Below, one piece after another: positions 1-64,000 of a stretch of 64,000 nt of DNA (position 1 is its first letter; each line of letters opens with the position of its first letter). The stretch lies in NCBI RefSeq assembly GCF_024171565.1, contig NZ_JALJZZ010000001.1, positions 744,001 through 808,000 of the forward strand. The letters are read 5' to 3'. A program made the translations under genes and the position numbers. The notes below the pieces were generated by a model, which saw only the letters and a program-made list of their open reading frames with translations, had not been told where the DNA came from and searched no databases. This stretch comes from Okibacterium sp. HSC-33S16 (GTDB lineage: Bacteria; Actinomycetota; Actinomycetes; Actinomycetales; Microbacteriaceae).

Positions 1-235
1 CCTGCATGCGCTGGAACCGGGCCACAACGTCGGTGTGTGTGTAGCTGAAGACGTGCCCGATGTGTAGCGAACCGGACGCGGTGGGCGGCGGGGTGTCGAT
101 CGAGTAGACGCACTCGCGGCCACCCTCGCTCGCTGCCTGGCGGTTGAAGGCGTAGGTGCCGTTCGACTCCCAGGTCGGGCCCCACTTGGCCTCAAGGCCC
201 TCGAGTACGGGCTTGTCTGGAACGGATGAGGTCAT
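1..235 (-). CDS. valS: Valyl-tRNA synthetase, N-terminal part (cut by window start)
   Basis: Reading the minus strand from the ATG at 235, the protein begins MTSSVPDKPVLEGLEAKW and reaches a PPPTASGSLHIGHVF stretch, which is the class Ia synthetase HIGH signature (HIGH itself intact) in the form typical of ValRS. The enzyme charges tRNA-Val with valine in the cytoplasm. Only about 78 codons are inside the window; the rest lies to the left, so the KMSKS loop, the editing domain and the C-terminus cannot be checked. No T-box-like leader is seen upstream in 236-370. The family call is secure because the N-terminal Rossmann motif is intact and correctly placed. Confidence 0.93.
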   Translation of the reverse strand, partial: MTSSVPDKPVLEGLEAKWGPTWESNGTYAFNRQAASEGGRECVYSIDTPPPTASGSLHIGHVFSYTHTDVVARFQRMQ

Positions 236-370
236 GGGTAACTCCGGTTCGATATGGGCGGCACCGTGTGTACGTGCCTGAGTGTCGGGATGCACTCCAT
301 GGTAGCGGAGCCGGAACACAGCAACCCGGCACGGGCGCCCTGCGGCGATGTGGCGGCGGGCCCTCAGACG

Positions 371-1981
371 TCAGGAGGGCAGCGTCAGTCGAGGGGCGTC
401 GCTCACGAGGCGGGCGGTGTACGGATGCTGCGGGTCGGTGAAGACGTCGGTGGCGGTACCGGTCTCGACGATGCGTCCGTCCTTCATGACGGCGACTCGG
501 TCGCTCATGTGCCGCACGACCCCGAGATCGTGGGAGATGAACAGGTAGCTGAGGCCCCGTTCAGCCTGCAGCCGGTTAAGGAGGTCGAGGACCTGCGCCT
601 GCACGGTGACGTCGAGGGCCGACACCGGCTCGTCACAGACAATCAGCTCGGGTCGTGCGGCGAGGGCTCGAGCGATCGAGACCCGTTGCCGTTGCCCACC
701 GGAGAGGAACAGCGGGCGGGACTCCGCAACGCCCGTCGGCAGGCCAACAGCGTCGAGGAGCTCGGCAACGGTGGATCGGTCGCCGACCGGGGCGGTATCG
801 AGGGCGTCGGTGAGGATACGACGCACCGAGTAGCGCGGGTCGAACGAGCTGAGGCTGTCCTGGTAGATCGCTCCGATTCTCGAGCGGAGCGGACGACGAT
901 CCCGTTCACGCATCGTCGAGAACGGAGCGCCGTCGAGCAGCACATCGCCCTCATCGGCCCGGGTGAGTGCGAGCGCCAGTCGGGCGACGGTCGTTTTACC
1001 TGACCCGGACTCACCGACAAGGCCGAGGGTCTCGCCCCGCGCCACCTCGAATGAAACGTCGTTCACCGCACGGAACCTGTCGCCGGCTCGTGAATAGGTT
1101 TTGACGAGCGAGCGCGCTTCGAGAACCGGGCCAACGGCATCCGTCCATCGAGACGATCGCGCAGGAAGGACCCCGGTGCTGCCCGGGACCAGGGGGGTTC
1201 CGCGTGGCTTATCGGTGGGAACGGCGGCGATGAGGCGACGCGTGTACTCCTCACGCGGGGACTCGAGCAGCGCACGGGTTGGCCCGGCTTCGACGATGCG
1301 CCCGTCTTTCATCACGACGACTCGGTCGGCAATGGCGCTCACCACGGCGAGGTCGTGGCTGATCAGGAGGATGCCGGTTCCGCGGCTCTTGACCTCGGTG
1401 AGGAGGTCGAGGATGCGGGCCTGGATGGTGACGTCGAGCGCGGTGGTCGGTTCGTCGGCGATGACCAGCGGTGGGTCGAGCGCGAGAGCCGCCGCGATGA
1501 GCGCGCGTTGGCGGAGGCCGCCGCTCAACTCGCCCGACCGCAGGGTGAGCGCCCGTTCGGGGTCGGGCATGCCGACCTGCCTGAGCACCTCGATTACCCG
1601 GGCCCGAACGGCCGTGGCCGACAGGGTGGAGTGGAGACGGAGGCTGTCACCGATCTCCCGGCCGAGAGGGCGGAGCGGGTCGAGCGAGACGAGGGCGTCT
1701 TGCAGGACCAGCCCGATTTCGGGGCCGCGGATGCGCCGCCAGTCGCGCTCTGAGGCGGTCGTGAGGTCACGGCCGGAGAGCTGCATCCTCGACGCTGAGA
1801 TGTGGGAACCTCGACCGGCGAGGCCGAGCAGTGACCGGGCCGTCACGCTTTTGCCCGAGCCGGACTCGCCGACGAGAGCGACGCACTGGCCCGGCTCCAC
1901 CGTGAAGGTCAGGTCCTGCACGACGGTGGTATCGCCAAACGCGACGGACAACCCGGTCACCTCGAGCAGTGGTGCGGTCAT
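371..1981 (-). CDS. Peptide/nickel-type ABC transporter, fused double ATP-binding protein (DppD-DppF)
   Basis: This 536-residue protein carries two complete ABC nucleotide-binding domains in one chain. Domain 1 has Walker A GESGSGKS (residues 38-45), signature LSGGLRQR (about 152-159) and Walker B VIADE (about 173). Domain 2 has Walker A GESGSGKT (about 323-330), signature LSGGQRQR (about 426-433) and Walker B IVCDE. It would power import through the two permeases encoded just upstream. Each half has the oligopeptide-type C-terminal extension ending near YTRRL and YTARL. The start ATG at 1981 overlaps the permease stop (ATGA), implying translational coupling. The reading frame stays open further upstream, but that part is a shadow of the permease gene. 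Fused DppDF proteins are common in actinobacteria. The substrate cannot be read from the sequence. Confidence 0.93.
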   Translation of the reverse strand: MTAPLLEVTGLSVAFGDTTVVQDLTFTVEPGQCVALVGESGSGKSVTARSLLGLAGRGSHISASRMQLSGRDLTTASERDWRRIRGPEIGLVLQDALVSLDPLRPLGREIGDSLRLHSTLSATAVRARVIEVLRQVGMPDPERALTLRSGELSGGLRQRALIAAALALDPPLVIADEPTTALDVTIQARILDLLTEVKSRGTGILLISHDLAVVSAIADRVVVMKDGRIVEAGPTRALLESPREEYTRRLIAAVPTDKPRGTPLVPGSTGVLPARSSRWTDAVGPVLEARSLVKTYSRAGDRFRAVNDVSFEVARGETLGLVGESGSGKTTVARLALALTRADEGDVLLDGAPFSTMRERDRRPLRSRIGAIYQDSLSSFDPRYSVRRILTDALDTAPVGDRSTVAELLDAVGLPTGVAESRPLFLSGGQRQRVSIARALAARPELIVCDEPVSALDVTVQAQVLDLLNRLQAERGLSYLFISHDLGVVRHMSDRVAVMKDGRIVETGTATDVFTDPQHPYTARLVSDAPRLTLPS

Positions 1982-2835
1982 CGGGTGCCTCCCGTACGTC
2001 GCGTCAGGCTGCGGCCGAGCACCGTGGTGGCAATGGTGGTGAGAACGATCATGAGTCCGGGGAAGACGGTGAGCCACCATGCGGTGCCGATGTAGGTGCG
2101 GCCGGCCGAGAGCATGGCCCCCCATTCCGCCGCGGGCGGTTGGGCGCCGAGTCCGAGGTAACTCAGCGCAGCCGCCCAGACGACGGCCTGGCCGATCCCG
2201 AGCGTGGCGAGGACGAGCAACGGTGCAAGTGCATTGGGGAGGATGTGCCTGGTGAGAACCCGTGCGGGACTGTGCCCAAGCACCCGGGCGGACTCGACGT
2301 AACCGGACGACCGGATACTGACGAGCTGACCGCGGACGATGCGCCCATAGCCCGGCGCCGTCGAGAGGCCGACGGCGATGGTTGCGGTCACTGGTCCCGG
2401 CCCGGCGATTACGATGACAAGGAGGGCGAGCAGCAGCCCGGGGAAGGCAAAGAGCACTTCGATCACGCGATTGACTGTGAAGTCGAGAGCCCGGCCGCCG
2501 AAGCCGGCGAGGACACCGAGGCCCAGGCCGAGCACGAGGCCGATGGCGGTCGCCGAGACGCCGATGAGCAGCGACGTGGAGGTGCCAGCCACCACCCGGC
2601 TGTAGATGTCGCGTCCGGATTCGTCGGTGCCGAACCAGTGGGCGAGAGACGGAGGCTGGAAGGCTTCCCGCGCCGAGATGGCATTGGGATCGATCCAGGA
2701 GATGGCGCCGGGAGCGACTGTCGCGACGAGGAGGAACAACACGAAGAGGCCAGCCAGCATTTCGCCGACGCTCGCGCGCCTGCGGCGAACAGGGGCGGCG
2801 CTCGCCGCAGCCGTGCGGAGGTCGAGTTCGCTCAT
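1978..2835 (-). CDS. Peptide/nickel-type ABC transporter permease (DppC-like)
   Basis: An inner-membrane permease of 285 residues. It has a cytoplasmic N-terminal tail rich in Arg, one early membrane segment, the OppC N-terminal signature HWFGTDESGRDIYSRV (about residues 65-80), and then the BPD_transp_1 membrane core. The EAA coupling loop is visible as ESARVLGHSPARV, followed by ILPN. It pairs with the DppB-like permease encoded immediately upstream (4-nt overlap at 2832-2835) and with the fused ATPase downstream (4-nt overlap). Length and domain order match the family. The substrate is unknown; dipeptide, oligopeptide and nickel importers share this architecture. Confidence 0.93.
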   Translation of the reverse strand: MSELDLRTAAASAAPVRRRRASVGEMLAGLFVLFLLVATVAPGAISWIDPNAISAREAFQPPSLAHWFGTDESGRDIYSRVVAGTSTSLLIGVSATAIGLVLGLGLGVLAGFGGRALDFTVNRVIEVLFAFPGLLLALLVIVIAGPGPVTATIAVGLSTAPGYGRIVRGQLVSIRSSGYVESARVLGHSPARVLTRHILPNALAPLLVLATLGIGQAVVWAAALSYLGLGAQPPAAEWGAMLSAGRTYIGTAWWLTVFPGLMIVLTTIATTVLGRSLTRRTGGTR

Positions 2836-3824
2836 CGTTCTCCCTCCGCGGTACGCAAACGCGGATCGGCAAGCCGCGACGCGGCATCCGTCAAAATCGT
2901 CATCACGATGTAGACCAGCGCGACGAGCAGGACGACGCCCGTGACGATCGGTACATCGCGCAGGGTGACGGCTTGAAGGAGAGTGCGGCCGAGACCGGGC
3001 CTCGCAAAGATCGTTTCAACCACGACAGCGCCGGAGATCAGGTAGCCGAGGGCCCAGCCGGACAGGCTGATGGCGGGCAGGCTGGCGTGACGGAGGGCGT
3101 GACGCAGGCGGATGCCTCCCTCGGATTCGCCGCGGGCGCGGGCCGAGACGATGAAGGGTGCGTCGAGGGTATCGAGCATCGTCTCACGCATAACTTGGGC
3201 CAGGAAGCCGGCGAGGGGAATGGCGAGGGTGACGGTGGGCAGGATGAGGCCGAGGACGCCGCCGGTCGAGACGGGCGGAAGCCAGCCCAATGCGCTGCTG
3301 AAGATAGCGATGAGGACGGTGGCAAGCCAGAAGTGCGGGAGCGCGGCTGCGGTGAGCTCGATGGCCTGGCCGACGGAACCGGCGATGCGGCCGCCTCCGG
3401 TTGACCAGAGCGAGAGAGCGAGGGCCGAGGCCCAGGCGACCAGCAGGGCGGAGAAGGCGAGGATGAGTGTGCCGCCAAGTTGAGCGGATAGCAGATCTGC
3501 GACCGGAACTTTGAGGGCGTAGGAGGTTCCAAGATCGCCCGTCAGCAGTCGGCCGAGGGCGTTGAGGTATTGCACGCCCAGGGGGAGGTCGAGACCGTAG
3601 TCGCGGCGAACCTGATCAAGCGTCTCCTGTGATGCCTGGGAGCCGGGCCCGCCCAATACCGCTTCGGCGGGGTCGCCGGGGATCAGTCGAATGGCGAAGA
3701 ACGTGAGAGTCGCGACGGCCCACAGGACAAACGCTGCACCGCCGAGGCGCACGAGGAGCCAGCGCAGGACGCGGTGGCTCCTCGAGCGATCGACTCGATT
3801 AGTTGTTTGCAAGCCAGGTGTCAT
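2832..3824 (-). CDS. Peptide/nickel-type ABC transporter permease (DppB-like)
   Basis: A 330-residue permease with a first transmembrane segment near residues 30-50, the FFAIRLIPGDPAE signature typical of DppB/OppB proteins, and five further hydrophobic segments. The EAA-like loop region contains SARARGESEGGIRLRHALRH. It is the second permease subunit of the importer. The start used here (ATG, minus strand at 3824) overlaps the end of the solute-binding protein gene by 26 nt, because no usable in-frame start lies between that position and the first membrane segment. There is no good ribosome-binding site upstream, so translation probably relies on coupling with the preceding gene. Confidence 0.92.
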   Translation of the reverse strand: MTPGLQTTNRVDRSRSHRVLRWLLVRLGGAAFVLWAVATLTFFAIRLIPGDPAEAVLGGPGSQASQETLDQVRRDYGLDLPLGVQYLNALGRLLTGDLGTSYALKVPVADLLSAQLGGTLILAFSALLVAWASALALSLWSTGGGRIAGSVGQAIELTAAALPHFWLATVLIAIFSSALGWLPPVSTGGVLGLILPTVTLAIPLAGFLAQVMRETMLDTLDAPFIVSARARGESEGGIRLRHALRHASLPAISLSGWALGYLISGAVVVETIFARPGLGRTLLQAVTLRDVPIVTGVVLLVALVYIVMTILTDAASRLADPRLRTAEGER

Positions 3825-5457
3825 AGAAGGTCGGCGTCGACACCGTGGGGAGGGAACGGGCGCCTTTCACCTGGGTGCCGAGCAGGAAGTGGTTCTGCTG
3901 GTCGTAAAGCGGGAGGATGTGGAAGCCCTCAAGAATGATCTTCTGTGCCTGCTCGTACAGGTCCGCCCGTTCGGCATCGTCGGAGATTTCGCTTGCACGG
4001 GTGAGCAGGTCGTCGAGTTGCGGATCGCTGACCTGGGACAGGTTCGCGAAGTAGCCGCTGGGGGCAGGCACGATTCCGTCGGAGTGGTAGAGGATACGGA
4101 GGACGTCCGGTCCGACCTTCGTGTACGGGGCGCTCACGAGGTCGTAGTCGTTCTCGGCCAGGACGCCGTACCAGCTGGACAGGTCGAGCAGGCTGAGCTG
4201 CACGTCGAATCCGGCTTGCTTTGCGGTGGCCTGGATCTGTTCGAACAGCGACTGCTCGGCCGGGATGGACTGGTTCGTCGAGACCGGGAAATCGAGGGTG
4301 AGGCGCTCGCCGTCTTTCACCCGGAAGCCATCGGCGTCCCGCGCGGTCCAGCCCGCTGTGTCGAGCAGGGCGTTGGCGGCGTCGAGGTCGGTGGTGAAGA
4401 GTGACTCGTCGGAGTAGCCGACTGACTCGGCACTCGACAGCGGTGAGTAGGAACGCTTGGCTGAGCCGAAGAAGAGCGACTCGATGCCGTCGTTCACATC
4501 GACGGCACGGATGAACGCTTCACGGACGGCGGGGTCGTTGAACGGAGCGGCACCAGCGTTGAGCTCGATGCGGTTCGATGCCCCTGGCCTCGGCGCGTCG
4601 ATGTGGGCCAGCGTTGTTGTCTTCTCAGCAGCGGCGATGGTGTCTGGCTGCGCGTTGTCGAGGATGTCGACCTGCCCAGCCTGCAGTGCAGCGTATCGCG
4701 ATGCTGAGTCGGGGATGAAGCGCCATTCGATTGCCTCGAGGTACGCCTTTCCGTCGTGTTGAGCGTCCGCGGGCGGCGAGTTGTAATCCTCATTGCGGAC
4801 GAGCGACACGTGGTCTTGCTTCACCCAGTCGTCGACCACGAATGGGCCGGTGCCGATGGGGGCCTGGCAGTTCTCTTCCATTCCACGGGCGATCCCGGCG
4901 GGGGATTCAATCGCGAGCCACGGCATGGAGAGTGACTCGAGCAAGGCGCTGTCCGGGGCGTTCAGCGTGAACTGCGCGACGGTATCTGAGATCGCCGTCA
5001 CTGACTCGACCTTCCCCAATGCGAGGTAACCGGTCGATGACTCGGTAGCCGGGTCTTTGAGGTGTTCGACGTTGACCTTGACGGCGTCCGCGTCGAACGG
5101 CGTGCCATCGGTGAAGCTGACGTCGTCCTTGAGCGTGAAGTCCCACGTGAGGCCGTCGTCCGACACTGACCATTTGGTGGCTAGCCACGGGATGATCTCG
5201 CCTTCAGAATTGCGAGAGACGAGCGAATCGAGGAATTGTCCAGCCAGAAGTGCCTGCGGGTAATTTCCACCAACGTGAGGGTCGAGGCAGGTCGGTTCGG
5301 CGTCACCGCTTGCGTAGGTGAGAGTGCCTCCGGCGACGGGAGTGGAGGAAGCGGATTCCGTTGCTGGTTGGCAGCCGGTGAGAAGGAGCGCGAGCCCACT
5401 CGCGGCAGCAATCGCGGTGAGAGCCCGGCGGGCGGGGCGACGAGAGGGTGAATGCAT
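3799..5457 (-). CDS. ABC transporter substrate-binding lipoprotein, family 5 (DppA/OppA-like)
   Basis: A 552-residue extracytoplasmic binding protein. The N-terminus has arginines (RRPARR), a hydrophobic stretch and a lipobox LLLTGC with Cys29, so it is probably lipid-anchored outside the membrane. The mature part has SBP_bac_5 features: GGTLTYASGDAEPTCLDPH near the start, then TKWSVSDDGLTWDFTLKDDV, which is the strand that precedes the usual F-x-D-G-T-P-F motif (present as FTDGTPF). It is the first gene of the minus-strand importer operon and determines its specificity, which could be peptides, nickel or another solute. The ATG at 5457 is preferred over a start 13 codons upstream because it places the signal sequence at the very N-terminus. 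Confidence 0.93.
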   Translation of the reverse strand: MHSPSRRPARRALTAIAAASGLALLLTGCQPATESASSTPVAGGTLTYASGDAEPTCLDPHVGGNYPQALLAGQFLDSLVSRNSEGEIIPWLATKWSVSDDGLTWDFTLKDDVSFTDGTPFDADAVKVNVEHLKDPATESSTGYLALGKVESVTAISDTVAQFTLNAPDSALLESLSMPWLAIESPAGIARGMEENCQAPIGTGPFVVDDWVKQDHVSLVRNEDYNSPPADAQHDGKAYLEAIEWRFIPDSASRYAALQAGQVDILDNAQPDTIAAAEKTTTLAHIDAPRPGASNRIELNAGAAPFNDPAVREAFIRAVDVNDGIESLFFGSAKRSYSPLSSAESVGYSDESLFTTDLDAANALLDTAGWTARDADGFRVKDGERLTLDFPVSTNQSIPAEQSLFEQIQATAKQAGFDVQLSLLDLSSWYGVLAENDYDLVSAPYTKVGPDVLRILYHSDGIVPAPSGYFANLSQVSDPQLDDLLTRASEISDDAERADLYEQAQKIILEGFHILPLYDQQNHFLLGTQVKGARSLPTVSTPTFYDTWLANN

Positions 5458-5490
5458 GACTGATCCTTGGAAACCCGGAGGGCGGAGGGC

Positions 5491-5535
5491 GTCCAAACCG
5501 AATTATTGGACGCGGTGTAATAACTACACTACAAC
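5491..5535. promoter_or_regulatory. Divergent dpp/tetR control region with two inverted repeats
   Basis: Between the importer operon (minus) and the tetR gene (plus) lie two dyads. The first is GTCCAA-N9-TTGGAC (5491-5511). The second is GTGTA-N5-TACAC (5515-5529). The right arm TTGGAC (5506-5511) is also a plausible -35 hexamer for tetR, with TACAAC at 5530-5535 as -10 (18-nt spacer). Dyads placed in a divergent promoter beside a TetR gene are the usual arrangement for TetR operators. That TetR binds here, and to which dyad, is inference. Confidence 0.5.
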
Positions 5536-5601
5536 GTCATTTCTTCCCGCTGTTCCCACGGTTCCGGCGGGGTCGATACGCTTTTCGAGAAAGGAGCGGT
5601 C

Positions 5602-6210
5602 ATGAATCACTCTCCGCAGGTCGGTCGTCCTCGTCGCTCCTCGCAGCGAATCCTTGAAGAATCGGCAGCAGAACTCTTCCTCGAGCAGACCTATGCCCGC
5701 ACCACCGTCGACCAAATCGCTCAACGGGCGGGCGTAAGCCGGAATACCTTCTTCAACTACTTCGGCTCGAAGTCCGACGTTCTGTGGGTGGACATCGATG
5801 AGACGCTGGAGCGATTGTCGCTGGAGTTGGCTGCGGCAAGCCCGTCCGTTCCGGTGATGGATGCCGTTCGAGACGCGGTAACCCGGGTGGCTGCGGCCCA
5901 TCCTGACGATCGAGTGCCGTGGGCCCTCACTCATGTGGACCTCATGGGCACGCGAGAGGAACTTGAGGCCTCGGGGCTCCGCCGGCTCATGAAGCAGAGC
6001 GATGTCTTGCGAGACTTCATCGGCCAGCGCGTCAGGTCGGCTGATAGCTCCCTTTCGCGGGCAGCTGCCTTCGCCACCCTGGCCGCCGCTGCGGCTGCCG
6101 CCGGGGCGTGGGTGAGCGCTGGCGTCGGGCGTCGCGCCCTCGCGGAATATGTAGCGGATGCCGTCGGGCCGGTGTGTGCGGGTTTTGCCGCGGTGATTGA
6201 GCCCGGTTAG
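5602..6210 (+). CDS. TetR/AcrR family transcriptional regulator
   Basis: A 202-residue regulator with a TetR_N helix-turn-helix at about residues 14-60; the recognition helix region reads AGVSRNTFFNYFGSKSDVLW, which is highly characteristic. The C-terminal ligand domain is variable and alanine-rich. It is divergent from the peptide-type importer operon, so local control of that operon (and itself) is the simplest hypothesis, supported by dyads in the shared intergenic space. The ATG at 5602 follows GAAAGGAGCGGTC, a good ribosome-binding site. It ends tail-to-tail with the next gene with a 4-nt overlap. The ligand is unknown. Confidence 0.92.
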   Translation: MNHSPQVGRPRRSSQRILEESAAELFLEQTYARTTVDQIAQRAGVSRNTFFNYFGSKSDVLWVDIDETLERLSLELAAASPSVPVMDAVRDAVTRVAAAHPDDRVPWALTHVDLMGTREELEASGLRRLMKQSDVLRDFIGQRVRSADSSLSRAAAFATLAAAAAAAGAWVSAGVGRRALAEYVADAVGPVCAGFAAVIEPG

Positions 6211-6938
6211 TCCAAGATATGCCGCAGGTAGCGCTGCGGCGTGTCCAAATAAGATCTCCAGTGCGTGACGAGATCGAGATCCTCCCACTCAGCTCGCTCA
6301 ATGCCCGTGTCGGATAGCTCGTAGATGGTCGCACCCGGAAGCGAAGCGAGCACAGGGGAGTGCGTTGCACACAGCACCTGCGATCCGTTGGCGACCAGGT
6401 CGGCGAACGAGCCGATGAGCGCCAGGGTGGAACTGAAGGAGAGGGCTGCTTCCGGTTCATCCAGGCAATAGAACCCCGGGCGGCTCAGGTAGGTCTCGAC
6501 GACGGCGAGGAACGATTCGCCATGGCTCATGCTGTGGAAATCAGCACCGCCCTGAAGTGAGTCCTGGAAGGTGTAGTAGCCGTGCATTGTTTCGGCTCGG
6601 AGAAAGAAGCCCCATCGGGGTGCCCCCGGACGCCGAGTGAGCCGAATCCAGTCGCCGAGCGGTGATTCTGTGGGGCGTGTTTCATGAGCGGAATGGATTG
6701 TTCCACCCTCGGGCCCCAGACCGTACGCGGCCGCCACTGCCTCAATCAGCGTCGATTTCCCACTTCCGTTTTCCCCGACGAGGAATGTCACGCCTGGTCC
6801 CAGTTCGAGCCCGGAGGAGAGAATCTGGTCGATGGCGGGGATTGACGCGGGCCATGTCCCCGCCGACACCGCCGCTTCCGGCTGACGGTGAATGTCGCGC
6901 ACCAGTCGCTGGTCGGCGAAGGGATCCTCGTTGCTCAT
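6207..6938 (-). CDS. AAA family ATPase (ABC/RecF-like, COG3910 type)
   Basis: A soluble ATPase of about 243 residues from the ATG at 6938; an ATG six codons upstream at 6956 is also possible. It has Walker A GENGSGKST, an ABC-like signature SHGESFLAVVE, and Walker B YCLDEPEAALS, followed by a switch-like CATHSPVLASLPGA. There is no coiled coil, nuclease or membrane part, so it resembles stand-alone RecF-like AAA ATPases rather than transporters. It is transcribed away from the GntR gene and ends tail-to-tail with tetR. Its role is not known; there is no obvious partner gene such as a TOPRIM nuclease or toxin next to it, so a defence role has no support here. Confidence 0.85.
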   Translation of the reverse strand: MSNEDPFADQRLVRDIHRQPEAAVSAGTWPASIPAIDQILSSGLELGPGVTFLVGENGSGKSTLIEAVAAAYGLGPEGGTIHSAHETRPTESPLGDWIRLTRRPGAPRWGFFLRAETMHGYYTFQDSLQGGADFHSMSHGESFLAVVETYLSRPGFYCLDEPEAALSFSSTLALIGSFADLVANGSQVLCATHSPVLASLPGATIYELSDTGIERAEWEDLDLVTHWRSYLDTPQRYLRHILD

Positions 6939-6971
6939 GCAGTCATTCTTCCGCACGTTGTCCTTGATGAC

Positions 6972-7000
6972 TTGTTCTATTGAAACTAGAACAATAGAAT
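6972..7000 (+). promoter_or_regulatory. Leaderless promoter with embedded GntR-type operator
   Basis: A perfect dyad TTGTTCTA-N7-TAGAACAA spans 6972-6994. Its left arm contains a -35-like TTGTTC (6972-6977); after 17 nt comes TAGAAT (6995-7000), a good -10. The GTG start of the GntR gene is at 7007, exactly where transcription should begin, so the mRNA would be leaderless. The overlap of operator and promoter suggests autorepression by the GntR protein. Positions are read directly; binding is inferred. Confidence 0.7.
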
Positions 7001-7006
7001 GAAACC

Positions 7007-7357
7007 GTGCTCCTCCGAATTGATCAATCCTCGACGACGCCGCTGTTCGACCAGCTCGCGTCGAGCATCCGTGGTGCCGCCATCACTGGCGGCGTGAAGC
7101 CGGGCGAACGACTGCCAGCCGCTCGTGACCTGGCCGAGTCGCTTGAGGTCAACGTGCACACCGTCCTGCGCGCATACCAGTTGCTTCGCGACGAAGGGCT
7201 TGTGGAACTGAGGAGGGGGAGAGGAGCGGTCGTCACCGACAGGGCCGAGCGTTACTCACAACTCAGCGCCGCCATCGACACGGTGGTCGTTGAGGCCCGC
7301 GCGCTGGGCATCGCGCCCGACACTGTGACCGCATTACTCCGAGAGGCCCTCAAATGA
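7007..7357 (+). CDS. GntR family transcriptional regulator, short YtrA-like type
   Basis: A 116-residue protein with an N-terminal winged helix (about residues 10-78), including SLEVNVHTVLRAYQLLRDEG and ELRRGRGAVV, which are typical GntR recognition-helix and wing sequences. It lacks the large effector-binding domain of FadR/HutC types; the remaining 40 residues form a short helical tail as in YtrA proteins, which usually control membrane transporters or membrane proteins encoded in their own operon. The GTG start lies 6 nt after a TAGAAT -10, indicating a leaderless message, with a dyad overlapping the promoter. It overlaps the next gene by ATGA, so the two are coupled. Confidence 0.93.
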   Translation: MLLRIDQSSTTPLFDQLASSIRGAAITGGVKPGERLPAARDLAESLEVNVHTVLRAYQLLRDEGLVELRRGRGAVVTDRAERYSQLSAAIDTVVVEARALGIAPDTVTALLREALK

Positions 7358-8358
7358 CCGAGACCCCCACCATCGTTGGCCAGAAGCGCCATCTCATCTT
7401 CGGCATCGTGATCCCCGTCCTGATCAGTGTGGTCGGGGCCATCGTCGCTATGACCTGGCTGCCCCAATTGCCCGACACTGTGGCGATCCACTGGAGCGAG
7501 GACGGAGCTGACGGGTACGGCAGCCCGTGGACGCTCATCCTCATCCCGCCGGTCATCACTGTGCTGTTCACGGTCGCCACGGAATATACCGTCCGGGCGG
7601 CCCGCCGTGCACGCGGAGCGACCAACAACGAGAAAATCCTCGTTGCCACACGCAGTTTCCTCAGTGTGATCCTCACCACCGGCACCGTCGGATCGCTCGC
7701 GGTTCAACGTGGTCTCGCTGACGCGGCTGACGCGCCGAACATCAGCGCGCCCATGATCATCGGCGCCATCGGTGGGCTCGTCCTTGCCGCTGTGGTCTGG
7801 TTCATCCTTCCCACCGCTGCCCCGCTCACCTTCGATGAGAAGCCCGAGGCCGAGCCTCTCGACATCGCACCATCCGAGCGCGTCTACTGGGCGCGGACCG
7901 TGCACATCTCCGGTGCCGTCGTGGCGCTGATTGCTGTCGCCCTCGCTGTGGCCATCGGCGCCGCAATCCTCACGATGGTGTCATCGTCGAACGGATCCTC
8001 TCTTGCCCTCGGCGTCGCGGTCTTCGTCGCGCTGGTCTCCATCGGGATGTCGTTCTGGCGGGTCCGCGCAGACCGCCGAGGTTTCGTCGTCCGTGGTGCG
8101 CTGGGCTGGCCGCGAGTCACCATACCCAATGCCGACATCGACCAGGTGCGAGTCGTGGACGTGAACCCGACCGCGGACTTCGGCGGGTGGGGGTGGCGCT
8201 GGGCACCCGGGCGTCGCACCGGGGTCATCATGCGCCGTGGCCCAGGAATCGAAGTCACCCGGCGTGATGGCCGACGACTCGTCGTGACGGTTGACGACGC
8301 CGAGACCGGTGCGAGCGTCGTCAAGACACTCATCGCTCGTAGCTCGGCGCGTCGCTGA
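7354..8358 (+). CDS. DUF1648 multi-pass membrane protein
   Basis: A 334-residue integral membrane protein. The first segment (about residues 15-35) leads into PQLPDTVAIHWSEDGADGYGSP, the DUF1648 signature, then further hydrophobic segments near residues 55-75, 92-110, 128-150, 183-210 and 215-235. A C-terminal cytoplasmic domain (about residues 240-334) contains RADRRGFVVRGALGWPRVTIP, which resembles a PH-like membrane-associated fold. Bacillus SdpI-type immunity proteins and YtrA-regulated membrane proteins include DUF1648 domains, but no toxin partner is present here. It shares an operon with the GntR regulator, which probably senses membrane conditions or an antibiotic; that is inference. 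Confidence 0.85.
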   Translation: MTETPTIVGQKRHLIFGIVIPVLISVVGAIVAMTWLPQLPDTVAIHWSEDGADGYGSPWTLILIPPVITVLFTVATEYTVRAARRARGATNNEKILVATRSFLSVILTTGTVGSLAVQRGLADAADAPNISAPMIIGAIGGLVLAAVVWFILPTAAPLTFDEKPEAEPLDIAPSERVYWARTVHISGAVVALIAVALAVAIGAAILTMVSSSNGSSLALGVAVFVALVSIGMSFWRVRADRRGFVVRGALGWPRVTIPNADIDQVRVVDVNPTADFGGWGWRWAPGRRTGVIMRRGPGIEVTRRDGRRLVVTVDDAETGASVVKTLIARSSARR

Positions 8359-8399
8359 CCACAGACTGAGAGCCCTCGAAGCTTCTCGCGCCGAAAATC

Positions 8400-8612
8400 G
8401 AGCTACACCCGCTATCCTTGAGGTAACGACTGCGATCCGGCCATCACCGGGGAGTCTCCGGAAGAACAGCTCCTCGAACCAGAGGAGCCCAGTAGAACCG
8501 GGCGGGTCTGGCCCGTCACAGCCAATGAACGAGCGGCCGACATGCGCGGCAAGCGAGGTGGTACCGCGGATCGAATGCTGATCCGCCCTCGCAGGTGAAC
8601 ATCGAACCTGCC
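8400..8612 (+). promoter_or_regulatory. T-box riboswitch leader of ileS (translational type)
   Basis: The 263-nt gap before ileS carries a T-box. The conserved T-box sequence AGCGAGGTGGTACCGCGG is at 8552-8569; its TGGT can pair with the ACCA end of uncharged tRNA-Ile. GCGAGG (8553-8558) pairs with CCTCGC (8587-8592) to form the antisequestrator-type helix, and GCAGGT (8591-8596) pairs with ACCTGC (8606-8611) just before the GGGAG ribosome-binding site (8613-8617). The two helices share 8591-8592 and so compete. Upstream stems include CCGG/CCGG around 8437-8450 and GCTCCTC/GAGGAGC (8469-8488). An ATC at 8435-8437 or 8414-8416 could be the Ile specifier. No terminator with a U-run is present, which fits the actinobacterial ileS T-box acting on translation. 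Confidence 0.9.
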
Positions 8613-8621
8613 GGGAGAACA

Positions 8622-11600
8622 ATGCCTTACCCCAAATCACAGAACGACGCCGCTGGAGCGGCCTTCGGCGTGACGCCATCGCCCGCGTTCCCTGACATCG
8701 AGCGGGACGTCCTCGAATTCTGGAAGAACGACGCGACCTTCGAAGCATCCGTTTCGCACCGTGAAGGCGCCGACGAATGGGTTTTCTATGACGGCCCGCC
8801 GTTCGCCAACGGACTGCCGCACTACGGTCACCTGCTGACCGGATACGCCAAAGACCTGTTCCCGCGCTTCCAGACCATGCGCGGCAAGCAAGTGCACCGC
8901 CGATTCGGCTGGGACACGCACGGTCTCCCGGCAGAGCTTGAGGCTGAGCGCCAGCTCGGCATCACCGACAAGAGCCAGATCGAAGAGATGGGTATCGCCG
9001 CCTTCAACCAGGCGGCCAAGGACTCAGTTCTGAAGTACACCGAGGACTGGGAGCGATACGTTACCCGCCAGGCCCGCTGGGTGGACTTCGAGAACGACTA
9101 CAAGACCCTCGACATCACCTTCATGGAGAGTGTCATCTGGGCATTCAAACAGCTCCACGACAAGGGGCTCGCGTACGAGGGTTACCGCGTCCTGCCGTAC
9201 TGCTGGCGTGACCAGACTCCGCTCTCAAACCACGAGCTGCGCATGGACGACGACGTCTACAAGATGCGCCAGGACCAGACGGTCACGGTGACGTTCCCCT
9301 TGGTCGGTATCAAGGCTGAGTCGCTCGGTCTCACCGGGGTGCGGGCTCTGGCCTGGACAACGACCCCGTGGACGCTTCCTACCAACGCAGCCCTCGCCGT
9401 CGGTCCTGAGATCGAATATGCGGTCGTTCCCGCTGGTCCTTCTGGCACACCGGATGCCACCGTGCTGCGTGAGAAAGATCCGAACGTCAGCGATTCGACC
9501 GAGGTACTCGGTGGCGAATACCTCCTCGCAACGGCCCTGGTCGGTAACTACGCCAAGGACCTCGGCTACGACTCCGCCGAAGACGCGATCGCGGCGATCT
9601 CGCGCACCGTTGTCGGAGCGGAGCTTCAGGATGTGACCTACGACCGACTGTTCGACTACTACTCCGACGTCGAGGAGTACGGCATGCAGGAGGCATGGCG
9701 CGTCCTTGTGGCCGACTACGTCACCCTCGAAGACGGAACGGGCATCGTCCACCAGTCACCGGCCTATGGTGAAGAAGACCAGAAGATCTGCGAGGCCGCC
9801 GGCATCCCGGTCATCATCTCGCTCGATGACGGCGGAAAGTTCCTTCCCGCCGTGACCGACGTGGAAGGGCTGCTCTGGTCTGACGCCAACAAGCCGCTCA
9901 CCCAGCTGATCAAGGCCAAGGGGCGGTTGCTCCGCCAGGCCAGCTACGAGCACTCCTATCCGCACTGCTGGCGCTGCCGCAACCCACTGATCTACAAGGC
10001 CGTCTCAAGCTGGTTCATCCGGGTTCCCGAGTTCCGTGACCGCATGGTCGAGCTCAACCAGGACATCAACTGGGTGCCGGACAACGTGAAGGACGGCCAG
10101 TTCGGCAAGTGGATCGGCAACGCGCGCGACTGGTCGATCAGCCGCAACCGGTACTGGGGCTCACCGATCCCGGTGTGGAAGAGCGACAACCCTGAGTACC
10201 CCCGCATCGACGTGTACGGCTCGCTCGACGAGCTTGAGCAGGACTTCGGTGTTCGGCCGACCGACCTGCACCGCCCGTACATTGACGAGCTCACCCGCCC
10301 GAACCCTGACGACCCCACCGGCCAGTCGACGATGCGACGCATCACCGACGTCCTCGACGTCTGGTTCGACTCGGGCTCGATGCCGTTCGCCCAGGTGCAC
10401 TACCCCTTCGAGAACCGTGAGTGGTTCGATTCGCACAACCCGGCAGACTTCATCGTCGAGTACATCGGTCAGACGCGTGGCTGGTTCTACACCCTGCACG
10501 TCCTCTCCACCGCGCTGTTTGACCGCCCGGCGTTTAAGAACGTCGTGAGCCACGGCATCGTGCTGGGCAGTGACGGACAGAAGATGTCGAAGTCACTCCG
10601 CAACTACCCCGACGTCAACGAGGTCTTCGACCGTGACGGCTCAGACGCCATGCGTTGGTTCCTCATGTCGAGCTCGGTCCTCCGCGGTGGAAACCTCATC
10701 GTCACTGAGGAGGGCATCCGCGAGGGCGTCCGCCAGATGCTCCTGCCGCTGTGGAATACCTGGTACTTCTTCAGCCTCTACGCCAACACCGCTCGCGAGG
10801 GCGGCTATGACGCCCAGTGGCGCACCGACTCGACGGATGTGCTCGACCAGTACATCCTCGCGAAGACCCGGGTCGTCGTCGATGAGGTCGCAACGCACTT
10901 CGAGAACCTCGATTCGACGCTCGCGGCCGCTACCCTTCGTGACTTCGCTGACGTGCTCACCAACTGGTACGTGCGTCGCTCACGCGACAGGTTCTGGGCG
11001 GGCGTCGACGAGAACGGCAACGGCACCGAGGCGTTCGACACCCTGTACACCGTGCTCGAAACGATCACTCGTGCAGCGGCGCCTCTGCTCCCGCTCGTGG
11101 CCGAGCGCATCTGGAAGGACCTCACCGGTGGGCGCAGCGTCCACCTTGAAGACTGGCCAGACAGCTCGGCGTTCCCGGCCGACGATGTGCTCGTCGCGTC
11201 GATGGACCAGATCCGCGACATCAGCTCGACAGTTCTGTCGCTGCGCAAGCAGGCCGGCCGACGCGTTCGGCTTCCGCTGGCCACCCTCACGGTGGTCTCA
11301 CCCGATCCCGAACATCTCGAACGGTTCGGCGACATCCTCCGCGACGAGCTCAACGTCAAGAATGTCGAGTTCGTGCCGCTGACCGACTCCAGCGCTGGTG
11401 ACTACGGCATCACGTCGAAGCTCACCGTCAACGCCCGTGCAGCCGGGCCCCGCCTCGGCAAGAACGTGCAGACCGTGATCAAGGCAGCGCGTGCCGGCGA
11501 CTGGAGCGAAATCGATGGCGTCGTCACGGCCGGGGGAGTGGAACTGCTTCCCGGCGAGTTCGAGCTGGTCCTCGAGACGGCAACCGCTGAGGGAGGAGCC

Positions 11601-12029
11601 GAGCACGCGCTTGCCCTGCTTCCCGGCGGTGGTTTTGTGCTCCTCGACACCCAGACCACGCCCGAACTCGAAGCGGAGGGTCTCGCTCGAGATGTGGTGC
11701 GTGCCGTTCAGGACACTCGAAAGGCCGCCGGCTTCGACGTGAGCGATCGCATCTCGCTCGGCCTGGTCTTCGAAAGCCCCAATGATGCGGATGCCGTCAC
11801 CTTCGTCACCGAGGTCGACATTGCGTCCGAAACGCTGGCAACGTCCAAATCGCTGCACGCGTACGCCGAGGTCGACGAATCGCAGCTCGCGGGCACTCCG
11901 TCCGAGTGGTTGCCCGGCCTGCTCGGTGACGAGCCGGAGTTCTACAAGGAGTTCGCAGCAGGGCAGTTCGCGAACGCCGGATCATTCATCGTCGCGGTGC
12001 GCCGCGCAACCAGGAGCATCAATGTCTGA
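8622..12029 (+). CDS. ileS: Isoleucyl-tRNA synthetase
   Basis: A 1135-residue class Ia synthetase that attaches isoleucine to tRNA-Ile. The HIGH motif appears as HYGH (residues 67-70) within [14 protein letters not shown], and the KMSKS loop as KMSKS at about residue 654. The long insertion between them holds the CP1 editing domain ([10 protein letters not shown] is visible near residue 244), and [11 protein letters not shown] is also intact. The length and missing C-terminal zinc finger match the long eukaryote-like IleRS found in actinobacteria. The ATG at 8622 is chosen over an upstream GTG because GGGAG lies 4 nt before it and the upstream bases belong to the T-box. It overlaps folC by 8 nt (ATGTCTGA). 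Confidence 0.97.
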
Positions 12030-13386
12030 TTTTGACGACGATTTCGCCGAGCAGGGCCAGGCGGTCTATGAGGCACTGCTGGCCCGAACGGGCGAGGCAG
12101 CACCGCAGCCGAGGCTTGAGCCGACCCGCCGGGTGCTCGACCTGCTCGGAGACCCGCAGCGTGCGTTCCCGATCATCCAGCTCACCGGCACGAACGGAAA
12201 GACGAGCACCAGCCGTCTGATCGAGAGCATTCTTCGGGCTTACGGGCTCCGCACGGGGCTGTTCACGAGTCCGCACCTCGTCCGGTTCAACGAACGTATT
12301 GTGCTCGACGGCGAACCGATCTCGAACGAGGCGCTCGCCCGCAACTGGGCTGACATCGAGCCGTACGTGCAGATGGTCGATGCTGAACTCGAGCAGGCGG
12401 GTGAGGTGCCTCTCACCTTCTTCGAGGTGCTCACGGTGCTCGCATACGCGAGCTTCGCAGACGCTCCCATCGACGTCGGTGTCATCGAGGTCGGGATGGG
12501 CGGCGAGTGGGACTCCACCAACGTCGCCGACGCGCAGATCGCCGTGTTTACGCCGATCGATCTTGACCACGTGGCTCGGCTTGGTTCGACGATCGCTGAG
12601 ATCGCGCGCACCAAGGCTGGAATTATCAAACCGGCGGCCACCGTTGTGACGGCCGCGCAGCATCCGGACGCTCTCGCAGAAATTCGGAAGGCTGCGGAAC
12701 GCGACGAAGCTCCGATCGTCGCCCAGGACGTCGATTTCGCGCTGACCGCGGATCACGTTGCGGTTGGTGGCCAGGTGCTGAGCGTTCGCGGTCGCGCGGG
12801 GGAGTACACCGATCTGTACCTGCCGCTCTATGGCGACCACCAGGGCCAGAACGCCGCGGTGGCCATCGCGGCGGTTGAGACCTTCCTCGGCAACGGAAGC
12901 CAGCCCCTCGCGAACGACCCGCTGGTTGAGGGGTTGTCGGAGGTGCTGTCTCCGGGTCGGTTGCAACTGGTCGGAATCGAGCCGACTGTGCTCGTCGACG
13001 CGGCACACAACCCGCACGGTGCACGGGCCTTGGCCGCTGCGCTCGGGAAGTACTTCGACTTCGCCGAAACCGTGTTCGTGATCGGTGTGCTCGGGGATAA
13101 GGACGCTGAGGGGATCCTCTCGGTTCTCGCGCCACTCGCCGCGCGCATCCACATCACGGCGCCAAGCTCAGAGCGGTCGATTCCGGTGGACGAACTTGCC
13201 GACCGGGCGACCGCCCTGGTGGGACCCGGCCTGATCTACCCCTTCGACTCGACGGAAGAAGCCGTGTTCGCCGCTCGAGACTGGGCGAACGAGGGCAGTT
13301 CGCGCCTCGTGGTCGTCACCGGTTCGGTGGTGCTCGCCGGCGAAATCCTCGATCTGGCGGAAGCCGAAGAATGGAAGAAAGCGTGA
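12022..13386 (+). CDS. folC: Folylpolyglutamate synthase / dihydrofolate synthase
   Basis: A 454-residue Mur-ligase-fold enzyme that adds glutamate to dihydropteroate and folates, using ATP. The P-loop is [12 protein letters not shown] (about residues 53-64), followed by [12 protein letters not shown], the family signature for folate binding, and later [12 protein letters not shown] and [20 protein letters not shown]. The C-terminal domain contains [18 protein letters not shown], the second FolC signature. The start ATG at 12022 lies inside the last codons of ileS, giving coupled translation. It continues into the DUF4233 gene with a 4-nt overlap, a neighbourhood conserved in Microbacteriaceae and relatives. 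Confidence 0.96.
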
Positions 13387-13760
13387 GACGCCCCCGACAG
13401 AGCGTGCAACAGTCGCTCGCATCGATCGTGCTCGGTTTCGAGCTGATCGTCATGTTCCTCGCGGCGCTCGTCGCTTTCGGGCTCAAGGCCCTGCCCGCGC
13501 CGGTCGCCCTGATCGGTGGCGCGGTACTCTGTCTGGTCATCGTGCTCACCCTGGCCGTGCTCCGCTACCGCTGGGGCGTCATTGTGGGCTGGGTCGTGCA
13601 AGGCGTTATCGTAGCTAGCGGCATCCTGGTGCCGATCATGTTCATCATCGGTGCGCTTTTCGCCGGCATGTGGGTTTACGCCATGGTTGCCGGAGGTCGA
13701 ATCGACCGTGAAAAAGCCGCCGCCGCAGCGCAATTGGGAGACGAAACACATGGCCGTTGA
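13383..13760 (+). CDS. DUF4233 small membrane protein
   Basis: A protein of about 125 residues with three or four hydrophobic segments (roughly residues 13-37, 41-62, 65-80 and 83-103) and a basic N-terminus (RRPRQS). It matches actinobacterial DUF4233 proteins that sit between folC and ndk; their function is unknown. I take GTG at 13383, which forms a GTGA overlap with the folC stop and has GGAAG 5 nt upstream; an ATG at 13371 is the alternative. It overlaps the ndk start by 11 nt, so folC, this gene and ndk look like one translationally linked unit. Confidence 0.85.
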   Translation: MRRPRQSVQQSLASIVLGFELIVMFLAALVAFGLKALPAPVALIGGAVLCLVIVLTLAVLRYRWGVIVGWVVQGVIVASGILVPIMFIIGALFAGMWVYAMVAGGRIDREKAAAAAQLGDETHGR

Positions 13761-14166
13761 AGAAACACTGGTTCTGATCAAACCGGACGGTGTTGCCCGC
13801 AGCCTCACCGGAGAAATCCTGCGTCGTATTGAAGCGAAGGGGTACTCGCTCGTCGACATTCGCCTCGTGCAGCCCGACCGCTCGGTTCTCGCCTCGCACT
13901 ACGAGGAGCACGAGGGCAAGCCGTTCTACGAGCCTCTCGTCGAGTTCATGCTCTCGGGGCCCATCGTCGCTATTCGTGTCGCCGGTGACCGGGTCATCGA
14001 AGGCTTCCGCAGCCTCGCCGGCACTACCGACCCGACCACCGCGGCGCCCGGCACGATTCGCGGTGACCTCGGCCGTGACTGGGGACTCAAGGTTCAGCAG
14101 AACCTTGTGCACGGATCCGACAGCCCCGAGTCGGCTGCCCGCGAACTCTCCCTCTGGTTCAAGTAG
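13750..14166 (+). CDS. ndk: Nucleoside diphosphate kinase
   Basis: A 138-residue enzyme that passes the terminal phosphate between nucleoside triphosphates and diphosphates. It shows ETLVLIKPDGVARSL at the N-terminus, the active-site strand with the phosphorylated histidine as QNLVHGSDSPESA (His near residue 118), and GTIRGDLGRD before it, all family hallmarks. Length is typical for a single-domain bacterial Ndk. It is the last gene of the ileS-folC-DUF4233-ndk cluster and is followed 8 nt after the stop by a strong hairpin terminator. Confidence 0.97.
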   Translation: MAVEETLVLIKPDGVARSLTGEILRRIEAKGYSLVDIRLVQPDRSVLASHYEEHEGKPFYEPLVEFMLSGPIVAIRVAGDRVIEGFRSLAGTTDPTTAAPGTIRGDLGRDWGLKVQQNLVHGSDSPESAARELSLWFK

Positions 14167-14173
14167 TCCAGGT

Positions 14174-14214
14174 ACACAGCGGGGCGTCCTTCGAGACGCC
14201 CCGCTGTGTCGTTT
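14174..14214 (+). terminator. Intrinsic terminator after ndk
   Basis: A perfect 15-bp stem, ACACAGCGGGGCGTC (14174-14188) with GACGCCCCGCTGTGT (14195-14209), closes a 6-nt loop and is followed by a short T run (14212-14214). It ends the ileS-ndk transcription unit and also separates it from the convergent VKOR gene. Confidence 0.85.
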
Positions 14215-14235
14215 CCGGACGGCGGTTGAGTCGAG

Positions 14236-14829
14236 CTACAGCGACCGAAGAACGTCCAGACGCAACTGAGCGATAACCGCGATGATGAGGTAGCAGACGA
14301 CGGTCAGAGGCACGATCCAGTTATAGAGCGTGCGGGCCGTCCGTCGAACGGTGGCTGTCGCCGGAAGGTGTCCGCGGCTGAAGTTGTAGAGGGTGACCGC
14401 GAGGAAGGCGGGAATGGTGACCGACCACGTCACCATGCACCACGGGCAGAGAGTGCCGAGCGTGAAGATGCTCTGCGAGATGAGCCAGATCACAAAGCCC
14501 AGCGCCCCAGCGAGCCCGACATTGAAAAGCACCCAGAACCAGCGGGCGAAGCCTGCGCCGGCCAGAATGCTCACGCCCACCGCGATGGGAGCCGCCCAAC
14601 CGGCGAGCCCCAGCAGCGGATTGGGAAAACCGAATAGCGAGCCCTGCCACGACTGGAGGTTTGCGCCACACTGCACCAGCACGCTGAAGTCACAAGAGAG
14701 CGACTCGCCCGGCGCGGTCAGGGTGTGGATCTTCTCAATGGTCAGCGCAAAAGCGGCGATCTCGCCGATCACACCGGCGAGAATGAGGAAAGCGGCGAGG
14801 ACTCGAGGGCTGTCGTCGGTTCTCTGCAC
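14236..14829 (-). CDS. Vitamin K epoxide reductase (VKOR) family thiol oxidoreductase
   Basis: A 197-residue four- or five-pass membrane protein. The redox site CPWC is at residues 128-131 and the loop cysteines are Cys46 and Cys54 (CDFS and QCGANLQSW). In actinobacteria this family reoxidises a DsbA-like protein in the cell envelope and passes electrons to menaquinone, doing the job of DsbB. All four cysteines and the conserved Ser/Asn around SLFGFPNPLLGL are present, so it should be active. No DsbA gene lies next to it in this window. It is a single gene, convergent with ndk and divergent from rne. Confidence 0.92.
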   Translation of the reverse strand: MQRTDDSPRVLAAFLILAGVIGEIAAFALTIEKIHTLTAPGESLSCDFSVLVQCGANLQSWQGSLFGFPNPLLGLAGWAAPIAVGVSILAGAGFARWFWVLFNVGLAGALGFVIWLISQSIFTLGTLCPWCMVTWSVTIPAFLAVTLYNFSRGHLPATATVRRTARTLYNWIVPLTVVCYLIIAVIAQLRLDVLRSL

Positions 14830-14897
14830 GCTTCGGATTATGACACAGCGGGCCTCGTCGGTATCGGTGTGAATCGCTGTGGACGCACCCGGCGTGC

Positions 14898-15178
14898 GAT
14901 AATGAGTGCACGACTATAGGGCCGCGCTCTACAGCCGTACAACAGAAGGCTTATTGGGCATGGCGCTCGTATGAAACAGCGCTCGCCCGGTGTTTGAGAC
15001 AAAGTGTTCGTCAGACACAATCCGAAGGGGTTGTTCTGACAAAGAAGGTGCGTGACTAGAGCCAGAGGGCCGGTCACGGACATACAGGATTTGCGGGGAG
15101 TACGCGAAAGCGAGAAACCGCTCGAGAGTTCCCGGATGGGCAGCGCGGCTGTCGCACCGGACGAGGAGTGCACCAGGA
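14898..15178 (+). promoter_or_regulatory. Long structured 5' leader of rne
   Basis: The 349-nt gap before rne holds no recognisable gene. GATAAT at 14898-14903 is a good -10 candidate, giving a leader of about 270 nt. It contains stem-loops: GTCAGA (15010-15015) with TCTGAC (15035-15040), extended by ACAA/TTGT, and CGTGAC (15051-15056) with GTCACG (15073-15078), with an inner GCC/GGC. Two tiny overlapping ORFs, MALV (14960-14974) and MKQRSPGV (14971-14997), are present but lack clear ribosome-binding sites. Long rne leaders serve in autoregulation in several bacteria; here that is inference. Confidence 0.55.
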
Positions 15179-17689
15179 ATGGTGAATGAAAATTTTGATA
15201 ACACGGCCGACACATCAATCAACCCCGAGAGCGTAACGCCAGACACGAAGATCGCTGAGGCGCAGGCAACGGATGCCACGTCCAGCGAAACCACGGATGT
15301 TGCTCCAGCTGCGTCCGAGGCGGGTGCGGACAACAACGCTCCGGTGGACGCAGCGGAGCAGGCCGACGCCGCTGAGCCAGCGACGCCCGATGAGAAGCCT
15401 GCTGCGTCGAATATCATCGCGGCGTTCTCCAACTCCCCGACGACGGCACTGTTCTTCCAGGCGCCGGATGTAAAGCCGTTGCCCGCTCATGATTACCGCG
15501 ACGAGGCCCCAGACGACGATGACGATGAGCCATCCACCGTGCGTCGTCGTGCCCGCCGACGCTCAAGCGACGAACGCCGCACAGGCACCAACGATCCGGC
15601 CAATACCGTGGTCAAGGTTCGCCAGCCCCGCGAACAGCGCGAGCCTCGCGAGGTCGAGCAGATCACCGAGCCGCAGCGCATCAAGGGATCGACTCGGCTC
15701 GAAGCGAAGAAGCAGCGCCGCCGCGACGGCCGCGATGCCGGTCGCCGTCGTCCCGTCGTGACGGAAGCGGAGTTTCTCGCTCGCCGTGAGTCGGTCGACC
15801 GCAAGATGGTCGTCCGCTCCAAGGCCAACAAGATCCAGATCGGTGTCCTCGAAGACGGCGTCCTCGTTGAGCACTACGTTGCGCGCAACGAAGAGGCGTC
15901 ACTCATCGGCAACGTCTACCTCGGACGCGTTCAGAACGTGCTTCCGAGCATGGAGGCTGCGTTTGTTGACATTGGCCGCGGCCGTAACGCCGTGCTCTAT
16001 TCCGGCGAAGTCGACTGGGATGCTGCCGAGACCGGAAACCAGCCGCGTCGCATCGAGCTCGCCCTCAAGCCGGGCGACCGAGTTCTCGTCCAGGTCACGA
16101 AGGACCCTGTCGGTCATAAGGGTGCACGACTGACCAGCCAGGTCTCCCTGCCGGGCCGCTACCTCGTTTACGTTCCCAACGGATCCATGAACGGGATTTC
16201 CCGCAAGCTTCCCGACACGGAGCGCGCCCGCCTCAAGAAGATCCTCAAAGAGGTTCTCCCCGACAACGTCGGCGTGATTGTCCGTACGGCTGCTGAAGGA
16301 GCAACGCAGGAGCAGCTGACCCTCGACGTCAACCGGCTCATCAACCAGTGGGCAGAGATCTCACGCCAGGTTGAGACCGTACAGGCGCCAGCATTGCTTC
16401 ACTCCGAGCCCGACCTGCTGATCAAGATCGTGCGTGACGTCTTCAACGAAGACTTCCAGAAGATGCTGATCGCCGGCGATGACGCCCAAGAAGTCATCGA
16501 GAGCTACCTCCGTGGTGTGGCACCTGATCTGCTGGAGCGCGTCGAGCGCTACGAGGGTAGCCGCGATGTGTTCGACGAGTACCGCATCACCGAGCAGATT
16601 GAGAAGGCGCTCGACCGCAAGGTCTGGTTGCCCTCCGGTGGTTCCCTCGTTATCGACCGCACCGAAGCCATGACGGTTGTTGACGTCAACACCGGAAAGT
16701 TCGTTGGCTCAGGCGGAAACCTCGAAGAGACCGTCACCAAGAACAACCTCGAATCCGCTGAAGAGATCGTCCGCCAGCTCCGGCTGCGCGACATCGGCGG
16801 CATCATCGTCGTCGACTTCATCGACATGGTGCTCGAGTCGAACCGCGACCTCGTGTTGCGACGCCTGATCGAATGCCTGAGCCGCGACCGCACCAAGCAC
16901 CAGGTCGCCGAGGTGACTTCGCTCGGGCTCGTGCAGATGACCCGCAAGAAGCTGGGTTTGGGACTGCTCGAGTCCTTCAGCGAGCCGTGTGAGGTCTGCG
17001 CCGGGCGCGGAGTCGTCGTGCACCACGACCCTGTCGTCAAGCACCGCCAGACACCGCAGCCAGAGACCAAGCGCCGCGGCAAGAATGGCAACTCGAACGG
17101 CAATGGCGGGAATGGCAACCCGAACGCCAACTCCACCGCGGCGGCACAGGGGCCGAAGGTTCCGACCCACGCCATCACCGACGACGCAAAGAACGCTCTC
17201 GCCAAGATTGCAGCGTCAACGATCGTCGCTCATGCGGACGAGGAACAGCCGGCCGACGAGCTCATCGAGACCGTGGCAGCAGCCCCTGAGCGCCGCAACG
17301 AGTCACGTAACGAACGGCGCAACGACCGTCGGAAGAACCAGAAGGGCCAGAACCGCAACGGCCAGTCGAACTCGAACGGATCAAACGACTCAGCCGCTCC
17401 GGCCGAAAAGAGCGCGCCTGAACTCGTTGACGAAACGGCTCACGCTGCCGATGCATCGGACTCGGCTGCACTGTCGATCTTCGACATTCCGCTGGAGCCG
17501 ACCCGCAAGCCCAAGCGTGTCGACCCGCGTGATGCGGAAGACCTCCTTGGGTCCGTTCTCGACGCGCTTCCCGAACCGAAGCAGCCGGGAACCGGTCGTG
17601 CGCGACGTCGTCGGGTGACTACTGCCGCGCTGACGGGAACTCCGGTTGCCCACGATGCGCAGGGGTCATCGCCTACAGCGACTGAGTAG
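15179..17689 (+). CDS. rne: Ribonuclease E/G
   Basis: An 836-residue endoribonuclease that starts mRNA decay and processes stable RNAs. It has a disordered acidic N-terminal extension (about 1-200) and Arg-rich stretches; an S1 RNA-binding domain near 235-330 (NVYLGRVQNVLPSMEAAFVD); the catalytic RNase H-like region with the Mg-binding VDVNTGKF near residue 500; and a zinc-link-like PCEVCAGRG near 602-610. After this comes a disordered C-terminal tail rich in Asn, Arg and Gly (NGNGGNGNPN, RRNDRRKNQ). The central-core-with-two-tails layout is typical of actinobacterial RNase E. ATG at 15179 has GAGGAG about 10 nt upstream. It is a single gene between a long leader and a hairpin terminator. Confidence 0.96.
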   Translation: MVNENFDNTADTSINPESVTPDTKIAEAQATDATSSETTDVAPAASEAGADNNAPVDAAEQADAAEPATPDEKPAASNIIAAFSNSPTTALFFQAPDVKPLPAHDYRDEAPDDDDDEPSTVRRRARRRSSDERRTGTNDPANTVVKVRQPREQREPREVEQITEPQRIKGSTRLEAKKQRRRDGRDAGRRRPVVTEAEFLARRESVDRKMVVRSKANKIQIGVLEDGVLVEHYVARNEEASLIGNVYLGRVQNVLPSMEAAFVDIGRGRNAVLYSGEVDWDAAETGNQPRRIELALKPGDRVLVQVTKDPVGHKGARLTSQVSLPGRYLVYVPNGSMNGISRKLPDTERARLKKILKEVLPDNVGVIVRTAAEGATQEQLTLDVNRLINQWAEISRQVETVQAPALLHSEPDLLIKIVRDVFNEDFQKMLIAGDDAQEVIESYLRGVAPDLLERVERYEGSRDVFDEYRITEQIEKALDRKVWLPSGGSLVIDRTEAMTVVDVNTGKFVGSGGNLEETVTKNNLESAEEIVRQLRLRDIGGIIVVDFIDMVLESNRDLVLRRLIECLSRDRTKHQVAEVTSLGLVQMTRKKLGLGLLESFSEPCEVCAGRGVVVHHDPVVKHRQTPQPETKRRGKNGNSNGNGGNGNPNANSTAAAQGPKVPTHAITDDAKNALAKIAASTIVAHADEEQPADELIETVAAAPERRNESRNERRNDRRKNQKGQNRNGQSNSNGSNDSAAPAEKSAPELVDETAHAADASDSAALSIFDIPLEPTRKPKRVDPRDAEDLLGSVLDALPEPKQPGTGRARRRRVTTAALTGTPVAHDAQGSSPTATE

Positions 17690-17706
17690 TTCCGGCATCA
17701 CATCGA

Positions 17707-17743
17707 CGGCGGCCTCACTTCATTCCGAGTGAGGTCGCCGTTT
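17707..17743 (+). terminator. Intrinsic terminator after rne, overlapping the end of the DUF4031 gene
   Basis: CGGCGGCCTCACT (17707-17719) pairs with AGTGAGGTCGCCG (17728-17740) through 13 pairs, one of them G-U, with an 8-nt loop and TTT after it. The hairpin loop and right arm lie inside the last codons of the convergent DUF4031 gene (stop at 17720-17722). Confidence 0.8.
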
Positions 17744-18004
17744 CCGTTGCTTGGCTGTCACACGGAGACCGCTTCGGATGAGCCGCCGAACCAATTCGTT
17801 TGCGGTCACCGGGGACGCGCCGCCCTCGACCAGTTCATTGAATCGTGCCGCTGGAACGTCATAATGGTCCCGATCAAAACTGCGCGGGGGCAGGTGGTGA
17901 TGCTCGGCAAACTCGTGCAATTCCTCGAGCGATGTGTCGCTGACGAGATGCGACCACAGCGTGTCGTGGGCCGGCCACATCGGCGGGTCGATGAGCACGG
18001 TCAT
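17720..18004 (-). CDS. DUF4031 domain protein
   Basis: A 94-residue soluble protein starting MTVLIDPPMWPAHDTLWSHL, which is the DUF4031 signature. The family is widespread in actinobacteria and other groups and has no assigned function. The central part contains EFAEHHHLPPRSFDRDHYDVP with several histidines and acidic residues that could bind a metal; that is a guess from composition. I use the ATG at 18004; the open frame extends upstream but has no family similarity. It stands alone between the rne terminator and the divergent rplU leader. Confidence 0.82.
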   Translation of the reverse strand: MTVLIDPPMWPAHDTLWSHLVSDTSLEELHEFAEHHHLPPRSFDRDHYDVPAARFNELVEGGASPVTANELVRRLIRSGLRVTAKQRKRRPHSE

Positions 18005-18072
18005 GCATTGAAGTCTACGAATTCCGACACGGCACCGGCTGCATTTGTGAGATTGGGAGCGATGAAGTAAAG

Positions 18073-18223
18073 TTGCCTGTTGGTGCACGTTGGCTTATCC
18101 CGCGTTTTGCCCATGGTTTTCTGTCAGCTTGACCTCCCTTCCCGCTGGGGTCTACCGCACAGTGAATATTCCTTGACAGATTCAACTCGGAGCGCGAGCT
18201 CCCCAGAGAAGTAGGTACGAGAA
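18073..18223 (+). promoter_or_regulatory. Candidate rplU promoter and leader
   Basis: A plausible promoter is TTGCCT (18073-18078), 17 nt, TATCCC (18096-18101), giving a leader of about 115 nt. A consensus-like TTGACA also occurs at 18173-18178 but no -10 follows at the right distance. A short GGAGC/GCTCC hairpin lies near 18190-18202. Ribosomal protein leaders can carry autoregulatory structures; none is recognisable here. Confidence 0.35.
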
Positions 18224-18532
18224 GTGGTTTACGCAGTAGTGCGCGCCGGTGGTCGGCAGGAAAAGGTAGAGGTCGGCACCATCGTGACGATGGACCGCGT
18301 GAAGAGCATTGAGAACGGCAAGGTTGAACTGCCAGCTGTTCTCCTCGTCGACGGTGACAAGATCACCACCGATGCAGAGTCGCTCGCCAAGGTCACCGTC
18401 ACAGCCGAGTTCATCGAGAACCTCCGCGGCCCCAAGATTCACATCCAGAAGTTCAAGAACAAGACCGGTTACAAGAAGCGTCAGGGGCACCGTCAGGAGC
18501 TCACGCGCGTCAAGATCACCGGCATCAAGTAA
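18224..18532 (+). CDS. rplU: 50S ribosomal protein L21
   Basis: A 102-residue ribosomal protein that binds 23S rRNA on the large subunit. It begins with GTG and reads [18 protein letters not shown], and the C-terminal signature [16 protein letters not shown] is intact. It is the first gene of the standard rplU-rpmA pair, 18 nt ahead of rpmA, with GAAG-type ribosome-binding bases upstream (AGGTACGAGAA). Confidence 0.97.
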
Positions 18533-18550
18533 GCCTGAGGGAGAACAGAG

Positions 18551-18811
18551 ATGGCACACAAAAAGGGTGCGAGTTCCACTCGCAACGGTCGCGACTCCAA
18601 CGCACAGCGCCTCGGCGTGAAGCGCTTCGGCGGTCAGGTTGTCTCCGCAGGCGAGATCATCGTTCGCCAGCGCGGCACCCACTTCCACCCCGGCGTTAAC
18701 GTCGGACGCGGTGGAGACGACACGCTCTTCGCTCTCGAAGCAGGAGCTGTTGAGTTCGGCGCCAAGGGCGGCCGCAAGGTCATCAACATCGTGACGGCAG
18801 CTGCCGAATAG
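18551..18811 (+). CDS. rpmA: 50S ribosomal protein L27
   Basis: An 86-residue ribosomal protein whose N-terminal tail reaches the peptidyl-transferase centre. The N-terminus [16 protein letters not shown] has no extra cleavable leader of the Firmicutes kind, as expected for actinobacteria. The conserved [10 protein letters not shown] and GGDDTLFAL segments are present. It follows rplU after 18 nt with GAGGGAGAA upstream of the ATG, and is followed by a strong terminator that separates it from obgE. Confidence 0.97.
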
Positions 18812-18828
18812 GCATCTGTTGGATTTGT

Positions 18829-18864
18829 CTCAGGGGCGAGCTTCGGCTCGCCCCTGAGTTTTTT
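18829..18864 (+). terminator. Intrinsic terminator after rpmA
   Basis: A 13-bp perfect stem, CTCAGGGGCGAGC (18829-18841) with GCTCGCCCCTGAG (18846-18858), has a TTCG tetraloop and runs into six T (18859-18864). This is the best textbook terminator in the window. Confidence 0.93.
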
Positions 18865-18896
18865 ATGTAGAAGTACAAGAAATTGGGAGGGCTCTC

Positions 18897-20453
18897 GTGG
18901 CCACATTCGTCGATCAGGTGACTCTGCACCTGCGTGCTGGAAACGGCGGTAACGGATGCGTGTCTGTGCGTCGCGAGAAGTTCAAGCCGTTGGCCGGCCC
19001 TGATGGTGGAAACGGCGGTAACGGTGGCGATATCGTTCTGGTCTCCGACTCCCAGGTAACGACCCTTCTCAACTACCACCGGTCTCCACACCGCAGTTCA
19101 CAGAACGGTGGACCCGGTATGGGCGACCACCGCGCCGGGACGAACGGCGAAGAGCTCGAACTGCCTGTTCCGGTTGGAACCGTCGTCAAGGATGCTGACG
19201 GCAACGAACTCATCGACTTCACGGAGCCCGGCATCCGGTACGTCGTCGCCCAGGCGGGCCAAGGCGGTCTGGGCAACGCCGCACTGGCAACCACCAAGCG
19301 CAAAGCGCCCGGATTCGCGCTCCTCGGAACGCTGGGCTGGGAAGGCTCGGTTACTCTCGAGCTCAAGGTTGTTGCCGACGTTGCTCTAGTGGGGTACCCC
19401 TCAGCCGGCAAGTCGAGCCTCATCGCAGCAATGAGCGCCGCGAAGCCGAAAATTGCGGACTACCCCTTCACGACGCTCCACCCGAACCTTGGTGTGGTGC
19501 AGTCCGGTGATAGCCGCTACACCGTCGCCGATGTACCCGGCCTGATCGAAGGCGCCAGCGAGGGCAAGGGACTCGGTCTCGAGTTCCTTCGCCACGTGGA
19601 GCGGTGTTCGGCCCTCGTTCACGTTCTCGATTGTGCGACATTGGAACCAGGCCGCGACCCGATCAGCGACCTCGACATCATCTTGGCTGAACTCGGTGCT
19701 TACCCAGTTCCCGAAGGACAGACACCGCTGCTGGAGCGCCCGCAACTGATCGCACTCAACAAAGTGGATGTGCCCGAGGGCAAGGAGCTGGCTGAGTTGG
19801 TCAGACCGGAACTCGAGGCTCGGGGTTACCGCGTATTCGAAATCTCGACGGTGAGCCACGAGGGTCTCCGCCAGTTGTCCTTCGCGCTCGGCGATCTCGT
19901 TGAGTCGGCTCGCAAGGCAAAGGCCGAGCAGGAAGCGGCTCATCCGCGCATCGTGATTCGTCCGCGTCCCGTCGATGAATCGAAATTCACCATCACCGTG
20001 GAAGGTGGCAGCTTCGGCAACGTTTACCGCGTGCGCGGGGCCAAACCTGAGCGTTGGGTTCAGCAGACCGACTTCACCAATGATGAAGCAGTGGGGTTCC
20101 TCGCGGACCGGCTCGCGAAGCTCGGTGTGGAGGATGGTCTCTTCAAGGCCGGAGCGGTCGGTGGCTCAACGGTCATCATCGGCCTCGAAAATGGCGTTGT
20201 CTTCGACTGGGAGCCGACACTCACCTCGTCCGCTGAGCTCATCACCACCCCGCGTGGTCTCGATGCTCGTCTCGACGCCAACAACCGCCCAACCCGGAAC
20301 CAGCGCCGCGAAGAATATTTTGAGCGTATGGACGCCAAGTCTGAAGCTCGTGCCGAGCTCATTCGTGAACGTGAGGCCGGGCTCTGGCGCGACCAGTACG
20401 AAGCGGATGAAGCAGCCGACGCTGCGTCGGACGGGACTGAAGGGGACAAATAG
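18897..20453 (+). CDS. obgE: Obg family GTPase
   Basis: A 518-residue GTPase involved in late large-subunit assembly and stress control. The glycine-rich Obg domain covers about residues 1-158 (repeated NGGNGG-type turns). The G domain follows with G1 GYPSAGKSS (about 166), G2/switch [10 protein letters not shown]3 [10 protein letters not shown] and G4 NKVD. A C-terminal OCT domain (about 345-420, [18 protein letters not shown]) precedes an acidic tail. GTG at 18897 has GGGAGGG 6 nt upstream. It begins a unit with proB (3-nt gap) and proA, a normal order in this family. Confidence 0.97.
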
Positions 20454-20456
20454 CGC

Positions 20457-21281
20457 ATGACCGTTGCGGATCGAGCTGGCCTGGCGTCGGCGCGTCGGGT
20501 TGTCGTGAAGGTCGGTTCGTCATCGATCAGTGGCGACAACGCTGGTCAGATCGCACCACTTGTTGATGCGCTTGCCGCGGCTCACAACCGCGGGACCGAG
20601 ATCGTTCTCGTATCCAGTGGTGCGATTGCCACTGGGATGCCGTACTTGTCCTTGACGAACCGACCGACAGACCTGGCCACGCAACAAGCAGCGGCCGCCG
20701 TGGGGCAGAACGTTTTGATCTACCGCTACCAGGACAGCCTCGATCGCTATGACATCGTGGCTGGCCAGGTGCTCCTGACCGCGGGCGACATCGAGAATGA
20801 CGCTCACCGGTCGAACGCTCAACGAGCGATGGAACGCCTTCTTTCTCTTCGAATTCTCCCCATCGTTAATGAAAACGACACGGTCGCCACCCACGAGATT
20901 CGTTTTGGTGACAACGATCGTCTCGCCGCGTTGGTGTCGATTCTGATCGGCGCGGATGCCCTCGTTCTTTTGAGCGATGTCGACGCTCTGTACACGAAGC
21001 CACCGTCCGAGCCCGGAGCCGAAGCGATCGGCGAGATCGATCGCTCCGACAGCCTGGCGGGTGTCACCTTCGGAGACATCGGTGCAGCCGGCGTTGGCAC
21101 CGGCGGCGCGTCGACCAAGGTCTCCGCAGCACGGCTGGCGGCAGAAGCGGGTGCCGGTGTGTTGATCACCTCGACAGGAAATGTGGCTCGTGCCCTGGCG
21201 GGGGAGCAGGTCGGCACCTGGTTCGTTCCCAACGACCGTGTCGTCAAGCCGGCTGGTGGCTGGCTAAAATCGGGGGTATGA
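20457..21281 (+). CDS. proB: Glutamate 5-kinase (no PUA domain)
   Basis: A 274-residue amino-acid kinase that phosphorylates glutamate in the first step of proline synthesis. The kinase fold motifs are present: VVVKVGSSSISGDN at the N-terminus, LVSSGAIATGMPYL, NENDTVATHEIRFGDNDRLAALV, and GTGGASTKVSAARLAAEAGAGV near the end. It stops where the C-terminal PUA domain of E. coli-type ProB (about 367 residues) would begin, so feedback or RNA-binding behaviour may differ. It sits between obgE and proA, overlapping proA by ATGA. Confidence 0.95.
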   Translation: MTVADRAGLASARRVVVKVGSSSISGDNAGQIAPLVDALAAAHNRGTEIVLVSSGAIATGMPYLSLTNRPTDLATQQAAAAVGQNVLIYRYQDSLDRYDIVAGQVLLTAGDIENDAHRSNAQRAMERLLSLRILPIVNENDTVATHEIRFGDNDRLAALVSILIGADALVLLSDVDALYTKPPSEPGAEAIGEIDRSDSLAGVTFGDIGAAGVGTGGASTKVSAARLAAEAGAGVLITSTGNVARALAGEQVGTWFVPNDRVVKPAGGWLKSGV

Positions 21282-22591
21282 CCGACACCGTCGCCGCAAC
21301 CCCCTTCTCGCCTACTTCGAGATCGCTCGCTGACCCGGGGCATGGAGTGTCTTTCGATGAACGGCTTCTGATCGCACGTGAGGCATCGCGGCTCCTGGCC
21401 ACGGCGTCCGGAGAGCTCAAGAACGCTGCGCTTGAAGCAATAGCGGTCGGTCTCGCCGAGGCTTCCGGGAAAATCCTTGCGGCCAACGCAAAGGATTTGG
21501 ACAGCGGTGAGAAGAAGGGTCTCACGAGTGGCCTGCTCGACCGCCTCCGACTGGATGGCGCACGCCTCACTGCTCTCTCTGACTCCGTGCGGGAGATCGC
21601 TGCGCTGACTGACCCCATTGGCCAGAGCGTTCGCGGCTCTCGCCTGCCGAACGGAGTACGGATCGATCAGATCCGTGTCCCTTTTGGGGTCGTTGGTGCG
21701 ATCTACGAAGCCCGCCCGAACGTCACGGTTGACATCGCTGCGCTCGCGTTGAAGAGCGGGAACGCGGTTGTTCTGCGTGGTGGTTCCGCTGCAGAGAACA
21801 CCAATGGGCAACTCGTGGAGGTCATTCAGGATGCCTTGGGAGCGGTTGGACTGCCGTCTGGCGCCGTGCAGACCATAGACGAATTTGGCCGTGACGGCGC
21901 AAACCGGCTGATGCAAGCGCGCGGCCTGGTCGATGTCTTGATTCCACGGGGGAGTGCCTCGCTGATTCAGACCGTGGTTACGGAGTCTCGCGTTCCGGTG
22001 ATTGAAACCGGCGCGGGCGTCGTCCACATTTATTTGGATGAAACCGCGCGAGCGGACTGGGCAGCCGATATCGTGCACAACGCGAAAGTGCAGCGGCCGA
22101 GCGTCTGCAACGCGGTCGAAACGGTTCTTGTACACGCATCAGCAGCCGAACGGCTGCTTCCCTCCGTCCTTCGGACGCTGGCGGAAGCTGGGGTCACGAT
22201 TCACGGCGACGAGATCACTCGCTCCATCTGGCCGGATGCTCTCCCCGCCACGAACGAGGACTGGTCGACCGAGCACATGAGTCTGGAGATATCCGTGCGC
22301 GTTGTCGACGACATGACGGAAGCCATCGATCACATCCGCACCTTTTCGACTGGTCACACGGAGTCGATCATTACGGAGTCGGTGTCAAATGCCGAACGTT
22401 TCTTGGCCGAAGTAGATTCTGCGGTCGTCATGGTGAATGCATCAACCCGCTTCACCGACGGTGGTGAGTTCGGATTCGGCGCCGAAGTTGGAATATCCAC
22501 CCAAAAGCTGCACGCACGTGGACCGATGGGCGTTTCTGAACTGACGAGTACGAAGTGGACGGTACGGGGTACCGGCCAGGTGCGCCGTTAG
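21278..22591 (+). CDS. proA: Gamma-glutamyl phosphate reductase
   Basis: A 437-residue NADPH-dependent reductase of the aldehyde dehydrogenase superfamily that turns glutamyl-5-phosphate into the semialdehyde for proline synthesis. VPFGVVGAIYEARPNVTVD and SGNAVVLRGGSAA are family signatures; the catalytic cysteine is Cys277 in QRPSVCNAVET, and the C-terminal FGFGAEVGISTQKLHARGPMG motif is intact. Start ATG overlaps the proB stop, so the two enzymes, which hand over a labile intermediate, are produced together. Confidence 0.97.
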   Translation: MTDTVAATPFSPTSRSLADPGHGVSFDERLLIAREASRLLATASGELKNAALEAIAVGLAEASGKILAANAKDLDSGEKKGLTSGLLDRLRLDGARLTALSDSVREIAALTDPIGQSVRGSRLPNGVRIDQIRVPFGVVGAIYEARPNVTVDIAALALKSGNAVVLRGGSAAENTNGQLVEVIQDALGAVGLPSGAVQTIDEFGRDGANRLMQARGLVDVLIPRGSASLIQTVVTESRVPVIETGAGVVHIYLDETARADWAADIVHNAKVQRPSVCNAVETVLVHASAAERLLPSVLRTLAEAGVTIHGDEITRSIWPDALPATNEDWSTEHMSLEISVRVVDDMTEAIDHIRTFSTGHTESIITESVSNAERFLAEVDSAVVMVNASTRFTDGGEFGFGAEVGISTQKLHARGPMGVSELTSTKWTVRGTGQVRR

Positions 22592-22642
22592 TCGGTAGAC
22601 TGATCACGGCGCACCTAAGCGCCAGAATCGAATGGAGTACAG

Positions 22643-22840
22643 ATGTCGTTTGCGACAATCCTTCTCGCGGAAGCAGCCTCACACACCGAACTGCCCATGC
22701 CCACCTGGATGTACGCGGTCATCGCCGGCATTGTCTTCCTGTTTCTCGCATTGGCTACGTTCAGCTACCGCGACGTCGCAAACCGCCACAGCACTTCACG
22801 GTCCGCCAAAGCCGCCGCTGAGCCCGGACACGGCCACTAG
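22643..22840 (+). CDS. Small single-pass membrane protein, unrecognised
   Basis: A 65-residue protein with one clear membrane helix, about residues 22-41 (WMYAVIAGIVFLFLALATF). A short N-terminal part lies outside and a basic, His-containing tail lies inside (NRHSTSRSAKAAAEPGHGH). It has GGAG 5 nt before the ATG. A -10-like TAGACT lies at 22596-22601 and a GGCGC/GCGCC stem at 22608-22623 in the leader. It sits between proA and nadD, where related actinobacteria also carry a small hydrophobic ORF. I do not recognise a named family, and no function is assigned. Confidence 0.7.
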   Translation: MSFATILLAEAASHTELPMPTWMYAVIAGIVFLFLALATFSYRDVANRHSTSRSAKAAAEPGHGH

Positions 22841-22846
22841 CGCCCG

Positions 22847-23446
22847 ATGGCAGCTGCGCCACGCCCGCCGCGAGTGGGCGTCATGGGGGGAACATTCGAT
22901 CCCATCCACCACGGGCACCTCGTTGCGGCAAGTGAGGTAGCTCAGTCGTTCGATCTCGACGAGGTCATCTTCGTACCGACCGGGCAGCCGTGGCACAAGA
23001 ACGTTGTGACGCCAGCCGAACATCGTTATCTGATGACAGTGGTCGCAACCGCATCGAATCCGCGGTTTACGGTCAGTCGTGTCGACGTCGACCGACAAGG
23101 GACCACCTACACAATTGACACCCTTCGGGATCTACACCGCGATCGACCAGACGCCGAGTTGTTCTTCATCACCGGTGCTGATGCTGTCGCTCAGATTTTG
23201 AACTGGAAAGACGTCGAAGAGCTCTGGTCTCTCGCACACTTCGTGGCTGTGAGTCGACCGGGACATACACTGAGCGTTTCGGGATTGCCGAGCCAGGACG
23301 TAAGCTTGTTGGAAGTTCCGGCCCTGGCGATATCGTCGACCGACTGTCGGAGCCGGGTGAGCCGGGGTTTCCCGGTCTGGTATTTGGTTCCCGACGGTGT
23401 CGTTCAGTACATCACCAAACACCACCTGTATCGGAGTAATGCATGA
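22847..23446 (+). CDS. nadD: Nicotinate-nucleotide adenylyltransferase
   Basis: A 199-residue nucleotidyltransferase that makes nicotinic acid adenine dinucleotide, the penultimate step of NAD synthesis. The signature [12 protein letters not shown] (about residues 14-25) carries the HxGH catalytic motif, and [13 protein letters not shown] near residue 164 corresponds to the conserved ISSTxxR. Middle motifs [10 protein letters not shown] and [14 protein letters not shown] are also typical. It is 6 nt after the small membrane gene and overlaps the next gene by ATGA, forming a nadD-hypothetical-rsfS block. Confidence 0.96.
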
Positions 23447-24636
23447 CCCCGCTGCCCGACGAGCAACCGCTCTCTCGTCGCCAGCTGCGTGAGCAGCAGC
23501 GCACGACCGACGCGACACCCGAACCACGATCACGACGCGCATCGACGACGTCGGCTGTTCCCGGTGGACAGATCCCTGATGTCGCTGGTCCGGAGAACGA
23601 CTCAGCCTCCATTGAGCCCGCGCTGACGACGGATCAGGTGAAGGTTCTAGAAGAAGCAGCAGCAGCAGGGAGGCCGCTGACCCGTCGCCAGGCTCGAGAC
23701 CTTGAGCGAGTTCGCACAGCGTCGGTGACGATCGTTCCACCTCTCGTGGAACCGACGGAGAGCGGGAAGCCGTCTCCGGCTGGCGTGTCGCCCGCCAAGC
23801 CTGCAACCGTGCCCGAGACGCCGGCGAAGAAGCCGAGTTCGTCCGATCACGTCGACGTCGACGTGACGCAGGTGACGCCGACCGAGAAGCCGGCCACCAC
23901 GCCCAAACCATCGCGGTTCCCTGCTTTCGTACCGGCATCTGCAGTTCGCTCGGACGTCCTCGACGAGGAATCGATAGTTCCGGCTTCCGATGGCGATGAA
24001 GGGGGTGCCGGTTCAAAGCGCACTTCATTTGGTCTTCCAGTTGCAGACCGTGAGGCCGGTCTGGCCGCGTTCACGCCAGCTCCGATAGTCGCAGAAGACG
24101 ACGCCGAACCACAGTTGGCAAGCAGCTTCGGCGAAGCCGTACTCGATCCGTCGGCGCCGAAACGGGATCAGCTCCACACAGAGCTCGAGCAACCTTTTGA
24201 CCAGATCATTGCGCGAGGTCTGGAGGAAGCCGGAAACGGAGTGGGCACCAGCTCGCTTATCCTTCCCGCAATGCCGTCGGGTGATCCATTCACCGGACCC
24301 CTATCCGCACAGGGCGGTGTGGTCGTCACCGGCTCCATTGACATTCCGAGCGGCAATGGTTCGACGGGAAACCACCCGAACAGTTTCGACAAGTCAGACA
24401 TCGACGCGATGTTTGACGACGAAGACGAGAGCCGGCCGGCAACCGCCGGCACCCCCGTCTCGGCCAGTCGCGCCGTCTCCACGCACACTGCGACTCGAGA
24501 CGTCATCACCCCTCCGGCACCGGCGCGCAGCAACCGACTCCTCCTCATCCTGGCGATCACCGCCGGTGTTCTGGCTGTCGCCGTGTTGTCGGTCATCATC
24601 GTCGGTATTGCGGCCGGCGCTTTCCAGTCGCAATAA
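23443..24636 (+). CDS. Disordered protein with C-terminal membrane helix, unrecognised
   Basis: A 397-residue protein. Most of it is rich in Pro, Ser, Thr, Ala and acidic residues and looks disordered. A single membrane helix lies near the C-terminus, about residues 366-391 ([20 protein letters not shown]). The N-terminal part contains two similar short motifs, [13 protein letters not shown] (about 9-21) and [13 protein letters not shown] (about 78-90), both followed by charged helices. The position between nadD and rsfS is typical of Microbacteriaceae, where such proteins are annotated only as hypothetical. The N-terminal bulk is presumably cytoplasmic. The function is unknown. Confidence 0.75.
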
Positions 24637-24657
24637 CCCCAGAAAGGCCACTTCCCA

Positions 24658-25035
24658 GTGACAGCACGCGAATCTACACTTCAACAGCTCAACATCGCCG
24701 TTAAGGCAGCCCAAGACAAGGGCGCCGAGGACCTCGTCGCTCTTGACGTCTCCGAACCTCTTCCGTTCGTTGACGTCTTCTTCATCGCCACTGGCCGCAA
24801 CGAGCGCAATGTCACGGCAGTCGCCGGCGAAATTGAAGACCAGCTCAACGCAGCCGGCCACAAGACGCTTCGCCGTGAAGGTCGCTCCGAGGGGCGATGG
24901 GTTCTCATCGACTTCGGCGACCTCGTAGTACACGTTTTCCATGAGGAGGAGCGACTGTACTACTCGCTCGAGCGCCTGTGGAAGGACTGCCCGGTGCTCC
25001 CAATCGAAGAACCGGCGACCGCCTCAGCCGAGTAA
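24658..25035 (+). CDS. rsfS: Ribosome silencing factor
   Basis: A 125-residue RsfS/Iojap protein that binds ribosomal protein L14 and stops the subunits from joining during starvation. It shows DLVALDVSEPLPFVDVFFIATGR, the start of the family core, and GRSEGRWVLIDFGDLVVHVFHEEERLYYSLERLW, the conserved end. GTG at 24658 with AGAAAGG upstream is the likely start. It is the last protein gene of the nadD block and is followed by tRNA-Ala. Confidence 0.95.
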   Translation: MTARESTLQQLNIAVKAAQDKGAEDLVALDVSEPLPFVDVFFIATGRNERNVTAVAGEIEDQLNAAGHKTLRREGRSEGRWVLIDFGDLVVHVFHEEERLYYSLERLWKDCPVLPIEEPATASAE

Positions 25036-25120
25036 CGCTCAGGTTGCTGCTCGATTCGGAACATTCGCGATTGTGTAGTAATCTAAACAGGTTGCTTCGA
25101 GCGATCGAAGTAGCCGAAAT

Positions 25121-25196
25121 GGGTCTGTGGCGCAGCTGGTAGCGCACCTGCATGGCATGCAGGGGGTCAGGGGTTCGAATCCCCTCAGATCCACCA
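25121..25196 (+). tRNA. tRNA-Ala (anticodon GGC)
   Basis: A complete 76-nt cloverleaf with encoded CCA. The acceptor GGGTCTG pairs with CAGATCC and includes the G3-U70 wobble that identifies tRNA-Ala. The anticodon arm CCTGC-ATGGCAT-GCAGG gives GGC, which reads GCC and GCU codons. The T arm has GGTTCGAATCC. It lies 85 nt after rsfS and is followed at once by a terminator. Confidence 0.97.
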
Positions 25197-25198
25197 AA

Positions 25199-25232
25199 AC
25201 CCCTGATGAACACTTGTTCTCAGGGGGTTTTT
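25199..25232 (+). terminator. Intrinsic terminator after tRNA-Ala
   Basis: CCCCTGA (25200-25206) pairs with TCAGGGG (25220-25226), with a possible extension of A/T pairs past a bulged G, and runs into TTTTT (25228-25232). It ends the tRNA transcript. Confidence 0.82.
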
Positions 25233-25695
25233 CATGAAAGCGGTTCTCGAGCGCGGTCCGGCCTTCAGCCTTCCGTGAAGCTTGTGCATCCCCCTGTTCA
25301 CATCGGACAGCGAATCAGAGTTTATGTTGCACTCATAGCCACATGAGCCCCTCTGTCTCGCCGCAGACACCATAATCGGCGGGCGACTCCAGCGAGAGGT
25401 GAGCACACATCGGGGTGGCTGAAGAACGGACAGACGGTGGCGGTCGGTGGCGCCTGCACCTTCGGCGAAGGTGCGGATGCGTGCGTCAAGCTCGCGCCAG
25501 GCTCGCATGGCGCGGTTGTCTACCTGAAACGGCTGGTAGTGGGGTCGACATCCCCGTCAGTGGGAGCTCGCCACACAGCGCTTCGACAAGAACCGCCATC
25601 TTGTGCGGTGCATGGGCATGTGTCATCCCAACGAGGGATGGGAATCATTCTGAGGTCCGACGCGCCCCTCGAACGTCTCAATGCATGCTGGTTCC
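25233..25695. other. Gene-poor stretch, no convincing gene
   Basis: This 463-nt stretch has short open frames on both strands, but none has a family signature, a good ribosome-binding site or a persuasive protein composition. The one structure I see is the near-perfect palindrome GCACCTTCG-G-CGAAGGTGC at 25456-25474. It may be a decayed gene remnant or simple intergenic DNA before the lipoprotein gene. Confidence 0.4.
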
Positions 25696-26154
25696 ATGAT
25701 CAATCTCACTACAAAATCCTTGAGTGTCGCTGCCATGACAGTCGTGGGTGGCATGCTCTTGACCGGGTGTTCGGCCCTCGGCGTTCTGGGGAAGCAGTCG
25801 ACAGCATCGTTTGACGACGTCCACGCGCTTTCCCAAAGCTCAGCAGTCCACCCTGAATGGGTCCCCGACGACGCCACGAAGATCACGTTGCTGACTTCCA
25901 CCATGGAGGATGCGGAAGATGCGGTGCTTCTGCTTCAGAGCGGGTCCGCCTTGGCTTCGGATGAATGCATTGAAGTCCCGCGTCGGTCAGCACCGTCGTG
26001 GATTCCTGATGGTGCGCCCAACGTATACGAGCTTGAGTCCGTTTTTGCGTGCGGTGATTGGACGGTGGCCCCGACCGCTGACGACGCCGGATGGTTCGGC
26101 TGGACCCCGAACGCACCGGGCGAGCGCGCTGACGCCGCTCAAGCACATTCCTAG
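25696..26154 (+). CDS. Small putative lipoprotein, unrecognised
   Basis: A 152-residue protein with a lipoprotein signal: MINLTTKSLSVAAMTVVGG then LLTGC, placing the lipidated cysteine near residue 24. The mature part contains HPEWVPDDATKITLLTS and APSWIPDGAPN. It has two further cysteines (ECIEV and FACGDW) that could form a disulfide outside the membrane. Tryptophan-rich segments suggest a small globular extracytoplasmic domain. Similar small lipoproteins occur in Microbacteriaceae without assigned function. ATG at 25696 is preferred over one five codons upstream because it fits the signal peptide. It has no operon partner. Confidence 0.72.
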   Translation: MINLTTKSLSVAAMTVVGGMLLTGCSALGVLGKQSTASFDDVHALSQSSAVHPEWVPDDATKITLLTSTMEDAEDAVLLLQSGSALASDECIEVPRRSAPSWIPDGAPNVYELESVFACGDWTVAPTADDAGWFGWTPNAPGERADAAQAHS

Positions 26155-26230
26155 AGTTACAGGACACAGCCCAAGGGACGGCGAATACATCACCCCGTCG
26201 CTTCTCCGCCGGAAGCGGCGCCGCAGTCGA

Positions 26231-26767
26231 TCAGGTGCCCTCGGGCGGCTCCAGCAGCAGGTCGGAGCGGTCGGTCAGATAGTCCGCAAGTTCGATTGCT
26301 GCGTCATCAGTGGCCGTGGTGCTCCAGCGCACCAGCGGCGTGTCATTTCGGACGAACAGCACACCGCTCGAGTTCCGCAAGTGCGCGACATTCAGCTCTA
26401 TCGGTGTGGCATCGAAATTCACCGTCTCGCCCTTCGCGAATTTTCCGCGAAATGCTGCTCCCCGGTATTCCCGACGTTGTTCGGCTGAGACTGATTGATA
26501 GGCCGGGCGTCCGGGGTCAAGCGCTCGAGTCGTGTGCCCGGTCACGTATAGGTCAGCGTTCGTATCCAACAGGAGAACACCCAGTCGCCACACCCGACCA
26601 CCTGGCTGCATAGCCGCTTTCTTCGTGAAGAGGCGCCCGCGATGCTGGGGAACGAAGGTGGCGAGTGCTTCATCCCGCGCGTGGCCTGCGCTCAGGCGAT
26701 CACGCGTGGCGCCAAGAAGAGCGCCGATGCGCATTTCCAATTCTGCATCGTTGTCACGTGTGCTCAC
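26231..26767 (-). CDS. Hypothetical protein, unrecognised
   Basis: A 178-residue soluble protein starting at GTG 26767; an internal ATG 11 codons later is possible. No membrane segment or known catalytic motif is visible. It contains RLFTKKAAMQPGGRVWRLGVLLLD, followed by a segment reading YVTGHTTRALDPGRPAYQSVSAEQR, and ends with an acidic helix and PPEGT. The segment pattern (alternating strands, conserved-looking Gly, Trp and Arg) suggests a compact domain. It is 9 nt downstream of the next small gene and probably shares its transcript. I cannot name a family, and its reality rests on frame length, codon quality and operon spacing. Confidence 0.65.
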   Translation of the reverse strand: MSTRDNDAELEMRIGALLGATRDRLSAGHARDEALATFVPQHRGRLFTKKAAMQPGGRVWRLGVLLLDTNADLYVTGHTTRALDPGRPAYQSVSAEQRREYRGAAFRGKFAKGETVNFDATPIELNVAHLRNSSGVLFVRNDTPLVRWSTTATDDAAIELADYLTDRSDLLLEPPEGT

Positions 26768-26776
26768 ACGGAAATG

Positions 26777-27070
26777 CTACGCCGCACCTGACCCCGGCCA
26801 CTGCAGGTAGGCGACGGCCATCGCCAAGGTGCTGAAACGCAGGTGCTCGTGGGGCGCTCCAAGCTGGGTGACCTCGAACATCTCGTCGATCTTCTTGATG
26901 AATCCCACCAGCGGAATACCATCGCGTTCTGCTCGAGCCGGATCGTTGACCCGCCACTCGTCATCGGAGAGTGGCAACACTTCGAGTTCGGCCTGGCGGG
27001 GTCGTGCCGCTCGGGCTCCGCGCCCACTTCGCGTCGCTGTTTTCGACTGTCCTGCTGTACTTATCGTCAT
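26777..27070 (-). CDS. Small hypothetical protein, unrecognised
   Basis: A 97-residue protein with a basic, low-complexity N-terminus (about 1-28) and a folded-looking C-terminal part that reads LPLSDDEWRVNDPARAERDG, then GFIKKIDEMFEVTQLGAP. The sequence pattern (short strands, DEWRV, DEMFEV) resembles small single-domain actinobacterial proteins without known function. It is upstream of, and probably co-transcribed with, the 178-residue gene (9-nt gap), and divergent from the YchJ gene. Confidence is moderate because no family is recognised. Confidence 0.62.
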   Translation of the reverse strand: MTISTAGQSKTATRSGRGARAARPRQAELEVLPLSDDEWRVNDPARAERDGIPLVGFIKKIDEMFEVTQLGAPHEHLRFSTLAMAVAYLQWPGSGAA

Positions 27071-27168
27071 TGAGAGCCCCCTTCAAGCCGCAATCCCATG
27101 TAAGCCGAGAGAAAGAGGGAAAGAGAGGGGTTGACGTGGGCGACGTTCTCTGCATCAGACGCCAGATA

Positions 27169-27582
27169 ATGGGTGATGTGACTTCTCTTCCTCCACCGCC
27201 ACGTTCCGCGGCAGACCGGTGCCCATGCCTGAGCGGGAATACCTATGGGTCGTGCTGTGGTCCGTTCCACGCAGGTGCGAAGTCGGCGCCCACGGCGGAG
27301 GCACTGATGAGGTCTCGCTTTTCGGCATTTGCGGTGGGCGACGCGACGTACTTGCGTGCCACGTGGCATCCGTCAACGCGTCCTGCCCGCCTCGACCTTG
27401 ATCAGGACGTGATCTGGTATCGATTGGACATTCTCTCCCAGCACCGCGGCGGGCCCTTGGACACAGAAGGGACGGTGGAGTTTCGCGCGTTTTCTAAAGG
27501 CCCTGACGGGCGAAGTGACCAGCACGAGGTCAGCCGATTCGTTCGTGAGAAGCGCCAGTGGTACTACCTCGATGCTGTGTAG
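27169..27582 (+). CDS. YchJ-like SEC-C motif protein (UPF0225)
   Basis: A 137-residue protein with the SEC-C zinc motif CPCLSGNTYGSCCGPFH (about residues 19-35) and the YchJ core TAEALMRSRFSAFAVGDATYL followed by TWHPSTRP. Function is not established; the SEC-C motif binds zinc and occurs in SecA and in RNA or protein quality-control factors. The ATG at 27169 overlaps a GATAAT hexamer (27165-27170). If that hexamer is the -10, the true start would be the in-frame GTG at 27178, 7 nt downstream, as a leaderless message. The gene is convergent with the reductase gene that follows. Confidence 0.87.
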   Translation: MGDVTSLPPPPRSAADRCPCLSGNTYGSCCGPFHAGAKSAPTAEALMRSRFSAFAVGDATYLRATWHPSTRPARLDLDQDVIWYRLDILSQHRGGPLDTEGTVEFRAFSKGPDGRSDQHEVSRFVREKRQWYYLDAV

Positions 27583-27588
27583 AAACGC

Positions 27589-28179
27589 TCAGCGGCGTGG
27601 CGTGACGGTAAGTACTCGGGTGATGAACTGGTAGAAGTCCTGCATCCAGTCGGTCAGGAACTGTCGCGTGCCGTCATTGGTGATGGTGCCGTCTTCGGCA
27701 ATGAGACCAGGCGTGATCTGCAGGTACGCTTCGGGGGCATTCATCTGGGGTGAATTGCAGAAGCTGAGTACGCTGCGAAGGTTCTGCTGGGCGACAGCGG
27801 TGCCGATCGCGCCGATAGAACCGCCAATGACGGCGGACGGCTTGTGGGCGAACGAGTTGTCGCCCCACGGCCGACTGGCCCAGTCGATGGCGTTCTTGAG
27901 CGCCCCAGGAATCGAGCGATTGTACTCGGGGGTCACGAAGAGAACGGCATCAACGTCAGCGATCGACTGCTTCAGCTCACGTGCAACCGCCGGATAGTCT
28001 GCGTCATAGTCGTAGCTGTACAAGGGAAGGTTGCCGATGGGAATCTCCCGCATCTGCAATTCCGCAGGCGCGATTTTGACCAGTGCTCCGGCCAGCTGCC
28101 GGTTGATTGACGCCGACGCCAGACTGCCGATGAAATAGCCGACGGAGTATGGCGGTTCGTGTTCGTGGATGGTGGCCAT
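27589..28179 (-). CDS. NADPH-dependent FMN reductase family protein
   Basis: A 196-residue flavodoxin-fold reductase. The FMN phosphate loop is GSLASASINRQLA (about 15-27); the later motif FVTPEYNRSIPGALKNAIDW is the classic family signature (about 81-100), followed by KPSAVIGGS. Such enzymes reduce FMN, quinones, azo dyes or chromate with NADPH in the cytoplasm. The ATG at 28179 is supported by GAGGAAGAG upstream. It ends close to the convergent YchJ gene and has no co-directional partner within operon distance other than the TRIC gene 96 nt upstream. Confidence 0.92.
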   Translation of the reverse strand: MATIHEHEPPYSVGYFIGSLASASINRQLAGALVKIAPAELQMREIPIGNLPLYSYDYDADYPAVARELKQSIADVDAVLFVTPEYNRSIPGALKNAIDWASRPWGDNSFAHKPSAVIGGSIGAIGTAVAQQNLRSVLSFCNSPQMNAPEAYLQITPGLIAEDGTITNDGTRQFLTDWMQDFYQFITRVLTVTPRR

Positions 28180-28275
28180 GGTGAACTCTTCCTCGAGATT
28201 CTCTGGCGGATATCTTCCGGTACCCGCCCGGACCACCTCAGGCTACGGCGCGAGCGAGGAGGAGTCCAGCGTTGA

Positions 28276-28992
28276 TCAGCTGTCGGGCACCTCGCCAGGT
28301 TCATGCTCGTCGCGTGCTGTGCGGCGACGCTTGCGGAAGTCGCTGATGAGTCGCGGGCGCGGGATGCGAATCTCGGTGGGAAGGGTCCAGCCGTATCGTC
28401 GAGCCAACAGGGAAAGTACTGCACCGGTCGCCATCGCTACCGCCGAACCCAGACTCGGTAGGCCGAGTTTGGAGAGCACAACCATCTCGACGCTCGAGAC
28501 GAGCGCACTGGTGGCGTAGAGGGTGTTGCCGCCGAAGATCCGAGGGATGCGGAGCAGCATGACGTCGCGGACGGCACCACCGCCGACAGCCGTAATGATG
28601 CCCATGACGATGGCAGGCAGCCAGCCGAGCCCGGCGTCGAGCGTTTTCTGCGCACCGACCGCTGCCCAACACCCGACCGCGAGAGCATCGAGAAGGATGA
28701 GCGATCGTAGCGACCAGGTGCCGCGAAATGGAACGAAGAAGGCGATCATGGCGCCGGTAATGGCGAGGCCCAGATAAGCCGGGTCGGTGAGAGCGACCGG
28801 AGGGCCCTGTTGGAGGAGCGTGTCTCGAATCAGGCCGCCGCCAAGCCCACTCATCACGGCAAGGATCACGAAGCCGACAAGATCGAGTCGCGCCGACCGC
28901 GCTGCGATGCCGCCGAGGATCGCGTTCGCGAGCACGCCAGCCAGGTCGACAAACCGAATGATCTGGTTGACAGTTTCCGCCGTCGCGTCCAT
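28276..28992 (-). CDS. Trimeric intracellular cation (TRIC) channel family protein (UPF0126)
   Basis: A 238-residue membrane protein with seven predicted helices arranged as two related halves. Each half holds the family motif: GGGLIRDTLL (about residue 50) and GGGAVRDVMLL (about 135). Prokaryotic TRIC proteins form potassium-permeable trimers in the cytoplasmic membrane. A basic C-terminal tail (FRKRRRTAR) follows the last helix. The ATG at 28992 is chosen because the upstream part of the open frame has no hydrophobic or family character. The gene is divergent from the alcohol dehydrogenase gene. Confidence 0.9.
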   Translation of the reverse strand: MDATAETVNQIIRFVDLAGVLANAILGGIAARSARLDLVGFVILAVMSGLGGGLIRDTLLQQGPPVALTDPAYLGLAITGAMIAFFVPFRGTWSLRSLILLDALAVGCWAAVGAQKTLDAGLGWLPAIVMGIITAVGGGAVRDVMLLRIPRIFGGNTLYATSALVSSVEMVVLSKLGLPSLGSAVAMATGAVLSLLARRYGWTLPTEIRIPRPRLISDFRKRRRTARDEHEPGEVPDS

Positions 28993-29087
28993 ACATCCCT
29001 CCGGCGCAGTCGTCGGCCAGGTCGTACGTGATCCGGCGAATCCCAGCGTAGTGGAGCACGGAACCCGGGTTGCGGGATACTGGCCTG

Positions 29088-30134
29088 ATGCGCGCCGTCT
29101 ACTACGAATCGTTCTCCTCAATGCCGATCGTGGGGGAGGTCCCCGATCCAGTCGCGCCAGACGGAGGCGTCGTGATTGCGGTCGAAGCGACCGGGCTCTG
29201 CCGCAGCGACGTGCACGCGTGGACGGGCCACGACGATGGCGTGGCGCTGCCGCATGTGCCCGGCCACGAGTTCGTCGGCCGCATCGAGAGTATCGGCGCA
29301 GGAGTTACCCGCTTCCGGCCGGGCCAGCGGGTGACGGTGCCGTTCGTATGCGCTTGCGGTCGCTGCCCCGAGTGCCTCGGCGGCAACGGGCAAGTCTGCC
29401 GTAACCAAACCCAGCCGGGGTTCACCCACTGGGGGTCGTACGCCGAACGCGTCGTGGTGACGTCGGCTGACGTCAACCTGATCGTGGTGCCCGACGCGCT
29501 CGATGCGGGTGCCGCCGCGATTCTGGGTTGCCGGTTCGCCACCTCCTACCGAGGGCTCGCCGCACAGGCACAGGTGCGACAGGGCGAGTGGGTACTCGTC
29601 GTCGGCTGCGGCGGGGTGGGACTAAGTGCCGTCATGATTGCGACCGCCCTCGGTGCCCGTGTGATCGGGGTCGACATTTCAGCACAGGCGCTTGATTTGG
29701 CTGAGGCTGCTGGTGCCGAGCATGTCGTCAACTCGACCGACCTGACCGACGACGAGGTCGTGGCGCTCGTGCGGGACCTCACCGGAGACGGCGCGAACGT
29801 GTCGCTCGAGGCCCTCGGGCGGGAGCGCACTACGGCGGTGGCCCTACGGTCGTTGGCCCGTCGTGGTCGCCATGTTCAGGTCGGCCTCTTTGCCAATGCG
29901 CCCCGCATCCCGATGGGCGACGTCATCGCGGGCGAACTGACCATTGTGGGCAGCCATGGGATGAGCGCGGCTGAATACCCCACCATGCTCGAGCTCGTGG
30001 CATCCGGACGGCTTCGTCCCCAGGACCTTGTCACCCGCTCGCTCCACCTCGATGATGCACCTGCCGCCATGATGGCCATGGAGGCCGGAACCAGCCCGGC
30101 CGGTGTCACCATCATCCGACCGGGGGTGCGATGA
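29088..30134 (+). CDS. Zinc-dependent alcohol dehydrogenase family protein
   Basis: A 348-residue medium-chain dehydrogenase. Catalytic zinc ligands Cys38 and His60-Glu61 (GHEFVGRI) are present. The structural zinc lobe Cys90-x2-Cys93-x2-Cys96-x7-Cys104 is intact, and the NAD(P) Rossmann motif VVGCGGVGLSAVMIA lies near 173-187, followed by GVDIS, which suggests NAD preference. The ATG at 29088 lies 6 nt after GATACT (29076-29081), a -10-like hexamer, so the mRNA may be leaderless. It overlaps the GH3 gene by 4 nt. The natural substrate is not evident. Confidence 0.92.
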   Translation: MRAVYYESFSSMPIVGEVPDPVAPDGGVVIAVEATGLCRSDVHAWTGHDDGVALPHVPGHEFVGRIESIGAGVTRFRPGQRVTVPFVCACGRCPECLGGNGQVCRNQTQPGFTHWGSYAERVVVTSADVNLIVVPDALDAGAAAILGCRFATSYRGLAAQAQVRQGEWVLVVGCGGVGLSAVMIATALGARVIGVDISAQALDLAEAAGAEHVVNSTDLTDDEVVALVRDLTGDGANVSLEALGRERTTAVALRSLARRGRHVQVGLFANAPRIPMGDVIAGELTIVGSHGMSAAEYPTMLELVASGRLRPQDLVTRSLHLDDAPAAMMAMEAGTSPAGVTIIRPGVR

Positions 30135-31204
30135 GCACGAGTTATGACGCATCGGTTCGCCGGCTCGCTCGGATGAACCGCACGCAGAAGATCTCGAGCC
30201 TTCTCATGCTGCACGTCCCCGGCACGACGGCATCCGATTTTCGCGCCTTCGTGTCTGCGCATGAGCCCGGGGGCCTGATCCTGATGCCCGACAACATCGC
30301 CCCGACGCTGTCGGGCATCGTCGCGCTGGGCGCGGGTGCCACGATCGATACCGAGTTCCCACCGCTGATCGCCATCGATCAGGAGGGCGGTCTCGTCCGC
30401 CGTATCGCCGACGACGATTTCGCGTCGTCCGTGACTCTCAAACACCGGCCCGCCGCCGAGACGCAGGAGGCTTTCGCCGAGCGCGCGCGGCTGCTGGCAG
30501 CTGCGGGAGTCACCCTCAACTTCGGCGTCGTGGCCGACGTGACCGCGGATCCCGACTCGTTCATCTACGGTCGCGCGTTGGGCGAGACACCGGCGGCTGC
30601 AGCCGAGCGGGTGGCCGCTGCGGTCTCAGGTGAAACCGGACGTGTACTCAGCACCCTCAAGCATTTCCCCGGCCACGGCCGTGCTCCGGGTGATTCGCAC
30701 ACCTCCATTCCCGAAACATCAATCGATATCGAAACCTGGACGACGACGGATGCCATTCCGTTCGCGGCAGGGATCGCTGCGGGCGCCCAGGTAGTCATGA
30801 TCGGTCACCTGAAATACTCCCGCGTCGACGATTCTCCAGCATCGTTGTCCAACGCCTGGTACCGAATCCTTCGGGAACAACTCGACTTCGATGGAGTCAT
30901 TGTCACCGACGACATGTTGATGCTCCGAGACAGTGGTCACCCCGAATATCACGATGCGTCGGCAAACGCGGTTCGTGCCCTCGCAGCCGGCGCGACCCTG
31001 CTGCTCTATGTCCTTCGGGGGAGTGCCGACGTGGACGGAACCGACGCAGAAACGCTTATTCGCGACATCGCGGCGGCGGTTGACGCTGGGCAGCTCACCG
31101 ACGAGGTGATCGACCGCGCGGCACTGCGCGTACTGCAGTTGCGGTACCGACGCTCAGTCGCCGATGATCTCTTCCCGGATGCGCCGCAAGTCCTCCATCA
31201 GTGA
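30131..31204 (+). CDS. Glycoside hydrolase family 3, NagZ-like beta-N-acetylhexosaminidase
   Basis: A 357-residue single-domain GH3 enzyme. The loop KHFPGHG (177-183) with the following Asp188-Ser-His190 is the Asp/His acid-base dyad characteristic of NagZ-type N-acetylglucosaminidases. The nucleophile is Asp260 in VIVTDDM. IDQEGG near residue 83 and the C-terminal RVLQLRYR end are also typical. No signal peptide is visible, so the enzyme would be cytoplasmic, consistent with recycling of cell-wall muropeptides. It is coupled to the dehydrogenase by ATGA, an unusual partner. Its last 51 nt overlap the convergent FUSC gene. Confidence 0.92.
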   Translation: MSTSYDASVRRLARMNRTQKISSLLMLHVPGTTASDFRAFVSAHEPGGLILMPDNIAPTLSGIVALGAGATIDTEFPPLIAIDQEGGLVRRIADDDFASSVTLKHRPAAETQEAFAERARLLAAAGVTLNFGVVADVTADPDSFIYGRALGETPAAAAERVAAAVSGETGRVLSTLKHFPGHGRAPGDSHTSIPETSIDIETWTTTDAIPFAAGIAAGAQVVMIGHLKYSRVDDSPASLSNAWYRILREQLDFDGVIVTDDMLMLRDSGHPEYHDASANAVRALAAGATLLLYVLRGSADVDGTDAETLIRDIAAAVDAGQLTDEVIDRAALRVLQLRYRRSVADDLFPDAPQVLHQ

Positions 31205-32209
31205 GCCGATCAAGAGCCAGTGTTCGGGATGCGGTCGGGCGATACGGAGGGGTGCCGTCAAGGCGGGAATTTCTGACTCCGGCTCCGTGGCATCCGCTTC
31301 AACATCGACCGATGTGGGCGACGTGAGGAGCCGCAGATCGTGCGCGGCACGGCGAAGCTCGATGGCAATGGATTGCAGGACCGGCTCATCGAGAAGTGAG
31401 GCGTCGTAGTGATCGTGGAAGGCACGAGTCATGCCGATGATCCGGGTGACCATCGGGCTGAACCGGTCGAGGAGGTGCGACAGCGTTTCCAATCGGGTTC
31501 GATGTGCCGATCGGCGAGGGTTGAGCGTCAGCGATTCTTCACCCTGCTGAACCGAGGCAGCCGCTGATTCGCGCATCGGGCGCAGCAGTCTGGCCTGGAT
31601 CATGAGCCCGTCAAGCTGCCGTTCCGTTTGCGGTGTGGTCAGGGCTGTAGCAAGTCGTTCGAGGCTTGCGGCAAGTTCGCCGGCTAGCAGGTTGACGTCG
31701 CGTTCGGCCGGTCCGAGTGCGACAGGAGGGACGATGAGAACGTTGACGATGACGCCCAGCGCGGCTCCCATGAGCGTTTCGATGATGCGGTCGATCGCGT
31801 ACCCGGGGGTCGCTGCGCCGATCGCGAGCACCAGCATGGCACTGATGGGAATCTGATTCGCCGAGCCAGGGGTGAGGCGGAAGACCCAGCCAAAGAAGAT
31901 GGACACAACGATGGCGAGGAGGATGACCCAGGTCTGACCGCTGAAGAGCAACCCGATGAGCGAGGCGATCACGACACCGGTAATGACCCCGACGCTGCGC
32001 TCCACCGCCTTTCCGAAGGATTGGTTGACACTCGGCTGCACAACGAGAAGCGCGGCGATCGCCGCGAAGATCGGCAGCTCCGATGGAAGCACAAGGACGG
32101 CGACAAACCACGCCGCGACGGTAGCGACAGACGTCTTGACGACCTGCAGCAGCGGAACCCGACTCGCGGTGCGAAGCCGAGTCGGGGAAAAAGCGGCGGG
32201 CAGGTGCAT
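31154..32209 (-). CDS. FUSC family / aromatic acid exporter-like membrane protein
   Basis: A 351-residue protein with six tightly packed hydrophobic segments in residues 20-165, including FGKAVERSVGVITGVVIASLIG and MGAALGVIVNVLIVPP, which are FUSC/ArAE features. A soluble helical C-terminal half follows (about 170-351), with several LLxR heptads. Such proteins are proposed to export aromatic acids or other small organic compounds. It lies 10 nt downstream of the AlkZ-like gene and is likely co-transcribed with it. Its 3' end overlaps the end of the GH3 gene by 51 nt in the antisense orientation. Confidence 0.88.
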   Translation of the reverse strand: MHLPAAFSPTRLRTASRVPLLQVVKTSVATVAAWFVAVLVLPSELPIFAAIAALLVVQPSVNQSFGKAVERSVGVITGVVIASLIGLLFSGQTWVILLAIVVSIFFGWVFRLTPGSANQIPISAMLVLAIGAATPGYAIDRIIETLMGAALGVIVNVLIVPPVALGPAERDVNLLAGELAASLERLATALTTPQTERQLDGLMIQARLLRPMRESAAASVQQGEESLTLNPRRSAHRTRLETLSHLLDRFSPMVTRIIGMTRAFHDHYDASLLDEPVLQSIAIELRRAAHDLRLLTSPTSVDVEADATEPESEIPALTAPLRIARPHPEHWLLIGSLMEDLRRIREEIIGD

Positions 32210-32219
32210 GGCCCTCAGG

Positions 32220-33380
32220 TTACCCGGCGAAAACGGTGTCGGTCGTCACCAGGGGATGGGCGCTCACCGCGAGCGTCACCGGGCGGCCGCGGAATTCAAC
32301 GTATGCGTCGAACGCGCGAGCCAGCGAGTGTTCTTCGGCATCGGTGAGACGCCGAAAGAGATGCGCGCTGACCTCAACCGTTCGAGGGCGGTCCAGGCGC
32401 GTCCAGGTACCGACCACCCGACCGCCGATGACCACGGTGGGTTTGAAGACGCCGTTGTTGCCTGGGACGATGAGGGACGAATGTTCAGCCGCGAGTGCCG
32501 CAGAGCGATCGGTGTAACCGAGGATGAACTCATCGAAGCCGGGCAGGGTAACGACGGAGCGTGCACCGGGTGCGCGAGGGCTGGGGTCAGCCGTGTCGGG
32601 AGAAGCGAAATACTTACGGCCGCCGATGGAGAAAACGGCAAGCCGCTCCCGCACTGCCGCGGTTCCCCATCGTGCGTCGGTCAGGGTCAGCTTCGTCCAC
32701 CACGCCAGGTCCTCGACCGTCGCGGGGCCGTGTGACTGGAAGTATCGCAGGGCGACACGTGCCAGGGCTTCCTCTCGGTCGGGGAGAGGCGCGTCCGCCG
32801 GTCCCCACCTCTCGAACAGGACGAAGAGCTGTTCCTTTCCTCGAAACGGGCCGAGACACACCAGACCAGCGTGGGCGAGCAAGAAGAGGAGATGGGTACC
32901 CCGTTGACCGGCCGTGGATTGTCCGGCCCTCTCGAAGGCGGCCAGTAAGTCCTTGCGCGACAGGGCGCCAGCTTCGCTGAGAGCTTGTTCGGCGGCGTGC
33001 TCCGCTACGGCGACATCGTTCGAATCGATGCCCAATTCACGATGCCGGGCAGCGAGTGACGACACGACACGGTCGCGTGAGAGGGGGAGTAGCAGTCGAA
33101 GGTCGTGAGGTGTAAGTGCGTGCAGCGTCCCGCGCATGGGCCAGCTTCGAACGAGGTCACCGCTGTCGAACGCGTCTCGTACCTGGCTCTCGGTTGCGTG
33201 CGATCGAAGTCCGATCGCCCATAGCGTGCCCGGGAGGTCCTGACCTTGCATCGCCAGCATGTGACTGACGGCGTCCACAGGGCTCGAGCCGGTTGCCGAC
33301 ACGATGTGCTGCGCGCGCAGGCGCAGTCGAGCGATGTCGTTGCCGCCGGGCTGCCTTGCCATGCGACGATTCTCACCCAT
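32220..33380 (-). CDS. AlkZ/YcaQ-like winged-helix DNA glycosylase family protein (HTH_42)
   Basis: A 386-residue protein of the HTH_42 superfamily, which includes AlkZ and E. coli YcaQ, enzymes that unhook interstrand DNA crosslinks or remove bulky alkyl adducts. Features seen are an N-terminal winged-helix region, the motif MLAMQGQDLPG (Q45-G-Q47, matching the position of the QxQ/QxD catalytic motif), SWPMRGTLHALTPHDLRLLL (about 77-96), and later GFDEFILGYTDRS and HSSLIVPGNNGVFKPTVVI, typical family ends. ATG at 33380 is preferred; ATG at 33362 is an alternative. It is divergent from the HMCES gene across a 14-bp inverted repeat and is followed by the FUSC gene. Confidence 0.85.
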   Translation of the reverse strand: MGENRRMARQPGGNDIARLRLRAQHIVSATGSSPVDAVSHMLAMQGQDLPGTLWAIGLRSHATESQVRDAFDSGDLVRSWPMRGTLHALTPHDLRLLLPLSRDRVVSSLAARHRELGIDSNDVAVAEHAAEQALSEAGALSRKDLLAAFERAGQSTAGQRGTHLLFLLAHAGLVCLGPFRGKEQLFVLFERWGPADAPLPDREEALARVALRYFQSHGPATVEDLAWWTKLTLTDARWGTAAVRERLAVFSIGGRKYFASPDTADPSPRAPGARSVVTLPGFDEFILGYTDRSAALAAEHSSLIVPGNNGVFKPTVVIGGRVVGTWTRLDRPRTVEVSAHLFRRLTDAEEHSLARAFDAYVEFRGRPVTLAVSAHPLVTTDTVFAG

Positions 33381-33381
33381 G

Positions 33382-33424
33382 GCACCGACATCCGTCTCAA
33401 TATGACAAGAACGGATGTCGGTGC
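33382..33424. promoter_or_regulatory. 14-bp inverted repeat between the AlkZ-like and HMCES genes
   Basis: GCACCGACATCCGT (33382-33395) is mirrored perfectly by ACGGATGTCGGTGC (33411-33424) with a 15-nt AT-richer centre containing TATGAC (33401-33406), a possible -10 for the HMCES gene. The left arm starts 1 nt from the AlkZ-like start codon. The repeat does not match the actinobacterial LexA box (GAAC-N4-GTTC). A shared operator is the likely role, but the regulator is unknown. Confidence 0.6.
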
Positions 33425-33443
33425 GGTGCGCCAAGATGGAGCT

Positions 33444-34142
33444 ATGTGCGGACGATTCGCGATGAACAAAGACACCGACGACCTCATTCGTGAGTTCATG
33501 ACGACGACAGGTCGGCCCGCGCCGGAGTGGAGGCCGTCCTGGAATGTGGCTCCGACCGACTCGGTGCCGGTCATTCGTGAGCGCAGCGGGGAGCGCGAGC
33601 TTGACCTCGTCCGCTGGGGCATCGTGTCGCCCTCATCGCCCACCTTCGGCGGTGGAAAGCCCATCATTAATGCCCGTATCGAAACCGTCGCTACGAACGG
33701 GCTGTTCAAGGGAGCGTTTGCGTCGCACCGATGCCTCGTGCCGGCTGCCGGCTACTACGAGTGGCAGGTTCAGAACGGCGGAAAGCAGCCGTACTTCATC
33801 TCCAGCGAAACCTCAGACCTCGCCATGGCCGGCATCATTCGGGCGTGGGCTGATCGCGCCAAGAGCCCGGACGACCCGGACTACTGGCGGCTCTCCATGG
33901 CCATCATCACGCGTGACGCGCACGTGGCTCCGGGCGAAGTTCACGATCGTATGCCTGCCTGCCTCACTCCGGACAGCTACGACGCCTGGCTGGGCAACGA
34001 GCTCTCGCCTCGCGACCTTCTCAGCCTTCTCGACCAGACGTCATTCGACGTCGCACACGACCTCGGCTATCACGCCGTTTCCAAGACGGTCAACAGCGTC
34101 AAGAACGATGGTCCGGAACTGGTGGAGCCTATCGATCTATGA
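33444..34142 (+). CDS. SOS response-associated peptidase (HMCES/YedK, SRAP domain)
   Basis: A 232-residue SRAP protein. The catalytic Cys2 follows the initiator Met (MCGRF), so Met removal exposes the thiol that traps abasic sites in single-stranded DNA as a stable crosslink. Other active-site residues are visible: Asn34 in WNVAPTD, the NARIET segment (76-81), Glu106 in GYYEW and His167 in VHDRMP. These match the abasic-site shield described for YedK and human HMCES. ATG at 33444 is certain because of the Cys2 requirement; GGAG lies 2 nt before it. It faces away from the AlkZ-like glycosylase gene, a potential source of abasic sites. Confidence 0.95.
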   Translation: MCGRFAMNKDTDDLIREFMTTTGRPAPEWRPSWNVAPTDSVPVIRERSGERELDLVRWGIVSPSSPTFGGGKPIINARIETVATNGLFKGAFASHRCLVPAAGYYEWQVQNGGKQPYFISSETSDLAMAGIIRAWADRAKSPDDPDYWRLSMAIITRDAHVAPGEVHDRMPACLTPDSYDAWLGNELSPRDLLSLLDQTSFDVAHDLGYHAVSKTVNSVKNDGPELVEPIDL

Positions 34143-34159
34143 GCGTGTGCTCGGTGTGG

Positions 34160-35203
34160 TTACGCCAGGTCGATTGCGTCGAGTTGTTGCAACAGGCCAG
34201 CGCCGTCGGGCGCATACACCCAAGAAATTCTCGTGGCGTGTTCCTCGGGCTTTGAGCGTCCTCCGGCCAGAACTGCTTCGCCGGGGGACAGCTGTCGAAT
34301 CGCAACGGCCGCCACGTTGTTAGGAAACTCAGCCGAGAACTCACCATAGAGCTCCTCGTCGTGTTGCCCGTCGTCACCGACCAGGAGCCACTTGATCTCA
34401 GGGAACTCTTCGGCGAGTCGGCGCAAATTCGTTGCCTTGTGGGCGCGTCCGCTGCGGAAGAAGCGGTCGTGGGTTGGACCCCAGTCTGTGAGCAGCAGCG
34501 CGCCGGACGGGTACAGGTGACGAGTGAGGAAACGCGACAGCGTTGGAGCCACGTTCCAGGCCCCGGTGGAGAGGTAGATCACCGGTGAACCGGCGTGCTC
34601 CCGAACAATCCGCTCGAGGAACACGGCCATCCCCGGTACCGGTGTTCGGGCGTGCTCGTCGAGCACGAACGTATTCCACGCGGCGACCAGCGGGCGGGGG
34701 AGGGCTGTCACCATGACGGTGTCGTCGATGTCGGAGATGACACCGAACCGCACGGTCGGTGCCACGATGAAGACGTTCTCGACGACCGGGCGGGAGTCTT
34801 CAGCCTGGAGCGTGATCTGCTGCCATCCCGGTGCCAGCTCAACAGCGAGCCGGGCGTCAACAACGCCGCCTCGGTCGGCTGTGACCACGTGGGTTTCAGC
34901 GCCGACCGTAATGGTGACCTCTGCGCCGACAACGGGAATGCTCGTGAAGCTCCGCCAGCCCCGAACGCGCTGGGCGGGAGTCGCCGCTCGGGAGAGGTCG
35001 GGCTTCGTGAGAAGCACGCGTGCGAGCACGCGCACCCACGTCGTCGAACCGTAACCGGTGTACGGGATCACGGTGGCTTGGAGGCCTCGGCGCCGGCCGC
35101 GTTGTGCGCGCCACTCCAGGAACGCGTCGTCGATCCGCGCAGCCCGGTGCAGCCTCAACGCTGCAATCGGGGCCGGAATGCCGGGCTTATCGGGTGACTT
35201 CAC
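34160..35203 (-). CDS. App1-like phosphatidate phosphatase family protein (DUF2183)
   Basis: A 347-residue protein with a HAD-like App1 catalytic domain. SDIDDTVM at 157-164 carries the DxDxT motif (Asp158, Asp160, Thr162), and later segments PVIYLSTGAWNVAP, LTDWGP and WLLVGDDGQHDEELY complete the phosphatase site. The N-terminal half (about 40-150) has strands and TGYGSTTWVRVLARVLL, as in bacterial relatives. In yeast App1 dephosphorylates phosphatidate; the bacterial substrate is not known. It is 48 nt downstream of the DedA gene and closes the BlaI-M56-DedA-App1 series on the minus strand. Confidence 0.88.
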   Translation of the reverse strand: MKSPDKPGIPAPIAALRLHRAARIDDAFLEWRAQRGRRRGLQATVIPYTGYGSTTWVRVLARVLLTKPDLSRAATPAQRVRGWRSFTSIPVVGAEVTITVGAETHVVTADRGGVVDARLAVELAPGWQQITLQAEDSRPVVENVFIVAPTVRFGVISDIDDTVMVTALPRPLVAAWNTFVLDEHARTPVPGMAVFLERIVREHAGSPVIYLSTGAWNVAPTLSRFLTRHLYPSGALLLTDWGPTHDRFFRSGRAHKATNLRRLAEEFPEIKWLLVGDDGQHDEELYGEFSAEFPNNVAAVAIRQLSPGEAVLAGGRSKPEEHATRISWVYAPDGAGLLQQLDAIDLA

Positions 35204-35251
35204 GGCTCAAGTCTGGCATGCTCGCACTCAATCATTCGCGTCCTTTGCGAC

Positions 35252-35926
35252 TCAGTCGACGTCGATGGTGTTGGCGTCGCCATCGCCCGGTCGATTCATG
35301 TGCCGCTCCTGGGTGCGTTTGAGCACCACCTTCACCGCGTAAGCGATTGCCAAGAATGCCGCAATGATGCCCACGAAGATGTAGCCCGCGTAGTGCAGCT
35401 GGTCAGCGAGCTGCCGGTAGGTGCCAGCGGCTGCCGACCCAACCGAAACATACGTCACCGACCAGAGCACACAGGCCGGGATCGTCCAGCTGATGAATCG
35501 CCGATAGGACATCGTGCTCATTCCCACCGTGAGCGGGATGAGCGAGTGCAGCACCGGCAGGAACCGCGAGATGAACACGGCGATCCCTCCTCGCCGGTCG
35601 AGATAGTTCTCGGCGCGAACCCACTGGCGCGCGCCGATCTTCGAACCAAGTCGACTGGCTCGAATGCGAGGACCAAAGTACCTGCCCAGGGCGAAACCGA
35701 TACTCTCGCCGACAAGCGACCCGATGACCACGGCCGCGACCAGTCCGACGAACTGCGCCGGGCCCTCAACCGCTGTGCTCGCCACAATGACGACAGTGTC
35801 GCCCGGCACAATCAGTCCGACGAGCACGCTCGTCTCCAGCAGGATGGCAACCCCGGCCAGCAGTGTTCGAAGAACAGGATCGACGCTTTGTACGACGTCA
35901 AGCAGCCAGCTCAGGATCTCGTTCAC
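35252..35926 (-). CDS. DedA family membrane protein
   Basis: A 224-residue membrane protein of the DedA/SNARE-associated family. Signatures seen are ETSVLVGLIVPGDTVVIVAS (about 31-50), GSLVGESIGFALGRYFG, and FISRFLPVLHSLIPLTVGMSTMSYRRF, with the conserved re-entrant arginine and proline. Members act as phospholipid or undecaprenyl-phosphate flippases or influence the proton motive force. It lies 19 nt after the M56 protease gene and 48 nt before App1, so it belongs to the same presumed operon. A basic tail (KRTQERHMNRP) ends the protein. Confidence 0.93.
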   Translation of the reverse strand: MNEILSWLLDVVQSVDPVLRTLLAGVAILLETSVLVGLIVPGDTVVIVASTAVEGPAQFVGLVAAVVIGSLVGESIGFALGRYFGPRIRASRLGSKIGARQWVRAENYLDRRGGIAVFISRFLPVLHSLIPLTVGMSTMSYRRFISWTIPACVLWSVTYVSVGSAAAGTYRQLADQLHYAGYIFVGIIAAFLAIAYAVKVVLKRTQERHMNRPGDGDANTIDVD

Positions 35927-35945
35927 GATGCGAAGCTTAGGGGCA

Positions 35946-36887
35946 TTAGATGAGCACTAACAGCACGGTGGGAATGACCAGGAGAGCCGTTGCTGCACCG
36001 AGAACGGTTCCGCGAGCGCTGGACGAGAGCGGATGCTGTTGGGTCAGCAGGCGTGCCACCCGGGGCCCAACAAGGCCTGGCTCGATCTCACCGCGGTTCG
36101 CCCAGCTCAGTTCCGGAGCGGTGGGGTCGGTTGCCGCGCCGGAGCCGACCAGGGCGATGGCCGTCGCCAGCGTTCGATCATCGGTCGCCCGTCGCGCCTG
36201 ATCGTCGGCGAGCATCTCCACGAGCAGCGCAACCGCGTTTTCCGCACGGTTCGCGATCGGGAACCACGGCAGGGCGCTGTGCCAGGACTTGAACGCAATA
36301 AGCACGAGATGATGCTGCTGGGCGAGGTGCGCGTTCTCGTGCGCGATCACCGCCCGAAGCTGGGACTCATCCAACAGCGCGACGAGGCCCTCGGACAGGA
36401 CGGTCACCGAGCTGGATGTCCCCGGGAGGCAGTAGGCAACGGGGGAGGGATGGTCGAGCACCCGGGTACGGGGACTGCCCTCGAGCGGAGCGCTCAGCAG
36501 GTTGACCAGTGAGAGGTGTCGGCTGCGTTGCTTCTCGCTCCGTACGAGCGTAAGGAGAAGGCTGAGCAGCAAGTGGCCGGTGAGAAGAACAGCCAGGCAC
36601 AGCGCAAACATCTGCGTGAAATTGGCACCGGGAGGCAATGTTCCGGCGAACAGATGTGAGGTGAACTCGAAGGCGCCGGCGATGAGATTGTTTCCGAACG
36701 GGATGAGTCCGTAGGTGACGAGGGACCCGATCATCGACAGTCCACCAGCCAGGGCGATGGACTGCCAGAGTACGAGTGCGGTTCCTGGCGCTCGGGATGG
36801 CCAGGCTGCGCGCGCGAGGACCAAGGGAACCGGCCAGGCGAGAGTCAGTGCAAGCAGGGCAAGCACGACGGAAGCGGCGAACATCAC
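35946..36887 (-). CDS. M56 family membrane metalloprotease (BlaR1/MecR1-like protease domain)
   Basis: A 313-residue membrane zinc protease. The active site is HENAH (183-187) with the third ligand Glu224 in VEMLADDQA (Glu-x3-Asp). Hydrophobic segments flank it: about 4-25, 37-60, 92-115 and 293-312. It has no C-terminal penicillin-binding sensor domain, unlike BlaR1, so it senses something else or responds through another protein. It sits 16 nt after the BlaI-type repressor gene; in this family the protease triggers removal of its partner repressor. Two ATG codons at 36887 and 36884 are equivalent starts. Confidence 0.92.
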   Translation of the reverse strand: MMFAASVVLALLALTLAWPVPLVLARAAWPSRAPGTALVLWQSIALAGGLSMIGSLVTYGLIPFGNNLIAGAFEFTSHLFAGTLPPGANFTQMFALCLAVLLTGHLLLSLLLTLVRSEKQRSRHLSLVNLLSAPLEGSPRTRVLDHPSPVAYCLPGTSSSVTVLSEGLVALLDESQLRAVIAHENAHLAQQHHLVLIAFKSWHSALPWFPIANRAENAVALLVEMLADDQARRATDDRTLATAIALVGSGAATDPTAPELSWANRGEIEPGLVGPRVARLLTQQHPLSSSARGTVLGAATALLVIPTVLLVLI

Positions 36888-36903
36888 CTTGCCGAGCTTA
36901 CTG

Positions 36904-37272
36904 TTACGAGTTGTGTGCGCCGCTCAGCAAGGTGCGCAGGGTTTCCGCCTCTTCCGGGCTGACCTGGCCGATGAAGCGCGCAAGTGCAGCTTCACGGTCG
37001 GGCGCGGTTCCCAGTACCTCGTGCATGAGGTCGGCCGTGTGTTCGGCGCGCGTGGTGACCGAGCGGTAAAGGTGAGGTCGGCTTGAGCGGTCGCGCTCGA
37101 CGAAGCCCTTGTTCTCGAGCCGGGAGAGCACGGTCAGCACCGTGGTGACGGCAACCTCTTTCGATCCACGACTCGAATCCAGGCGGTCACGAAGCTCATT
37201 TGCACTGAGGGTACCCTCTGTGCTCCAAAGCGCATCCATGACCGATCGTTCGAGCTCACCCAGTGTTGCCAT
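36904..37272 (-). CDS. BlaI/MecI/CopY family transcriptional repressor
   Basis: A 122-residue winged-helix repressor. The N-terminal domain reads LGELERSVMDALWSTEGTLS, then EVAVTTVLTVLSRLENKGFV, the recognition helix and following turn, and YRSVTTRAEHTADLM, which is the linker to the dimerisation helices. Family members bind TACA/TGTA-type dyads and are inactivated by an M56 protease, here encoded just downstream. Its divergent neighbour is cydA, and three copies of TTCTAC-N5-GTAGAA fill the space between them, so it probably represses itself and the cytochrome bd operon. Confidence 0.94.
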   Translation of the reverse strand: MATLGELERSVMDALWSTEGTLSANELRDRLDSSRGSKEVAVTTVLTVLSRLENKGFVERDRSSRPHLYRSVTTRAEHTADLMHEVLGTAPDREAALARFIGQVSPEEAETLRTLLSGAHNS

Positions 37273-37302
37273 GCGTTAAGGATACGGCCAGTTCCACGAA
37301 AG

Positions 37303-37319
37303 TTCTACGCTTGGTAGAA
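37303..37319. promoter_or_regulatory. BlaI-type operator candidate, box 1
   Basis: TTCTAC-GCTTG-GTAGAA: perfect 6-bp arms around a 5-nt spacer, 31 nt upstream of the blaI start. It is the copy nearest blaI and probably serves autorepression. Confidence 0.7.
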
Positions 37320-37324
37320 ATTAG

Positions 37325-37341
37325 TTCTACATCGTGTAGAA
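37325..37341. promoter_or_regulatory. BlaI-type operator candidate, box 2
   Basis: TTCTACA-TCG-TGTAGAA: 7-bp arms with the TACA/TGTA core typical of BlaI sites. It lies 22 nt, about two helical turns, centre to centre from box 1. TTCTAC here could also act as a -35 for TAGGCT (37349-37354) toward cydA. Confidence 0.72.
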
Positions 37342-37365
37342 GTTGGTCTAGGCTCGAAGCGAAAC

Positions 37366-37388
37366 GTTTTCTACGCGGCGTAGAAAAC
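37366..37388. promoter_or_regulatory. BlaI-type operator candidate, box 3
   Basis: GTTTTCTACG-CGG-CGTAGAAAAC is a perfect 23-bp dyad with 10-bp arms. Its core TTCTAC-N5-GTAGAA is the same as boxes 1 and 2. It lies just before the cydA ribosome-binding site GGAGGG (37394-37399), so a bound repressor would block the cyd operon. Confidence 0.75.
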
Positions 37389-37402
37389 TTTGTGGAGGGA
37401 AT

Positions 37403-38815
37403 GTGAACGACCTGCTCGACCCGCTGCTGCTTTCTCGTTGGCAGTTCGGACTCACGACGATTTACCACTTCCTGTTCGTGCCTCTCACGATTGGCATGGC
37501 GCTCACCGTTGCGATCTTCCAGACGGCGTGGGTGAAAACAGGTAAGGCGCACTACCTGCAGCTCGTTCACTTCTTCGGCAAGATTTTCCTCATTAACTTC
37601 GCAATGGGTGTCGTCACCGGGATCGTGCAGGAGTTCCAGTTCGGAATGAACTGGTCTGATTACTCGCGGTTCGTCGGTGACGTGTTTGGCGCCCCACTGG
37701 CGTTCGAGGGCCTGCTCGCCTTCTTTCTGGAGGCAACCTTCATCGGGCTGTGGATCTTCGGTTGGGACAAGCTGCCAGCGAAGCTCCACCTCGCGACCAT
37801 CTGGATCGTCGCAACCGCAAGCATCCTCTCGGCATATTTCATCATCGCGGCGAACGCGTTCATGCAAAATCCTGTGGCATTCACCATCAACGAGGAGAAG
37901 GGCAGGGCGGAGCTCACCAGTATTTGGGAACTGCTCACCAACCCCGTTGCACTCGCGGCCTTCCCCCACACGATTTTCGCCTGCTTCATGGTCTCGGCCG
38001 GACTCATCATCACGGTGGCCGCCTGGCATTTGTCACGGAACCAGCACCTCGACACGATGCGACCTGCGTTGAAGTTCGGTCTGTGGGCCATGCTCGTTTC
38101 CGGTGGCCTCACGACGATCGCCGGCGACCAGCTGAGCCTTGCGATGGTGGCGACTCAGCCCATGAAGATGGCTGCTGCTGAAGCCATGTACGAAACGTCC
38201 ACCGGTGCGGACGCGTCATTCTCGATCTTTACCCTCGGCACGCCAGACGGAGTGCACGAACTCTTCTCGATCCGGATTCCGTATCTCCTGTCTTTCTTGT
38301 CGACACACACGTTCAACGGAACGGTCGAGGGAATCAACAACCTCCAGGAGCAGTACCAGACGCTCTACGGCCCCGGAGACTACGCGCCGATCATCTGGGT
38401 CACCTACTGGTCATTCCGCTGGATGATCGGCATGGGGCTCGTTCACATCCTCGTCGCTGTCGTTGGCCTGTGGCTCACCCGCAAGGGCAAGCTGCCCACC
38501 AACACGTGGGTGTGGAAGGCCGCAATATGGTCGTTCCCGCTCTCGCTCGGCGCGATGATCGTCGGCTGGGTGTTCACCGAAATGGGGCGTCAGCCGTGGC
38601 TGGTCTTCGGTTTGCTTGAAACCGCCGATGGGGTCTCACCCGGCGTGACGGGCATCGAAGTGCTGATCTCGCTCGTCGTCTTCACTGTGCTGTACGGCTC
38701 ACTCGCTGTCGTCGAGTTTCGCCTCATCAAGAAGGCGGCCCAGACCGGCCCGGCGGAGCTCAGCGAACCCGACGAGGAAACCGGCAAGCCTCTCGTCCAC
38801 ACCACCGTCTACTAG
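37403..38815 (+). CDS. cydA: Cytochrome bd ubiquinol/menaquinol oxidase subunit I
   Basis: A 470-residue membrane subunit of the high-affinity terminal oxidase, with nine predicted helices. His22 (TTIYHFLFVPLTIG) is a heme b ligand, and the GRQPWLVFG motif and NFAMGVVTGIVQEFQFG segment are family hallmarks. The Q-loop is short (the form common in Gram-positives), consistent with menaquinol as donor. GTG at 37403 follows GGAGGG. It is the first gene of cydABDC, downstream of three BlaI-type dyads. The oxidase supports respiration at low oxygen and under stress such as nitric oxide or inhibition of the bc1-aa3 branch. Confidence 0.97.
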   Translation: MNDLLDPLLLSRWQFGLTTIYHFLFVPLTIGMALTVAIFQTAWVKTGKAHYLQLVHFFGKIFLINFAMGVVTGIVQEFQFGMNWSDYSRFVGDVFGAPLAFEGLLAFFLEATFIGLWIFGWDKLPAKLHLATIWIVATASILSAYFIIAANAFMQNPVAFTINEEKGRAELTSIWELLTNPVALAAFPHTIFACFMVSAGLIITVAAWHLSRNQHLDTMRPALKFGLWAMLVSGGLTTIAGDQLSLAMVATQPMKMAAAEAMYETSTGADASFSIFTLGTPDGVHELFSIRIPYLLSFLSTHTFNGTVEGINNLQEQYQTLYGPGDYAPIIWVTYWSFRWMIGMGLVHILVAVVGLWLTRKGKLPTNTWVWKAAIWSFPLSLGAMIVGWVFTEMGRQPWLVFGLLETADGVSPGVTGIEVLISLVVFTVLYGSLAVVEFRLIKKAAQTGPAELSEPDEETGKPLVHTTVY

Positions 38816-38824
38816 GAGGACACC

Positions 38825-39868
38825 ATGGATCTCACAGTTCTCTGGTTCGGCATCATTGCCTTCCTGTTCATCGGATACTTCGTTCTCGACGGCTTCGACT
38901 TCGGCGTCGGTATGGCCATGCCGTTCGTCTCCAAGGACGACACCGACCGCCGAGTGGTCATCAACACGATCGGCCCGGTCTGGGACCTCAACGAGACCTG
39001 GCTGATTGTCGCCGGAGCGTCGCTCTTCGCGGCGTTCCCCGAGTGGTACGCCACCCTGTTCAGCGGCTTCTACCTGCCGCTCCTGCTCATACTCGTTGCT
39101 CTCATTCTGCGTGGAGTGTCGTTTGAGTACCGGCACCAGCGCTCCGAACGCCAGTGGAAGCAGCGCTTCGACCGGATGATCGTTGTTGGTTCTGCCGTTC
39201 CAGCTTTGCTCTGGGGTGTCACATTCGCGAACATCGTTCGGGGTGTCCCGCTCAACGCAGCACACGACTACACCGGCACGTTTTTTGAGTTGCTGAACCC
39301 GTTCGCCCTGCTCGGCGGCCTGACCACGCTGCTGCTGTTCTTCACGCACGGCGCCCTGTTCCTCGTGCTGAAGACCGACGGCGAGATCCACGCCCGGGCA
39401 CGTACGGTGGCTTTCCGTGCCGGACTCATCACGGTCGTCGTTGCGGCCGTCTTCCTGGCCTGGACCGTTCTGGCCTACGGCACCCTTCCCGCATTCGCCC
39501 TCGCGGTCGGCGCGGCCGTGACCCTCATCGCCTCGGTGATGGCGAACCTGCGCCGCAAGGAAGGCGCCGCGTTCACCCTCATGGCCATCACGATCGGACT
39601 TGCGGTGCTCACGCTCTTCGCCGCGCTGTTCCCGGCCGTCATGCCCGCGAGCAACGACCCGACTCACAGTTTGACGATCGAGAACGCTTCGTCGAGTCCG
39701 TACACCCTGCAGGTGATGAGTTGGACGGCCCTGGTCGCCCTGCCGCTCATCCTCGCCTACCAGGCGTGGACGTACTGGATCTTCCGCAAGCGCGTCACCC
39801 GCTCGCACATCGAGAGCCAGGGCGCCGCTGACTCGGGCTCCGAGGCGACTGTCGAAGCGGCGCACTAA
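38825..39868 (+). CDS. cydB: Cytochrome bd oxidase subunit II
   Basis: A 347-residue membrane subunit that pairs with CydA. The N-terminus LWFGIIAFLFIGYFVLDGFDFG, followed by GPVWDLNETWLIVAGASLFAAFPEWY, is unmistakable for CydB. About eight hydrophobic helices are visible. It starts 9 nt after cydA with AGGAGGACACC before the ATG, and is 3 nt ahead of cydD, so all four genes form one unit. Confidence 0.97.
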   Translation: MDLTVLWFGIIAFLFIGYFVLDGFDFGVGMAMPFVSKDDTDRRVVINTIGPVWDLNETWLIVAGASLFAAFPEWYATLFSGFYLPLLLILVALILRGVSFEYRHQRSERQWKQRFDRMIVVGSAVPALLWGVTFANIVRGVPLNAAHDYTGTFFELLNPFALLGGLTTLLLFFTHGALFLVLKTDGEIHARARTVAFRAGLITVVVAAVFLAWTVLAYGTLPAFALAVGAAVTLIASVMANLRRKEGAAFTLMAITIGLAVLTLFAALFPAVMPASNDPTHSLTIENASSSPYTLQVMSWTALVALPLILAYQAWTYWIFRKRVTRSHIESQGAADSGSEATVEAAH

Positions 39869-39871
39869 CCT

Positions 39872-41527
39872 GTGAACGTGAGACCCCTCGACCCCCGACT
39901 CCTGCGTTACGCGGTCAGCGCCCGGTGGTTCCTGGCCACCGGCGCCGTCCTGGGAGTCGCCACCACCGCGAGTATCCTCGCCTTCGCGTGGCTGATCACG
40001 AAGTGCATCACCGGAGCGATCGAGGGGCAGAGCCTCGGCGACTTGCTCCCGTTCATCGGCATGCTGGCCGCCGTCGCGCTGCTGCGGGCTCTGCTCGTCT
40101 ACGCTCAAGACCTCGTCGCCGCTCGCGGCGCGGCCAGGGTCAAGAGCGAGCTCAGGCTGGGCGTCCTGGATGCTGTGCGCCGCCTGGGCCCAGCGTTCCT
40201 CGCCGAGAAGAACAGTGCCCGTGTTGCGACGTTGCTCGGACGAGGCATGGACGCTCTCGACGACTACTTCTCCAAGTACCTCCCGCAGCTGATTCTCACG
40301 GTTATCGTCACACCGATCGTCGTGCTCGTCGTGTTGCTGTCTGACTGGCTCTCCGCCGTCTTCATCCTTGTCACCCTTCCACTCATCCCGATCTTCATGA
40401 TCCTCATCGGCTGGGCCACGCAAGCCGTCCAGCGACGTCAGTGGACGGTGCTCGGCGACCTCTCGTCCGGCTTTGTCGACACACTCGGTGGCCTCGCAAC
40501 CCTCAAAATTTTTGGGCGTGAATCCCGACAGGTTAAGCGGATGCGATCAATCACCACCTTCTATCGCATCGAAACGATGCGCGTTCTGCGTGTGTCCTTT
40601 CTCTCCAGCTTCGCGCTCGAACTGGCCGCAAGCCTGTCAGTTGCACTCGTCGCCGTGTCGATCGGACTGCGACTGGTTGACGGTTCGCTCGGCCTGACCG
40701 TGGGACTCTTCGTCCTGCTGCTCGCGCCGGAGGCATTCCTGCCCCTGCGTCAGGTCGGCGCCAACTTCCACGCGGCAGCCGAGGGCGTCGCCGCTGCCGA
40801 GGACGCTTTCACCATCCTCGACGACGCGCGGTCACTTCCCGCCGTCGAGAGTCAGACAGCGACCGACGCGCGGGGTGTATCGGCCGGTGTGCTCTCGGTT
40901 GACCACGTCACGGTGGACTACGGAGCAGGAGCCGTTGCGGCGCCCGTCACCGCCGAATTCCGTCCGCATGAACTCACCGTCATCGCCGGGCCCAGCGGGA
41001 CCGGTAAGTCGAGCCTGCTTGCGGCGATCCTCGGATTCGCCCCGTTCTCCGGTTCCGTGCGATTCGCGAACCGCCCCGTCCCGTGTTCGGCCGACGAGCG
41101 AGGCTGGCTTGCCTGGACCGGGCAGCGCCCGTCTCTCAGCGTCGGGACGGTGTCAGAAAACGTCGCGCTCGGCTCGGACGCTGTCGACCACGGCCTCGTT
41201 CGTCGTGCCCTCGACCTCGCGGCAGCGCCCGAGATCGATCCCGACCTCGCGGTCGGCGTCGCCGGTGCAGGACTTTCGGGAGGCCAGGCGCAACGCGTCG
41301 CTCTCGCTCGCGCGATCTACCGAACCCTTGACCGCCGCTCGGCCGTTCTGCTGCTTGATGAACCGACGTCAGCTCTTGACCACGGCACCGAGGCCCGCCT
41401 TCTCGACGGACTGAGAATCGTTGCCGAATCCGGAGTCGCTGTCATCGTCGTAAGCCACCGGCAGGCCGTCATCAACCGGGCCGACGCCCTCGTCTCGCTC
41501 TCATCTCGAACGGTGGTGGCCGCATGA
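39872..41527 (+). CDS. cydD: Cytochrome bd assembly ABC exporter subunit CydD
   Basis: A 551-residue half-transporter: six-helix ABC membrane domain (about 1-310), then a nucleotide-binding domain with Walker A GPSGTGKSS (about 373), signature LSGGQAQR (about 468) and Walker B VLLLDEPTSALD. CydDC is required for bd oxidase assembly; it was described as a thiol exporter and more recently linked to heme handling. GTG at 39872, four codons of MNVR, then the hydrophobic start; a second GTG two codons on is also possible. It overlaps cydC by ATGA, matching the heterodimer. Confidence 0.95.
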   Translation: MNVRPLDPRLLRYAVSARWFLATGAVLGVATTASILAFAWLITKCITGAIEGQSLGDLLPFIGMLAAVALLRALLVYAQDLVAARGAARVKSELRLGVLDAVRRLGPAFLAEKNSARVATLLGRGMDALDDYFSKYLPQLILTVIVTPIVVLVVLLSDWLSAVFILVTLPLIPIFMILIGWATQAVQRRQWTVLGDLSSGFVDTLGGLATLKIFGRESRQVKRMRSITTFYRIETMRVLRVSFLSSFALELAASLSVALVAVSIGLRLVDGSLGLTVGLFVLLLAPEAFLPLRQVGANFHAAAEGVAAAEDAFTILDDARSLPAVESQTATDARGVSAGVLSVDHVTVDYGAGAVAAPVTAEFRPHELTVIAGPSGTGKSSLLAAILGFAPFSGSVRFANRPVPCSADERGWLAWTGQRPSLSVGTVSENVALGSDAVDHGLVRRALDLAAAPEIDPDLAVGVAGAGLSGGQAQRVALARAIYRTLDRRSAVLLLDEPTSALDHGTEARLLDGLRIVAESGVAVIVVSHRQAVINRADALVSLSSRTVVAA

Positions 41528-43230
41528 GCGCCGACCAGAGTGTCCGTCGCGACGTACGTTCGATCCTCCGCACCGCACTGCCCGTCACGCCGGGTGGAGC
41601 ACTCGGCGTGCTCTTCGGCATTTTCGCCGCTCTCTGCACCGTTGCCCTGCTCGCAACAAGCGCCTACCTCATCACCCGTGCCGCGGAACAACCGCCGATT
41701 CTCTACCTGTCCATGGCCGTCGTCGGCGTGCGCGCGTTTGCCCTCGGGCGTGCTTTCTTCCGGTACCTGGAGCGACTGGCCAGCCACGACGCCGCATTCC
41801 GGCAGTTGGAATCGGTGAGGGTCGATCTGCTCCGCCGGCTCATCCCGCTTGCCCCGGACGGTCTCGGACGGTCACGTCGCGGTTCGTTGCTCTCGTCCCT
41901 GGTCTCCGACGTTGACGAACTCCAGAACCTTCCGTTGCGTGTGGTGCAGCCTCTCATGACGTCCCTCGGTGTGGCCGCCATCGCCGTCTGGGTGGTCGCG
42001 CTCCTGTCACCGACCGCTGCTGTCGGTCTTGCCATTGCCCTCGTCGCAGCCTTCCTTGGTGGAACGGTTATCGCCGCCCGGCTGGCCGCGTCAGCGGAAC
42101 GGGCGATAGCACCGCGCCGGGCCGCGCTCCTCGATGCCGTCCTTGACTACCTGAGCAATCTCGATGTCCTGATCGCCTACGGCGCCGAGAAGGCCGGAAG
42201 ACGCCGGGTCGAAGCAGCGGACATTGCCCTCACCCGCGCGCTGACGGCTCGCTCTGCCGGCGTCGGAATCGCGGCTGGCGCCCTGTCGCTGTTCTCCGGG
42301 CTGGCGGTCGCCTGGTCGCTGGTCGCGGGCATTCCCGCGCTCGGAACCGGAGACGGCCACCTCACCGGCCCCGGTCTCGCCGTGATCGTCCTGATTCCGC
42401 TCGCCGTCTTCGAGATCGTGGCCAGCGTCCCGCTCGCGGCAAGCGCCTGGCGTCAGGTGCGCTCGAGTGCGGAGCGGATCGCCCGCGTTGCACCCGCCGA
42501 CGTTCCGCGCGAACTTCCCATCGGTGGCGGGACGGCGGCGATCCTGCCGGTCACCGCGGCGCCGGTTCTTCAGCTTTCCCAGGTGGCGGCGACATGGCCG
42601 GGGGCGAGTGAGCCGTCGCTCATCATCGAGAACCTCCGCGTCGACGCTGGCGAGCGGATTCTCATTGAGGGAATGAGCGGAGCGGGCAAAACGACCCTCG
42701 CCCACATTCTGGTGCGGTTCCTCGAGTTCGATGGCGAGTACCTGTTGGCCGGGCAGAACGTTCGCGATCTTCCTCTCGACCAGGTGCGCCGCGTCGTTGG
42801 GCTCTGCGAACAGGTGCCGTACCTGTTCGATGAAAGCATCCGACAGAACCTGCTGTTCGCGCGCGACACAGCGACAGACGTTGAGCTCACCGCCGTCCTC
42901 GACCGGGTCGGCCTCGGGGAATGGGTGAGAGAACGCGGCGGCCTCGACGCACGGGTGGGGGAGCGGGGCGCCCTCGTCTCGGGCGGGCAAGCCCAGCGCA
43001 TCGCCCTGGCCAGGGCACTGCTGCGGGATTTCCCGGTCATCGTGCTGGATGAGCCCACTGCCAACGTCGAGACCGACCTCGCCGGGCGGCTCATGGCCGA
43101 CCTGCTGGACGCGACGAGCGAGGATGGCCGCACCGTCCTGGTGATCTCGCATGCCGATATCGCTGACGCGCTGGTCGACCGTCGTATTCGCATCAGCGAT
43201 GGAGTACTCGAAAACTCGGCAGCGCTCTGA
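41524..43230 (+). CDS. cydC: Cytochrome bd assembly ABC exporter subunit CydC
   Basis: A 568-residue half-transporter and partner of CydD. The membrane domain (about 20-330) begins LGVLFGIFAALCTVALLATSAYLI; ARAFALGR-type CydC features include FALGRAFFRYLERLASHD. The nucleotide-binding domain has Walker A GMSGAGKTT (about 384), signature VSGGQAQRIALARALL and Walker B VIVLDEPTANVE. It is the last gene of cydABDC; 29 nt separate it from a TetR gene with its own possible promoter. Confidence 0.95.
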   Translation: MSADQSVRRDVRSILRTALPVTPGGALGVLFGIFAALCTVALLATSAYLITRAAEQPPILYLSMAVVGVRAFALGRAFFRYLERLASHDAAFRQLESVRVDLLRRLIPLAPDGLGRSRRGSLLSSLVSDVDELQNLPLRVVQPLMTSLGVAAIAVWVVALLSPTAAVGLAIALVAAFLGGTVIAARLAASAERAIAPRRAALLDAVLDYLSNLDVLIAYGAEKAGRRRVEAADIALTRALTARSAGVGIAAGALSLFSGLAVAWSLVAGIPALGTGDGHLTGPGLAVIVLIPLAVFEIVASVPLAASAWRQVRSSAERIARVAPADVPRELPIGGGTAAILPVTAAPVLQLSQVAATWPGASEPSLIIENLRVDAGERILIEGMSGAGKTTLAHILVRFLEFDGEYLLAGQNVRDLPLDQVRRVVGLCEQVPYLFDESIRQNLLFARDTATDVELTAVLDRVGLGEWVRERGGLDARVGERGALVSGGQAQRIALARALLRDFPVIVLDEPTANVETDLAGRLMADLLDATSEDGRTVLVISHADIADALVDRRIRISDGVLENSAAL

Positions 43231-43259
43231 ACGCCGAGGTGCGGTAGAAATGGAACACC

Positions 43260-43880
43260 ATGACTGACAACGACGCACAAACGGGCGGGCTGCGTGCCCG
43301 GAAGCGGGCAGCCACCCGAGCGGTCATCGAACAGACCGCGGTCCGTCTTGTGCGCGAACACGGCTACGACAATGTCACGGTCGAAATGGTCTGCGACGAG
43401 AGCATGGTGTCGCAGAGAACTTTCTTCAACTACTTCGGGTCGAAGGAAGGCGTCATCCTCGGCCCTGCCCCGTCGCTCGACGACCTTGATGGCGAGCGCT
43501 TCGTCAGGACACCCGGCGATGACATCGTTCATGACCTCGTGAGGATTATGGCATCCGCTCTTCTGGACGAGTCAGCAGATGCAGAACTCCTGCGGGCCAG
43601 ATTTTTGGTGATCACGACGACGCCTGAACTCCTCGGGCGCCAGATGGAGTGGATGAGCGCCCAGGAGGGTGAACTCATCGCACTCGTGCTGGAGCGGTTC
43701 AGCGCCGAGGGTCGAACCGATGAGGACCTGCCTGACGAGGCGGCCATGGTCGTGGCTCTCGCTTTCACGGTCTTGCGGTACACGTTGCAAAAACTGTTCG
43801 CCGAATCTCCGGCACGCTCAGCCGAGGACACCCTGTCCCACGCTTCCGCCCTGATTCGTCGGATCGCCGTCGGGCGCTAA
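43260..43880 (+). CDS. TetR family transcriptional regulator
   Basis: A 206-residue regulator with a TetR helix-turn-helix at about residues 15-62: TRAVIEQTAVRLVREHGYDNVTVE, then MVSQRTFFNYFGSKEGVILG. The C-terminal domain is of unknown ligand specificity, with TTTPELLGRQMEWM and helices rich in Leu and Ala. It follows cydC by 29 nt; TAGAAA at 43245-43250 is a weak -10, so it could have its own promoter or share the cyd transcript. Nothing indicates its targets. The neighbours on the other side, an F420-type reductase (convergent) and pabB, do not suggest a ligand either. Confidence 0.92.
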   Translation: MTDNDAQTGGLRARKRAATRAVIEQTAVRLVREHGYDNVTVEMVCDESMVSQRTFFNYFGSKEGVILGPAPSLDDLDGERFVRTPGDDIVHDLVRIMASALLDESADAELLRARFLVITTTPELLGRQMEWMSAQEGELIALVLERFSAEGRTDEDLPDEAAMVVALAFTVLRYTLQKLFAESPARSAEDTLSHASALIRRIAVGR

Positions 43881-43886
43881 GAGCGC

Positions 43887-44339
43887 TCAGGCTGCCCCGG
43901 GCGACGGCTCGCAGATCACGACCGGAATGTCTCGGTCGGTCTTGCTCTGGTACCGGGCATAGCCGCGGTAGGCGCGCACGATCTCCGGCCAGAGTTCGCG
44001 TTTCTCCTCCGACGTAGCCGTGCGGGCGTGAAATCGACGCCGAACGTCGTCGATGGTGATTTCGACGTCGGGCGCGGCGTTCAGGTTTCGGTACCACTGG
44101 GGGTCGGTGTCGTTACCGCCCTTCGACGCGACGAGGACAAGACGGTCGCTTGTGACGATCGGGGCGGTGAGGAGCGTTGACCGCGGCTTTCCGGTTGTCC
44201 GCCCGACCGTGTGTAACTCGACCACCTGCATGCGGCCGAGGGTGCGGCCGATGCGCCCACCCGTGACGGCGAGCACGAGCCGGTGGACGCCGTTCATTGC
44301 GCGCATGCCGAAATCTGTCACTGCTGCTGGTACCCCCAT
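43887..44339 (-). CDS. Nitroreductase/quinone reductase family protein (DUF385, DDN-like)
   Basis: A 150-residue split-barrel flavin/deazaflavin-binding protein related to mycobacterial Ddn. The core reads ELHTVGRTTGKPRSTLLTAP, followed by ASKGGNDTDPQWYRNLNAAPDVEI, the classical family segment that contacts the cofactor, and ends with VYRG-type helices (RAYRGYARYQSKTDRDIPVV). Relatives use F420H2 to reduce quinones or nitro compounds. No F420 biosynthesis gene occurs in this window, so cofactor use is unproven. The ATG at 44339 lies 7 nt after TACACT on the minus strand, a possible leaderless start, divergent from pabB. Confidence 0.88.
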   Translation of the reverse strand: MGVPAAVTDFGMRAMNGVHRLVLAVTGGRIGRTLGRMQVVELHTVGRTTGKPRSTLLTAPIVTSDRLVLVASKGGNDTDPQWYRNLNAAPDVEITIDDVRRRFHARTATSEEKRELWPEIVRAYRGYARYQSKTDRDIPVVICEPSPGAA

Positions 44340-44399
44340 GTTCGGCAGTGTATGTCGCCCGGACCACAAGCGAAACCCGGTGCCTTTAGGGTAGGAGTC
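44340..44399. promoter_or_regulatory. Divergent promoters of the DDN-like gene and pabB
   Basis: On the minus strand TACACT (plus positions 44347-44352) lies 7 nt before the ATG of the reductase gene. On the plus strand TAGGGT (44387-44392) lies 7 nt before the GTG of pabB. Both spacings fit leaderless transcripts. The -35 elements are weak (TTTCGC for the minus promoter). Confidence 0.5.
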
Positions 44400-45782
44400 G
44401 TGCATCCCCGAACCACGTCGCGGCTCCTCGGCACGTGGGTCGACCCGGAGACCGCGTTTGTGACCCTGTTCGCCACCTCGGCGAACGCGTTCTGGCTCGA
44501 TAGTGGCCCCACCGCCTCGACCGGGTACAGCTACCTCGGCGATGGATCGACAGTCGTGACCGCTTCGGTTGCCGACGGCACCGTGACCACCTCAAGCGCA
44601 CTGGGCTCCCACACCACAGCAGGTTCGATCTTCGACGCCCTGTCGCTGCTGCTCGCCGACGGTGGCCCGGCACCGGTGAGCGGCGACTTCGCGCCCGGCT
44701 GGGTGGGCTGGTTAGGGTACGAGGCCGGTGCGTCAGAGACCGGCACCCGCCACCACACCTCGCGTTACCCCGACGCGGCCTTCCTCCAACCCCGGCGCCT
44801 GCTCGTGTTCGACCACGCTCAACGCACCGTGACGGCGATCGTCACCGGCGACACCGCCGACACTGCCGACGAGTGGGGCTGGCTCTCCCCGCTCGGCCAG
44901 CCGCTCGACGCCGCGATCCCTGAGCCGCACCCGGCCGCTCTCGCCCCTGCGCGATGGCGGCACAGCCGATCGGCATACGGTTCCCTGATCACCCGGGCGC
45001 AGGAGCAGATCCGAGCCGGCAACGCTTACCAGCTCTGCCTCACCAATGAAGTTCTCGTCGACGGAAGCTTCGACCCTGTCGCGATCTACCGGCGGCTCCG
45101 CCACACCAGCCCCAGCCATCACGGGGGCCTGCTCCGATTCGGTGACATCGCGCTGGTCAGCTCATCGCCCGAACAATTCCTCCGAATCGCCCCGGACGGC
45201 ACCATCACCACCCGCCCGATCAAAGGCACACGGCCACGCGGAAGCGATATCGAAACGGATGCCATCGAGCGGCACAGCCTGTTGGCCAGCGAGAAAGAAC
45301 GTGCAGAAAACCTGATGATCGTCGATCTCATGCGCAACGACCTCGGCCGCGTGGCGGCCCTCGGCAGTGTGCGCGTGACCGAACTGCTCGCCGTGGAGAG
45401 CTACGCCCAGGTGCACCAGCTCGTCAGTACCGTCACAGCCCGGCTTGCGCCGGGTCTGTCAGCGGTGGACGCGGTCGCAGCTGCGTTCCCGGCCGGATCG
45501 ATGACGGGTGCCCCGAAAATGTCGGCCATGGCGATCCTCGACGGCCTCGAAGCTGGCCCGCGAGGGGTGTACTCCGGGGCCTTCGGCTATGTCGGACTCG
45601 ACGGCAGCGTCGACCTCGCCATGGTGATTCGCAGCATCCTGATCGATCCGGCCGGCGCCGCAATCGGCACCGGCGGCGGCATCACCGCGCTCTCCGTTGT
45701 CGACGAAGAAATCGAGGAAACGCGGCTCAAGGCCGCCGCATTACTCGATGCGCTCGGCATCCGCGAACAGGAAGTAGGCTAG
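44400..45782 (+). CDS. pabB: Chorismate-binding enzyme, probable aminodeoxychorismate synthase component I
   Basis: A 460-residue enzyme of the TrpE/PabB/MenF/EntC superfamily. The C-terminal chorismate-binding domain has RSAYGSLITRAQEQIRAGNAYQ, then SSSPEQFLR, PIKGTRPRG, RAENLMIVDLMRNDLGRV and FPAGSMTGAPKMSAM, all classical. QEQIRAGNAYQLCLTNE and PIKGTRPRG fit PabB, which makes 4-amino-4-deoxychorismate for folate; TrpE is the alternative and cannot be excluded without a tree. No amidotransferase or lyase gene is adjacent. GTG at 44400 is preferred; it follows GTAGGAGTC and a possible -10. Confidence 0.85.
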   Translation: MHPRTTSRLLGTWVDPETAFVTLFATSANAFWLDSGPTASTGYSYLGDGSTVVTASVADGTVTTSSALGSHTTAGSIFDALSLLLADGGPAPVSGDFAPGWVGWLGYEAGASETGTRHHTSRYPDAAFLQPRRLLVFDHAQRTVTAIVTGDTADTADEWGWLSPLGQPLDAAIPEPHPAALAPARWRHSRSAYGSLITRAQEQIRAGNAYQLCLTNEVLVDGSFDPVAIYRRLRHTSPSHHGGLLRFGDIALVSSSPEQFLRIAPDGTITTRPIKGTRPRGSDIETDAIERHSLLASEKERAENLMIVDLMRNDLGRVAALGSVRVTELLAVESYAQVHQLVSTVTARLAPGLSAVDAVAAAFPAGSMTGAPKMSAMAILDGLEAGPRGVYSGAFGYVGLDGSVDLAMVIRSILIDPAGAAIGTGGGITALSVVDEEIEETRLKAAALLDALGIREQEVG

Positions 45783-45837
45783 TTCTTTGGACCGTGATTG
45801 AGCCTGCCCCTGCTCCCCGTACGGTTCCTTTCCGCTT

Positions 45838-48405
<2,568 letters not shown>

Positions 48406-48419
48406 CCCAGGCCCGTCAG

Positions 48420-48453
48420 GACCCGCCTTCCTGCACAGGGAGGCGGGTCTTTT
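48420..48453 (+). terminator. Intrinsic terminator after leuS
   Basis: GACCCGCCTTCC (48420-48431) pairs with GGGAGGCGGGTC (48438-48449), 12 pairs with one T-G, a 6-nt loop and TTTT (48450-48453). Confidence 0.88.
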
Positions 48454-48514
48454 CGTTCCGCCACAGGCCGGCTTACGCCGCGTCGGGTCCGCAGAAAACG
48501 ACTTGGCTTGTCGT

Positions 48515-49192
48515 ATGGCTCCGCAGTCGCACGCGCGCCCCGCGCACCGGGCTTCTGTGCGATCACGGACCGCACCCCAGACGCGCCGATCGCCGAGGGT
48601 AAGGCTGGGCATCGGCGCCATGGTTGTCCTGCTCATCACCGGGCTCACCGTCGCCGTAGTGGTGTCACTCCTCGGGTCAGCCGGTGCCACCACCACTCTC
48701 GACGGATCGCCGTCAGGAACCCCGACGTCCGGTACCGAGTCGGGCCGCGGGAGCTCGGGGCAGACGGTGTACGTCCACATCCTCGGCGCGGTTGCTGCGC
48801 CCGGCGTTTACTCGCTTCGAGACGGTGACCGGGTGCTCGACGCCGTTGCGGCGGCGGGCGGCTTCACAATGACCGCTGACCAGCGCGGCGTGAACCTGGC
48901 CCGCTTTGTGGTCGACGGCGAACAGATCCTGGTCCCGGAGATGGGAGCGGCCCCACCGGGGAACGGCTCATCATCCGGTGGGGCGTCAGCGCGGGATTCC
49001 GGCACCGTGAACATCAACACAGCGACGAGTGACCAGCTCGAGGAGTTGCCACGCGTGGGGCCGGAAATGGCTTCACGGATCATCGCCTGGCGCGACGCGA
49101 ACGGGCCGTTCACCGTGGTTGACGAGCTGATGAATGTGACGGGAATCGGCCAGAAGACGTTCGACGCACTCAAGGAGTTGGTGACGGTATGA
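48515..49192 (+). CDS. comEA: ComEA-like DNA-binding competence protein
   Basis: A 225-residue protein with a basic N-terminus, one membrane helix at about 34-56 (IGAMVVLLITGLTVAVVVSLL), a Ser/Gly/Thr linker, an SLBB domain (about 85-140, VHILGAVAAPGVYSL and AGGFTMTADQRGVNLAR) and a C-terminal helix-hairpin-helix (about 165-225, VNINTATSDQLEELPRVGP and VTGIGQKTFDALKEL). This is the standard anchored DNA receptor for uptake. ATG at 48515 is preferred over an upstream TTG. The gene overlaps comEC by ATGA. Whether this organism is naturally transformable cannot be said from here. Confidence 0.93.
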   Translation: MAPQSHARPAHRASVRSRTAPQTRRSPRVRLGIGAMVVLLITGLTVAVVVSLLGSAGATTTLDGSPSGTPTSGTESGRGSSGQTVYVHILGAVAAPGVYSLRDGDRVLDAVAAAGGFTMTADQRGVNLARFVVDGEQILVPEMGAAPPGNGSSSGGASARDSGTVNINTATSDQLEELPRVGPEMASRIIAWRDANGPFTVVDELMNVTGIGQKTFDALKELVTV

Positions 49193-51627
49193 CGGGTGCT
49201 TCGAGTCGCCGGCACCGTCTCGCCGTGCCCGCCGCGGGGGTGTGGGTCTCATCCGCACTCCTCGTTGGTGCGCCGGAGCACGCGTGGTGGGCGGGGCTGG
49301 GTGTCCTGGCCCTCTCTCTCGCTTTCGCCGCTGCCGCGGGACACCATGAGCTGCGCGGACGCTCCCGCGCGAGACACGTACAGGAGCGCAGCCTCCGGGG
49401 GAGCCCGCTCACAGAGCACCTCGTGTCCTGGCAGGGGATCCTCGCCGTGACGTTCCTCGGTATGGCCCTCGTGGCATCGGTCATCAGCATTCGCGACGCG
49501 TCACGGTCGCCGCCCCTCCTCGAGTCCGCGTTCGACACTGGGCGATCGGTGACCGTGGTCGTGACGGTCACCGACAAGACCGAGCTCCAGGTGCGCACGT
49601 CGTCGGCACCGTGGGACCGTTCGACCGACGGCGTGGTCCAGTCCGAAGAGCAACGCATCCGCGGCACAGCGACCATGCTGACTGTGGGGCGGTCGACGGC
49701 AGCGGTGTCTGTGCCCGTTGTAGTCTTCGCCAGGGTTGGACCCAACGGACTCACCGCGATCGGACAAGTGGTCTCTCTCACCGGGAAGGCGAAGGCGACC
49801 GAACCGGGGGAGCAGGCTGCGGCGCTGATCTTCGCCACGGACGTGACGACGGTCACCGAACCGCCGGCGTGGCTGGCCTGGGCACCGGGCATGCGCTCCA
49901 CGCTGGTGGAGAAGGCGAAAGAGTTGCCCGGTCGAGGAGGTGAGTTGCTTCCTGGGCTCGCCGTTGGCGACACCAGCGCGGTGTCCGAGAGCCTCGACGC
50001 GGCGATGAAAGCCAGTTCCCTCAGCCACCTCACCGCGGTTTCCGGGGCCAATTGCGCCGTCATCGTCGCGGTCATCGTGCTCCTGCTGGCCGCAGTAGGC
50101 GCCCCGCGCTGGCTCCGGATCAGCGGCGCACTCGCCGGGCTCGGCGCATTCGTCATCCTGGTGACACCCGAGCCCAGCGTCGTCCGCGCGGCGCTCATGG
50201 CGGTCGCCGTGCTGCTCACACTCGCGGGTGGACGGCCGGCGGCCGGAGTACCCCTGCTCAGCCTTGTCGTCCTCGTTCTGCTCATCGGCGATCCGTGGAT
50301 GTCGCGCAGTTATGGGTTCGTATTGTCCGTGCTCGCCACAGCCGGGCTGCTCGTCCTCACGCGGCCGCTGACCCGACTTCTGGCCGGGTGGATGCCGCGC
50401 CCGCTGGCCGCCGCTATCGCTCTGCCGCTGGCTGCACAGCTCGCCTGCCAGCCTGTGCTCATCCTGCTCGACGCATCGATTCCGCTCTACGGCATTCCGG
50501 CGAATCTTCTGGCCGCCCCGGCTGCTCCCGCCGCAACGCTGCTTGGCCTGCTGGCGTGCCTGTCGGCAGCGTTCCCTCCGCTCTCGGGACTTGCCCTCTG
50601 GCTTGGCTGGCTGCCCGCGTCGTGGATCGCCGGGATCGCAGGCACATCGGCGTCGCTTCCCGCCGCACGGCTGCCGTGGCTTGAGGGGGGAACCGGCGCA
50701 TTCTTGCTCGCCGGAATCACTGCCGCGGCGCTGGCACTCCCGTTTGCTCGAGCGCGGGGTCGTCGACGGCTGGCGCTGGCCCTGTCTGCGCTTCTCGTAC
50801 TCACCGGCGGGCTCTACGCGGGCGCGGCCGTGGCGGACCGGATCGGACCGCGACTCGCACTGCCACCCGACTGGAGCTACGCCGCCTGCGATGTCGGGCA
50901 GGGTGACGCCGTACTGATCCGCAGCGGCGACGCAATCGCCCTCATCGACACCGGCCCCGATCCCGCACTCCTGACCACCTGCCTTGACTCTCTCGGCGTT
51001 GTGCGCCTCGACCTTCTCGTCCTCACCCACTTCGACCTCGACCACGTTGGTGGCGTTGCAGCTGTGATCGGGCGCGTCGATCGGGTTCTCAGCGGCGTGC
51101 CCGATAATGACGGTGACGAACGGATGCTGCGGGGCCTCGACACACACGGAGCGAACGTCTCGGGCGCACGTGCGGGGCAGAGCGGTGCCCTGGGCAGCCT
51201 CGACTGGCAGGTGCTCTGGCCGCCAGGTCATACTCGCAACCCGCCGACCGGCAATGACGGCAGCGTTGTGCTTCTCGTCGACGGCAACGGGATCCGCTCA
51301 CTCTTTCTCGGCGACCTGTCCGAGCAAGCGCAGGAGGCAATGCTGGCTACCCGCGTGCTGCGAGGAACGGTTGACCTCGTCAAGGTGGCGCACCACGGGT
51401 CGGCCGACCAGAGTGCACGACTGTATGAGCGGATCCGCGCACGGGCCGGCCTCATCTCGGTCGGGGCCGACAACGATTACGGGCACCCTGCCCCGTCGAT
51501 TCTCGGTGTCCTGCGCAGGGCAGGGACGACCGCCATTCGCACCGACCGTTGCGGCATGATCGTGGTCGGCCCGGCGACGACCGGGCTCAGCGTCTGGACC
51601 GAGCGGCGAGGGGCCGGCTGCCCATGA
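49189..51627 (+). CDS. comEC: ComEC/Rec2 family DNA transport membrane protein
   Basis: An 812-residue membrane protein. It has N-terminal helices, an OB-like extracellular region (DUF4131, about 80-220), the multi-helix Competence domain (about 225-540, SHLTAVSGANCAVIVAV is diagnostic), and a C-terminal metallo-beta-lactamase-like domain (about 560-812) with CDVGQGDAVLI, THFDLDHVGG near residues 612-621 and KVAHHGSADQS. The protein is thought to form the channel for single-stranded DNA and to degrade the other strand. The metal-site motif is present as HxDxDH. It follows comEA directly and precedes holA, the common actinobacterial order. Confidence 0.94.
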   Translation: MTGASSRRHRLAVPAAGVWVSSALLVGAPEHAWWAGLGVLALSLAFAAAAGHHELRGRSRARHVQERSLRGSPLTEHLVSWQGILAVTFLGMALVASVISIRDASRSPPLLESAFDTGRSVTVVVTVTDKTELQVRTSSAPWDRSTDGVVQSEEQRIRGTATMLTVGRSTAAVSVPVVVFARVGPNGLTAIGQVVSLTGKAKATEPGEQAAALIFATDVTTVTEPPAWLAWAPGMRSTLVEKAKELPGRGGELLPGLAVGDTSAVSESLDAAMKASSLSHLTAVSGANCAVIVAVIVLLLAAVGAPRWLRISGALAGLGAFVILVTPEPSVVRAALMAVAVLLTLAGGRPAAGVPLLSLVVLVLLIGDPWMSRSYGFVLSVLATAGLLVLTRPLTRLLAGWMPRPLAAAIALPLAAQLACQPVLILLDASIPLYGIPANLLAAPAAPAATLLGLLACLSAAFPPLSGLALWLGWLPASWIAGIAGTSASLPAARLPWLEGGTGAFLLAGITAAALALPFARARGRRRLALALSALLVLTGGLYAGAAVADRIGPRLALPPDWSYAACDVGQGDAVLIRSGDAIALIDTGPDPALLTTCLDSLGVVRLDLLVLTHFDLDHVGGVAAVIGRVDRVLSGVPDNDGDERMLRGLDTHGANVSGARAGQSGALGSLDWQVLWPPGHTRNPPTGNDGSVVLLVDGNGIRSLFLGDLSEQAQEAMLATRVLRGTVDLVKVAHHGSADQSARLYERIRARAGLISVGADNDYGHPAPSILGVLRRAGTTAIRTDRCGMIVVGPATTGLSVWTERRGAGCP

Positions 51628-51671
51628 TCCTGTCGGGCGCCGCCGGTAAGCTGGAAGGTGAAGGACGGTGA

Positions 51672-52712
51672 ATGGTGGCAGCTGCACGAGGCGGGGCATC
51701 CGCTCGAACGGCGACGAAAGTCGCTATTCCCCAATTGGGTTGGAACGAGGTTCGCCCGGCACCGGTCGTTCTGGTCTCCGGGCCGCAAGGTTTCCTCGCT
51801 GATCGCGCCATCAGACTGCTGCGTGATTTCCTCAAGGCGGAAGACCCGAGCCTTGAAGTCAACGATATTCAGGCCGATAGCTATGCACCGGGTGAGCTGC
51901 TTACCCTCGCAAGCCCGTCGTTGTTTGGCGAACCGCGACTGATTCGCGTCAGCAACGTGGAGAAGAGTTCAGATGCCTTTCTCCTCGACTCGCTGTCGTA
52001 CCTCGAGTCGCCGGCCGACGGTGCCTACGTTGTGCTGCGTCACGGGGGAGGGGTCCGTGGAAAGAAGCTCCTCGACGCTGTGCGGGCGAGCAAAGCACAT
52101 GCCATCGAGATCGTCTGTGCGGAGCTGAAGAAAGAGAGCGACAAGTTCGACTTTGCTGCCGCGGAGTTCAAAGCAGCAGGCAAACCGATTCGCCCCGCCG
52201 CCTTGCGCGCAATCGTCTCGGCATTTGCTGACGACCTGGCCGAGCTGGCCGGTGCGTGTGCGCAGCTCATCGCCGACAGCAGTTCCGAGGTGACCGAGGC
52301 CGTGGTGAACCGGTACTACGGTGGCCGGGTTGAAACCAACGCTTTCGCGGTGGCCGACGCCGCGATCGCCGGACGCTACGCCGAGGCTCTGGTCGGACTG
52401 AGGCACGCCCTCGCGTCAGGTGCCGACCCCGTGCCGCTCGTTGCGGCCTTCGCCAGCAAACTCCGCACCATGGCCAAGGTACAGGGCGGTCGTGGTTCGT
52501 CTGCAGACCTGGCCCGACAGTTCGGGCTTGCACCCTGGCAGGTAGACCGCGCGCGCCGCGACCTGTCCGGCTGGACCGACCAGGGCCTCGGCCGGTGCAT
52601 CCAGGTTCTCGCCGACACCGATGCCAGTGTGAAGGGTGAGGGCCGCGACCCGGTCTATGCCCTCGAACGCATGGTGTACACGGTGGCTGGGCGCGGTCGA
52701 CTGCCGCGCTGA
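51672..52712 (+). CDS. holA: DNA polymerase III delta subunit
   Basis: A 346-residue clamp-loader subunit that opens the sliding clamp. The AAA-like N-terminal part reads PAPVVLVSGPQGFLADRAIRLLRDF, then TLASPSLFGEPRLIRVSNVEK; the later DLAELAGACAQLIADSS and FAVADAAIAGRYAEALVGLRHAL are conserved HolA segments. There is no intact Walker A, as expected for delta. It starts with ATG at 51672, 44 nt after comEC. It ends before the bidirectional terminator shared with rpsT. Confidence 0.94.
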   Translation: MVAAARGGASARTATKVAIPQLGWNEVRPAPVVLVSGPQGFLADRAIRLLRDFLKAEDPSLEVNDIQADSYAPGELLTLASPSLFGEPRLIRVSNVEKSSDAFLLDSLSYLESPADGAYVVLRHGGGVRGKKLLDAVRASKAHAIEIVCAELKKESDKFDFAAAEFKAAGKPIRPAALRAIVSAFADDLAELAGACAQLIADSSSEVTEAVVNRYYGGRVETNAFAVADAAIAGRYAEALVGLRHALASGADPVPLVAAFASKLRTMAKVQGGRGSSADLARQFGLAPWQVDRARRDLSGWTDQGLGRCIQVLADTDASVKGEGRDPVYALERMVYTVAGRGRLPR

Positions 52713-52754
52713 CCGCGACTGGCGTCTCACTGCGACCGACGCCTCGCTGCAACG

Positions 52755-52784
52755 AAAAAGGCCCCGCCGAAGCGGAGCCTTTTT
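52755..52784. terminator. Bidirectional terminator between holA and rpsT
   Basis: AAAAAGGCCCCGC (52755-52767) pairs with GCGGAGCCTTTTT (52772-52784) with one internal mismatch and a CGAA loop. The T run on one strand and A run on the other allow termination in both directions for these convergent genes. Confidence 0.88.
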
Positions 52785-52804
52785 AATCGACCGGAGTCGG
52801 ACGC

Positions 52805-53065
52805 TTAGAGCGCAGCAGCCTTCTTGGCGAGGGCCGACTTGCGGTTCGCAGCCTGGTTCTTGTGGATGACGCCCTTGCTGACGGCCTTGTCGAGCTTCTT
52901 CGACGCGTTCTTCACGGTCGCTTCTGCCACGGCCTTGTCGCCGGCGACGATCGCTGCACGGGCCTGGCGCACGACGGTGCGGAGCTCGCTCTTGACCGCC
53001 TTGTTGCGCTCGGTTGCCTTCTTGTTGGTGCCGATTCGCTTGATCTGCGACTTAATATTTGCCAC
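52805..53065 (-). CDS. rpsT: 30S ribosomal protein S20
   Basis: An 86-residue basic helical ribosomal protein that binds 16S rRNA early in assembly. [21 protein letters not shown] is a typical start and [18 protein letters not shown] a typical end. It begins with GTG at 53065. It is monocistronic, convergent with holA and divergent from lepA, a conserved arrangement in actinobacteria. The 286-nt space between rpsT and lepA holds no gene I can support. Confidence 0.97.
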
Positions 53066-53351
53066 GTTTAATACGCTTTCGTTTGTTCTGAATGGAAGTG
53101 CCGGTCAGCGAGAGAGGGCGCATTCCGACGAAAATCGTGCGGAGTCATCCACACGCAAGTCAACAAGTCACTCTATCAGCCGTCGTCGATTAGGAGAAAT
53201 TTGCGGCGGCGTGTGTGGCAGCCGCCCCGTGGCATCCGTTCTGGGACGAAAATCGATGCCATCGATGACTGTGATTGCGGATCGACCAGCGCCGCGGCCA
53301 TGGGACAATGGGGAGTTAGTCCGTCCCACTCTTTTGAATCCTGAGGAACGC

Positions 53352-55205
53352 GTGAGCCCCAAAGCTGTCAAGGCACTCGAGCCCGCCGCGACCGACCCGT
53401 CGTTCATTCGCAACTTCTGCATCATTGCGCACATCGACCACGGTAAGTCGACGCTGGCAGACCGGATGCTGTCTGTCACCGGAGCGGTCGCTGACCGTGA
53501 CATGAGGGCGCAATACCTCGACCGGATGGACATTGAGCGTGAGCGCGGAATCACTATCAAGAGCCAGGCCGTACGGATGCCGTGGGACGTCGACGGTCAG
53601 ACCTACGCCCTCAACATGATCGATACGCCGGGCCACGTCGACTTCACCTATGAAGTTTCGCGCTCACTCGCCGCGTGTGAAGGAGCGATTCTGCTCGTCG
53701 ACGCCGCACAGGGGATCGAAGCGCAGACGCTCGCCAACCTGTACCTGGCGATGGAGAACGATCTGGAGATCATTCCGGTTCTCAACAAGATCGACCTCCC
53801 GGCCGCTGATCCGGACAAGTACGCGAAGGAAATCGCGAACCTTATCGGTGGATCGCCGGAAGACGTGCTGAAGGTGTCCGGAAAGACCGGAATGGGCGTC
53901 GAGGCGCTGCTGGACCGAGTGGTCGAGCGGATCCCGAACCCGGTCGGCGACCCTCACGCTCCGGCGCGCGCCATGATTTTCGACTCGGTGTACGACACCT
54001 ACCGCGGCGTCATCACCTACGTGCGCATGATCGACGGCCAGTTGAGCCCGCGCGAGCGAATCCAGATGATGTCGACGCGCGCGGTGCACGAGCTTCTCGA
54101 GATCGGCGTCAGCTCTCCTGAGCCGGTACCCACGAAGGGGCTCGGGGTTGGCGAGGTCGGATACCTCATTACCGGTGTGAAGGACGTGCGCCAGTCAAAG
54201 GTGGGCGACACGGTCACGACCGCGGCGAAGCCGTCCACCGAGGCGCTTCCGGGATACACCGACCCTAAGCCGATGGTGTTCTCCGGGCTCTACCCGATCG
54301 ACGGCAGCGACTACCCGGTTCTGCGTGACGCCCTCGACAAGCTCAAATTGTCGGATGCGTCGTTGAACTATGAACCGGAAACCTCTGTCGCCCTCGGGTT
54401 CGGGTTCCGTTGCGGGTTCCTCGGGCTGCTTCACCTTGAGATCGTGACCGAGCGGCTGGAGCGCGAGTTCAATCTCGACCTCATCGCCACGGCGCCGAGC
54501 GTGACCTACGAAGTGACCACCGACGACAAGAAGACCGTCACGGTCACGAACCCCAGTGAGTTCCCGAGCGGCAAAATCTCCTCCGTCGAGGAGCCCATGG
54601 TCAAGGTCGGCATCCTGGCGCCGAAAGACTACGTCGGCGCCATTATGGAGTTGTGCCAGGGCCGCCGCGGAGCGCTCCTCGGCATGGAGTACTTCGGTGA
54701 GGATCGGGTGGAGCTTCGCTACACGATGCCCCTTGGTGAGATCGTCTTCGACTTCTTCGACCACCTCAAGAGCCGCACGCAGGGTTACGCTTCGCTCGAT
54801 TACGAGCCGTCCGGTTCGCAGACCGCTGACCTGGTGAAGGTCGACATTCTGCTTCAGGGCGAGCAGGTCGATGCGTTCAGCGCCATCGTGCACCGGGATA
54901 AGGCCTACGCATACGGGCTTCTGATGACCGAGCGCCTCAAGAAATTGATCCCGCGCCAGCAGTTCGAAGTTCCTATCCAGGCAGCTATCGGCGCTCGTAT
55001 CATTGCGAGGGAGTCGGTGCGTGCCATGCGCAAGGACGTGCTCGCGAAGTGTTACGGCGGTGACATCAGTCGTAAGCGCAAACTGCTCGAGAAGCAGAAA
55101 GAAGGAAAGAAGCGCATGAAGATGGTCGGCCGCGTTGAGGTTCCGCAGGAGGCGTTCATTGCTGCGCTGAGCGGTGACACCGAGGTCGCGAAAGACAAGA
55201 AGTAG
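53352..55205 (+). CDS. lepA: Elongation factor 4 (LepA)
   Basis: A 617-residue translational GTPase that acts on stalled or mis-translocated ribosomes or on initiation. G1 AHIDHGKST (about residues 25-33), switch region [13 protein letters not shown]3 DTPGHVDF and G4 NKIDLP are present. The LepA-specific C-terminus follows ([23 protein letters not shown]). GTG at 53352, preceded by GAGGAACGC, gives the normal family length; an open frame reaching further upstream is non-family sequence. It is 3 nt ahead of the DUF1990 gene. Confidence 0.97.
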
Positions 55206-55208
55206 CCC

Positions 55209-55862
55209 ATGCGTCGCAGCAACTTCGAAGATCAGCCCGTCGACTACGCTGCCGTCGGTGCCACACAGGCGCATGACCTCATGCAGTACCCGCCCGAAGG
55301 TTTCGTTCCTTACGAGGCGTCGATCCGGTTGGGCAGCGGTGCTGAGCGGTTCGAGAGCGCATCCACTTCTCTGCTGAGCTGGGCGGTGCAGCGCGGGGCA
55401 GGGCTTCGCGTGGAGGACATTCAGTCCGGTGGCGGTGACCGCTACGGCGGAATCCGGTATGCGGAAGATGGATCGCCGCTCGAGCCGATTCACCTGTCGA
55501 GCGAGCAGCGGTTCGCCGCCGACGGCACTCCCTATGTTGCGTCAGGGACAACGGCGCGGCTGCACGGTCGCATCGGAATGTTCACCATTGAGGAACAGAT
55601 CAGGGTTGTCTACCTGATCGAGGAGCCGGACGTTGTTGCCTTCGCCTACGGTACCGTCGGAGGCAAGCGCGTGAGCGGCGAGGACTCATTCCGCATTACG
55701 CGGCGCGAAGATGACTCGGTCTGGTTCGAAGCGCGATCGTTCATGCGCGCCCTCGCCCCGCATTACCGGCTGTTTCCACCGCTGATGACGCTTCGCCGCA
55801 AGCGGCTGACCACGGAGTACCTGCGCGCCCTCTCCCCGCTGTGGACGGGCTCGGCTTCCTAG
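55209..55862 (+). CDS. DUF1990 family protein
   Basis: A 217-residue soluble protein of the DUF1990 family, recognised from FEDQPVDYAAVGATQAHDL near the start, GFVPYEASIRLGSGAERFE, and VAFAYGTVGGKRVSGEDSFRI, then the aromatic C-terminal helix PHYRLFPPLMTLRRKRLTTEYL. Plant and bacterial members have no proven activity, although the fold may resemble START-like or polyketide-cyclase domains. It starts 3 nt after lepA and 33 nt before hemW, so it is probably co-transcribed with both, as in many actinobacteria. Confidence 0.88.
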   Translation: MRRSNFEDQPVDYAAVGATQAHDLMQYPPEGFVPYEASIRLGSGAERFESASTSLLSWAVQRGAGLRVEDIQSGGGDRYGGIRYAEDGSPLEPIHLSSEQRFAADGTPYVASGTTARLHGRIGMFTIEEQIRVVYLIEEPDVVAFAYGTVGGKRVSGEDSFRITRREDDSVWFEARSFMRALAPHYRLFPPLMTLRRKRLTTEYLRALSPLWTGSAS

Positions 55863-55895
55863 AGTGAGCATTACCTCGCACCACGGACCCCGCTG

Positions 55896-57119
55896 ATGGC
55901 CGGTCCGCTTCCGCTCGGTGACCCGGCACCGCCAGATGGCGTGTTGCCGGGATCTGTGCTCAACGACGTCGATTCGCGCACGCTCGCTTTTTACCTTCAT
56001 GTTCCGTTTTGCCGTGTGCGCTGCGGATACTGCGATTTCAACACCTACACGGCCACGGAGCTGCGGGGTGCGAAGCAATCCGACTACGCAGACGAAGCAG
56101 CCGCAGAGGTGGCTTTCGCGGCGCGAGCGCTTGCCGAGACCGGGCTGCCGCACCGGCAGGTCGACACCATCTTCTTTGGCGGCGGAACTCCCACGCTTCT
56201 TCCCGCTGCTGACCTCATCCGGATGCTCGACGCGGTGCGGACGCACCACGGCATCGTCCCCGGTGCCGAAATCACAACCGAAGCGAACCCCGATTCGGTC
56301 GACGCAGCGTACCTTCGGCAGTTGGCCGACGCTGGGTTCACACGCGTGTCCTTCGGCATGCAGTCGGCGGTGCCCCACGTGCTTGCCACGCTGGAACGCA
56401 CCCACGACCCGGAGCGAGTGCCGCTCGTCGTCCAGTGGGCCAAAGACGCCGGGCTGCAGGTGAGCGTTGACCTCATCTACGGCACCCCCGGTGAGACGCT
56501 CTCTGATTGGAGCACGTCGGTCGACGCGGCGCTTGCCACCCAGCCGGACCACATCTCCGCGTACTCGCTCATCGTTGAGCAAGGCACGAAACTGGCGCGA
56601 CAGATTCGGTCCGGCATCGTGGCTCTTCCCGACGAAGACCTGCAGGCAGAGATGTACGAGCTCATCGACGCCCGGCTGGCGACGGCCGGATTCTCGTGGT
56701 ACGAGGTCAGCAACTGGTCGACCTCGATTAACTCGCGGTCGCGCCATAACCTGGCCTATTGGCGGAGCCAGGACTGGTGGGGTATTGGACCCGGTGCACA
56801 CAGTCACGTCGGTGGGGTGCGCTGGTGGAATGTAAAGCACCCCGCTGCATACGCCGCTCGAATGGCAGAAGGTGTTTCGCCTGCGGTGGGCAGGGAAACG
56901 CTCGGTCGTGAGGCACGCGAGCTGGAACGGATCCTGCTGAACACCCGCATCAGGGACGGCATCGCCATCCCATCGCTGTCGAGTGAAGGTCGTGTGGCCG
57001 TGGCCGGACTCATCGCTGATGACCTGGTAAATGCCAAAGCCGCCCTCGCGGGGACAATCGAGTTGACCCTGCGGGGGCGGCTCCTGGCCGATGTGGTTGT
57101 CCGACGGCTGACCGCCTGA
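55896..57119 (+). CDS. hemW: Radical SAM heme chaperone HemW
   Basis: A 407-residue radical SAM protein. The cluster motif is CRVRCGYC (the Cys-x3-Cys-x2-Cys form) after YLHVPF, with FFGGGTPTLLP and TEANPDSVD following, and GMQSAVPHVLATLERTH before the barrel end. A HemN_C domain lies at about 310-407. HemW was long annotated as oxygen-independent coproporphyrinogen oxidase, but it lacks the extra N-terminal residues needed for that activity and acts in heme insertion into enzymes such as cytochromes. ATG at 55896 follows CACGGACCCCGCTG with a weak ribosome-binding site. Its presence fits a bd-oxidase-carrying cell. Confidence 0.94.
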   Translation: MAGPLPLGDPAPPDGVLPGSVLNDVDSRTLAFYLHVPFCRVRCGYCDFNTYTATELRGAKQSDYADEAAAEVAFAARALAETGLPHRQVDTIFFGGGTPTLLPAADLIRMLDAVRTHHGIVPGAEITTEANPDSVDAAYLRQLADAGFTRVSFGMQSAVPHVLATLERTHDPERVPLVVQWAKDAGLQVSVDLIYGTPGETLSDWSTSVDAALATQPDHISAYSLIVEQGTKLARQIRSGIVALPDEDLQAEMYELIDARLATAGFSWYEVSNWSTSINSRSRHNLAYWRSQDWWGIGPGAHSHVGGVRWWNVKHPAAYAARMAEGVSPAVGRETLGREARELERILLNTRIRDGIAIPSLSSEGRVAVAGLIADDLVNAKAALAGTIELTLRGRLLADVVVRRLTA

Positions 57120-57137
57120 CGACAAACCGGGTGGTGG

Positions 57138-57776
57138 TTACTTCACCATCCGGAAGGCAAAGAAGTAGCGGTAGGCCTGGCCGCTGTTCACCTTGACGCC
57201 GCCGATGATGCCGAAGATGATTCCCAGCACTCCGACGATCCAGGCGAGCGGGTAGAGCAGCAGGCCGATCAGGATGAACGCCAAAATCGTACCGACAATG
57301 TAGAGACCGACGACAAAAATGGTGACGGTCAGCTGGAAGTTCAGTGCTTCCTTGGCCTCCTGGCGGGTGAACGGCCCGCGGTCCTTGAACACGAGGTAGA
57401 TCACCAGTGGAGCGATCCAGCCCGCCGTGCCAGCGCCGAGGAACGCACCGAGCGCGCCGCCGAAGTGCGACAGGGACGCCCACAGCTTGTCATCAGCCTG
57501 GGTCAGGGGTGCGCCGGGCTGGCCAGCGTATGGCTGCTGTGGTCCACCGTACTGGGGTGCGCCGTACGGCTGCTGCGGAGCGCCGTACTGCGGTTGCTGC
57601 GGCGCGCCGTACTGCGGTTGCTGCGGGGCGCCGTAGGGCTGCTGCGGCGGAACAGGGCCGCCATACGGCTGCTGGGGCGGCACGGGTCCGCCCGGTGACG
57701 GCGGTGGTACCTGAGCTCCATCGCCTCCCTGCCCAGACGTGGGGTCGGGCTGCGAGGGCGTGTGAGGGTCGGTCAT
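57138..57776 (-). CDS. DUF4870 domain membrane protein with Pro/Gln/Tyr-rich N-terminus
   Basis: A 212-residue protein. The N-terminal half (about 1-95) is a low-complexity Pro, Gln, Tyr and Gly tail built on QQPYGAP/QQPQYGAP units. The C-terminal half is a DUF4870 (Tic20-like) domain with three hydrophobic helices, including HFGGALGAFLGAGTAGWIAPLVIYLVFKDRG and QEAKEALNFQLTV, the family hallmark. Function is unknown; the repetitive tail suggests surface or septal contacts. The ATG at 57776 is preferred over one 5 codons upstream. It is convergent with hemW and divergent from hrcA. Confidence 0.9.
   Translation of the reverse strand: MTDPHTPSQPDPTSGQGGDGAQVPPPSPGGPVPPQQPYGGPVPPQQPYGAPQQPQYGAPQQPQYGAPQQPYGAPQYGGPQQPYAGQPGAPLTQADDKLWASLSHFGGALGAFLGAGTAGWIAPLVIYLVFKDRGPFTRQEAKEALNFQLTVTIFVVGLYIVGTILAFILIGLLLYPLAWIVGVLGIIFGIIGGVKVNSGQAYRYFFAFRMVK
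57577..57645 (-). repeat. 24-bp coding tandem repeat (QQPQYGAP unit)
   Basis: Units at 57577-57600 and 57601-57624 differ by 1 of 24 bases, and a shortened 21-bp copy runs 57625-57645. More divergent copies lie on both sides (57541-57576 and beyond 57645). The repeat is in frame inside the DUF4870 gene. Confidence 0.85.
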
Positions 57777-57903
57777 GGCCTGGCCTTTCAATCAGAGGGC
57801 GCGCAGGGTTCGTCGCGCCGAGGATCGTCTCCGCGCAGGCGGTGCGCCCGGTGGTGACCCCACGGTACTGCGGTTTGGCTGATGCCGGCAACGCCGTACG
57901 CAA

Positions 57904-57933
57904 TTACGACGAGCCAGTTCGCCGCGCTAGAAT
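57904..57933 (+). promoter_or_regulatory. hrcA promoter
   Basis: TTACGA (57904-57909), an 18-nt spacer and TAGAAT (57928-57933) form a good housekeeping-sigma promoter. Its -10 ends at the first base of the CIRCE element, so HrcA binding would cover the transcription start. Confidence 0.75.
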
Positions 57934-57959
57934 TGGCACTCAGGAGTTATGAGTGCTAA
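57933..57959. promoter_or_regulatory. CIRCE operator
   Basis: TTGGCACTC-N9-GAGTGCTAA matches the CIRCE consensus TTAGCACTC-N9-GAGTGCTAA with one change in the left arm. It is the binding site for HrcA, encoded 49 nt downstream, so the hrcA-dnaJ unit is autoregulated by the heat-shock repressor. Confidence 0.95.
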
Positions 57960-58008
57960 TCCGGCCGGCCCCGCGTGCCGGCGGATCGAAAGCGGAGGGA
58001 GAGCGGAC

Positions 58009-59031
58009 ATGGTCTCCGAACGAAGTCTCGAAGTCCTTCGCGTCATCGTGCAGGACTACGTTGCCAGCCGCGAGCCCGTCGGTTCGAAGGGTATCGTCGA
58101 CCGCCACTCGTTTGGCGTGAGTGCCGCGACGATCCGCAACGACATGGCGCAGCTGGAAGAGGAAGAGCTCATCAGCGCTCCGCACACCTCGTCCGGCAGG
58201 ATCCCAACCGATAAGGGCTACCGGCTCTTCGTCGACCAGCTGGTAGATCGGCGGCCGCTTTCTCCCGCGCAGAAAGAGGCCATCGAAACGTTCCTGGGCC
58301 AGTCCGTTGACCTTGACGACGTTCTCGTTCGCACGGTTCGGCTGCTGTCGCAGATCACCAACCAGGTCGCCATTGTGCAATACCCGTCCTTCGCCCGCGC
58401 CACCGTGCGGCACGTGGAGATCGTGGGATTGAGCGACCACCGCCTTCTCACCGTCCTTATTACCGATACCGGACGCGTGGAACAGCGCGTCGTCGAGGTG
58501 CGCGGTCCGATCGCGCAGGAACGACTGGAATCGGTGAAGGCCAGAGTCAACACCGCCCTGGTCGGACTCGGGGTCGAGGACGCGTCCAACGCACTCGGTT
58601 CGCTTGTCGACGGCGCGCCTGCCGACGACGTCGAATTGCTCAACCGCATTGTCGCTGCACTGTCGGACCAGTTCGGGGAGTACCGCCACGACAAGCTCAT
58701 CATGGCCGGAGCCGCAAACCTCGCCCGCACCGAAGATGACTTCTCCGGCAGTATCTACCCGGTGCTCGAGGCTCTCGAACAGCAGGTCGTCCTCCTCCGA
58801 CTGTTCAGCGAGATGGCGACTGACTCACACGGGGTCTCGGCAAGCATCGGTCGGGAGAACGCGTCATTCGGGCTGGGGGAGACCTCCATCATCACGAGCA
58901 ACTATCGTTCCTCTGCTGGCGAACTTGCCAGGCTTGGGGTCCTCGGACCAACGAGAATGGATTATTCAAACAACCTTGCGGCTGTGCGTGCTGTCGCACG
59001 CTATCTCTCGCGCCAGATTGGCGAGAACTAA
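58009..59031 (+). CDS. hrcA: Heat-inducible transcription repressor HrcA
   Basis: A 340-residue repressor of the class I heat-shock genes that binds CIRCE. The N-terminal winged helix reads SLEVLRVIVQDYVASREPVGSKG, then VSAATIRNDMAQLEEEELI, diagnostic of HrcA; a GAF-like domain and dimerisation insert follow, and the C-terminus ends with GVLGPTRMDYSNNLAAVRAVARYLS, the family hallmark. ATG at 58009 follows AGCGGAGGGAGAGCGGAC. An in-frame upstream ATG would start inside CIRCE and is rejected. dnaJ follows after 83 nt. Confidence 0.97.
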   Translation: MVSERSLEVLRVIVQDYVASREPVGSKGIVDRHSFGVSAATIRNDMAQLEEEELISAPHTSSGRIPTDKGYRLFVDQLVDRRPLSPAQKEAIETFLGQSVDLDDVLVRTVRLLSQITNQVAIVQYPSFARATVRHVEIVGLSDHRLLTVLITDTGRVEQRVVEVRGPIAQERLESVKARVNTALVGLGVEDASNALGSLVDGAPADDVELLNRIVAALSDQFGEYRHDKLIMAGAANLARTEDDFSGSIYPVLEALEQQVVLLRLFSEMATDSHGVSASIGRENASFGLGETSIITSNYRSSAGELARLGVLGPTRMDYSNNLAAVRAVARYLSRQIGEN

Positions 59032-59114
59032 CCACACTTCTGCGCGGCTCGGCGCAGTGAACTACCCCGGAAGCTTGTCGAGCACATCAGCTTCCCCACG
59101 ACGAAAGGCCACGA

Positions 59115-60212
59115 GTGGCTGACCACTACGAAGTACTCGGAGTGTCCCGCGAGGCGACAACCGATGAGATCAAGAAGGCGTACCGCCGACTCGCACGCGA
59201 ACTGCACCCCGATGTGAATCCGGGTGCTGACGCCTCCGAACGGTTCAAGGAAGTCACCCACGCCTACGACGTGCTCAGCGACGCCAAGCAGCGCCAACAG
59301 TACGACATGGGCGGTTCGGGCGGTATGGGAGGCGCCGGTTTCGGCGGCTTCGGCGACATCTTCGATACCTTCTTCGGTGGCGGTCAGACCCAGCGGGGGC
59401 CCAAGTCTCGCCGCGAACGCGGACAGGATGCCCTGCTGCGCGTCGAGGTCGACCTCGACGAGGTCATCTTCGGGACCCACCGCGACCTCGAGGTCGACAC
59501 CGCTGTCCTCTGCGAAACCTGCCAGGGCTCGTGCAGTCAGCCCGGGACCTCACCGATCACCTGTGACATCTGTCATGGCTCGGGCCAGATCCAGCGCGCC
59601 GTCCGTTCGCTGCTGGGCAACGTTATGACGTCGAGCCCGTGTGGCAGCTGCCGCGGGTATGGCACGATCATCGTCTCGCCCTGCGTCACCTGCCAGGGCC
59701 AGGGCCGGGTTCGCGCGCGTCGCACGGTTCCCGTCGACATCCCAGCCGGCGTCGACACGGGTCTCCGCCTGCAGATGCCGGGCAGCGGCGAGATTGGTCA
59801 GGCCGGCGGACCGCACGGTGACCTGTACCTGGAGATCAAGGTTCGCAACCATGAGATCTTCAGCCGCAACGGTGATGACCTGCTGTGCACCCTTGACGTT
59901 CAGATGACGGATGCCATTCTCGGCGTTTCCACCACCATCCAGGCTCTTGACGGTGACGTGGACCTCGATCTCAAGCCAGGAACGCAAAGTTCGGAGGTGC
60001 TCACGATCAAGGGCCGGGGCATCACAAAGCTTCGCGGCAACGGCCGTGGCGACCTGCGCATCGGAATTCAGGTGGTGACCCCGACCAAGCTCGACCACCG
60101 CGAGAAGGAACTGATCAAGTCGTTCGCCGCCGGTCGCAAGCAGCAGGACACGCAGCTCGGACACTTCCAGCAGGGACTGTTCTCCAAGCTGCGCGATAAG
60201 TTCCTGGGTTAG
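59115..60212 (+). CDS. dnaJ: Chaperone DnaJ (DnaJ2-type)
   Basis: A 365-residue co-chaperone of DnaK. The J domain at 1-66 includes the HPD tripeptide (ELHPDVNPG), followed by a Gly/Phe-rich linker (SGGMGGAGFGGFGD). The zinc-finger region (about 130-215) has four CxxC repeats: CETCQGSC, CDICHGSG, CGSCRGYG and CVTCQGQG. The C-terminal substrate-binding domain follows. The first repeat has Cys in place of the usual final Gly, as in actinobacterial DnaJ2 proteins paired with hrcA. Start GTG at 59115 has GAAAGGCCAC upstream. It runs into rsmE after 3 nt. Confidence 0.97.
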   Translation: MADHYEVLGVSREATTDEIKKAYRRLARELHPDVNPGADASERFKEVTHAYDVLSDAKQRQQYDMGGSGGMGGAGFGGFGDIFDTFFGGGQTQRGPKSRRERGQDALLRVEVDLDEVIFGTHRDLEVDTAVLCETCQGSCSQPGTSPITCDICHGSGQIQRAVRSLLGNVMTSSPCGSCRGYGTIIVSPCVTCQGQGRVRARRTVPVDIPAGVDTGLRLQMPGSGEIGQAGGPHGDLYLEIKVRNHEIFSRNGDDLLCTLDVQMTDAILGVSTTIQALDGDVDLDLKPGTQSSEVLTIKGRGITKLRGNGRGDLRIGIQVVTPTKLDHREKELIKSFAAGRKQQDTQLGHFQQGLFSKLRDKFLG

Positions 60213-60215
60213 TCC

Positions 60216-60959
60216 GTGGCCAACCTTTACCTGAACGAGACGCTTGCCGACACGCGGGCCGGGGAGCTCATCGAACTCTCCGGGCCCGAGGCCAAACACG
60301 TGAGCGCCGTGAGCCGAGCCAAAATTGGCGACGACCTGCTCGTGGGTAATGGGCGTGGACTCTTCGCGTGGGGTGTCATTGAGACGCTCGAGGGTGGCAG
60401 GGTCGGTATCCGCGTCTCTGCTGTCCGTACCGACGAGCCCGAGACGCCGGGACTGGTGCTCGTCCAGGCCCTCGCCAAGGGTGATCGCGATGAGATGGCC
60501 ATCCAGGCGGCCACCGAGTTGGGTGTCTCCCGGATCATCCCGTGGGCGGCATCGCGCAGCGTGTCGCGGTGGGAAGGTGCCAAGAAGGAGAAAGGTCGCG
60601 CTCGGTGGGAGACCATCGTGCGCGAGGCGTCGAAGCAGTCGATTCGGTCGTTTGTTCCACCTGTTGAGGAGATGGTGACCACCGCTCAACTCGCGACCCT
60701 CGCCGCCGCATCACGGGTGCTTCTGCTCGAACCGACAGCGACGGATCGACTCGCTGACGTGACGCCGGCAAACGGAGAAAAACCCGCAAGCGATATCCTC
60801 CTCGTGGTGGGTCCCGAGGGCGGCATCAGTCCCGCAGAGCTCGAGACGCTGACAGCCGCAGGCGCACGAGCCGTGCGCCTGGGCAACACGGTCCTTCGAA
60901 CCTCATCGGCTGGACCGGCGGCACTGGCCGTGCTCAACGTTGCCCTGAGCCGCTGGTGA
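60216..60959 (+). CDS. rsmE: 16S rRNA m3U1498 methyltransferase
   Basis: A 247-residue SPOUT-class enzyme that methylates N3 of U1498 in 16S rRNA. An N-terminal PUA-like domain (about 1-72) includes SGPEAKHVSAVSRAKIGDDL, and the catalytic domain has LVQALAKGDRDEMAIQAATELG, a VGPEGGISPAELE SAM-binding knot and LRTSSAGPAALAVL at the end. It starts with GTG, 3 nt after dnaJ, the normal hrcA-dnaJ-rsmE order. Confidence 0.95.
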   Translation: MANLYLNETLADTRAGELIELSGPEAKHVSAVSRAKIGDDLLVGNGRGLFAWGVIETLEGGRVGIRVSAVRTDEPETPGLVLVQALAKGDRDEMAIQAATELGVSRIIPWAASRSVSRWEGAKKEKGRARWETIVREASKQSIRSFVPPVEEMVTTAQLATLAAASRVLLLEPTATDRLADVTPANGEKPASDILLVVGPEGGISPAELETLTAAGARAVRLGNTVLRTSSAGPAALAVLNVALSRW

Positions 60960-60994
60960 CGTGTCAAGCCGGTCCTGAACCGTTGCTCGGTTCG

Positions 60995-61000
60995 TAGGAT
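60995..61000 (+). promoter_or_regulatory. -10 element of a leaderless HIT promoter
   Basis: TAGGAT lies 6 nt before the ATG of the HIT gene (61007), so transcription should start at the A of ATG. The -35 region is poor. No ribosome-binding site is seen upstream of this ATG, which supports the leaderless reading. Confidence 0.5.
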
Positions 61001-61006
61001 AGAGCT

Positions 61007-61357
61007 ATGTCCGACACAGAGCGATCCATCTTCAGCCGCATCATTGCGCGCGAGATCCCTGCCACCATTGTTGCTGAGACCGACACCCTCATCGCCTTCG
61101 AGGACATCGCACCTCAGGCGCCCGTGCACCTCCTGGTCGTCCCCAAAACGGAGGACTATCGGAACGTGACCGAGCTCGCCAGCGGAAACCCGGCGCTGAT
61201 GGCCGAGATGGTGGCCCTCGCGCAACAACTCGCGACCGAGCGCGCCGGCGGCGACTTCCGCCTCGTTTTCAACACCGGTCCTTCGGCCGGCCAAACCGTT
61301 TTTCACGTTCACGCCCACGTCCTCGCGGGGACCCTTGGAGAGGGAACACTTGCCTGA
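61007..61357 (+). CDS. HIT family protein (HinT-like nucleotide hydrolase)
   Basis: A 116-residue histidine-triad protein. The catalytic motif FHVHAHVLAG (His-x-His-x-His) is near residues 98-107, and IFSRIIAREIPATIVAETD and AFEDIAPQAPVHLLVVPK are the HinT start and middle. Members hydrolyse AMP-lysine or other nucleoside phosphoramidates. It probably begins a leaderless transcript. It overlaps phoH by 8 nt, so HIT, phoH, ybeY and the CBS gene form one unit. Confidence 0.93.
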   Translation: MSDTERSIFSRIIAREIPATIVAETDTLIAFEDIAPQAPVHLLVVPKTEDYRNVTELASGNPALMAEMVALAQQLATERAGGDFRLVFNTGPSAGQTVFHVHAHVLAGTLGEGTLA

Positions 61358-62495
61358 ATCAGAAGACCAATCCGCCCCGATCGAACCGATCACTCCGAAC
61401 CGGGCCGCCCAGGACCGGCACGCTGTGTCCCCGGCCGCCGAGTCGGCTGAAGCGCACCTGCACGTCGACGGCGTCGCAATGGTACGGCTGCTCGGCGCCC
61501 AAGACCGGCTGCTCGGCACCATCGAGACCCAGTACCCCGACGTGTCGCTGCACGTTCGTGGAAACCAGATCACCCTGTCCGGCGAACCGACACAGGTGCA
61601 GGCCGCTCGCGTGCTCATCGAAGAGCTCATCGAACTGGTCAAGAACGGGCAGGACCTCGACCCGATCGAAGTTCGCTCATCCGCTCGCATCCTCGACGAC
61701 GCCTCAGGGCGCCCATCCGAACTCCTCGGGCAGGCCATTCTGACGTCGCGCGGAAAGACCATTCGGCCCAAGACACTCGGTCAGAAAGAATACGTTGACG
61801 CGGTGGATGAGAACACCATCGTGTTCGGTATCGGCCCGGCAGGAACGGGCAAGACCTACCTCGCCATGGCGAAGGCGGTGCAGGCTCTCCAGCGGAAAGA
61901 GGTCGAGCGCATCATCCTCACGCGCCCGGCAGTCGAGGCAGGTGAACGCCTGGGCTTCCTGCCCGGAACCCTCACAGACAAGATCGACCCCTATCTTCGC
62001 CCGTTGTACGACGCCCTCAACGAGATGATGGATCCTGAGCTCGTTCCCAAACTGCTCGCAGCGGGAACCGTTGAGGTCGCCCCACTGGCCTACATGAGAG
62101 GACGGACGCTGAACAACGCGTTCATCGTCCTTGACGAGGCCCAAAACACCACACCCGAGCAAATGAAGATGTTCCTCACGCGTCTCGGCTTCGGCTCCAA
62201 GATGATCGTCACCGGCGACGTCACTCAGATTGACCTTCCGGTTGGTGCTTCCGGTCTTCGGTTGGTGACCCGGGTGCTCGACGGAATCGATGACATCCAC
62301 TTTGCTCGCCTGACGAGCGATGATGTCGTACGACACTCGCTCGTAGCCCGCATCGTCGACGCGTACAGCGAGTACGACCAGGTGAAGCAGGCCGAGCGCT
62401 TCGAGCGCAATCAGGCACAAGAGTTCGCCAACCGGGCAGAACGCAGGGGAGCGGCGCCGCGCGACCGCGCCCAGAGAAGAGGAAAAAGTTCGTGA
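61350..62495 (+). CDS. PhoH family ATPase
   Basis: A protein of about 381 residues with an N-terminal KH-like region (about 40-110), then the PhoH domain: Walker A GPAGTGKTYLAMAKAV (about 165-180), LTRPAVEAGERLGFLPG, Walker B FIVLDEAQNTTPEQMKMFLTR and VTGDVTQIDLP. PhoH proteins are P-loop ATPases related to RNA helicases and usually sit beside ybeY, as here, suggesting a role in rRNA or RNA turnover. Likely start is TTG at 61350, with GGAGAGGGAA upstream; a TTG five codons earlier is the alternative. It overlaps ybeY by 4 nt. Confidence 0.93.
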   Translation: MPESEDQSAPIEPITPNRAAQDRHAVSPAAESAEAHLHVDGVAMVRLLGAQDRLLGTIETQYPDVSLHVRGNQITLSGEPTQVQAARVLIEELIELVKNGQDLDPIEVRSSARILDDASGRPSELLGQAILTSRGKTIRPKTLGQKEYVDAVDENTIVFGIGPAGTGKTYLAMAKAVQALQRKEVERIILTRPAVEAGERLGFLPGTLTDKIDPYLRPLYDALNEMMDPELVPKLLAAGTVEVAPLAYMRGRTLNNAFIVLDEAQNTTPEQMKMFLTRLGFGSKMIVTGDVTQIDLPVGASGLRLVTRVLDGIDDIHFARLTSDDVVRHSLVARIVDAYSEYDQVKQAERFERNQAQEFANRAERRGAAPRDRAQRRGKSS

Positions 62496-62953
62496 GCATC
62501 GAGATCAACAACGAGTCAGCGATTGATGTTGATGAGTCAGCCATCCTCCGGCTGGCCGACTACGCACTCGGTGCAATGCACGTCTCAAACGAAGCCGACC
62601 TGAACATCGTGCTCGTCGACGAGGCCGCGATGGAACAGCTCCACGTGCAGTGGATGGACGAGCCCGGGCCGACCGATGTTCTGAGCTTTCCCATGGACGA
62701 ACTCCGCCCGGGAACCGAGGAAGCCCCGACCCCGGCCGGACTGCTCGGTGACATCGTTCTCTGCCCCCAGGTCGCCGAAGGCCAAGCCGAAACTGCCGGG
62801 CACTCAACCCTTCAAGAACTCCTGCTGCTGACGACCCACGGGATCCTGCACCTGCTCGGATTCGACCACGCCGAGCCAGCTGAGGAGCGCGAGATGTTCG
62901 GCATCCAGCGCGATATTCTGCTTGGCTTCAGCGTCGAGGAGCGCCGCTCCTAA
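62492..62953 (+). CDS. ybeY: rRNA maturation RNase YbeY
   Basis: A 153-residue zinc endoribonuclease needed for 16S rRNA 3'-end maturation and ribosome quality control. The zinc motif is HGILHLLGFDH (His-x3-His-x5-His; about 123-133), and TDVLSFPMDE and GLLGDIVLCP precede it, all diagnostic. It starts with GTG, in a GTGA overlap with phoH. The 3-nt gap to the CBS gene keeps it inside the HIT-phoH-ybeY unit. Confidence 0.96.
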   Translation: MSIEINNESAIDVDESAILRLADYALGAMHVSNEADLNIVLVDEAAMEQLHVQWMDEPGPTDVLSFPMDELRPGTEEAPTPAGLLGDIVLCPQVAEGQAETAGHSTLQELLLLTTHGILHLLGFDHAEPAEEREMFGIQRDILLGFSVEERRS

Positions 62954-62956
62954 ACC

Positions 62957-64000
62957 ATGACCCTTTTCTGGTTCATCGCCGGAGCGATTCTGCTCGTCGC
63001 CTTCGGTGGACTCATGGCGTCTGTCGACGCTGCCATTGGCGTCAAGTCGCGGGCGGACATCGCCGAACTCGCGGCCAACTCCCGTCGTCCGGCGGCCCTG
63101 CAGGGGATCGCGGATGACCCGAACGCACACCTCAACGCCGTCAACTTCATCCGTATCCTTGCCGAAACGACAGCGGCTGTCCTCGTCACGCTCGCGTTCG
63201 CGTTCAGCCTCGAGAGCCAGTGGCTCGTGCTGCTGCTCTCGGCGCTCATCATGACCGCTGTGTCCTTCGTCCTGGTGGGCGCGAGCCCACGCAGCTACGG
63301 CCGAACTCACGCTGACACGATCCTCCGGCTCGCCGGGCCCCTCGTTCGGTTCATCCGAGTTCTCCTGGGACCACTCGCTGACGCTCTTGTCGCCCTGGGT
63401 AATCGCGTGACGCCCGGTGTGGCCCGCAACGCGTCATTCTCCAGCGAAGAGCAACTGCTCAGCATGGTGGATGAGGCGACCGAACTCGATGTCCTTGAAG
63501 AGGACGACCGCGAGCTCATCCACAGCATCTTCGAGTTCAACGAGACAGTGGTGCGCGAGGTCATGATCCCGCGCACCGACATGGTCACGGTCGACGCATC
63601 GGTGACCGTCCAACAGGCCATGAGCCTCTTCCTTCGCACCGGCGTATCCCGGGTTCCGGTCACCGACGGAGAGGTCGACGAGGTCGTGGGCATCCTCTAC
63701 CTCAAGGATGTCGTACGGCTCGTTCACGAGGGCGACGAAAAGGCGAACAGCGTCACCGTCCAAAGTCTCGCCCGTGAAGCGCTCTTCGTCCCGGAGTCGA
63801 AGAAGGCAGACTCTCTCCTGCAACAGATGCAACTGGAGTCGAATCACCTCGCCATGGTTGTTGACGAATACGGCGGAATCGCCGGTCTGGTCACCCTGGA
63901 AGACCTTTTGGAGGAACTCGTTGGAGAGATCTCCGACGAGTACGACGCGGACAGCCGCGACGTGGAGCAGCTGCCCGACGGTCGCTACCGAGTCAACGCC
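62957..64000 (+). CDS. HlyC/CorC family transporter-associated protein (DUF21-CBS), cut by window end
   Basis: The first 348 codons are present. Four hydrophobic segments (about 1-25, 60-82, 86-108 and 115-140) form a DUF21/CNNM-like membrane domain. A CBS pair follows at about 190-320, with the family motif VMIPRTDMVTVDAS, GILYLKDVV and VVDEYGGIAGLVTLEDLLEE(L). The start of a CorC_HlyC C-terminal domain (DGRYRVNA) is reached at the edge. Relatives are implicated in magnesium or cobalt efflux; hemolysin activity is not expected. It is the last gene visible in the HIT-phoH-ybeY unit. Confidence 0.93.
   Translation, partial: MTLFWFIAGAILLVAFGGLMASVDAAIGVKSRADIAELAANSRRPAALQGIADDPNAHLNAVNFIRILAETTAAVLVTLAFAFSLESQWLVLLLSALIMTAVSFVLVGASPRSYGRTHADTILRLAGPLVRFIRVLLGPLADALVALGNRVTPGVARNASFSSEEQLLSMVDEATELDVLEEDDRELIHSIFEFNETVVREVMIPRTDMVTVDASVTVQQAMSLFLRTGVSRVPVTDGEVDEVVGILYLKDVVRLVHEGDEKANSVTVQSLAREALFVPESKKADSLLQQMQLESNHLAMVVDEYGGIAGLVTLEDLLEELVGEISDEYDADSRDVEQLPDGRYRVNA

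Follow-up and report, generated by a model that had tools for sequence, protein, structure and literature searches.

A probable BlaI-protease switch for cytochrome bd suggested by three palindromic boxes between blaI and cydA in an actinomycete

Introduction

Regulators of the BlaI type are usually annotated as beta-lactamase repressors. In the BlaI-BlaR1 and MecI-MecR1 systems of Staphylococcus aureus, a repressor of this family is combined with a membrane zinc protease. The related repressors CopY and CopR use a palindromic TACA..TGTA operator, the core for CopY being TACA-N2-TGTA, and TACA/TGTA is also given for BlaI and MecI (PMC7253601).

It is already in print that BlaI of Mycobacterium tuberculosis (Rv1846c) acts on respiration. 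PMC5473688 states that it binds the cytochrome bd promoter, with Sala 2009 cited, and suggests that in mycobacteria electron transport and the beta-lactam response are joined in a loop. Its action on the ATP synthase operon is described in PMC12565901 and PMC5874750, and the passages of PMC4757040 that were covered name Rv1846c sites without giving their letters. A link between BlaI and cyd at other loci would fit this reported action on ATP synthase. The abstract of Sala 2009 reportedly does not list cyd. In the literature covered, mostly open-access titles, abstracts and selected passages, a conserved blaI-M56/cyd unit, its operator and a recurrent respiratory regulon were not found; two candidate sources for a BlaI-cyd link (passages of PMC10581053 and PMC3724488) proved to be false leads. 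Here, we describe such a unit in Okibacterium sp. HSC-33S16, in a stretch of 64,000 nucleotides that is referred to throughout as the window.

Organisation of the locus

The blaI gene (36904..37272, minus strand) encodes a protein of 122 residues that is free of cysteine and matches PF03965 (Penicillinase_R) at 77.7 bits against a cut-off of 22.6. The next gene, 35946..36887 on the minus strand, encodes a putative BlaR1-like membrane zinc protease of 313 residues with HENAH at 183-187 and E224, and without a C-terminal sensor domain. Divergent from these are cydA (37403..38815, plus strand; PF01654), cydB (38825..39868, plus; PF02322, and TIGR00203 over cut-off), cydD (39872..41527, plus; TIGR02857 over cut-off) and cydC (41524..43230, plus; TIGR02868 over cut-off), with a TetR gene 3' of cydC. 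Among named BlaI proteins the closest, at 88%, comes from Mycetocola zhadangensis. Among solved structures the best match by sequence is 2g9w (E 9.5e-16), which we take to be Rv1846c of M. tuberculosis, and the match to the MecI structure 1sd6 is weak; an NCBIfam profile search returned no BlaI equivalog. A DedA/VTT-domain gene (35252-35926) comes next after the protease gene and neighbours the group in several named relatives as well; its product matches undecaprenyl-phosphate transporter models well under their cut-offs. Rex represses cyd genes in actinobacteria, and its N-terminal domain (PF06971) was over cut-off in none of six genus genomes, with a weak sub-cut-off match in three of them, this genome included.

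The gap between blaI and cydA holds TTCTAC-N5-GTAGAA in exact form at 37303-37319, 37325-37341 and 37369-37385, just as the preliminary description had reported. The third core lies, also as described there, within a perfect 23-bp dyad at 37366-37388 (GTTTTCTACGC-G-GCGTAGAAAAC, arms of 11 bases), and the TACA-N3-TGTA core ascribed to box 2 is present as TACATCGTGTA. Boxes 1 and 3 have no TACA..TGTA core because their left side reads TACG. From start to start, box 1 and box 2 are 22 bp apart, and box 2 and box 3 are 44 bp apart. With up to two mismatches the window has six matches, against a shuffle mean of 0.36 and with six reached in none of 100 shuffles, and the whole 3.23-Mb genome has the exact pattern at no site but these three. 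A terminator-like match at 37388-37366 was discarded, being box 3 itself.

The promoters named here are placed by position and conservation; a consensus sigma-70 scan of 37200-37460 returned none. The putative blaI -10 is TATCCT (37279..37284, minus strand), with a leaderless start. TAnnnT stands at -12 to -7 of the blaI start in 38 of 67 usable orthologues, compared with 1.1% at other offsets, and blaI is therefore probably leaderless in those orthologues. For cydA, the putative -10 is TAGGCT (37349..37354, plus strand), and TAnnCT occupies the same place in the four genus genomes shown. Box 1 (TTCTACGCTTGGTAGAA; 37303..37319) spans -31 to -47 from the blaI start codon, which would be the blaI -35 region, so that, judged by sequence and conservation, blaI has a palindromic putative operator at its own promoter. 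With TAGGCT as the cydA -10, the left arm (37325-37330) of box 2 (TTCTACATCGTGTAGAA; 37325..37341) would form the -35 at a spacer of 18 bp, and box 3 (37366..37388) would lie immediately 3' of the transcription start. Across orthologues, the box nearest blaI covers the putative -35 or, in another group where the box begins at position 8, the putative -10. This geometry, itself inferred, suits repression.

Conservation within the family

The family set comprised 199 genomes, with a BlaI match in 111, the exact box pattern in 85 and CydA in 153, and all 114 BlaI places were fetched for inspection. A BlaI at least 50% identical is found in 76 of the 199, and in 74 of these 76 (all but G159 and G097) blaI and cydA diverge and the protease gene lies beyond blaI. 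Every one of the 74 blaI-cydA gaps contains boxes, of the N5 form (at most one mismatch) in 72 and of an N6 form in two; six of the 74 linked genomes are without an exact N5 site. No site with at most one mismatch was seen outside the blaI-cydA gap in the 74 fetched loci. The preliminary description had named beforehand, as the observation that would speak against it, a lack of the boxes in relatives with the same gene order; when the comparison was run, the boxes turned out to be conserved there, and a placement for control of both blaI-M56 and cydABDC was borne out across genomes. Box-to-box distances fall mostly into three groups, 20-26, 41-45 and 55-56 bp; four are 17 bp and one is 122 bp. 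Most boxes could therefore share one helix face. The two genomes with the N6 form, G134 (L152) and G187 (L138), carry three boxes each, all with a spacer of six bases, as if the spacing shifts as a set.

The cydA gene beside blaI is of two kinds, 76-100% and 41-46% identical to that of the window, which suggests that the regulator may have been kept with cyd through an exchange of the oxidase.

Association of the boxes with BlaI

Exact sites occur in 68 of the 74 linked genomes compared with 17 of the 125 others, and in two of the 88 genomes without any BlaI match (G005 and G061), neither of which is among the 153 with cydA. An excess of extra exact sites by count was dropped, the reversed-pattern control being about equally frequent, and the comparison with BlaI-free genomes was used in place of that control. 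Five cydA regions without blaI, drawn from genomes with high-scoring cydA, had nothing under three mismatches. Conversely, a site with at most one mismatch lies within 160 bp of blaI at 18 of the 38 BlaI loci that have no cydA. Exact boxes also precede cydA genes that have no adjacent blaI, three in G135 and two in G072; the sole BlaI found in each is a distant one (39% identical) encoded elsewhere, with a one-mismatch site of its own. Given this co-occurrence and the boxes at blaI-less cydA genes, the boxes appear tied to BlaI and to serve cydA as well. In L273 and L274, which lack blaI-M56, it is the DedA/VTT gene that faces cydA directly across the boxes.

The membrane protease

Residues H183, E184, H187 and E224 of the protease are invariant in alignments of 74 and of 31 rows, and the protein has four hydrophobic stretches, with membrane helices around an HExxH-containing protease domain. 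Pfam returned M48 and not M56, for which reason a model of the protease was compared by fold; its best fold alignment is BlaR1. The M56 protease that had been proposed is supported in part: judged from a fold model, the protein looks like a membrane zinc protease of the BlaR1 type. A C-terminal penicillin-binding sensor domain is absent: the chain ends with the last helix at residue 313 and is therefore not a BlaR1 penicillin receptor. Cys153, part of an AYC motif that precedes HENAH by 30 residues, is invariant in the aligned orthologues, and a role in zinc binding or redox chemistry is possible.

Further sites and the predicted regulon

Outside the cyd gap, the 74 linked genomes have 42 exact sites at 40 loci. 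By a simple gene finder all 42 are intergenic, and for 41 of them a start is predicted no more than 300 bp away. Genes were called with Pfam on representatives, and other group members were matched by tblastn or read by eye. Respiratory or energy loci account for 23 of the 40. The atpB operon (three loci), ctaC (four), the flavohemoglobin gene hmp (six) and a two-gene unit whose last gene encodes a multicopper oxidase (two) were placed in this group. Sites also precede pta (six loci, in three of which it is the second gene behind another one, DUF1254/DUF1214 in L287), moaB (one locus, with a narG-like gene 1.4 kb away) and, in L295 (G106), a gene read as a cydDC fusion and detached from cydAB (4001-7408; 1116 residues, two ABC transporter units) with an exact box 40 bp upstream. 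The remaining 17 loci comprise adenosine deaminase (three), inorganic pyrophosphatase (two), a helix-turn-helix gene (two) and ten others, among them L246 with its site between convergent genes. Sites at hmp were seen in three genera, and those at pta, atp and cta in two genera each.

Three genomes of one genus (L270, L271, L272) have exact sites 8 bp before adenosine deaminase, a target without a respiratory explanation. Small genomes that have only a distant BlaI (L281-L283, L297, L298) carry exact sites before genes for PCuAC-like copper chaperones (by Pfam in L297), with an nrdH/nrdI/nrdE-like group (by eye) on the opposite side of the site in L281-L283.

The genome of the window itself has three one-mismatch sites (L004, L005, L006). 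That of L005/L279 precedes a gene for a DUF308 protein, and that of L006/L280 a phosphatase-like gene (by eye), then a thioredoxin-like and a DsbD_TM/CcdA-like gene. The L005 and L006 sites recur in one-mismatch form in all six genus genomes, with variable central bases, and the same repressor probably also controls the DUF308 membrane protein and the cytochrome c maturation operon in this genome. G002, a member of the genus, has four copies of the thioredoxin-like cytochrome c maturation gene (L355, L359, L360, L361), and within the fetched stretch a one-mismatch box is present at L360 only.

Occurrence beyond the family

Among named actinobacterial loci, a set that overlaps the family genomes, cydA is next to blaI in 35 of 37 and an exact box is present in all 37; they include Leifsonia, Cryobacterium, Arthrobacter, Salinibacterium, Subtercola, Geodermatophilus, Modestobacter and Blastococcus. 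Seven loci from other phyla have neither an adjoining cydA nor an exact box. Across the class, 82 of 296 genomes have a BlaI match at E 1e-20, at 87 places of which 77 lie outside the family. A divergent cydA was found at 23 of 40 examined places outside the family; two more were noticed, and in L347 cydA is on the other side. In one other family the cydA gene is of a third kind (about 30% identity), and in 10 of 11 loci it lies 660-860 bp from blaI; all 11 have a one-mismatch box at blaI, and a scan of 600 bp past blaI showed exact boxes towards cydA in L317 and L332.

In nine linked loci of other families and in G006, the closest boxes read TACTAC- or TACGAC-N5-GTAGTA, a pattern read post hoc. 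The putative recognition helix is AVTTVLTVLSRL with the TTCTAC operator and AYTTVMTVLDRL with the variant operator. In 10 blaI-cydA genomes of other families, exact TACTAC boxes were confined to the neighbourhood of blaI-cydA (five of the 10), and therefore no wider regulon was seen in those 10 genomes.

A model for the switch and its signal

From these comparisons, an autoregulated BlaI-M56 switch for cytochrome bd is probable. In the model that we favour, at roughly 70%, a BlaI-family dimer would bind TTCTAC-N5-GTAGAA. On box 1 it would cover the blaI -35 and repress the leaderless operon that encodes BlaI itself and the protease; at box 2, over the cydA -35, and box 3, just past the start, it would keep cytochrome bd and the CydDC transporter off. 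A membrane event would activate the BlaR1-like protease, BlaI would be inactivated, and both cyd and blaI-protease would be switched on. The signal would most likely be impaired electron flow or energisation.

The preliminary description had proposed signals at the membrane or cell wall rather than redox or oxygen, a reading that the comparison does not support. With many further sites in front of genes for ATP synthase, cytochrome oxidase, flavohemoglobin, Pta and cytochrome c maturation, a respiratory signal fits better, and the predicted regulon points to respiration over the cell wall. The same switch could nonetheless be governed by a protease that reports cell-wall damage or beta-lactams as BlaR1 does, the oxidase being changed in response. 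The precedent of the family argues for this, as does BlaR of M. tuberculosis, which has no sensor domain and to which a part in the beta-lactam response is ascribed (PMC5473688). Moreover, the DedA/VTT gene (35252-35926), with its sub-cut-off undecaprenyl-phosphate transporter matches, follows the protease gene and faces cydA in L273 and L274, and an envelope signal is possible given this neighbour. We nevertheless regard a wall signal as unlikely: the protease has no penicillin-binding domain, respiratory or energy loci make up 23 of 40, and no beta-lactamase or peptidoglycan gene was recognised beside the extra sites, where most genes were read by eye.

Copper status, sensed via oxidases that need copper or via a copper-binding region of the protease, would call for copper-free cytochrome bd when copper is lacking. 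CopY is a relative of BlaI (PMC7253601), and transcripts of cyd and ATP synthase are raised in a copper-deficient sigC mutant of M. tuberculosis (PMC7924339). In some genomes sites stand before ctaC, the multicopper-oxidase group, genes for PCuAC proteins and a DUF5134 gene with copper-resistance-like neighbours (by eye), and the invariant Cys153 could be read in the same sense. Set against this, CxC occurs in none of 71 BlaI orthologues, the CopY profile TIGR02698 scores far under its cut-off, and copper alone fits hmp, pta and atp poorly, which together make it quite improbable.

That a regulator other than BlaI binds the boxes, for instance the product of the TetR gene 3' of cydC, is barely credible: BlaI-box binding is a prediction from sequence, but the boxes track BlaI whether cyd is linked to it or not, and genomes that have no BlaI are almost free of them. 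Equally remote is a role in blaI autoregulation only, with cydA a passive neighbour in a region common to divergent genes, for box 3 lies at cydA, boxes precede cydA without blaI in L273 and L274, and the detached cydDC of L295 has a box of its own.

Comparison with known systems and outlook

Linkage and predicted regulon tie a BlaI branch of several actinomycete families to terminal oxidases. We would tentatively extend the respiratory reading, at somewhat less than even odds, to Actinomycetes as a whole: a sensor-less BlaR-like protease and BlaI might form a dedicated gauge of the respiratory chain. The pair would read electron flow or energisation from within the membrane and adjust in concert cytochrome bd and cytochrome c maturation, ATP synthase and heme-copper oxidase, as well as NO detoxification and acetate overflow; beta-lactam control would then be a side branch. 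The BlaI-cyd unit lends itself to testing how actinobacteria detect respiratory failure, and its clear operator, with a matching helix sequence, should be usable for predicting targets in other species.

Seen beside the described systems, the locus combines a repressor of the family with a BlaR1-like protease and departs in operator and predicted targets. The spacing of box 2, TACA-N3-TGTA, is one base longer than that of CopY, and the BlaI here scores 29.7 bits with the CopY/TcrY profile against a cut-off of 121.95. In contrast to BlaI-BlaR1 and MecI-MecR1 of S. aureus, it has no penicillin-binding sensor domain, a TAC-N5-GTA core and respiratory predicted targets. The system of M. tuberculosis has the nearest solved BlaI structure by sequence, and its BlaR (Rv1845c) is without an extracellular sensor like the protease here (PMC5473688). 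What sets the present locus apart from it is a blaI back to back with cydABDC across the operator TTCTAC-N5-GTAGAA, and a putative recognition helix that reads VAVTTVLTVLSRL here and LAYTTVMAVLQRL in M. tuberculosis BlaI.
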